A DNA stretch of 33,336 nucleotides from Alphaproteobacteria bacterium (GTDB lineage: Bacteria; Desulfobacterota; Binatia; UBA12015), in the NCBI GenBank assembly GCA_017853315.1, contig JAFMJW010000014.1:1-33336 (forward strand), given 5' to 3'. This document shows, one piece after another, positions 1 through 33,336 of the stretch (positions are counted from its first letter, which is position 1; each line of letters starts with the position of its first letter). Position numbers and translations under genes: made by a program. Under the pieces are notes generated by a model. That model did no database searches. It was not told the DNA's origin and saw only the letters and a program-made list of their open reading frames with translations.

Positions 1-2
1 GT

Positions 3-1298
3 CTCGGCCGCGGACTCCAGCCGCCGGCGACGTCGTTCTCTCGAACCGCGCTCGGTGCCGGCGGCACCGGCGGCGACGCGAGCGGGAGAAGCTCGATCGG
101 CCGTGCGGTCGCGCCGGGTGCCGGTGGTGGCACGGGTGCGGCCCCCGGTTCGACGACGCGCGACGGATTCGGTCGCGCCGCGACCGGAGGTCTTCCCGCC
201 GAAGCGGGCGGTACGGGTCGCACCGGCTTCGGTCGCGCACCCTCCGAAGGGCTCCCGGGCGCGGGTGCTCCCGCGGACGGTCGCTCGCCGCTCGGTCGCG
301 GCGCCAACGGGCTCGCGGCACAGCCGGGCGCAGGCCCGTCCGGCTCGCCGCGGCAGGCGATCGGCGGATCGGTCGGCGGCGAGTCCGCGGGTGCCGGAAG
401 CGCGGTGCGCGCGCCGTTCGGCGGTGCGGGTCGCACCACTTCCGGTGTGCCCGCGACGGCCGACGGCGTCGCGCGACCGCCGATCGGTCGCACCTGGACG
501 AGTTCCGGGGGCAGCGGCCTGCCCGGCGGTCGTACGCCGTACGTCGCGAATCGCCCGGGCATCCCGCGGACGATGACCGACGGAGGTGCGGCGCCGCCGC
601 GGATGCCCTGGACGCGATCCGGCTCCGGCCCCGCGTCGTCTGCAACGAGCGGTGGACGGACCTGGGGCGGCCGCGACGGCGCACAGGCGCAACGCGGCGG
701 GATCCGCTCGACCGGCGGATCTCCCGGCGGCAGCCTGCCGACGACGCGCGGCTCTCTCGGCACGCGCGACGCCGGCTCGGGCGGAGCGGTCTCGCCCTCG
801 CGGTCGGTGTTCTCGCGTGGAGGCTCTCCGTCCGTCGAGGGCGGATCGCCGCGCGGGACGCTCCCGAGCGGCTACTCCGCGCGCGACGCCGCGCGCGGCT
901 GGGGAGGACTTCCGGGCACGACCACCGTCTCGCCCTCGGGCGGCACGCCGAGCTCGGGTCTCGGCCGCGCGCCGATCGGCGGCTCCGGCTCGGGCGGTCC
1001 CGTCGGCGGCACGCCGGGCTACGCGGCGCCGCGCGCGGGTAGCGCGATCGGCGGCTCCGGCGCAGGCGGCGGCGTGGATTCTCCCGGGATGGGCGGCGGC
1101 TCGGGCTACGGCGCAGGTGGCGCTCCGGGCGGCTTCGGCGGTCGCGGCTCGATGGGCGGCAGCTTCGGAGGGGGCATGGGCGGGATGGGCGGCGGTGGCT
1201 TCGGCGGCGGCATGGGTGGCTTCGGCGGCCGCGGCATGATGGGCGGCGGCGGCTTCGGCGGCGGCATGGGCGGTGCGCGAGGCCACATCGGACGGTAG
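3..1298 (+). CDS. Gly-rich low-complexity protein, 5' end outside window
   Basis: The frame is open from the left edge of the window to a TAG at 1296-1298, so the true start lies upstream; a GTG at 405 is the first later candidate. The product is rich in Gly, Ser, Arg, Pro and Thr. It has loose repeats of the form GRAxxGG/GRTxxG, and its last 70 or so residues are almost pure Gly with regularly spaced Met, Phe and Arg (GGGMGGF-type repeats). No catalytic domain is recognisable. The other plus-strand frames are also open here, as expected at this base composition. This frame is preferred because it gives the regular Gly/Met/Phe repeat and ends just before the next gene. Similar Gly-rich tails occur in surface or structural proteins and in RNA-binding proteins. 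No function is assigned. Confidence 0.5.
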   Translation, partial: LGRGLQPPATSFSRTALGAGGTGGDASGRSSIGRAVAPGAGGGTGAAPGSTTRDGFGRAATGGLPAEAGGTGRTGFGRAPSEGLPGAGAPADGRSPLGRGANGLAAQPGAGPSGSPRQAIGGSVGGESAGAGSAVRAPFGGAGRTTSGVPATADGVARPPIGRTWTSSGGSGLPGGRTPYVANRPGIPRTMTDGGAAPPRMPWTRSGSGPASSATSGGRTWGGRDGAQAQRGGIRSTGGSPGGSLPTTRGSLGTRDAGSGGAVSPSRSVFSRGGSPSVEGGSPRGTLPSGYSARDAARGWGGLPGTTTVSPSGGTPSSGLGRAPIGGSGSGGPVGGTPGYAAPRAGSAIGGSGAGGGVDSPGMGGGSGYGAGGAPGGFGGRGSMGGSFGGGMGGMGGGGFGGGMGGFGGRGMMGGGGFGGGMGGARGHIGR

Positions 1299-1337
1299 TG
1301 GTCCCCCGGGTTGTCCCGGGAGAGAGCAAGTCGAGCG

Positions 1338-2816
1338 GTGGCACGCGGCCGCACGGGAGCGATCCTCGCGATCGCGCTCGTGTCGGCCGCGTGTCCGTCC
1401 CGGCCGAGAGCTCCCGACCCCGCGCGCGACCTCGCGCGCTACGAGGCGCTGCGATCCTCGCTCGAGCGCGCGGGTGCGGCCGACGCGCCGGAGCCGATGG
1501 CCGCGCCCGAGGTCTCGCCGACCCCGGTCCCCGGCCGGGCGCCGCGCGACGACGCGGAGCGCGTCGCGCGTGCGCGTGCCGCGTGGACGTCGGAGCGGCC
1601 CTTGCCGACGCTCGTGCCCGCGGGCCGCGGCTCGCGCTACGCGTTCGCTATCGAAGCCGCGAGCGGAGGCGGCCCCGTCCGCGACCGGCTCCTGCTCTTC
1701 GACCTCGGGCCCGAGAGGGGCCTCGTCGTCGGCGAGCACGAATTCGACGCCGACGACCTCGGGACGCAGGGATCGAGCGAGGCGACGCCCTCGATCGGGC
1801 AGACCCTCGAGGCGATGTCGGACGTGGGCGAGCCGCTGCTGCTCGCGGAGATCGAGGGCCGCGGCCGGACGCTCGCCTGCGGCTGGTGGTTCGAGCGCAG
1901 TCGCTCGCGCTTCGTCTGCGCCCCTTCGATCGGCGGCCCGTCCCGCTACCACCTGGTCGAACGCGACCTGTTCGAGCTGTGGGACGCCGAGCTTCCCGGC
2001 GACGGAGGCGTGCCGCGGGTGAGCGGCACGAGCGGACGCTCGCTGCACCTGGTGGGCGGGCGCTGGCGGGAGGACGACCCCTTCCGCTGCCTCGGCTGGC
2101 CACTCGAGGATGCGTTGCGCGAGGCGGGCGCGCAGGGGATCGCGAACTGGCAGTCGCGAGGCGTCCAGCAGCGGGTCGCGGCGGCCGCGCGCGCGGCGGA
2201 CGCGCTCGAGACCGGACCGGCGCGCACGCTCCTGCGCGACGCGGTGGCGATCGACGGCTGCGATCCCGTCACCTGGCGGCTGCTCGGACGTCTCGAGTAC
2301 GAGAGCGGCAACGCCGCGGCCGCGGTGCCGGCGCTCGCCCTCGCGCTCGCCCTCCGGCCGAGCGAGCCGGCCGCGATGCTCGACCTCGGCGACGCGCTCG
2401 CGGTTCTCGACTCGGGTTCTTCCGCGGGCTCGACGGCGCTCCGGCGGGCGACCGAGACGCTGCGCTCCCGTCCGGCGACGGCATCGCTCGTCGCACGCGG
2501 CGGTCGCCGCGGTGCGCGAGGCCTCGCCGCGGCCGCCTACCGCGCCTTCCTCGAGACGACCGCGCGCGATCCGAGGCTCGAGGTGGCACGACGACACGCA
2601 CGCGAGTCGCTCGATGCCCTCGACGGCCGCGCGGCAAGGCCCGCGCCGCAGCCGTCGCCGGCCGCGGTGCCGGCGAGGCCCGTGGCCGCGACGCCCGCGC
2701 CGGTTCCCTCCCCGGCGGCCGACCCGGCACCGCCGCCGCCGATTCCTGCCGCGGCGTCGAGCGCAGTCGGGCCGTCGCCGTACGCTCCTGCTGCCGTCTC
2801 GCCGCCCGCGCCCTGA
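1338..2816 (+). CDS. Lipoprotein with TPR-like repeats and Pro/Ala-rich tail
   Basis: The protein is about 492 aa. The GTG at 1338 gives a textbook lipoprotein signal: MARGRT, a hydrophobic stretch, then a lipobox ending VSAAC with the lipidated Cys at about residue 19. A TTG at 1311 would add nine residues before the signal and is less likely. A purine-rich GGGAGAGAG lies upstream of 1338. The middle has no recognised enzyme motif. Residues of about 285-360 look like two TPR units (LLRDAVAIDGCDPVTWRLLGR and the following SGNAAAAVPALALALALRP). The last 60 or so residues are Pro/Ala-rich, as in periplasmic spacer or cell-wall-reaching tails. It follows the Gly-rich gene by about 39 bp and may be co-transcribed. 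The probable location is outer-membrane anchored facing the periplasm, as part of an unknown assembly. Confidence 0.7.
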   Translation: MARGRTGAILAIALVSAACPSRPRAPDPARDLARYEALRSSLERAGAADAPEPMAAPEVSPTPVPGRAPRDDAERVARARAAWTSERPLPTLVPAGRGSRYAFAIEAASGGGPVRDRLLLFDLGPERGLVVGEHEFDADDLGTQGSSEATPSIGQTLEAMSDVGEPLLLAEIEGRGRTLACGWWFERSRSRFVCAPSIGGPSRYHLVERDLFELWDAELPGDGGVPRVSGTSGRSLHLVGGRWREDDPFRCLGWPLEDALREAGAQGIANWQSRGVQQRVAAAARAADALETGPARTLLRDAVAIDGCDPVTWRLLGRLEYESGNAAAAVPALALALALRPSEPAAMLDLGDALAVLDSGSSAGSTALRRATETLRSRPATASLVARGGRRGARGLAAAAYRAFLETTARDPRLEVARRHARESLDALDGRAARPAPQPSPAAVPARPVAATPAPVPSPAADPAPPPPIPAAASSAVGPSPYAPAAVSPPAP

Positions 2817-2857
2817 TCGCGCGCCCCGGGTCGCCGCGCGTTCGAGGCGAGGACACC

Positions 2858-2881
2858 GAGACGCCGCGATCGCGGCGTCTC
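2858..2881. terminator. Perfect 24-bp palindrome between convergent genes
   Basis: Both arms read GAGACGCCGCGA inward, with no mismatch. It lies 41 bp after the stop of the lipoprotein gene and directly abuts the stop codon (2882-2884) of the convergent acyltransferase gene. In RNA it would form a strong GC stem with a small loop on either strand. No T-tract follows on either side, so it would be a non-canonical bidirectional terminator or an mRNA 3'-end-stabilising stem. Confidence 0.45.
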
Positions 2882-4231
2882 TCAGGCCAGGGCCGCCAGG
2901 TCCGGCCGGTGCTCGGGATCGATCGCGGGCACTCCCGCCGCGGCCGCGGCCTCGACCGTCGCCGCGCGCAGGGCCGACGCGATGGCGTCGGGGTCGGGCA
3001 CGAGCCGGGCATCGGCCGCGAGGCCGATCACGATCTCCCGCCCCGCGTCGTGCCAGGCGATCGAGAGCCCGACGTTCCACGGCAGCGGCGCCAGCGGGAT
3101 CGCGAGGCGCGGCCGCAATCCGCCGACGTCCCGCACGGCCGCGCGACGAGCCTCGAAGCACACGACGTTGACCGACTGCCACGCGAGGTTGGCCGCCGCC
3201 GAGCGCGCGGGCGCGGGCAGTGACAGCGCCGCGTCGAGCACCCGGTCGAGCCGCTCGCGGCGTTCGCGCGAGGACGGATCGCGCCGCGCGCGCCGGATCG
3301 CGGCGGCACGCTCGCGCAGCGGGCGACTGCCGACGGGCAGCGGCACGACCGTGCCGCGCGCGCGGTCCGAGGCGGTGCGGACCAGCACCTCGAGGTCGAG
3401 GTTCGACGTCGATCGTCCGCGGCGCGCCAGGTAGCGGCCGAGCGCGTCCGCGACGATCGAGAGCACGACCTCGTCCACGCCCGCGCCGATCGACTCCTCG
3501 ATGCCGCGCACCACGTCGCGGCAGAGCCGGGCCCAGGCGACACGCCGTCCGCGCCCGACCGAGCCGTTGAGCGGAGTCTCGGGCGCCGGCGAGGCGACCA
3601 CGCGCATCGCCGACTCGAACCACAGGGCCGCATCCATCGCGCGCTCCCGCGCGACTTCGGGGGCGAGCAGGTCGAGCGCGCCGCGCGCGGCGGCCACGAT
3701 CCCCCCGAGTCGCGAGGGGGCTCCTTCGGCGGGCACGACCTCCGGGGTCAGGGGAGGGGGTCCGGCGACGACGGGCTCCAGCAGGAGGTCGAGTGCTGCG
3801 AGCCCGCCGGCCTCGTCGACCAGTCGCAGGTGCGCCTTCACGACCAGCGCTGCGCCGCCGTGCGGCAGCCCGTCGACCAGCACGACCTGCCAGTTGCGGT
3901 CGAAGGGCAGCGGTCGTGACCAGGCCTCCGCGAGCGCCTGCGCGAAGGCCGCCTGGTCGGCGGGCCCGGGCAGGGTGACGCGCTCGACGAGGGTCGCGCG
4001 TCCGCCCGTCGGCGTCGTGTCCAGCCGCAGCGCGGCCGCGAGCGGGCTCCGCGCCGGCGGCTCCGACAGGAGCGGGTGGGCTGCCATGCACGCGGCGATG
4101 CGGCGCTCGAGAGCGGCGATCGACGGGATCGAGTCGAAGACCCAGACCGAGCCGACGTGGAGCGGGTGCTCCTCGTCGCCGACCGCCTTCCAGCGCAGCC
4201 GCTCGTCCTCGGGCGAGCGGGTCGAGCTCAC
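2882..4231 (-). CDS. WS/DGAT-family acyltransferase homologue with altered active site
   Basis: The protein is 449 aa, the usual size for the wax ester synthase/diacylglycerol acyltransferase family, which joins acyl-CoA to fatty alcohol or diacylglycerol. Family features seen: an N-terminal HPLHVGSVWVFD segment; a DEVVLSIVADALGRYL helix; an LRERAAAIRRA segment; an SVNVV strand at the TNVPGP position; and a C-terminal WNVGLSIAWHDAGREIVIGL block with LVPD. The hallmark HHxxxDG motif reads HLRLVDE at residues 134-140. The first His and the Asp remain, but the second His (the accepted catalytic base) is Leu and the Gly is Glu. The GTG start at 4231 overlaps the arsC stop in GTGA, so translation is probably coupled; longer reading in this frame runs through arsC and is rejected. 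It may be inactive or use another chemistry. Confidence 0.75.
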   Translation of the reverse strand: MSSTRSPEDERLRWKAVGDEEHPLHVGSVWVFDSIPSIAALERRIAACMAAHPLLSEPPARSPLAAALRLDTTPTGGRATLVERVTLPGPADQAAFAQALAEAWSRPLPFDRNWQVVLVDGLPHGGAALVVKAHLRLVDEAGGLAALDLLLEPVVAGPPPLTPEVVPAEGAPSRLGGIVAAARGALDLLAPEVARERAMDAALWFESAMRVVASPAPETPLNGSVGRGRRVAWARLCRDVVRGIEESIGAGVDEVVLSIVADALGRYLARRGRSTSNLDLEVLVRTASDRARGTVVPLPVGSRPLRERAAAIRRARRDPSSRERRERLDRVLDAALSLPAPARSAAANLAWQSVNVVCFEARRAAVRDVGGLRPRLAIPLAPLPWNVGLSIAWHDAGREIVIGLAADARLVPDPDAIASALRAATVEAAAAAGVPAIDPEHRPDLAALA

Positions 4232-4593
4232 TTCGGCGTCTCGAACAGCTCGAGCACGCGCTCCGAGGGGCGCGCGATCACGGCCCGGCCGGCGCGGATC
4301 ACGACCGGGCGCTCCATGAGCTCGGGATGTGCGAGCAGCACGTCGACCACCTGCGCGCGCGAGACGTAGTCCTTCTCGTCGAGCCCGAGTTCCCTGAAGC
4401 GCTTGTCCTTGCGCACGAGCGCCGCCGGCTCGCCGCCGAGCAGGTCGAGGAACCCCTCGAGCGTCTTCCGGTCGAGAGGCGCCTTCAGGTACTCGATCAC
4501 CTCGGGATCGAGCCCGCGCTGCTGGAGGATCTCGAGCGCCCCGCGCGACTTGCCGCACACCGGGTTGTGGTAGATCCGCACCTCGTCGCTCAT
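4228..4593 (-). CDS. arsC: ArsC-type glutaredoxin-dependent reductase
   Basis: This 121-aa protein has a complete ArsC/Spx-family fold signature. The catalytic Cys is C13 in HNPVCGKSR. The three arginines that bind arsenate in the E. coli enzyme (R60, R94, R107) match R61, R95 and R108 here, each shifted by one, and the typical ERPVVI and ARPSERVLELF segments are present. The known family reaction is reduction of arsenate to arsenite using glutaredoxin and glutathione. No ars regulator or efflux gene is near. The ATG (4591-4593) overlaps the upstream stop as ATGA, and its own stop overlaps the next start as GTGA. It is thus locked inside an envelope/glycosyltransferase operon, which raises the question whether arsenate is its real substrate. 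Confidence 0.85.
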   Translation of the reverse strand: MSDEVRIYHNPVCGKSRGALEILQQRGLDPEVIEYLKAPLDRKTLEGFLDLLGGEPAALVRKDKRFRELGLDEKDYVSRAQVVDVLLAHPELMERPVVIRAGRAVIARPSERVLELFETPK

Positions 4594-5516
4594 CGGCCGC
4601 GCTTAGCCCTGCCCTTCTTGCGGCGCAACGCGGCCGGGCGCTGCCCCGGGCTCGTCGCGCCCTCGTCCGGCCCCGCGCCCTCGCGCCCGTCGCCGCCTCC
4701 CGGCGCGGCGACCGGATCGACCTCGACCGCGTCGTCCCTCGTCCGCTTCGCGCGCGAGGTCGACGCGGCGGACCCGGGTGGCCCGGCCTCGATGCGCCGG
4801 GAGCCGCGGGAGGCCGCGAACAGGTAGCGCCAGAGCACGAAGCCGATGCCCGCCGCGACCGCCAGCGCCGCGAGCCGCGCCCACGGCAGGCCGCCCGACG
4901 GGCTCTCGTCGCTCGCGCCGCCGTAGACCTGCTTCGAGCCCCGCGGCGGCCTGCCCGCGGGCTCGACCGAGACCATCGTGAACTGCGCGGTGCCGGTGTT
5001 GAGCGAGCTGTATCCGCCGAGCCGCAGCGCGACCTTGATCGAGGTGTCGAGGTTGCCGGTCTTCACCCACAGGACGACCGGCGTCCACGGGCGCGTCCCG
5101 CGAAGCTCCTCCGAGTAGAAGAAGGTGTCCATGACCGAGACGTAGGCGCCCATCCGCTCGGTGCCGACGTTCTCGGTCCGGATCCAGGCCGAGACGCGGT
5201 ACCAGGTCGATGGCGACACGCCGACCGACTGGATCCAGCTCGCGTCGTTGGGCTCGCGGCTGCGGATCGTCGCCGCGCCGATCCCGTTCTCGCTCTGCGC
5301 CCAGGTGAACTCGGTGGCGGTGGTCGACTTGAGCCACGACTCGTTCGACCAGCCCTCGGGCAGGCCGGAGGACGCGGCGGTGGCGAAGTCCCCGTTGCGC
5401 ACGAGTTCCTGCACGGCCTGCGCGGTCCCGGCCGCGAGGGCGAGCACCATCGCGATCGCGGCCGGGACCACGGCGAGTCCGGACCGGCCGGCACGTGTTC
5501 GGAGTCGGCGGCTCAT
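4590..5516 (-). CDS. Secreted, membrane-anchored CBM-like domain protein
   Basis: The protein is 308 aa. It has an N-terminal signal peptide (basic n-region, hydrophobic residues 14-33, Ala-x-Ala near 32-34). An outer domain at about 38-190 begins NGDFA and holds GWSNESW, EPNDASWIQSVGVSPSTWYR and VALRLGGY. This pattern resembles the beta-sandwich carbohydrate-binding modules of the CBM4/9 type. One transmembrane helix spans about 212-234, and a cytoplasmic tail rich in Gly, Ala, Asp and Glu ends in a very basic RRKKGRAKRGR. The outer domain is clearly paralogous to the N-terminal domain of the large protein encoded immediately upstream. The ATG at 5514-5516 overlaps that gene's stop (ATGA). 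The function is unknown; it is likely a partner of the glycosyltransferase at the outer face of the inner membrane. Sugar binding is inferred from fold resemblance only. Confidence 0.7.
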   Translation of the reverse strand: MSRRLRTRAGRSGLAVVPAAIAMVLALAAGTAQAVQELVRNGDFATAASSGLPEGWSNESWLKSTTATEFTWAQSENGIGAATIRSREPNDASWIQSVGVSPSTWYRVSAWIRTENVGTERMGAYVSVMDTFFYSEELRGTRPWTPVVLWVKTGNLDTSIKVALRLGGYSSLNTGTAQFTMVSVEPAGRPPRGSKQVYGGASDESPSGGLPWARLAALAVAAGIGFVLWRYLFAASRGSRRIEAGPPGSAASTSRAKRTRDDAVEVDPVAAPGGGDGREGAGPDEGATSPGQRPAALRRKKGRAKRGR

Positions 5517-8500
5517 ATCCAGTTCATGAAGCCGGAGCCCGAGATCCACATGCGCGACTGCCAGTCGGCCTTGGAGATCGGCGAGCCCACCCAGATGGGG
5601 AAGAGATAGGCCGTCACCGCGATCGCGGCGAGGCACCAGGTCGCGACGGCGATCGGGCCGACCGGGATCTTCGAGCCGCGCTTCGAGAAGACCGCGCCCT
5701 CGTACCCGACCAGCGCTGCGAGGAAGAGCAGCGGCGCCCAGGCCGGCGCGACGTTCACGCAGGCCGGCAGGACGCTCGCGAGCAGCGCGCCGCCTGCGAG
5801 CCCGCGCTCGATCGTCGAGCCCTCGCCTCGCCACAGACGGTCGAGCATCCAGGCGAGCGCCAGCAGCGCGAACAGCAGCGACGGCAGGTAGTGGTAGAGG
5901 AAGAGCGTTCGCGGGATCCAGACCCACGGCGCGACGTGGATCAGCCAGCCCGCCACGACGAACGCGGCCGCGGGCTGGCGCTCGCGCACCGCGACCCAGG
6001 CCGCGAGCAGCAGGGCCGGCACCGACGCCCACCAGATCGTCGGGTTGCCCGCGCCCCAGATGCCGGCGACGGTGCCGGGCACGTCGGCCGGGTCCTTCCA
6101 GAAGTACCAGACCGGCCGCAGCATGAGGGGCCACGTCCACCACTTGGAACTGTAGGGGTGGGTCATGGTCTTCACGGCTTCCTGGTACTCGGGGACCTTG
6201 ATCGTGACGTACTTGAACAGGTCGAGCGGCGAGTGCCACCAGCCCCACAGGAAGTGCGGCAGGAACGTGAGCACGTAGACGGCGCTCGCCACCGCTCCCA
6301 CGACGAAGACCGGGCGTGCGACGAACGGGATCCAGGGCACCTTCGACGCGAGCGCCGCCTGCCGCCCGCAGATCGCGATCGTGCCCAGCACGAGCAGGAA
6401 GCTGAAGAACGGGATGTAGAGCTTCGCCCCGACCGAGAGCCCGATCAGGATGCCGAGCGCGACCAGCCGCGGCACGTCCTGCAGCCGCCCGCCGCGGATC
6501 ATGCGGATCAGCAGAAGGTAGGCGGCGACCGCCCAGGTGACGTAGTGGATGTCGATCACGGCGATCCGCGAGTCGACGATCAGCAGCCCGTCGATCGTCG
6601 CCAGCAGCCCGGCCGCGCCCGCCGCGACCGGCGAGAGGAACAGCGCGCGCGCGAGCCCGTACATGAGCGGCACGAGCATCGTGCCGACGACGGCGTTCAC
6701 GATCCGCCAGCCCGTCGGCTGGTCGCCCAGCATCTCGATCCCGGCCGCGATCCCGAGCTTCGCGAGCGGCGGGTGCGGGTCCATGAAGTCCTTGCCGGCG
6801 ATGTAGTTGCGTCCCTGCTCGACGAAGTAGACCTCGTCGAACACGATCTCGGGCGGACGGCCGAGATCGTGGAAGCGGATCACCGCGGCGGCGATCACGA
6901 GGGCGGCGAGGAGCGCCGCCTCGCGCGACGTCCACGCCGGCTCGCGCGCCGGTGCGGCCCCCGCCGCGGTGCGGCCCGCGGTCGCGCGCAGCGCCGCCGC
7001 GGCGGCCGCCGTCTCGACCCGCTCACGCTCCCAGCCCTCGTCGTCCGGAGCGAACGCGGCCTCCGTCGTCTCGCCGAGCGTGCCGTTCGCGCCCCGCCAC
7101 ATCGCCCAGAGCCAGGCGAGCATGCCGAGCACGCCGGCAGCGGACACCGTCATCCACAGCCATTCGGGCCCGGCCGTCGCGTCCTTCTGGAAGAGGTAGA
7201 CGATCAGCTCGTTCGCGAAGAAGACCGCCGAGAGCCAGAGGTAGAGCCCGCCCAGCCATCCCCCGAGCCCGAGCAGCGCCGCGAACGGGAAGAAGGGATA
7301 GAGGTAGCGCTCGTGCATCCTCGTCAGGCACATGAACGCGACGAGGGTGGCCGAGGCGAGGATCGACGCGTGCGCCCAGCGCGTCGGACGCCGCACGTAG
7401 GCGACGAAGAAGGCGAGCCCCAGCACCCCGCCGACCAGGTATCCCCAGATCTGCGTCGTGAGCCCCGCGACGACCGTCGCGTCGGGACGCCGCATGCCGA
7501 ACAGCAGCGCCGGCAGGTTCATCGCGTTGACCGCGGTCTCGGCGTAGTAGCCGGTCGTCCCGGCGTAGAGGTCCCACAGCCAGCTCCACGGGCGGTCGCC
7601 CCGGAACGGGTCGGCGATCACGAACACCGTCGCGAACGCGGCGAGCGCCGCGAGCAGCGGCCGGCCGCTCTTCCACCAGCCGACCGGCCATAGGACGAGC
7701 AGCGGCACGATCAGCATCGCCTGCGGCTTGGTCAGGACCGCGACCGCGGCGAAGATCCACGCGAGCTCGTAGCGGCGCTCGCCCTGCGCGAAGAAGGCGA
7801 ACAGGCAGAGCAGCGCCAGCACCGAGTCGGTCTGTCCCCAGGCGGTCGAGTCGAGCAGCAGCGCGGGATTCAGCGCGAAGGCCATCGCGCCGAGCCACGC
7901 CGCCTTCTTCCCGGCGCCCCGCAGCCGGGCGAAGATCAGGCGCGCGACGGCGAGGTCGGCGAGCAGCGCGGGGAGCTTGATCAGGGTGACGAAGCCGGCG
8001 GCGCCGACCGAGAGGGCGCGCGCCGCGAGCCCGATCCACCACAGCACGTACATGTAGCCGGGCGGGTAGTCGGCGAAGTAGCCGGGCGCGTAGAAGCGGG
8101 CGGGCCCCTCGGCGGCGAGCTTCATCGACCACGCCTGGTAGGCGCCGATGTCGATCTTGTACTGCCAGATCGGCGCGACCAGCAGCTTCGCCGCGAGCAG
8201 GGCGAGCAGGATGCCGTCGAGCACGAGGCGTTCCTTGAGCGGCACGTCGGCGGGCAGTCGCGCGTAGCGCCACAGGCCGTAGGCGACGAGGCCCACCAGC
8301 ATCAGGGAGGCGGGCAGTCCGACGGGCGTCGTCGACTCCTCGACCGGGCCGAACACGTAGTCTGCGTTGAGCGGCGGCCCGCCCTGCGCGGTGAGCTCGA
8401 TTCCCGTGCACCAGCCTTCGCCCGCCGCGAGCGTGCCGAAGCTGCCGAGCCGGCACGCGACGTTCGCGGTGCGCTGGTCGGGCGTCGTCTTGAACCACAT

Positions 8501-9010
8501 CTCGACGCGCTGCCAGCCGCTGTCGGCGCCGCGGATCACCTTGCCGCGGTCGAAGCCCTCCTGGAGCGACAGGCTCAGACCGGCGTCTCCCTCGGTCACG
8601 CCGATCGCGCGCAGCTGGCCGGCGAGCCGGTACCAGGTGCTCGGCTGGACCTGCACGACCTGGACCCAGGCGGCGTCGTTCGGCTTCGGATTGCGGACCA
8701 CGCCGATGCCGAGCCCGCTCGGGTCGCGACGCACCTCGAAGCTCGTGTCGGCGGTCTGGCTCCAGGCGGTCGTCGCCCAGCCCGGCGCGGACGCCCCGGC
8801 GCCCTCGGCGAACCCGCCGTTCAGGACGACCGACTGGGCCCGGGCGGACGGCGTCGCGAACGCGAGCAGGAGGCCTGCCGCGACGAGGAGTCCGGCGGCG
8901 AACCGCCGCGCCGCTCGGCGTTGAATTGCAACGGGGGGGTGGCTAGGGTTCGCGACCGGAATGGATCGCGCGCGTCGCACGGCGGAAGTCGCACCCGCGA
9001 CGTCGAACAT
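5513..9010 (-). CDS. CBM-like domain fused to two GT-C-type membrane glycosyltransferase halves
   Basis: The protein is about 1165 aa from the ATG at 9008-9010, which has GGGAAGAG just upstream. Order of parts: a signal-like hydrophobic segment (about 37-58); an outer beta-rich domain (60-225) paralogous to that of the next gene; a TM helix; then a first polytopic half (260-640) with DIGAYQAW, YFADYPPGYMYVLW, WGQTDS, LTKPQ and RMHERYLYPF, motifs of polyprenyl-phosphate-sugar-dependent GT-C enzymes. After an Ala-rich linker (660-690) comes a second half (695-1165) with FDEVYFVEQGRNY and DPHPPLAKL, the PMT (protein O-mannosyltransferase, GT39) signature with its acidic DE pair. Single PMT-like enzymes are usually about half this size, so this is a fusion. 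Inferred role: sugar transfer from a lipid carrier on the periplasmic side. The start is uncertain because the divergent gene begins at 8961; the frame remains open to 9142. Confidence 0.75.
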   Translation of the reverse strand: MFDVAGATSAVRRARSIPVANPSHPPVAIQRRAARRFAAGLLVAAGLLLAFATPSARAQSVVLNGGFAEGAGASAPGWATTAWSQTADTSFEVRRDPSGLGIGVVRNPKPNDAAWVQVVQVQPSTWYRLAGQLRAIGVTEGDAGLSLSLQEGFDRGKVIRGADSGWQRVEMWFKTTPDQRTANVACRLGSFGTLAAGEGWCTGIELTAQGGPPLNADYVFGPVEESTTPVGLPASLMLVGLVAYGLWRYARLPADVPLKERLVLDGILLALLAAKLLVAPIWQYKIDIGAYQAWSMKLAAEGPARFYAPGYFADYPPGYMYVLWWIGLAARALSVGAAGFVTLIKLPALLADLAVARLIFARLRGAGKKAAWLGAMAFALNPALLLDSTAWGQTDSVLALLCLFAFFAQGERRYELAWIFAAVAVLTKPQAMLIVPLLVLWPVGWWKSGRPLLAALAAFATVFVIADPFRGDRPWSWLWDLYAGTTGYYAETAVNAMNLPALLFGMRRPDATVVAGLTTQIWGYLVGGVLGLAFFVAYVRRPTRWAHASILASATLVAFMCLTRMHERYLYPFFPFAALLGLGGWLGGLYLWLSAVFFANELIVYLFQKDATAGPEWLWMTVSAAGVLGMLAWLWAMWRGANGTLGETTEAAFAPDDEGWERERVETAAAAAALRATAGRTAAGAAPAREPAWTSREAALLAALVIAAAVIRFHDLGRPPEIVFDEVYFVEQGRNYIAGKDFMDPHPPLAKLGIAAGIEMLGDQPTGWRIVNAVVGTMLVPLMYGLARALFLSPVAAGAAGLLATIDGLLIVDSRIAVIDIHYVTWAVAAYLLLIRMIRGGRLQDVPRLVALGILIGLSVGAKLYIPFFSFLLVLGTIAICGRQAALASKVPWIPFVARPVFVVGAVASAVYVLTFLPHFLWGWWHSPLDLFKYVTIKVPEYQEAVKTMTHPYSSKWWTWPLMLRPVWYFWKDPADVPGTVAGIWGAGNPTIWWASVPALLLAAWVAVRERQPAAAFVVAGWLIHVAPWVWIPRTLFLYHYLPSLLFALLALAWMLDRLWRGEGSTIERGLAGGALLASVLPACVNVAPAWAPLLFLAALVGYEGAVFSKRGSKIPVGPIAVATWCLAAIAVTAYLFPIWVGSPISKADWQSRMWISGSGFMNWI
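8921..8949 (+). promoter_or_regulatory. Weak candidate promoter for the VKOR-DsbA gene
   Basis: TTGAAT (8921-8926) and TAGGGT (8944-8949) are separated by 17 bp in a locally AT-richer patch between two divergent genes. The -35 matches 4 of 6 and the -10 only 3 of 6 consensus positions. The predicted transcript start would be only a few bases before the ATG at 8961. The patch also contains GTTG-N5-CAAC, a short inverted repeat. This is suggestive only. Confidence 0.2.
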
Positions 9011-10217
9011 CGGGGCTCTTCCCACGGTGGCCGTCATCCTCTCCGGTCTCGGCGCCGCCCTGGGAGCCGTCATCCTCTTTATCCACCAACGGATGGCTGC
9101 AAGCCAAGGGGCGTACACCAGCTTCTGCGACGTCTCGGCCAAGGTCTCCTGCGACGTCGTCCTCGGCAGCGTCTACGCGAACGTGCTGGGATTGCCAGTC
9201 GCCCTCTGGGGGGTCCTGGCGTGCCTCGCGGCCGGGGTCCTGGCCTGGACGATCGCGAGGTCGACGGGCACGGCCCGGCTGAACGCCGCCGCGGCACTCG
9301 TGGCGCTCGCGGCGGTCATGCTCGCGATCTCGCTCTGGTTCCTCTCGCTCTCGGCCTTCGTCATCCGGGTCGCGTGCCCGCTGTGCCTGTCGCTCGACGC
9401 GATCGTCCTCCTGCTGTTCGTCGCCTCGGTCGCGATCCTGCGAGGGCTGCGGTCGTCGGCCCCCGCCGGCTGGCCGTCGTGGGGCTACGTCGGAGCCGTC
9501 GCGGCGGCGGCGCTCGCCTCGGTGGCCGGCCTCGCCGGATTGCAGGTCGGCGCGCGTGCGTCGGGCGGCCCGCTCACGATCGCCGAGGTGCGCGAGCGCG
9601 ATCCGCGCTTCTACGCGTTCTACGTGTCGCAGGAGGTCGTCGACTCGGTGCCGACCGACGGCGGCCAGTCGATCGGGCGCCCCGACGCGCCCGTCACGAT
9701 CGTCGAGTTCACCGACTTCGAGTGCCCCTACTGCGCGCGCGCCTACCAGGACCTGAAGTCCGCGCTCGGCGACGCGCCGGACGTGCGCGTGGTCGTGCGC
9801 AACTTCCCGCTGAACGCGAAGTGCAACCCGCAGCTCCAGGCGGAGGTGCACGCGAACGCGTGCAAGGCCGCGGTCGCCGCCGCCTGCGCGGCGGCCCAGG
9901 GCAAGTTCGAGCAGTTCCAGGGACTGCTCTTCGAGAACCAGTCGAATCTCGACCCGGCCGCGCTCGGCGGCTACGCGGGGCGCGCCGGCCTCGACGGCGC
10001 GGAGTTCGCGCGCTGCCTCGAGTCGCCCGCGGCGAGCGCCGCGGTCGCCGCCGACGTGGCGGCCGGCGCGGCCTCCGGCGTGACCTCGACGCCCACCTTC
10101 TTCATCAACGGACGCCGAATCCCCGGGGGCTTCCAGAGCGCCGACCAGTACCGCTACGCGCTCGCGATCGAGCGCGAGCTGGCCGCGACCGCGGCCCCGA
10201 AGCCGGTGAAGCCCTGA
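8961..10217 (+). CDS. VKOR-DsbA fusion, periplasmic disulfide-forming enzyme
   Basis: The protein is 418 aa. Residues of about 20-165 form a VKOR (vitamin K epoxide reductase) domain with several membrane helices, the paired loop cysteines C56 and C64, and the redox pair CPLC (C139, C142) that passes electrons to quinone. A further helix (about 175-197) leads to a DsbA-like thioredoxin domain (about 235-410) with the active site ECPYC (C255, C258) and the cis-Pro segment TSTPTFFING. In known fusions VKOR re-oxidises its own thioredoxin domain, which oxidises exported proteins. Extra cysteines at 288, 301 and 309 may form a second disulfide. The ATG at 8961 overlaps the likely 5' end of the divergent gene by 50 bp; an in-frame GTG at 9027 is an alternative. 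Confidence 0.9.
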   Translation: MDRARRTAEVAPATSNIGALPTVAVILSGLGAALGAVILFIHQRMAASQGAYTSFCDVSAKVSCDVVLGSVYANVLGLPVALWGVLACLAAGVLAWTIARSTGTARLNAAAALVALAAVMLAISLWFLSLSAFVIRVACPLCLSLDAIVLLLFVASVAILRGLRSSAPAGWPSWGYVGAVAAAALASVAGLAGLQVGARASGGPLTIAEVRERDPRFYAFYVSQEVVDSVPTDGGQSIGRPDAPVTIVEFTDFECPYCARAYQDLKSALGDAPDVRVVVRNFPLNAKCNPQLQAEVHANACKAAVAAACAAAQGKFEQFQGLLFENQSNLDPAALGGYAGRAGLDGAEFARCLESPAASAAVAADVAAGAASGVTSTPTFFINGRRIPGGFQSADQYRYALAIERELAATAAPKPVKP

Positions 10218-10717
10218 GTCTCGGGCCGGCCGACGGCGCCTCACGGCTGCGGACCGGGTCGCCCGGGCCGGCGTCCCGTTGGCTTCCCGTCCTCGCGTGG
10301 GCTTCGCTGATCTCGTTCTTCTCGAGCGACGTCTTCAGCGGCGAGCACACCGGCGGCTTCCTCCTGCCGCTGGTGCGGAGCCTGCTCGCCTGGGCACCTG
10401 CCTGGGCGCCCGACGTCGCTCACGCAGCGATCCGCAAGCTCGCGCACGTGACGGAGTACGCCGTGTTGGGACTGCTCGTCGCGCGGGCCCTCGACCGTCC
10501 CTCGCGTACGCGGGACGTCGTGCTGGCCGGCGCTCTCGCGTTCTGCGCGGTTCACGCCTCGCTCGACGAGTGGCACCAGACCTTCGTCCCGAGCCGGGTC
10601 GGCTGCGTGGCGGACGCGCTTCTCGACACCTTCGGCGCGGCGCTCGGGCTCGCGCTCCTCGCGGCCGCCCGGGCGCGGTCCGAGGCCGTCAGGACTCGCC
10701 GGACAGCGACTGCTTGA
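10214..10717 (+). CDS. VanZ-family membrane protein, probable CTG start
   Basis: The product is about 167 aa, with the VanZ-like signature blocks. These are a first helix WLPVLAWASLISFFSSD, then IRKLAHVTEYAVLGLL (the conserved KxxHxxEY), and finally DEWHQTFVPSRVGCVADALLDTFGAALG (conserved DExxQ...R...D). Four hydrophobic segments fit a small polytopic inner-membrane protein. VanZ proteins are linked to glycopeptide tolerance in enterococci, but most homologues have no known role. No ATG, GTG or TTG exists in this frame between the preceding stop region and the first helix. The CTG at 10214-10216 overlaps the VKOR-DsbA stop (CTGA), exactly like the ATGA/GTGA junctions elsewhere in the window, so it is the best start; a CTG at 10247 is second choice. 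The last 29 bp overlap the convergent gene. Confidence 0.75.
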   Translation: MSLGPADGASRLRTGSPGPASRWLPVLAWASLISFFSSDVFSGEHTGGFLLPLVRSLLAWAPAWAPDVAHAAIRKLAHVTEYAVLGLLVARALDRPSRTRDVVLAGALAFCAVHASLDEWHQTFVPSRVGCVADALLDTFGAALGLALLAAARARSEAVRTRRTATA

Positions 10718-10952
10718 GTGCGCGCAGCGACTCGAGTCGTTGCGCCATCGCGTCGAGCGCCGCGAGCAGGGCATCGACCTCGTCGCGCGTCCGCTCGAGG
10801 TCCGCCGGGTCGAGCGGGGCGATCGCCGTCCGCAGCCGGTCCCACTGCGCGAGCAGGAGGTCGACGTCTCCCGCGCCGCCCGAGGCGGCCTCGATCTCGA
10901 CCGCCGCCACGCGTCGCAGCAGCGCTTCGGTCCTGCGAAGGAGGTCGTCCAT
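10689..10952 (-). CDS. Small coiled-coil protein
   Basis: The protein is 87 aa, almost entirely helical in composition, with heptad-like Leu spacing (DDLLRRTEALLRRVAAVEIE and ALLAALDAMAQRLESLRALK). It has no Cys, no signal peptide and no known domain. It starts 12 bp after the stop of the pseudo-activator gene, so the two are probably one transcript. Its 3' end overlaps the convergent VanZ gene by 29 bp. A role as binding partner or scaffold of the upstream protein is a guess from gene order alone. Confidence 0.6.
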   Translation of the reverse strand: MDDLLRRTEALLRRVAAVEIEAASGGAGDVDLLLAQWDRLRTAIAPLDPADLERTRDEVDALLAALDAMAQRLESLRALKQSLSGES

Positions 10953-10964
10953 CCGGGCCCCCGG

Positions 10965-12491
10965 TCAGGCGCTGCGCTTCGCCGGCGCGAGAGGCAGCCC
11001 GCGCTGCAGTCTCACCCCGAGTCGCTCCAGTTCCGCCTGGAGCACGCGCAGCTTGCGGCCCGCTCGTCCCGCCACGCGTCGCAGGTCGCCCGCCTCCTCG
11101 TCGAGAAGCGACTCGTAGTAGGCGCGCAGCAGGTCGTCGCGGCGCAGGGACGTCGGCACGGCGACGCGCTCCTCGGTCGACGATCCATGGATCCCGAGCG
11201 GCGCCTCGTCCTCGTCGCGACTCGCCGGCAGCGGCGCATCGGGGCGCTCGGTCGCCCCGCCGGTGGCGAGCGCGTGCCCCCGGCTCGCCGTGGTCTGCGG
11301 CTCCGCTGCGACCATCGCTTCGCGTCTCGGCCGGCCTGCGTCGCTCGCGGACGGCCCGCCGCCGGCCGCCGCGGGATCGGTCGGAGCGGCAGCCCGCGGC
11401 AGCGCGGTGCCCGGGGCCGCCGTCGCACGCGACGCCAGCGCGGCCGCGGTCGCCGGGGTCCGCACCACGGGGCGCGTCCCGTGTGCGGCATCGCCGTGTC
11501 GCGGACGAGGCTCGCGCGCGCCCAGGTGGGCCGCGACCCTCGCCCGCATCGCCTCGCGATCGGCGCGAGCGGAGGCCTCGGTGCGAACGCGGGCGAACGC
11601 CGGGTCGGCGAGTACCGCGGTCGCGAGCCGCGCCTTCTCGCGCCAGAGCACCCACCCCATCGTCTCCTCGGACAGGTCGGGGCCGGCGGGAGACGACCAC
11701 GTCGCGGCGAGGTCGCGCGCCTCGTCCCGCAGGGCCGGGAGCCTGTCGTTGGGTACCTGCGAGAGGTCGAAGACGAGGTCGTCGACGAGGGCGGTCGCGA
11801 CCGCTCCGGCGAGCGGGGAGAGGCGCACCTCCGCCTGCCCGGTACGCATGAGGAGATCGCGCGAGAGACCGAAGCGTCCGGCGAGCTCGCGCGGCTCGAC
11901 CGACGTCGTGGAGAAGACGAACAGGTCGCGCAGGCGTCCGTCGCCCGCGAGCAGGCCCAGCAGCTCCGCCTCGCCGTCGGGCGTCGTCGACTCGATCTCC
12001 GCCACCAGCACCGAACCGCGTTCGGGGAGGTCGGCGGCCCGCACCGACGACGGACCGCTGCCGAGTTCCGCCCCCTCGACGCGCAGCATCAGCGCGGGGC
12101 GTCCGGTGAGCACGTGGAGCAGGATCGCGAGCTGCTCGCGACCCGACCCGCGCGCGCCCGCGACCAGCATCGAGCGGACCGACCGCGCCTGGTGCAGGGC
12201 CCCGGGAAGCGCGTCGACCACGCTCGAGGGCACCGGGGCGAAGTCGGGGGACACGTCGCGCACGACCCCGACCAGGTCCTGCTGCAGGAGCCATCGCGCC
12301 GCGCGCCCGAGGAAGCGGACCTGTCCCGGGGAGAGGCCGTCGATCGAGATCGCGCCGTGCGCGAAGTCCCACTCGCCCTTCCACAGTCCGAAGAAGCCCC
12401 GGCCGTCGCCGCGCTCGTGCAGGGTGCGCAGGTAGGTCCGGCGCTTGCTCGCGACGTACTGGAGGAATCGGTCTTGGCTCTGGAAGCGCAT
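10965..12491 (-). CDS. Degenerate sigma-54-activator-like (pseudo-AAA+) protein with Fis-like C terminus
   Basis: The protein is 508 aa. Residues of about 1-105 are an unrecognised N-terminal region. Residues 108-230 follow the order of an NtrC-type AAA+ domain but are degraded. The Walker A position reads GARGSGR (112-118, Lys replaced by Arg). The Walker B position reads SVLVAE (160-165, the first acidic residue lost). The sensor position reads FVFSTTS instead of ATN. RELAGRFGLSRDLLMRTGQ (201-219) matches the GRFREDLYYRLN arginine-finger block. The stretch that should hold GAFTGA is shortened and lacks it. Residues 325-445 are an Ala/Pro-rich linker. The C terminus (about 450-492, EAGDLRRVAGRAGRKLRVLQAELERLG) resembles the Fis-type helix-turn-helix of such activators. 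It probably does not hydrolyse ATP or activate sigma-54, and may be a DNA-binding or decoy regulator. Confidence 0.6.
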   Translation of the reverse strand: MRFQSQDRFLQYVASKRRTYLRTLHERGDGRGFFGLWKGEWDFAHGAISIDGLSPGQVRFLGRAARWLLQQDLVGVVRDVSPDFAPVPSSVVDALPGALHQARSVRSMLVAGARGSGREQLAILLHVLTGRPALMLRVEGAELGSGPSSVRAADLPERGSVLVAEIESTTPDGEAELLGLLAGDGRLRDLFVFSTTSVEPRELAGRFGLSRDLLMRTGQAEVRLSPLAGAVATALVDDLVFDLSQVPNDRLPALRDEARDLAATWSSPAGPDLSEETMGWVLWREKARLATAVLADPAFARVRTEASARADREAMRARVAAHLGAREPRPRHGDAAHGTRPVVRTPATAAALASRATAAPGTALPRAAAPTDPAAAGGGPSASDAGRPRREAMVAAEPQTTASRGHALATGGATERPDAPLPASRDEDEAPLGIHGSSTEERVAVPTSLRRDDLLRAYYESLLDEEAGDLRRVAGRAGRKLRVLQAELERLGVRLQRGLPLAPAKRSA

Positions 12492-12571
12492 CCGGTGGCC
12501 GAGACCAGCGGTAGCCCATCGCGGCGAGGGGGGTCAATCGCGACGAGCCTGCGGCGGCCGGCTCTCCACAG

Positions 12572-12597
12572 CCCTTCCCGATTGCGATAGGGAAAGG
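12572..12597. promoter_or_regulatory. Imperfect inverted repeat over the foldase leader
   Basis: CCCTTCCC (12572-12579) and GGGAAAGG (12590-12597) form 8-bp arms with one mismatch around the AT-rich centre GATTGCGATA. The right arm includes the purine-rich ribosome-binding region of the gene starting at 12600. It could be an operator or an RNA hairpin that hides the ribosome site. No consensus -35/-10 pair stands out. Confidence 0.25.
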
Positions 12598-12599
12598 CC

Positions 12600-13571
12600 A
12601 TGAAGCGACGCTCGTCCCCGATCGCCCTGCTGGCCTGGGCCGCGCTGCTCGCCGGCTGCCCGTCGTCGTCCGGACCGCCTCGCACGGCCTCCGCTCCCGC
12701 GGCGCCGCAGGCCTCCCCGGGCGTCGATCTCGGGAGCCTCTCGGGCAAGATGGTGGCGCGCTACGGAAGCGAGACCTACACCGCCGACGACTTCGCGGCC
12801 GACCTGCTCCACGTGCCCGAGCGCAACCGGGTTCGGATGACGCCGGACTCGCGCCGCGACTTCGTCGTGAACCGCGTGGTCTCGGAGCTCGTCGTGCGCG
12901 ACGCGCAGGCCAAGGGGCTCGCCGACGATCCCGAGATCGAGCGCCAGGTCGCCGAGCTGCGCCGCCGCCTGATCGTCCAGAAGATGCTGCACGACCTCCA
13001 GCAGATGCCGGTCGTCGACGACGACACCGTCCGGCGCTTCTGGGCGGAGCACCCCGAGCGGTTCTCCGCGACCACGATCCACGCCCGCCACGTGCTGCTC
13101 GGCAGCGAGGCCGAGGCGAAGGCCGTCCGCGACCAGCTTCGCGCCGAACCCGCGACCTTCCCGAGGATCGCGCAGGAGAAATCGACCGACGCGGCCTCGG
13201 CCCGCCAGGGTGGCGACCTCGGCTGGTTCGGCCGCGGCCGGATGGTGCCGGAGTTCGAGGAGGTCGCCTTCACGCTCCCGGCGGGCAAGGTGAGCGACCC
13301 GGTGAAATCGCCCTACGGCTGGCACGTGATCCGGGTCGAGGAGGTGAAGCAGGGCGAGCCCGACCCGTTCGACCAGGTGAAGGAGCAGATCCGGCTCATG
13401 CTCCGGAACCAGACCGTCCAGGCGCGGGTCGACGCCTACCACGACCAGTTGAAGGAGGCGGCCAGCTTCGCGATCGACGAGCAGGCGATCGAAGAGGTCG
13501 GAAAGGCGATCGCCGCGACCTCGCCGCCGGCCGCGCCGGAAGGACTGCACGGCATGCCCGCGCCGCACTGA
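12600..13571 (+). CDS. Parvulin-type peptidyl-prolyl isomerase lipoprotein (PrsA/SurA-like)
   Basis: The protein is 323 aa. The signal peptide MKRRSSPIALLAWAALLAGC has a lipobox LAGC with the lipidated Cys at residue 20. Residues of about 48-150 are the helical SurA-N-like chaperone part (ETYTADDFAADLL, RRDFVVNRVVSELVVRDAQAKGL). Residues of about 158-250 are a parvulin rotamase domain with ARHVLLGSE, FPRIAQEKSTD, QGGDLGWFGRGRMVPEFEEVAF, LPAGKVSDPVKSPYGWHVIRVEE. A short C-terminal helical part follows. The ATG at 12600 has GGGA and AAGG just upstream. Family role: folding of exported proteins at the envelope, here anchored to a membrane by lipid. It stands alone between divergent and convergent neighbours. 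Confidence 0.92.
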   Translation: MKRRSSPIALLAWAALLAGCPSSSGPPRTASAPAAPQASPGVDLGSLSGKMVARYGSETYTADDFAADLLHVPERNRVRMTPDSRRDFVVNRVVSELVVRDAQAKGLADDPEIERQVAELRRRLIVQKMLHDLQQMPVVDDDTVRRFWAEHPERFSATTIHARHVLLGSEAEAKAVRDQLRAEPATFPRIAQEKSTDAASARQGGDLGWFGRGRMVPEFEEVAFTLPAGKVSDPVKSPYGWHVIRVEEVKQGEPDPFDQVKEQIRLMLRNQTVQARVDAYHDQLKEAASFAIDEQAIEEVGKAIAATSPPAAPEGLHGMPAPH

Positions 13572-13589
13572 GGGCGGGCGCGCCGGGAG

Positions 13590-13620
13590 GAAGTGCTCGC
13601 GACCCGTCGGCGCGCACTTC
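13590..13620. terminator. Stem-loop after the foldase gene
   Basis: GAAGTGC (13590-13596) pairs with GCACTTC (13614-13620). Inside the loop CGA and TCG can form a second short stem around CCCG. It begins 18 bp after the TGA at 13569-13571. There is no T-tract, so it is a candidate terminator or 3'-end stabiliser only. Confidence 0.35.
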
Positions 13621-13683
13621 GCGCGTTGCGAGGAGTCCGACGGGATCCGGCGGGCCTCGGAAGCCCCGCGGGAACGGACCTCC

Positions 13684-13703
13684 GGGGCGGCTCCGGCCGC
13701 CCC
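13684..13703. terminator. Strong GC hairpin directly after selB
   Basis: GGGGCGGC (13684-13691) and GCCGCCCC (13696-13703) form a perfect 8-bp stem with the tetraloop TCCG. It can be extended by two pairs if one base is bulged. It lies five bases beyond the selB stop codon (13709-13711, minus strand) and also downstream of the convergent foldase gene. No T-tract is present. It is probably a shared transcription end, not proven. Confidence 0.4.
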
Positions 13704-13708
13704 CGGCG

Positions 13709-15649
13709 TCAGCCGCGGCGAAGCCGCCGCGCGTCGCCGACGCGGATCGTGAGCGCCTCGCGGTCGAACAGGTCGAGCAGCGCGAGCGCGTACTTGCGGC
13801 TCGCCGAGATCAGGCTCCGGTACTCGGCGACGGTGATCTCGGGCTGCGCGGCGAGCCGCTCGAGGAGCACCGCCTTCGCGCGGTCGAAGGCGGGGACGTC
13901 GTAGAAGAGGTCGGGTGCGACCCGCACGACGCGCTTCGCCGAGAGCAGGACGGCGGCGAGCGCGAGCAGTCGTGCGGAAGGGACGCCCAGCACGGCTTCG
14001 AGCTGCTTCAGGTCGGGCGGCGTCGTCCCGCCCTCGGCGATCGCGCGGTGCATGCGCTCGGCGAGGGCCGCGTCGTCGTCTTCGAGGCGCACCGAGTGGG
14101 TCGGGAGACGCAGCAGCGACTCCTCGCGCACGACTCGTCCCTGCGCTGCGAGCAGGTCGACCACCGGGCGGAAGAGCTTCGGCGGCAGGGCGACCCGCAG
14201 CCGCGAGCGCGTCGACTCGAGGTCCATGCCCGCCTCCAGCGGGTGGGCCGCGTGGAAGCCCTCGAGCACCTCGACGACCAGCGCCCCGAGCTGCTTCCAC
14301 TTCGCGCGCGTCGTCCACGCCTGCGGATCGGCCCGCGACGGCAGCGGCACGACCTCGGCCGACTCGAGCCCGGCGGCGCGCACCTCGGCCGGGGTGCGGC
14401 TCAGGCCCTGCGCCAGGTACTCGGTCGGCGCCGCGAACTCGTGCAGGAGCTCGAGAAAGGCGTGCACGCGCGCGGGCAGGGCGCCGTCGCGCAGCGCCGC
14501 GAGCCCGTCGAGGAGCCCCGCCTCGCTCGCCCGGTGGCGTCGCGCGAACGGGTGCAGCACGACGCCGCCGCCGCTCGTGCGCGAGGCGGCTCCCGCCCGC
14601 ACGATGAAGCGGTCGCCGTGCGCGACGACGACCTGGTCGTCGAGCACGACCTGGCAGAAGGCGCGCTCCCGGGCGCCCACCTCGCGCGCCCCGCCCAGCA
14701 TGACGATCCGCCCGGGCACCTCCGCCGTCCCCGCGTAGACGCGGATGCGGTCGAAGCTGCGGACGACGTTCTTCGCGCCGCCCCGCGTCTCGAACCAGCA
14801 GTCGAAGCGGTCGGTGGTGAAGTCGAGGCGCGGGTCGACCAGCACCTGGCCGCGGACGGCCTGGTCGCGCTCGAGGCCCGGCAGGTTCACGGCCACGCGC
14901 TCGCCCGCGCCGGCCTGCGGCACGCGTTCGCCGTGCACCTGCACGGTGCGCGCGCGCGACTCCAGGTCCCCGGGGCGCACGGCGACCGGGTCGCCCTCGC
15001 GGATCTCGCCGGCGATCGCGGTACCCGTGACGACGAGCCCGTGTCCCCGGAGCGGGAAGGCCCGGTCGATCGGCATGCGGAAGAGCCCGCGTGCCTCGCG
15101 CGGCGGGAGCGCGCGGATGCGATCCGCGAGCACGTCCCGCAGCTCGTCGATGCCGTCCCCGGTGGTACTCGAGACCTCGACGACCGGCGCCTGCTCGAAG
15201 ACGGTCCCGGCCGCGAGGATCGCGACCTCCTCGCGCACCTCGCGCCGCCGCGCCGGGTCGACGAGGTCGCACTTCGAGAGCACGAAGACCGCGTCGCGCA
15301 CCCCGAGCAGGTGCACGATGTCCATGTGCTCCTCGGTCTGCGGCATGACGCCGTCGTCGGCCGCGACCACGAGAAGGACGAGGTCGATGCCGTGGGCGCC
15401 CGCGAGCATGTTGCGCACGAAGCGCTCGTGGCCGGGCACGTCGACGACGCCGTGCCGCCGGCCGTCGAGCTCCAGGTGCGCGAAGCCCAGGTCGATCGAG
15501 ATGCCGCGCTCCTGTTCCTCGGGCAGTCGGTCGGTGTCCTGTCCGGTCAGCCGGCGCACGAGCGCGGTCTTGCCGTGGTCGACGTGCCCGGCCGTGCCGA
15601 TGACGATCGCGCCCGGAGCGCGCGTCGCGCTCGCCGACGGCGCGGTCAC
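13709..15649 (-). CDS. selB: Selenocysteine-specific elongation factor SelB
   Basis: The protein is 646 aa, close to the usual SelB length. G-domain motifs are clear: GHVDHGKT (21-28, G1), [10 protein letters not shown] (switch region typical of SelB), DVPGHE (70-75, G3) and SKCD as the G4 motif. Two beta-barrel domains follow ([23 protein letters not shown] and onward). The C-terminal third (about 380-646) carries the winged-helix repeats that bind the SECIS hairpin in mRNA and ends with [33 protein letters not shown]. It delivers Sec-tRNA to UGA codons. The GTG start (15647-15649) overlaps the selA stop as GTGA, so the two are translationally coupled. The longer open frame upstream runs antiparallel to nothing but overlaps selA and is rejected. 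Confidence 0.95.
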
Positions 15650-17022
15650 GAAAGCGTCCCGGAGAAGGCGGGCACGAGGTCGTCCGCGCGCAGCACTGCC
15701 TTCACGTCCAGCAGGAAGCGCTCGCGCGCGACCCGGCCCAGCACCGCGGGGCGTGCCGCGCGGAAGATCGCCGCGATCCGGCCGGCGTCGAGCTCCGGGT
15801 GCTCGATCGCGACCGCCCGGCTGGGCAGCCGGGCCCCGGGCTGGGCGCCGCTGCCGATCTCGGCCTCGGACTCGACCACGTCGAGCCGGAAGCCCGCGGG
15901 CAGCGCGGCCTGCAGTCGCTCGCAGGCCTCGCGCGCGATCTCGTCGAGCAGCGACACCGGCCGCAGGAGGAAGCCGAGCGCCGGGATCTCCTCTCCCGGA
16001 TCGCGAGCGCCTCGCCACGCGTCCAGCGTCGCGGCGAGCGCGGCGACGACGAGCTTGTCGACCCGGAGCGCCCGGCGCAGTGGGTTGCGGCGCAGTCGCG
16101 CGACCAGGTCCGCGCGCCCCGCGGCGATGCCCGCCTGCGGACCGCCGAGCAGCTTGTCGCAGCTGAAGACGACGAGGTCGGCGCCGTCGCGCAGCGAGTC
16201 GGCGGGCCGCGGCTCGCGAGGCAGCCCGAAGGTCGAGAGGTCGACCAGGGCGCCGCTGCCGAGATCCTCGACCAGCGGCACGCCGCGCTCCCGCGCGAGA
16301 ATCCCGAGCGCGGCGAGCGGCGCGCGCTCGACGAAGCCCTCGACGCGGTAGTTGCTGGGATGGGCGCGCAGCAGGAAGCCCGTACGACGCCCGATCGCCG
16401 CCGCGTAGTCCTCGACGCGGGTGCGGTTCGTCGTGCCGACCTCGCGCAGGGTGGCGCCGGCCCGCTCGAGCACGTCGGGCAGGCGCAGCGCGCCGCCGAT
16501 CTCGATCATCTCGCCGCGCGACACGACGACCTCGCGTCGGCGTCCGAGCGTGTCGACCACGAGCAGGAGTGCTGCCGCGGCGTTGTTGACCACGACCGCG
16601 TCCTCGGCGCCGGTGATCGCGCGCAGGCGCTCGGCGATCGCCCGGTCGCGCTCGCCCCGCTCGCCCGTGTCCAGGTCGACCTCGAGCGCGCAGGGCTCGG
16701 AGGCGGCCCGAACGAGCGCGTCCACCGCGCGCGCACCGAGCGGGGCGCGACCGAGATTCGTGTGCAGGATCGTGCCGGTCGCGTTGACCACGCGCGGCGG
16801 GTGGGCGTCGAGGTCCTCCGCGAGGCGATTCCCGGCGCGCTCGGCGAGCGCCTCGCAGGAGATCGGCGCGGGTGCATCGCCGGCGAGCATCGCCCGGCGG
16901 GCCTCGTCGATCTCTCGCCGCAGCGCGCCCACGAGCAGCGCGCGCGGCCAGCGATCGAGCAGCGGCCGCGACGCCTCGCTCGACAGCACGGCATCGACGC
17001 CCGGAAGCGCACGCGGGTCCAT
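15646..17022 (-). CDS. selA: L-seryl-tRNA(Sec) selenium transferase SelA
   Basis: The protein is 458 aa, the normal size. It is a PLP-dependent enzyme that turns Ser-tRNA(Sec) into Sec-tRNA(Sec) with selenophosphate. Signatures seen: [19 protein letters not shown] (77-95), [59 protein letters not shown] and [16 protein letters not shown], with the PLP lysine at K290 (K295 in E. coli). The ATG at 17022 is 48 bp after the lhr stop, so lhr-selA-selB can be one transcript. The tRNA(Sec) gene and the selenophosphate synthetase gene are not in this window, and no selenoprotein with an in-frame UGA was recognised. Confidence 0.95.
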
Positions 17023-17070
17023 CGGGGGCGGGATAGCAGTCCCGACCCGCGATCTCCCGCCGCGCGGCGC

Positions 17071-20000
17071 TCAGGCGCGCGAGCCGAACGACTGCAGGCG
17101 GCTCCGCACCGTGCCGAGATCGCCGGTCTCGATCGGGACGCCGGCCGAGAACGCGATCACCTGCCCGCTCTGCGGCGAGAGACGGGGCCCCGGGAAGAGG
17201 ATGCCCAGCAGGTTCAGCGGGTCGGCAGCCGACACGACGAGCGGCTCGCCCGGATCGGCCTTGCGCCGGATCGCGCGCAGCGCCTCGACCGCCTCGGGCA
17301 GCGCGTACTGCTCGCCGATCGGGCCCGCGACGAAGCGTCCTCCGCGGATCTCCCCGCGCGCCTCCATCCTCCGCAGCGCGCCGAGCAGGAGTCGCCAGGG
17401 CGGCATGACCGCCTCTCGCGCGACCACCTCCCGCAGGACCACGCCCCAGCGCCGCAGCAGCACCCGGGCCATCGACTCCGCGAGCGCGGGCGACACCTCG
17501 GCGTCACGGACCTCGCCCGGAGCCCGTGCCTCGCCTCCGACGTCGCGCACGCGGAGCAGCGCCCAGCGTCCGGCCGGGACGCTGCGCGCACGCGCCCGTC
17601 CGCCGGTGATCGCGCGCAGCCGGGGTTCCGCGCGCCGCTTGTCGTCGGGCAGCAGCAGCGTGCGCAGACCGGCGAACCCGTCGCCGCTCACGAGCCCGCA
17701 GGACACGAGTTCCCAGAGCGCGTCCTCGGCCGCCGAGGGTAGGAGACCGGTCGAGCGGGCGATCTCGGAGAGGAACGAGGCGCCGTCGCGCGCGAGCAGC
17801 GCCATCACGTCGCGCGCGGCCTCCGACAGCGCGGACGCGGGCGACACCCGCCAGAGCGCGTCGGCTGCCTCTCGAAGGGGCGCGAGTTCCTCGCGCAGGA
17901 GCAGCGCGAGCGGCGCGTTGCGCGTCGGAGCGGTCCGCCTCCGACGGCTCGCCGTGGCGGTTCCGCGCCGCCCCCCGACGACACCCGCCGATGCGGTCTC
18001 CGCCTCGTCGGCCGTCGCGCCCCGGAGGAAGCCAGGCGGCGAGAGGCGCCCCCAGGCGACCGTGCCGGAGAAGCACGCGTCGTCGAGCAGCGATCCCGCG
18101 TAGCGCTCGACCCGCAGCGGGAGCACCGCGCGCTCCCAGGCCGGTGCCGGCAGCTCGAATCCGTGGAGGCGGGCGACCACCGCGGCGAGACCCTCGCGGC
18201 CGTGGAGGCGGGTGCCGGGCGCCGCGTGCTGCCACTCGAAGAGGAAGCGCGCGAAGTCGGCGATCGTGACCGGGTCGATCTCGCGCCGCAGGCGGCCGAG
18301 CGTGCCGCGGTGGATGCGCGCGAGCAGGCGCCGTTCGCACCACTCCTCCTCGCCCGCTCCCGGGACGAAGCGTCCGCGCAGGACGGCGCCGTCCATCTCG
18401 AGGCGCGCGAGCGCGCTCGCGACCGCCCCTCCTTCGAGCCCGAGCCGGCGCGCGAGGGCGGGCACGGTGACGGGACCGAGTGCGTCGATCCAGCCCCGCA
18501 CCGCGAGGCGGACGCAGTCCTCCGCATCGGGTGCGTCGGGGACCCCGCGCGGGACCGCGACCTCCCGCTCCCAGCTCGCCCCCGCAAGCGCGCGCCGCGC
18601 GACGTCGGCGCGCTCGGCCGCGACGGCCGCGCGCACGGTCGTCCCGTCCGCGGGCGAGGTCCAGCGCAGCACGCCCGCGCGCGCACCTGCGAGCAGCCGG
18701 TCGAGGAGCGGCTCCCAGCCGTCCGCGAGTGCGTCGAGCGGCAGCCACACGAGCCCGTGGAGCGCGTCGTGGAGCTCGTCGTCGTCGCGCACGTCGGGCC
18801 AGGCCTGCCGGCGCACCTCCTCGATCGAGTCCACGTCGAGCGCGCCGATCCCGTCGGCGAGGCTCGGGTCCGATCGGCGCAGGTTCACGGCGCGTGCCCG
18901 GCGCTCCTCGAGCGGCGCGTCGTCGAGGAAGGCGTAGGGGTTCGCGTTCAGCAGCTCGTGCGCCATGGGCGAGGGCGCCGCGGTCTCGACCGAGACGGTC
19001 GCGATCGCGCCGGTGCGGACGTCTTCGAGCACCGCGCGCAGGCCGTCGATGTCCATCGCGTCGTGCAGGCAGTCGCGCAGGGTCTCGTTCACGAGCGGGT
19101 GGTCGACCGGCTCGATCGGTCCCATGCGGTTGTCGCCGCAGCCGAGCTGGGCGGGGAAGACGGCGGCGAGCAGGTCCTCGGCGCGCATGCGCTGGATGTT
19201 GAGCGGCACCCGCCGTCCGCCCTGGTGGCGCAGGAGCGCCAGCGCCCGGCTCGCGTTCCAGCGCCAGCGGGTGCCGAACATCGGCGCCTGCAGTGCCGCC
19301 TGCACGAGGTCGTCCTCGAGCGTCGCCGGGCGGATCATCGTGAAGACGGAGTCGAGCGGGAAGCTGTGCTGCTCGCCGAGCGAGAGCACGATGCCGTCGT
19401 CGGTCGCGGCCGCCTGCAATTCGAAGTCGAAGCCGACGCAGAAGCGCTTGCGGAGCGCGAGCCCGAAGGCGCGGTTCACGGCACCGCCGAAGGGTGCGTG
19501 CACGACGAGCTGCATGCCGCCGCTCTCGTCGAAGAAGCGCTCGGCGACGATGCGGGTGCGGGTCGGCACGGTCCCGAGCACCGCGACCGTCCCGCCCACG
19601 TAGGCGACGAGCTGTGCCGCGGCGCCCGCGTCGGTGCCGCACTCGGAGGCGACCCAGGCCGCGGCGGCCGCGGGATCGGAGAGGCGGTCGGCGATCCCCT
19701 GGCGCAGCGCGCCCACGGCCTCGGAGAGCTCGAGCGTGCGCGGCGGGGCCTCGCCGAACCAGAACGGGATCGTCGGCGGCGCCTGCCCCGCGTCCTCGAC
19801 GCGCACCTTGCCGATCTCGACGCGGCGAATCTTCCAGGAGCGGTTCCCGAGCAGGAAGATGTCGCCGCGCATGCTCTCGATCGCGAAGTCCTCGTTCACC
19901 TTGCCGACGCGCGCCTCGGTCGGCTCCTCGACGACGTCGAAGTCGGCGGTGTCGGGGATCGCGCCGCCGCTCGTCATCGCGGCGAGCCGCGCGCCGCGGC

Positions 20001-21573
20001 GTCCGCGCACCCGCTCCTGCACGCGGTCGTGGTGGAGGTGGGCCGAGCGCCGCCCGCGGCGCGTCGCGACCCCCTCGGAGAGCATCTCCAGCACTTCGTC
20101 GAACTCGGAGCGCTCGAGGTTGCGCCACGGCCAGGCGCGGCGCGCGAGCCGGTAGAGGTCCTCGGTCGGGGTCTCGTCGGCCGCGGCGGTCGCGACCATC
20201 TGCTGGGCGAGGATGTCGAGCGGCTTGCCGGGCAGCTTGATCCGGTCGAGCTCGCCCGCGCGGATCGCGCGCACGGCGGCCGCCGTCTGCAGGAGCTCGT
20301 CGCGGGTCAACGGGAAGAAGACGCCGCGCGGCACGCTGCCGAGCCAGTGGCCGGAGCGGCCGACCCGCTGCAGCAGCGTCGCGAGCGCGCGCGGCGCGCC
20401 GACGTGGCAGACCAGGTCGACGTGGCCGACGTCGATGCCGAGCTCGAGCGACGCGGTCGCGACGACGATCGGCACCTCGCCCGACTTGAGCTTCTCCTCG
20501 GCTGCGAGCCGGATGCGCTTGTCGAGGCTGCCGTGGTGGGCCGCGACGCGCTCGGGCCCGATCTTCTCGCCGAGCGCGTGGGCGACCCGCTCGACCAGGC
20601 GGCGGGTGTTCACGAACACGATCGTCGTGCGATGCGCGGCCGCGAGCTCGACGATCCGGTCGTGGACCGCGTCGCGCAGCTCGTGGCTCGCGATCGGGCC
20701 GAGCTCGAACGACGGCACGGTCTCGACCGAGAGCTCCATCGCGCGGCGGTGGCCGCCGTCGATGATCGCGCAGTCGGGCGTGCCGTCGGCGGCGACGTTG
20801 GAGGTGCCGACGAGCCAGCGCGCGATCTCGTCGATCGGCTTCTGGGTCGCCGAGAGCCCGATCCGCTGGACGCGCGGGCGGAGCCCGGCGCGCGCGGGCG
20901 ATTCGTCGTCGAACAGGCGAAGCGACTCGCCGGGGCGCGGCCCGGTCGCGTCGCCGGTCTCCTCGCCGTCCGCGGGGTGACGCGGGCCTTCAGCGACGAG
21001 CGCATCCAGGCGCTCGATCGAGAACGCGAGGTGGGATCCACGCTTGTCGCCCGCCATCGCGTGGATCTCGTCGACGATGACGGTGCGCGCGCCGGAGAGC
21101 ATGCGGCGGCCCCTCTCCGCGGTGAGCAGGATGAAGAGCGACTCGGGCGTCGTGATGAGCACGTGCGGGGGGCGGCGCAGCATCGCCTGGCGCTCGCTCG
21201 AGGTGGTGTCGCCGCTGCGGACGGCGATCCGGACGTCGTCGAGCGGGATGCCCTCCGCCGCCGCGAGCTCGCGGATCTCGGCGAGCGGGCGCGCGAGGTT
21301 CTTCTCGACGTCATTGCCGAGCGCCTTCAGCGGCGAGACGTAGACGACGCGGGTCGCGTCCTCGAGGGTGCCCGCGCGCGCGTCGCGGACGAGGCCGTCG
21401 ATCGCCCAGAGGAACGCGGCGAGCGTCTTGCCCGAGCCGGTCGGTGCGGCGATGAGCGCGTGGCGGCCCGCGGCGATCGCCGCCCAGCCGTCGCGCTGGG
21501 GAGGCGTCGGCGAGCCGAAGCGGCCGGCGAACCAGCGCGCGACGAGGGGGTCGAAGTCGACGGGGGTCGTCAC
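17071..21573 (-). CDS. lhr: Full-length Lhr superfamily-2 helicase
   Basis: The protein is 1500 aa, the size of long-form Lhr, an ATP-driven 3'-5' DNA/RNA-DNA helicase linked to DNA repair. RecA-like core motifs: AAPTGSGKT (42-50), SPLKALGNDVEKNL, VRSGDT, TTPESLFILL, DEIH (168-171), LSAT (240-243), HHGSL, ASLELGIDVG and LQRVGRSGH (401-409). The winged-helix and Lhr-specific core follow, and then the large C-terminal domain (about 870-1500) with the typical FLFEWQHAAPGTRLHGREGL and LPLRVERYAG segments. Odd points: about 40 acidic and Pro-rich residues (about 195-235) are inserted between DEIH and SAT, and an Arg/Thr-rich low-complexity patch sits near SGVVGG/TASRRRR in the C-terminal half. The start is the GTG at 21571-21573 (VTTPVD). 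The long open frames on the opposite strand are base-composition shadows. Confidence 0.95.
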   Translation of the reverse strand: MTTPVDFDPLVARWFAGRFGSPTPPQRDGWAAIAAGRHALIAAPTGSGKTLAAFLWAIDGLVRDARAGTLEDATRVVYVSPLKALGNDVEKNLARPLAEIRELAAAEGIPLDDVRIAVRSGDTTSSERQAMLRRPPHVLITTPESLFILLTAERGRRMLSGARTVIVDEIHAMAGDKRGSHLAFSIERLDALVAEGPRHPADGEETGDATGPRPGESLRLFDDESPARAGLRPRVQRIGLSATQKPIDEIARWLVGTSNVAADGTPDCAIIDGGHRRAMELSVETVPSFELGPIASHELRDAVHDRIVELAAAHRTTIVFVNTRRLVERVAHALGEKIGPERVAAHHGSLDKRIRLAAEEKLKSGEVPIVVATASLELGIDVGHVDLVCHVGAPRALATLLQRVGRSGHWLGSVPRGVFFPLTRDELLQTAAAVRAIRAGELDRIKLPGKPLDILAQQMVATAAADETPTEDLYRLARRAWPWRNLERSEFDEVLEMLSEGVATRRGRRSAHLHHDRVQERVRGRRGARLAAMTSGGAIPDTADFDVVEEPTEARVGKVNEDFAIESMRGDIFLLGNRSWKIRRVEIGKVRVEDAGQAPPTIPFWFGEAPPRTLELSEAVGALRQGIADRLSDPAAAAAWVASECGTDAGAAAQLVAYVGGTVAVLGTVPTRTRIVAERFFDESGGMQLVVHAPFGGAVNRAFGLALRKRFCVGFDFELQAAATDDGIVLSLGEQHSFPLDSVFTMIRPATLEDDLVQAALQAPMFGTRWRWNASRALALLRHQGGRRVPLNIQRMRAEDLLAAVFPAQLGCGDNRMGPIEPVDHPLVNETLRDCLHDAMDIDGLRAVLEDVRTGAIATVSVETAAPSPMAHELLNANPYAFLDDAPLEERRARAVNLRRSDPSLADGIGALDVDSIEEVRRQAWPDVRDDDELHDALHGLVWLPLDALADGWEPLLDRLLAGARAGVLRWTSPADGTTVRAAVAAERADVARRALAGASWEREVAVPRGVPDAPDAEDCVRLAVRGWIDALGPVTVPALARRLGLEGGAVASALARLEMDGAVLRGRFVPGAGEEEWCERRLLARIHRGTLGRLRREIDPVTIADFARFLFEWQHAAPGTRLHGREGLAAVVARLHGFELPAPAWERAVLPLRVERYAGSLLDDACFSGTVAWGRLSPPGFLRGATADEAETASAGVVGGRRGTATASRRRRTAPTRNAPLALLLREELAPLREAADALWRVSPASALSEAARDVMALLARDGASFLSEIARSTGLLPSAAEDALWELVSCGLVSGDGFAGLRTLLLPDDKRRAEPRLRAITGGRARARSVPAGRWALLRVRDVGGEARAPGEVRDAEVSPALAESMARVLLRRWGVVLREVVAREAVMPPWRLLLGALRRMEARGEIRGGRFVAGPIGEQYALPEAVEALRAIRRKADPGEPLVVSAADPLNLLGILFPGPRLSPQSGQVIAFSAGVPIETGDLGTVRSRLQSFGSRA

Positions 21574-21632
21574 GCCCGTTCAGCGTAGCCCCTCCGCGAA
21601 TGCGGGTCACGGTCCCCGGCTGCGATCCATGA

Positions 21633-21651
21633 GTCCGCGAAATCCGCGGAC
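21633..21651. promoter_or_regulatory. Inverted repeat in the lhr / ATPase divergent gap
   Basis: GTCCGCG (21633-21639), loop AAATC, CGCGGAC (21645-21651): perfect 7-bp arms. It lies 60 bp before the lhr start and 166 bp before the divergent ATPase start. It could be an operator for lhr or a small hairpin. The rest of the 243-bp gap shows no gene and no clear lhr promoter. Confidence 0.3.
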
Positions 21652-21788
21652 GGACCGGCGTGCCTGCTGAACCAGCACCGTTCCACCTAGGGACGAGACG
21701 AGATTGTCCCGAAGGCTCTTGCGTCGTCCCGCCGGAGGCGTCGATCGTCGTCGGCGAGAGACTGCCGAGGGACGTCTGGCAGCGACCG

Positions 21789-21818
21789 TTGATACGCCGT
21801 CATTTTTCCGGGAAAAAT
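21789..21818 (+). promoter_or_regulatory. Candidate promoter for the DUF4143-type ATPase gene
   Basis: TTGATA (21789-21794) is followed after 18 bp by AAAAAT (21813-21818), a 5/6 and 4/6 match to -35 and -10. The predicted RNA start falls near 21825, after the ATG at 21817. That would favour translation from the TTG at 21838, which has GGAG (21825-21828) nine bases upstream. The -10 and spacer lie inside the palindrome at 21795-21825, so a protein bound there would block this promoter. Confidence 0.35.
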
Positions 21819-21825
21819 GACGGCG
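21795..21825. repeat. Perfect 31-bp palindrome spanning the ATPase start
   Basis: The left arm CGCCGTCATTTTTCC (21795-21809), a single central G (21810) and the right arm GGAAAAATGACGGCG (21811-21825) match perfectly. It covers the ATG at 21817-21819. Its A/T runs stand out sharply in this GC-rich region. With a 1-base centre it suits a homodimeric DNA-binding protein better than an RNA terminator. It may be an autoregulatory operator for the ATPase gene. Confidence 0.75.
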
Positions 21826-22998
21826 GAGTCTAACCATTTGGAATTACATCGATTACTGGTCCCTCCGGAGGGTTCGTTCTTCCTCTTCGGGGCCCGCGGG
21901 ACGGGGAAGAGCACCTGGCTTCGTCGCCACTATGGCGACGCGACCTACCTCGACCTGCTCGACGAAAAGCTCTTCCACTCGCTCCTCGTCGACCCGGGGT
22001 TGCTGGCAGGGCGTCTCGAAGCCTTGCCGCCGGGGTCGCGGGTCGTCATCGACGGGATCCAGCGGCTGCCGTCGCTGCTGAACGAGGCGCACCGCTTCAT
22101 CGAATCGCGCCGGCTCACCTTCGCCCTCTCGGGATCGAGCGCGCGCAAGCTGCGGGCGGCGGGCACCAATCTGCTCGCTGGCCGCGCGATCCGGAAGGCA
22201 CTGTATCCCCTCGTTCCGGAGGAGATGGGAAACGCGTTCGACCTCGAGCGCGTCCTCACCCACGGGAGCCTCGCACTGGTGTGGGACCGCGGCGGTGATC
22301 GCGAGGTGCTCGAGGCCTACCTGCAGACGTATCTTCGCGAAGAGATCCAGGCCGAAGCGTTGGTGCGCAACCTTCCTGGCTTCGCCCGCTTCCTGCCGGT
22401 GGCGGCGCTCCTTCACGGCCAGGTGCTCAACGCTGCCGGACTCGCTCGCGACGCGGGCGTCTCACGCAGCACCGTGCTCGGCTACCTCGACATCCTCGAA
22501 GACACCCTTCTCGCCTTCCGCCTCCCGGCGTACGAGGGCAAGCTGCGGGTGAAGGAGAGGCGTCACCCGAAACTCTACTGGATCGATCCCGGCCTCGCGC
22601 GCGCCGCCCGTCACCGGTTCGGCGCGCTGGTCGACGAGGAGCGCGGCGCGCTCTTCGAGGGGTGGCTCGCGATGGTGCTGCAAGCCTACCGTGCGTATCG
22701 CCATCTCTTCGAGGACTGGAACTACTGGGCGCCCACGCAGTCCGCGGCACTCGAGGTCGACTTCCTGCTGTGGCGTGACGACGCGTGCGTGGCGATCGAA
22801 GCCAAGGCAAGCACGCGCTACCGGCCGGAGTTTGCCAGGGGACCGGAGACGTTTGCCGCGAGCTATGGCGGCAAGCAGCGGCCGAAAACCATCGTCGTGT
22901 ATCTAGGGTCGCACCGCTTGCAGACGCCGGGGGGAACGCAGGTGCTTCCGCTCCGTGACTTTCTCGATCTGGTCGAGAGGGACCGGCTGTTCACCTAG
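21817..22998 (+). CDS. AAA_14/DUF4143-type ATPase with altered Walker B
   Basis: The protein is 393 aa. Walker A is FGARGTGKST (24-33). The Walker B position reads RVVIDGIQRLP (75-85), where the family normally has DEIQ, so the catalytic Glu is Gly (codon GGG). The sensor segment is FALSGSSARKL. A winged-helix part follows at about 200-240 (VLNAAGLARDAGVSRSTVLGYLDILEDTLLAFRL). The C-terminal domain looks like a PD-(D/E)xK fold, with E313-V-D315 and E328-A-K330. Such proteins are common, often single genes of unknown role, sometimes proposed to be mobile or defence-related. The codons are less GC-biased than in the neighbours and the gene is flanked by non-coding DNA, which hints at transfer. 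The TTG at 21838 with a good GGAG is an alternative start that would remove seven residues. Confidence 0.85.
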   Translation: MTAESNHLELHRLLVPPEGSFFLFGARGTGKSTWLRRHYGDATYLDLLDEKLFHSLLVDPGLLAGRLEALPPGSRVVIDGIQRLPSLLNEAHRFIESRRLTFALSGSSARKLRAAGTNLLAGRAIRKALYPLVPEEMGNAFDLERVLTHGSLALVWDRGGDREVLEAYLQTYLREEIQAEALVRNLPGFARFLPVAALLHGQVLNAAGLARDAGVSRSTVLGYLDILEDTLLAFRLPAYEGKLRVKERRHPKLYWIDPGLARAARHRFGALVDEERGALFEGWLAMVLQAYRAYRHLFEDWNYWAPTQSAALEVDFLLWRDDACVAIEAKASTRYRPEFARGPETFAASYGGKQRPKTIVVYLGSHRLQTPGGTQVLPLRDFLDLVERDRLFT

Positions 22999-23379
22999 GG
23001 GTCCCCGGCGGTCGATGTCGTCCGGAAGCTGCGGCAGGACCAGCGTGAGTGCCGCGTTGACCGCTTCGGCAGGATGAAGTCTGAACGGCGAACTGGTCGA
23101 CGCTCGGCTTCGGTTCAGGCGAAGGGCGGTTGGCGAAGGCCTGCAGCGGGGTGAGTCAGGCAGAGGGTCAACCAGCGGCAGAGCGAACCCTCGCCCGATG
23201 AGGACGCGGGCAAGGGGCGTCGGGCGCGGTGGTGCGCTACCTGCGGTCCGAGGTCGAGCCCAGAGAGCGGTGCCGAGTCTGCGCGTGGTGCCACGGCGGA
23301 GCCCGCCCCAGAGAGGAGCCCGCCGGCGGGAACGCCTGCGAAAATTGCACCCCCCGTTGGGGCGTGCGACCCTCCCCCG
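22999..23379. other. Gene-free 381-bp gap
   Basis: No frame here gives a recognisable protein on either strand, and the frames lack the strong G/C third-position pattern of the neighbours. It starts with CACCTAGGG (22992-23000), which also occurs at 21684-21692 before the ATPase gene. CCCGCCGGCGGG (23319-23330) is a perfect 12-bp palindrome. GCAC-C-CCCC / GGGG-C-GTGC (23347-23367) is a 9-bp stem with one mismatch, ending 13 bases before the cca start, and AAAATT just before it is the only AT-rich hexamer. It may be an eroded insertion plus the cca leader. Confidence 0.5.
23347..23367 (+). promoter_or_regulatory. Hairpin in the cca leader
   Basis: Bases 23347-23355 pair with 23359-23367 around the loop GTT, with one C-C mismatch. 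The stem ends 12 bases before the ATG at 23380, so in RNA it would sit at the ribosome-binding region. It could modulate translation of cca, or it could be chance in GC-rich DNA. Confidence 0.3.
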
Positions 23380-24771
23380 ATGGAGCCGGGCGTCGCAGTC
23401 GGCGCGACCGCCCCGCCCGAGCGCGACCCGCGCCGGGCGCGCCGGGCCGCCGAGACCGTGGTCGCGCGCCTGCGCGCGGCCGGTCACGAGGCGCTCCTCG
23501 CCGGCGGCTGCGTCCGCGACCTGCTGCTCGGCCGCGAGCCGCTCGACTACGACGTCGCCACCTCGGCGCCGGCCTCCCTGGTCCAGCGGATTTTCCCCCG
23601 CACCGTCCCCGTCGGCGTGCAGTTCGGCGTCGTCCTCGTGCTGGAGCAGGGCGAGAAGATCGAGGTCGCGACCTTCCGCAGCGACGGCCGCTACGTCGAC
23701 CATCGCCACCCGGTCGAGGTGACGCCGAGCGACGCGCGCGGCGACGCGCGGCGTCGCGACTTCACGGTGAACGGCATGTTCCTCGACCCCGACCGGCCTT
23801 CCGAGCCGATCGACTGGGTCGGCGGGCGCGCCGACTTGGAGCGCGGCGTCGTGCGCGCGATCGGCGACCCGCGCGCGCGCTTCGACGAGGACCGGCTGCG
23901 GCTGTTGCGCGCGGTGCGCTTCGCCGCCCGCTTCGGCTGGGAGATCGAGCCCGGCACGCTGGCCGCGATCGAGAGCCTCGCGCCGACGGTCACGACCATC
24001 GCCTGGGAGCGGATCGGCGACGAGGTCGTGAAGATCCTGCTCGAAGGCGGCGCGCGCCGCGGCTTCGAGATGCTGGAGACGACCGGGCTGCTCGCGGCCG
24101 TGCTGCCCGAGGTCGCCGAGATGCGGCGGGTCGAGCAGTCGCCGGACCACCACCCCGAGGGCGACGTGCTCGCCCACACGCTGCTCTGCCTGGGACGCAT
24201 CGAGCCCGCGCGCCACTCCGAGCACGTGGCGCTGGCTCTCCTCCTCCACGACGTCGAGAAGCGCTCCTGCGCCGAGCGCCGACCCGACGGCCGGATCACC
24301 TTCCACGGCCACTGCGAGCGCGGTGCCGAGACGGCGGCCGCGATCGTGCGACGGCTGCGGCGCAGCGGCGACGTCGAGAGTCGCGTCGCCTGGCTCGTCG
24401 ACCGCCATCTCTCGCACCTCGACGCGCCCCGGATGCGCGCGTCCACCCTGCGCCGCTTCCTCGGCGAGCCGTGGATCGACGACCTGCTCGAGGTGATCCG
24501 GATCGACGCGCTCTCGGGCAGCGGCGATCTCGGCCCGTGGGAGTTCTGCCGCGCGAGCCGCGACTCGCTGCCCGGCCACGCGGTGCTGCCCGAGCCTCTC
24601 CTGCGCGGCCGCGACCTGCTCGACCTGGGCTACCGCCCGGGCCCGCGCCTCGGCGAGATCCTCGACCGCGCCTTCGACGCGCAGCTCGAGGGCGAGCTCG
24701 TCGACGCCGAGCAGGCGCGGGCCTGGGTGCTGGACCGCTTCCCGCCCGCAGCGGAGCCGCAAGGCCGATGA
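23380..24771 (+). CDS. cca: CCA tRNA nucleotidyltransferase with HD domain
   Basis: The protein is 463 aa, a class II nucleotidyltransferase. Motifs in order: LAGGCVRDLLLG (40-51), LDYDVAT with the two metal-binding Asp residues (D56, D58), IEVATFR, RRDFTVNGM (125-133), and RFDEDRLRLLRAVRFAARFG (167-186), the EDxxR template block. An HD-type phosphohydrolase domain follows, with H266, HD (290-291), FHGHCERGAETA and RHLSHLD. The usual HDVGK reads HDVEK. The family adds or repairs the 3' CCA of tRNA. Poly(A) polymerase I is the close alternative, but it normally lacks an HD domain. The stop overlaps the next gene's start as ATGA, so it is coupled to an ABC importer. Confidence 0.9.
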   Translation: MEPGVAVGATAPPERDPRRARRAAETVVARLRAAGHEALLAGGCVRDLLLGREPLDYDVATSAPASLVQRIFPRTVPVGVQFGVVLVLEQGEKIEVATFRSDGRYVDHRHPVEVTPSDARGDARRRDFTVNGMFLDPDRPSEPIDWVGGRADLERGVVRAIGDPRARFDEDRLRLLRAVRFAARFGWEIEPGTLAAIESLAPTVTTIAWERIGDEVVKILLEGGARRGFEMLETTGLLAAVLPEVAEMRRVEQSPDHHPEGDVLAHTLLCLGRIEPARHSEHVALALLLHDVEKRSCAERRPDGRITFHGHCERGAETAAAIVRRLRRSGDVESRVAWLVDRHLSHLDAPRMRASTLRRFLGEPWIDDLLEVIRIDALSGSGDLGPWEFCRASRDSLPGHAVLPEPLLRGRDLLDLGYRPGPRLGEILDRAFDAQLEGELVDAEQARAWVLDRFPPAAEPQGR

Positions 24772-26420
24772 GCGACGTTCGCGAAACCGCCGCCCGCGCC
24801 GACGAGTCCGGCCGCCCCGTCCTCGAGATGCGCGGCGTGCGCAAGCGCTTCGGCGCGGTGGTCGCGCTCGACGGCGTCGACTTCACCGCGCGCGCCGGCG
24901 AGATCCACGCGCTGCTCGGCGAGAACGGCGCGGGCAAGTCGACGCTCATGCAGGTCGCGAGCGGTCTCTACTCGGCCGACGCAGGGGAGGTCCGCCTCGG
25001 CGGTCGCGACGCGCGCTGGGGCTCGGCGGTCGAGGCGCGCGCGGCCGGCATCGCGATGGTGCACCAGCACTTCATGCTCGTGCCGACGCTCACCGTCGCC
25101 GAGAACCTCGCCCTCGCCCTCGGGCGCCGCGGCTGGCTCGACCCGGCGCGGCTCGCCGAAGAGACTCGCGCCTTCGCCGACGCGTTCCGGATCTCGATCG
25201 CCGACCCGGGACGCCGCGTCGAGGAGCTCTCGGTCGGCGATCGCCAGCGGGTCGAGATCCTGAAGGCGCTCGTCGGCGACCGGCTCGCGCCCGACGGCCG
25301 GCCGCATCCGCCCGCGCTGCTCGTGCTCGACGAGCCGACCGCCGTGCTCGTGCCCGACGAGGTCGACGTGCTCTTCGAGCTCCTCGAAGGACTCGCGGCG
25401 CGCGGCACCGCGGTCGTCATCGTGACGCACAAGCTCGCCGAGGTGCTGCGCATCGCCGACCGCGTGACCATCCTGCGCGCCGGCCGCGTGATCGCGAGCG
25501 GTCCGGCCGGCGAGCACGACGAGCGATCGCTCGCGGCGGCGATGGTCGGGACGAATCGCGACCGTCTGCCCGTCGCGGGCTCGACGACGGCAGGGGATGG
25601 CGTCGCCGCGACGGGCGCGCGTGGCGCGACCGGCGCGACGGCCGCCGGCGCCGCAAACCCGCCCGCGCTCCGGGTCGACGCCGTGTCCGCGCGGGACGCG
25701 CGCGGCGCGGTCGTCCTCGACGACGTCTCGTTCGAGGTGCGCCCGGGCGAGCTGCTGGTCGTCGCGGGCGTCGAAGGGAACGGACAGGGCGAACTCGTCT
25801 CGGTGCTCGCCGGCATCGGCCGCGACCGGCTGCGCGACCTGCGCGGCTGCGTCGAGATCGACGGCCGCCCGGTCGCGCGCGCGTCGGACGCGCGCGGGGC
25901 GGGGCTCGCCGTCGTGCCGGCGGACCGCGGACGCGAGGGGCTCGTCCACGAGCTCTCGCTCTGGGAGAACCTGCTGCTCGCCGAGCCGCTCCTCGATCGT
26001 GCGGCCCCGCGCGGCTGGATCGACCGCGACCGCGCGATGAAGGCCGCGGCGGGCCGGATCGCGGAGTTCGGCGTGCAGCCGGCCGACCCGCTGCGGGCCG
26101 CGGGCGCGCTGTCGGGCGGGAACCAGCAGCGACTGGTGCTCGCGCGCGAACTCGGCGGAGAGCTGCCTCGTGTCGTCGTCGCGGCGAACCCGAGTCGCGG
26201 CCTCGACCTCGCCGCGACCGCCTCGGTGCGCGCCCGCCTGCGCACGCTCGCCGAGGCGGGTGCTGCCGTCGTCGTCTTCTCCTCGGACCTCGACGAGGTC
26301 GAGGAACTCGCCGGGACGGTCGCCGTGCTGTTCCGCGGACGGCTGCTGCGGGCGTCCGCGCCGCGGCCCGCCCGCGACGAGATCGGCCGCCTCATGGCGG
26401 GACTCGGGGTGGCGGCGTGA
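24768..26420 (+). CDS. BMP-type ABC importer ATPase (two fused ATP-binding domains)
   Basis: The protein is 550 aa with two ATPase domains in tandem, as in sugar and nucleoside importers. Domain 1: GENGAGKST (51-59), Q-loop MVHQHFMLVPTLTV, signature LSVGDRQR (154-161), VLDEPTAVL and VTHK. Domain 2 follows an Ala/Gly/Thr-rich linker (about 275-300). It has the relaxed Walker A GVEGNGQGE normal for this family, PADRGREGLVHELSLWEN, signature LSGGNQQR, and a Walker B reading VVVAANPSRGLD. The PADRxxxG and QHFMLVPTLTVAEN segments match the nucleoside/BMP-lipoprotein group (NupO/YufO-like), not ribose RbsA. A loop of about 10 residues (GDRLAPDGRPHPP) is inserted before Walker B of domain 1. It starts inside the cca stop and ends inside the next start. 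Confidence 0.92.
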   Translation: MSDVRETAARADESGRPVLEMRGVRKRFGAVVALDGVDFTARAGEIHALLGENGAGKSTLMQVASGLYSADAGEVRLGGRDARWGSAVEARAAGIAMVHQHFMLVPTLTVAENLALALGRRGWLDPARLAEETRAFADAFRISIADPGRRVEELSVGDRQRVEILKALVGDRLAPDGRPHPPALLVLDEPTAVLVPDEVDVLFELLEGLAARGTAVVIVTHKLAEVLRIADRVTILRAGRVIASGPAGEHDERSLAAAMVGTNRDRLPVAGSTTAGDGVAATGARGATGATAAGAANPPALRVDAVSARDARGAVVLDDVSFEVRPGELLVVAGVEGNGQGELVSVLAGIGRDRLRDLRGCVEIDGRPVARASDARGAGLAVVPADRGREGLVHELSLWENLLLAEPLLDRAAPRGWIDRDRAMKAAAGRIAEFGVQPADPLRAAGALSGGNQQRLVLARELGGELPRVVVAANPSRGLDLAATASVRARLRTLAEAGAAVVVFSSDLDEVEELAGTVAVLFRGRLLRASAPRPARDEIGRLMAGLGVAA

Positions 26421-27490
26421 ACCGCCTCTCGGCGCTCGTCCTGCGTCTTCTCCCCGCCGCTCTCGCGGTCGCAGTCGCGCTCGGGCTTGCGGCGATCGTG
26501 GCCGCGGTCGGCGGACATGCACCCGGGCGCGCGGTGGGCGCGCTCGTCTCGGGCAGCCTCGGCTCGGCCGAGAACGTGGCCGACGTGCTCGTGCGCGCGA
26601 CGCCGCTCGTCCTGACCGGTGCCGCGGTGATGCTCGCGTTCCGGAGCGGCATCTTCAACATCGGGGCCGAGGGACAGTTCCTCGCGGGTGCGCTCGCCGC
26701 GGGAGTGGTCGGCACGAAGACGGGACCGTTCCCGGGACAGGCGCTGGTCGCGCTGCTCTCGGGCGTGCTCGCGGGTGCCGCCTGGGCCTCGCTGCCGGCG
26801 CTGCTGCGGATCCGCCGCGGCGTGAGCGAGGTCATCACGACGATCCTTCTGAACTTCGTCGCACTCTACTTGGTCTCGTTCGCGGTGAACGGCCCGCTCC
26901 AGGAGCAGAGCCGGACCTACCCGCAGTCCGACGCGCTCGCGTCCACGGCGGATCTCTGGCGGCTCGCGCCCTCGATCGACGACCGTCTGCACGTCGGCGT
27001 TCTGCTCGCCTTGCTGGTCGCGATCGCCGCGGGTGCGCTGCTCTCGCGGACGAGCCTCGGGCTGCGCCTGCGCTCGGCAGGTCTGAACGCGGACGCGGCA
27101 CGGCTCGCGGGCTTCCCGGTCGTGCGCGACCTGGCCCTCGCGTTCGCGCTCTCCGGCGCGATCGCCGGGTTGGGCGGCGCCGTCGAGCTCTGCGGCGTGA
27201 CCCACCGCCTCTACGAGAAGCTCTCGCCGGGCTACGGCTACACGGCGATCGCGGTCGCGCTGCTGGGCGGCCTGCGCGTGCCGGGAATGGTCGCGGGCGC
27301 CCTCTTCTTCGCGGCGCTGGGCGCCGGCGCGAGCTCGATGGAACGCACCGTCGGCGTCTCGGCGGTGCTCGCGGTCGCGGTGCAGGGCGCGACGCTGCTC
27401 GCGGTGGCGGTCCTCGGGACGCCCGCGGTCGCGCGACGGCTCGAGCGTGCCGGGCTCCGCCGCCCCGCGGCCACGGGGGAGACGTCGTGA
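26417..27490 (+). CDS. ABC importer permease, BMP/nucleoside type (first subunit)
   Basis: The protein is 357 aa and polytopic, with about eight to ten hydrophobic segments. Family marks are LTGAAVMLAFRSGIFNIGAEGQFLAGALAA, GVSEVITTILLNFVALYLVSFAVNGPL, LRSAGLNADAARLAGFPVV (the loop that contacts the ATPase) and GYGYTAIAVALLGGLRVPGMV. This is the larger permease of the YufP/NupP type. The GTG start (26417-26419) overlaps the ATPase stop (GTGA), and its stop overlaps the next permease start the same way, which implies equal production of subunits. Confidence 0.92.
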   Translation: MNRLSALVLRLLPAALAVAVALGLAAIVAAVGGHAPGRAVGALVSGSLGSAENVADVLVRATPLVLTGAAVMLAFRSGIFNIGAEGQFLAGALAAGVVGTKTGPFPGQALVALLSGVLAGAAWASLPALLRIRRGVSEVITTILLNFVALYLVSFAVNGPLQEQSRTYPQSDALASTADLWRLAPSIDDRLHVGVLLALLVAIAAGALLSRTSLGLRLRSAGLNADAARLAGFPVVRDLALAFALSGAIAGLGGAVELCGVTHRLYEKLSPGYGYTAIAVALLGGLRVPGMVAGALFFAALGAGASSMERTVGVSAVLAVAVQGATLLAVAVLGTPAVARRLERAGLRRPAATGETS

Positions 27491-28398
27491 TCGTCGAGTT
27501 CCTCGCGGCCGGGCTCGCGCTCGGCACGCCGATCCTGCTCGCCGCACTCGGCGAGCTGCTGGTCGAGCGCTCGGGCGTCCTCGACATCGGCCTCGAGGGA
27601 ACGATGCTCGTCGGCGCCTTCGCGGCGGCCGTGGCGGCGCAGCAGGCCGGGACCCCGCTGCCGGGCGTGCTCGCGGCGGCGGCTGCGGGCGTCGCGGTCG
27701 CAGTGCTGTTCGGCACGGCGGCCGTGCTGCTCGGCGCCGACCAGATCATCGTCGGCACGGCGATCAACCTGCTCGCGCTCGGCGGCACCGGCGCGCTCTA
27801 CCGCGAGGTCTACGGCGAGACCGGGACCTCGCTCGTGCTGCCGACGCTGCCGCGCATCGAGCTGCCGGTCCTCTCGAAGCTGCCGGTCGTCGGACCCGTC
27901 CTCTTCTCGCAGCATGCGCTCGTCTACCTGGCCCTCCTGCTGGTGCCGGTGATGGCCTTCTTCCTCGCGCGCACCGGGCTCGGGCTCCGGGTCCGCGCGC
28001 TCGGCGATCATCCGCGCGCGGCCGAGAGCCTGGGTCTCCCCGTCCGGCGCGACCGGATGATCGTGCTCGCGGTCGCGGGCGCGCTCGCCGGCCTCGCGGG
28101 TGCCGCCCTCTCGCTCGCGAGCGCCGGCAGCTTCGTCGAGGGGGTGACGGCGGGGCGCGGGTTCGTCGCGCTCGCGGTGGTCGTCTTCGGCCGCTGGTCG
28201 CCGTGGGGCGTGCTCGCGGGATCGCTGCTGTTCGGCGTCGCCTCGGCGCTGCAGTTCCAGTTCCAGGCGACCGCGATCCGGCTGCCCTACCAGCTCTTTC
28301 TCATGCTGCCCTACGTGCTCACGCTGCTCGCCCTGCTGCTGCCGCGTGGGCTCGCGCGGGCGCCGCTCGCGCTCGGTGCGAGCTACGAGCGCGACTGA
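27487..28398 (+). CDS. ABC importer permease, BMP/nucleoside type (second subunit)
   Basis: The protein is 303 aa and polytopic. It carries LGTPILLAALGELLVERSGVLDIGLEGTMLVGAFAA, ADQIIVGTAINLLALGGTGALYREVYG, GLGLRVRALGDHPRAAESLGLPV (ATPase-contact loop) and TAGRGFVALAVVVFGRWSPWGV. This is the smaller YufQ/NupQ-type permease that pairs with the preceding one. The GTG at 27487-27489 overlaps the previous stop. No gene for the periplasmic BMP-type binding lipoprotein follows; the next gene is convergent. The substrate (nucleosides by family) is inferred. Confidence 0.92.
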   Translation: MIVEFLAAGLALGTPILLAALGELLVERSGVLDIGLEGTMLVGAFAAAVAAQQAGTPLPGVLAAAAAGVAVAVLFGTAAVLLGADQIIVGTAINLLALGGTGALYREVYGETGTSLVLPTLPRIELPVLSKLPVVGPVLFSQHALVYLALLLVPVMAFFLARTGLGLRVRALGDHPRAAESLGLPVRRDRMIVLAVAGALAGLAGAALSLASAGSFVEGVTAGRGFVALAVVVFGRWSPWGVLAGSLLFGVASALQFQFQATAIRLPYQLFLMLPYVLTLLALLLPRGLARAPLALGASYERD

Positions 28399-28406
28399 CG
28401 CGTCAG
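28395..28406. repeat. 12-bp palindrome containing both convergent stop codons
   Basis: CTGACGCGTCAG is a perfect palindrome. The TGA of the permease (28396-28398) and the TGA of the minus-strand gene (28403-28405) lie symmetrically inside it, only 4 bp apart. No terminator hairpin with T-tract exists between the two genes, so transcripts probably overlap. Confidence 0.5.
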
Positions 28407-28738
28407 CCCTGCGGGCCCTCGGGCTCCTCGGCCTCGATCGAGTCGGGCGCGGCCCGGCTGCTCCAGAACGTCCCCTTCGCGAGGTACCAGACGAAGGCGC
28501 CCGCGGCGGCGTACATGAGCACGCCTTCGACCAGTCCGAGTCCGCCGCCCAGCACCATCACCGTCACGACGAGGATCGTCGAGACGACCGCGACGACCTT
28601 CTCGATGCGCTCCTCGCGGTTGCGCTCGGCGGCGACGAAGTCCGCGACCTCGGCACCGCAATCGGGACACCGCCCGGCCGGCTTGCGCACGAGCGGCTTG
28701 CCGCAGCCCGGGCACGGCGGACGACTCACGACCGGCAT
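28403..28738 (-). CDS. Zinc-ribbon protein with two membrane helices
   Basis: The protein is 111 aa. An N-terminal zinc ribbon, CPGC (C9, C12) and CPDC (C24, C27), is followed by a short charged helix, two hydrophobic segments (about 47-66 and 68-87) and an acidic tail. The product resembles the many small zinc-ribbon membrane proteins of unknown function. It is the last gene of the minus-strand series, 57 bp after the preceding gene, and may be co-transcribed with it. Confidence 0.75.
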   Translation of the reverse strand: MPVVSRPPCPGCGKPLVRKPAGRCPDCGAEVADFVAAERNREERIEKVVAVVSTILVVTVMVLGGGLGLVEGVLMYAAAGAFVWYLAKGTFWSSRAAPDSIEAEEPEGPQG

Positions 28739-28795
28739 GAGTCCGATTCATCCCGATCGATCGGGCGGGCGCAAGGGCGCCGCTCGCGTCGAGGC

Positions 28796-29221
28796 TCAGC
28801 CGCAGTGGCGGAGCGGCTCGATCTCCTCGGTCTCGACGGCCTGCGCCGGCGCGGCCTGGGCCGCCGGACGCTTGCCTTCCGCGCGTCGCGCCTCGAGTCG
28901 CCGCAGGAGACCGTCGCGCAGCCAGTCGGCGTCGATGTCGAGCACCGCGCAGACCGTCGTGAACGAGAACAGGTCCGCGTCGTGACGGGCGCGCAGCCAC
29001 GCGAGCGCGTCGCAGAACGCCTCCCGGCCCTCGGCGTCGGTCGCGTGGACCGTCTTCTGGAGGGTTTCGATCCCCTCCTGGAGCACCGCGGCCATGAGGC
29101 GCCGCTCGCCGCTCGTGCCGGACTGGGACCGGAGCGCACCGAAGAACTGCCCCGGGAGCATGTGGTCCGGCTCGAGGCCGTCCACGCCGCGCTCCTCGGG
29201 GGTGGGGATCTGGGTTTCCAT
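28796..29221 (-). CDS. Conserved small protein of unknown function at the ISC locus
   Basis: The protein is 141 aa and soluble. The core (about 38-112) has the pattern ERRLMAAVLQEGIETLQK, FCDALAWLRARHDADLFSFTTVCAVLDIDADWLRDGLLRRL. I recall similar short proteins (RRLMLAVLEDA...FSFENVCEALGLDPDYLRRGL) from deltaproteobacteria with no known role. The C-terminal part of the core, CAVLDIDADWLRDGL, could be a helix-turn-helix-like unit. An acidic tail ends HCG. The ATG at 29221 has ACGGGG upstream. It lies 173 bp after the Rrf2 gene, beyond a hairpin, so it may have its own promoter. Confidence 0.65.
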   Translation of the reverse strand: METQIPTPEERGVDGLEPDHMLPGQFFGALRSQSGTSGERRLMAAVLQEGIETLQKTVHATDAEGREAFCDALAWLRARHDADLFSFTTVCAVLDIDADWLRDGLLRRLEARRAEGKRPAAQAAPAQAVETEEIEPLRHCG

Positions 29222-29358
29222 GCCCCGTCAGACGCCCCGCCCCGGGGGTCTATTCGATTCGATCCTCGTGGAAGGGCCGGGGGTGGAAAACCGCGCCCCT
29301 CCCGCCGCCGAAGGGCAGGAGCCCGGGAGGTCGACGGGCAGCTGGAGGTGCCCGCGTG

Positions 29359-29379
29359 GGGGGAGTCGCCGACTCCTCC
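29359..29379 (-). terminator. Hairpin after the Rrf2/IscR gene
   Basis: Bases 29359-29367 pair with 29371-29379 around a 3-base loop GCC: nine pairs with one G-T wobble, core GGAGTC/GACTCC. It lies 15 bp downstream of the TAG (29395-29397) on the minus strand. There is no T-tract. It is a candidate end for the ISC operon transcript or an attenuating stem before the next gene. Confidence 0.4.
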
Positions 29380-29394
29380 GGGGCGTCCGGGGGA

Positions 29395-29862
29395 CTAGCC
29401 CTCGCGTGCCACCGCCCGGCTGGCCGGCGCGGGTCGTCCGCCGCCGATCCCGCCTGCCGGCAGGAGATCGGAGAGCCGGGTCGCCGCGAACAGGTCGACC
29501 AGTCGGCGCTGGCCCTCGGCCCAGACGTGCTGCATCCCGCAGGTCGGGCTGACCGAGCACAGGCTCGGGCCGCCGGTGCAGACGTTCAGCGCGATCGGCC
29601 CTTCGACCGCCTCCATGACCTGCTTGAACGAGATCTCCGACGGGCTCCGCGTGAGCGCGTAGCCGCCGTGCGAGCCGCGGCGGGATGCCGCGACGCCTGC
29701 GTGGATCAGGTCCTGGAGGATCTTCTCGAGGAACTTCTTCGGGATCGCCTCCGACGCCGAGATGTCGGCGAGCGAGGCGGCCTGCCCCGGCTCCCTCTGC
29801 GCCAAGTGGATCGCCGCGCGCAGCGCGTAGTCGACTCTCCGGCTCACCTGCATCAGCGACAT
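29395..29862 (-). CDS. iscR: Rrf2-family Fe-S regulator, IscR-like
   Basis: The protein is 155 aa. A winged helix-turn-helix occupies about 5-75 (VSRRVDYALRAAIHLAQ, SLADISASEAIPKKFLEKILQDLIHAGVAASRRGSHGGYAL), the normal Rrf2 start. The cluster-binding loop holds C95, C102 and C108 followed by H112 (spacing C-x6-C-x5-C-x3-H). E. coli IscR has C-x5-C-x5-C-x2-H, so the ligand set is kept with slightly different spacing. In the family, cluster-bound protein represses the isc operon. Here the gene sits at the 3' end of the operon, 28 bp after fdx, not in front of it. An in-frame ATG at 29853 is a second possible start. Confidence 0.85.
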   Translation of the reverse strand: MSLMQVSRRVDYALRAAIHLAQREPGQAASLADISASEAIPKKFLEKILQDLIHAGVAASRRGSHGGYALTRSPSEISFKQVMEAVEGPIALNVCTGGPSLCSVSPTCGMQHVWAEGQRRLVDLFAATRLSDLLPAGGIGGGRPAPASRAVAREG

Positions 29863-29890
29863 GGGCGCACCTCGTTCACGTCCGGCACCT

Positions 29891-30210
29891 TCAGAACTCG
29901 GGGATCTCGACGGTCACGTCGCCCCGCACGACGGCCTGGCAGCCCAGCCGCGAGGTGGGCTCGAGGCCCGGCGCGAGGTCGAGCCGGTCCTCCTCGTCCT
30001 CCTGCATCGGCGAGAGGTTCTCGCCGCCCGCGCGGACGATGACGTGACAGGTCGTGCAGGCGCAATGCCCGCCGCAGTTGTGATCGAGGGCGACGCCGGC
30101 CGCAAGCGCGACGTCGAGGATCGAGCCGGGCTTGCCGTCGTCGCCGTAGGGATAGGCGTCCTCGTCGACCTCGACGACCACGTTCGACGGGAGAAAGGTC
30201 ACCTTGTGCT

Positions 30211-30214
<4 letters not shown>
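29891..30214 (-). CDS. fdx: ISC-type [2Fe-2S] ferredoxin
   Basis: The protein is 107 aa. The adrenodoxin-type ligand set is present: [15 protein letters not shown] supplies three cluster cysteines, plus the family's extra Cys, and RLGCQAVV supplies the fourth. The ends [15 protein letters not shown] and [10 protein letters not shown] match bacterial Fdx of the ISC operon, which donates electrons for cluster assembly on IscU. The GTG at 30212-30214 overlaps the hscA stop as GTGA. Confidence 0.93.
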
Positions 30215-32046
<1,832 letters not shown>

Positions 32047-32050
32047 GGGA

Positions 32051-32800
32051 TCAGGACTCCAGGGCCGTGCGCACGTCGCGCTCGAGGGTGCGGAGGTAGG
32101 AGAGCTCGGAGAGGAGCGCCTTCAGCGCGGCCTGGTCGCCGGGGGCCGGGGCGTGGGAGCCGTTCGTCGCGAGGCCGGCGGCCGTGCCGTTCGCCGCGCG
32201 CGATCCGTTCACGGAGACCGCCGCGCCGAGGGCCGACGCAGTCGACGCGGCCGTCGCGCCGTTCGTCCCGCCCGGCCAGTCGCGGAGCATCGCCTCGAGC
32301 GCGGCCCGGCGCTCCGCGCGCCTGCGCTCGAGATCTGCCCGTGCCCGGTCGACCTCGCCGCGGACGGACGTGCGCGTGTCGCCCGAGGCGTGGCGCAACT
32401 CGTCGAGCTTCTCCTGCACCTCGAACACGGTCGCGGCGAGCGCGGGCGGGACCGAGGCGTTGTCGCGGCCGAGCGATCCGCCGGCTCGCTCGAGCCAGTA
32501 GCGACCGCGCGACTCGACGTCGCGCAGGGAGCGGAAGGCCGAGTTCAGCGCCGCGGTGGCGGAGACGGCCTGCTCGAGCTCGCGTGGCTCGCCCGCCTGG
32601 AAGCGGTCGGGGTGCACGCGGCGCGAGAGCTCGTAGTAGCGCTCCGAAAGCGTCTTCTCGTCGACCGCGGGGTGCACCGGCAGGCCGAGTACCGAGAAGT
32701 GGTCGACGCCGGGAGCCGGCGCCTGCACGGCGCCGCAGGAGGAGCAGAGCACCGCCGGCGAGACCCGGCCGCCGCAGCGCCAGCAGACCGGGGCGTCCAC
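32051..32800 (-). CDS. hscB: HscB co-chaperone with N-terminal zinc ribbon
   Basis: The protein is 249 aa, longer than the approximately 170 aa of E. coli HscB. An N-terminal zinc ribbon (C6-x2-C9, C19-x2-C22) precedes a J-domain ([38 protein letters not shown] at 63-65). The C-terminal three-helix domain that binds IscU starts near 85 ([33 protein letters not shown]). It is interrupted at about 175-225 by a low-complexity Ala/Thr/Asn/Gly stretch, then resumes ([19 protein letters not shown]). A metal-binding N-terminal extension is known from eukaryotic HSCB and some bacteria. The GTG start is one base after the iscA stop. Confidence 0.92.
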
Positions 32801-32801
32801 G

Positions 32802-33134
32802 TCAGACCCCGAAGGACGCGCCGCAGCCGCAGCTCCGCTTCACGTTCGGGTTGCGCAGGTTGAACCCGGCGTGCATCAGGTCGTCGCTGTAGTCGAGCTC
32901 GGTGCCGTTCAGGTACAGGAAGCTCTTGCGGTCGACGATGACCCGGGCGCCGTCGCGCTCGAAGACCCGGTCGCCGTCGCGCTTCTGGTCGAGGTCCATC
33001 TTGTAGGACAGACCCGAGCAGCCGCCACCCACGACCTTCACGCGCAGGCCCTTGTCACCGAGGGCGGCGTCGGGGCACAGCGCGAGGATCTTCTGCACCG
33101 CGCTGTCGCTCAGCTGGATCCCTGCGGCCGGCAT
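32802..33134 (-). CDS. iscA: A-type Fe-S carrier protein IscA
   Basis: The protein is 110 aa. The three conserved cysteines are present: C39 in VVGGGCSGLSY and C102/C104 in SCGCGASF at the C terminus. LDYSDDLMHAGFNLRNPN is the typical HesB/IscA block before them. A-type carriers accept clusters from IscU and pass them to target proteins. It lies between iscU (41 bp upstream) and hscB (1 bp downstream). Confidence 0.94.
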   Translation of the reverse strand: MPAAGIQLSDSAVQKILALCPDAALGDKGLRVKVVGGGCSGLSYKMDLDQKRDGDRVFERDGARVIVDRKSFLYLNGTELDYSDDLMHAGFNLRNPNVKRSCGCGASFGV

Positions 33135-33175
33135 CTTCGACTCCTTCCCGATCTCCCGGAGGACGCGATCGCGGC

Positions 33176-33336
33176 TCAGGCCGCGTCGGTCTCCTTCGAG
33201 CCCGGGCGGCGCGACTGCCAGTCCTTCACGGCGGCCTTGATCGCGTCCTCGGCGAGTACCGAGCAGTGGATCTTCACGGGAGGCAGCGAGAGCTCCTCGA
33301 CGATCACCGAGTTCTTGATGCCCATGACCTCGTCGA
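33176..33336 (-). CDS. iscU: Fe-S scaffold IscU, C-terminal part only
   Basis: The last 53 residues are visible; the gene runs out of the window at the right edge. The segment IKNSVIVEELSLPPVKIHCSVLAEDAIKAAVKDW is the IscU signature. It includes the LPPVK motif bound by HscA and the third cluster cysteine in KIHCSVLAEDA. IscU is the scaffold on which IscS builds [2Fe-2S] clusters. iscS would be expected just upstream of it, outside this window. Confidence 0.95.
   Translation of the reverse strand, partial: DEVMGIKNSVIVEELSLPPVKIHCSVLAEDAIKAAVKDWQSRRPGSKETDAA

Follow-up and report, generated by a model that had tools for sequence, protein, structure and literature searches.

A palindrome at the promoter of a stand-alone ATPase gene

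What does a perfect palindrome do at the promoter of a single ATPase gene, and which protein reads it? In the window, by which we mean the whole stretch of 33,336 nucleotides analysed here, the palindrome covers positions 21795-21825 (31 bp, assigned to neither strand). As the initial annotation had reported, two 15-bp arms of 100% complementarity (left arm CGCCGTCATTTTTCC, 21795-21809; right arm GGAAAAATGACGGCG, 21811-21825) flank a 1-nt centre, the base g at 21810, at the start of the ATPase gene. A short-spaced palindrome with perfect 15-bp arms is expected by chance at well under one per window, and a genome-wide search found the arm to be single-copy in the 4.0-Mb assembly at up to two mismatches per arm, bar one unrelated match with two mismatches. 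No Rfam match was found in the window. The arms contain the half-site cores CGTCA (21798-21802, plus strand) and TGACG (21818-21822, plus strand). We consider it likely that the palindrome is the gene's private operator, bound by the winged helix of the ATPase itself, and that this binding probably represses the gene.

The only sigma-70-like match nearby is the candidate promoter TTGATA-18-AAAAAT (21789-21818, plus strand), for which 0.0 matches are expected in shuffled sequences and which is overlapped by the palindrome; homology points to an alternative -10 at 21790-21795 (plus strand), 15 bp before the operator centre. A GGAG ribosome-binding site, predicted from the sequence (21825-21828, plus strand), overlaps the end of the right arm, and the in-frame TTG noticed earlier follows at 21838, 9 nt past it. 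The palindrome had been described as lying over both the candidate -10 and the ATG. Both are indeed overlapped, with ATG 21817 located within the right arm; however, this ATG is probably not the start codon, since the starts of homologues coincide with the TTG position when aligned and the operator centre lies at -28 from TTG 21838, matching the -26 to -29 seen in half of the aligned relatives. On these two grounds ATG 21817 was rejected in favour of TTG 21838 as the probable start, and the gene is taken to span 21838-22998 (plus strand), annotatable from ATG 21817.

The encoded protein belongs to the AAA_14-DUF4143 family, with scores of 55.0 bits to PF13173 (cut-off 27) and 95.1 bits to PF13635 (cut-off 28.1), and it matches the PADLOC profile PDC-S01 at E = 2.2e-43. 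Numbered from ATG 21817, residues 21-136 form the AAA_14 P-loop ATPase domain (21877-22224, plus strand), and residues about 186-236 a predicted winged helix-turn-helix domain (22372-22524, plus strand). The winged-helix part mentioned in the initial annotation is borne out by an AlphaFold model (pLDDT 92), in which a winged helix with recognition helix and wing is predicted after the ATPase core, and by Pfam HTH matches in relatives: the Thermus member matches the IclR and ArsR HTH models above cut-off, and the window protein itself reaches only a sub-threshold Pfam HTH match (E 0.011). The putative recognition helix RSTVLGYLDILED (residues 217-229; 22465-22503, plus strand) was placed from helix 210-222 of the model and from the covariation scan described below. 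In the C-terminal domain, E313, D315, E328 and K330 (22753-22806, plus strand) are invariant across 37 aligned sequences and supply the acidic residues and ExK motif of a PD-(D/E)XK-like signature, and the NERD nuclease model matches seven of the 37. The signature marks this domain as PD-(D/E)XK-like and as a putative nuclease. No NCBIfam model matched the window protein, and a PDB sequence search with it returned weak AAA matches only.

The gene stands between an Lhr-type helicase gene on its left (17071-21573, minus strand) and a poly(A) polymerase gene (pcnB-like) on its right (23380-24771, plus strand), and no convincing second gene of a type II toxin-antitoxin operon is present between the two. 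Eight relatives in the family have Lhr and pcnB adjacent, 35-268 bp apart and without the ATPase gene, although the boundaries are not resolved to the base; the gene was therefore probably acquired. We suggest, from these comparisons, that it probably arrived horizontally as a one-gene unit inserted between 21574 and 23339. In a genome of the same genus, where Lhr is not a neighbour of pcnB, homology restarts only at 23339, shortly ahead of pcnB. At the two loci sampled there (L344 and L345, G407:C7), the surroundings of pcnB are unlike those of family members with Lhr beside pcnB, and the Lhr-pcnB junction has thus been rearranged more than once. Neither terminal inverted repeats nor a second palindrome were found on the 3' side, and no recombinase or terminal repeat delimits a cassette at the locus. 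The palindrome lies at the promoter only, and the mobile cassette proposed initially is therefore too strong a description. Elsewhere in the window, at 8961-10217, one ORF fuses a VKOR domain to a DsbA-like thioredoxin domain, a natural fusion.

Recurrence of the site upstream of homologous genes

Our sample of homologues comprised 262 distinct loci from the phylum itself and from a range of more than 25 phyla, to which distant DUF4143 genes were then added. The clade of the window protein comprises proteins 49-57% identical to it, from Gamma-, Alpha- and Deltaproteobacteria, Acidobacteria, Acidimicrobiia, Chloroflexi, Gemmatimonadota, Oligoflexia, Spirochaetaceae, Marinamargulisbacteria and others. 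The same promoter site, TGTCGTCA-N15-TGACGACA with the core TTTC-N3-GAAA, precedes 20 homologues that are about 50-57% identical and come from more than 10 phyla. These 20 promoters, chosen by eye and aligned on the half-site cores, give the gapless consensus TGTCGTCAwwTTTCnnnGAAAAATGACGACA, in which the 15-bp spacing between the CGTCA and TGACG cores is invariant (20/20) and the left core carries about 1.4-2.0 bits per position at d=8-12. An inverted repeat of fixed geometry is thus kept over the promoter among homologues, and the arm sequence that the initial annotation proposed to look for upstream of close homologues is there.

The linkage between site and gene was also examined from the side of the site. 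A blind scan of 395 genomes with CGTCANNTTTCNNNGAAANNTGACG, allowing one mismatch, returned six sites, as against none for the reversed-pattern control, and in four of the six cases a DUF4143 gene follows directly, one of these sites (G469) being new to the sample. At another (L395, G473:C153, about 1501-1600) the spacing is perfect and the site is followed by ATGATGCTGAGACAATAA and a terminator with no ATPase gene, which is probably a deletion relic of a lost DUF4143 gene; the remaining site (G145) is located elsewhere. Shorter or looser patterns were less useful: CGTCA-N15-TGACG gave 224 matches versus 117 for its control in this GC-rich genome and was dropped for the longer core, and the operator pattern with three mismatches stayed near the control level. 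Scans of viral contigs found no exact operator, and plasmid and phage collections contained distant copies of the gene only.

Outside the window clade, other DUF4143 clades carry unlike palindromes at the same place, for example TTGACAAGAGCAATTTATCCGGATAAATTGCTCTTGTCATG, TTGTAAAATTGCAtTGCAATTTTACAA and TCGTCATTTG..CATGATATATGACGA, so that no single arm sequence marks the whole gene family; the site differs by protein clade. Promoter palindromes with a score of at least 7 were found in 43% of the first 89 genes, versus 3.6% of dinucleotide shuffles, 1.3% of windows inside genes and 5.7% of windows further upstream. At a score of at least 8 they were found in 25% of 261 genes, versus 4.5% of 132 neighbouring genes on the same contigs (Fisher p = 8e-8), and in this sample the centres gather at -10 to -40. 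Among distant subfamilies of about 30% identity the figures are 42% versus 3%. In over half of the homologues, no palindrome exceeds the threshold. Sequence comparison thus establishes the site, its fixed geometry at the promoter, its linkage to the gene and its diversification clade by clade.

Palindromes also accompany the copies on viral contigs (L387, L392) and the Thermus plasmid gene TT_P0211. On two IMG/VR contigs (L392 and L393), a near-perfect palindrome with 21-bp arms lies over the DUF4143 start codon, and TT_P0211 (L386, 14854-16074; T. thermophilus pTT27) has two inverted repeats ahead of its start, one being TGCCATCTCCC/GAGAGATGGCA and the other TTGAATGA/TCATTCAA. Some members have tandem copies upstream of the start, three resembling TTTATCATGATAA at L163 and two of TTGACGACGGCGTCGTCA at L128, which suggests that multi-site repression may occur in some members. 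The window genome itself holds two further DUF4143 genes (G000:C385, locus L040, and G000:C89:3848-4378), and L040 carries its own, different palindrome, ACTTTCGTTCATCATGATAATCGAAAGT.

Candidate readers of the palindrome

A plain dispersed repeat, or a palindrome arisen by chance, can practically be dismissed. Chance does produce lower-scoring palindromes (at score 7, in 9% of control promoters), but the conservation among homologues and the uniqueness of the arm in the genome refute both, and the many copies unrelated to the gene that would have spoken for a dispersed repeat were not found in the genomes scanned. The palindrome might instead fold in RNA and mask the ribosome-binding site or start codon, and the window hairpin would indeed be very stable, at -25.1 kcal/mol (z -3.9) over 71 nt and -21.5 kcal/mol for the operator by itself. 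However, in about half of the clade exactly 15 bp separate the end of the -10 from the operator centre. Judged from predicted starts, the left half-site there coincides with the transcription start or precedes it, which argues against an RNA hairpin, and the one sigma-70-like promoter of the window leaves the whole palindrome upstream of its predicted start. Moreover, four of the 20 relatives form weak hairpins though their half-sites are conserved, the clade alignment shows no excess of G-T mismatches over the column expectation at d=13-15, and those within palindromes are few (G-T 17, A-C 9, other 68). We therefore regard the hairpin as very improbable. Several other clades have the layout TTGACA-half-site-TATAAT-half-site-ATG, with little or no leader. 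A site of cutting, replication or transposition, serving the ATPase-nuclease as substrate and overlapping the promoter incidentally, would suit a horizontally mobile gene whose product combines an ATPase with a PD-(D/E)XK-like nuclease signature, and nucleases can target palindromes. Such a substrate or recombination site is nevertheless quite unlikely, given that the palindromes cluster at the promoter, at fixed distances from the -10 and the start, are not at the 3' end of the gene, and come with neither terminal repeats nor defined boundaries.

A protein-binding operator does not by itself name its binder, and a separate host regulator, for instance one that globally represses acquired or defence genes, could bind the palindrome; dedicated repressors of defence islands exist, RptR being an example (PMC12255303). 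The same operator, however, accompanies the gene across phyla with unrelated regulators, and the arm is unique in the window genome. In addition, 208 pairs of paralogues from the same genome showed no excess of operator similarity over unrelated pairs, whereas alike proteins in different genomes share operators. Operator specificity thus tracks the protein clade and not the host genome, and since paralogues of one genome carry unlike operators, a common host regulator is unlikely.

For the protein itself as the reader, we compared windows along its full length for how well each predicts operator similarity once overall identity is accounted for. Residues 211-225 ranked first of 121 windows in the discovery set, seventh of 120 in an independent set, second of 121 for pairs including the independent set and first in all pairs; among pairs of 50-80% identity, the four best of 122 windows lay within residues 205-228. 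The effect of this helix window on operator similarity is graded, but the signal is small (partial r 0.05-0.17), and segments 70-126 and 358-372 score too. A second covariation test, restricted to loci with the strongest palindromes, weakened the claim, the helix window ranking only 9-34. Similarity of the winged helix may thus be said to predict operator similarity to a moderate degree. In two individual members of the window clade, L099 and L103, the helix has RNT for RTT and the operator ATGTAA/ATGTTAA for GTCGTCA.

Returning to the proposed private operator, we can outline how it might work. Two winged helices, from a dimer or from two subunits of a larger ring, would contact the half-sites YCGTCA and TGACGR; equivalent core positions are 20 bp apart, i.e. 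two helical turns, which would place both half-sites on one face of the DNA. The bound protein would occlude the promoter or the transcription start and keep the gene at a low level, and invading or damaged DNA, the ATPase cycle or a ligand might draw it off, raising expression. Gene, promoter and operator would then be inherited and transferred as one. The self-binding and self-repression proposed initially is in part supported by comparison, as an operator-like site recurs upstream of homologues and is not dispersed; that the protein itself binds, that binding represses and that repression is relieved we infer. Expression of TT_P0211 (AAA_14, DUF4143) rose 6.6-fold in T. thermophilus with plasmid DNA and TtAgo, and the authors propose that the Argonaute may have a direct or an indirect role (PMC4406477). 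The induction would fit release by foreign DNA, as a correlation in one strain.

Relation to known systems and significance

Autorepression by DNA-binding ATPases and repressors of defence islands are already known in kind. The partition ATPase ParA of P1 is autorepressing. RepA of repABC, an ATPase with a DNA-binding HTH part, likewise represses transcription from its own promoter by way of an inverted repeat (PMC4492784), and such autorepression is specific to the replicon and avoids cross-talk between co-resident copies, which we liken to the proposed window operator. Unlike the single, stand-alone window gene, RepA and ParA have the ParA-type deviant Walker fold, are encoded in an operon with ParB and have no nuclease. 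Meanwhile, repressors of defence islands and type II toxin-antitoxin autoregulation silence a potentially harmful defence gene through an operator palindrome, as is proposed here, but by means of dedicated repressor or antitoxin genes, whereas the window locus has no second gene. In structure, the closest likenesses are SSO1545 (2FNA) and PABY2304 (2QEN), which share an AAA core followed by a winged helix with the window protein (Z 14.9 and 14.8, 3.0-3.2 A over about 237 residues), an arrangement also found in STAND NTPases (NLR, APAF-1, CED-4). The C-terminal domain of these archaeal walker ATPases and STAND NTPases differs from that of the window protein, and we know of no operator for either group.

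The window ATPase is of the same protein family as PDC-S01 of PADLOC (AAA_14 + DUF4143 ATPases, COG1373), reported as ranking fourth in frequency among defence systems of prokaryotes, with about 39,000 detections in one survey, its function being unvalidated; validation is reported pending for most PDCs (PMC12988326). The open papers that we found on PDC-S01 describe neither an operator nor autoregulation. In the open literature searched, outside which most subscription journals fall, we found no family-wide private operator for DUF4143/PDC-S01 ATPases and no autoregulated winged-helix ATPase of this type. Tentatively, the very large PDC-S01 family of single-gene ATPase-nuclease systems may consist of self-sensing units on private operators. 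These operators would have diversified together with the recognition helix against cross-talk between co-resident paralogues, and the proteins would be released and induced on engaging foreign or abnormal DNA.

The DUF4143 family is counted among the commonest candidate phage defences, and a conserved private operator offers a handle on its mechanism. Such an operator points to sequence-specific DNA binding by the middle domain and predicts sites for many members; it would explain together how one gene can move across phyla and yet be safely regulated, and it allows induction by phages or plasmids to be tested directly in reporter assays. Should helix and operator indeed co-vary, the family would provide a large natural set for a winged-helix recognition code.
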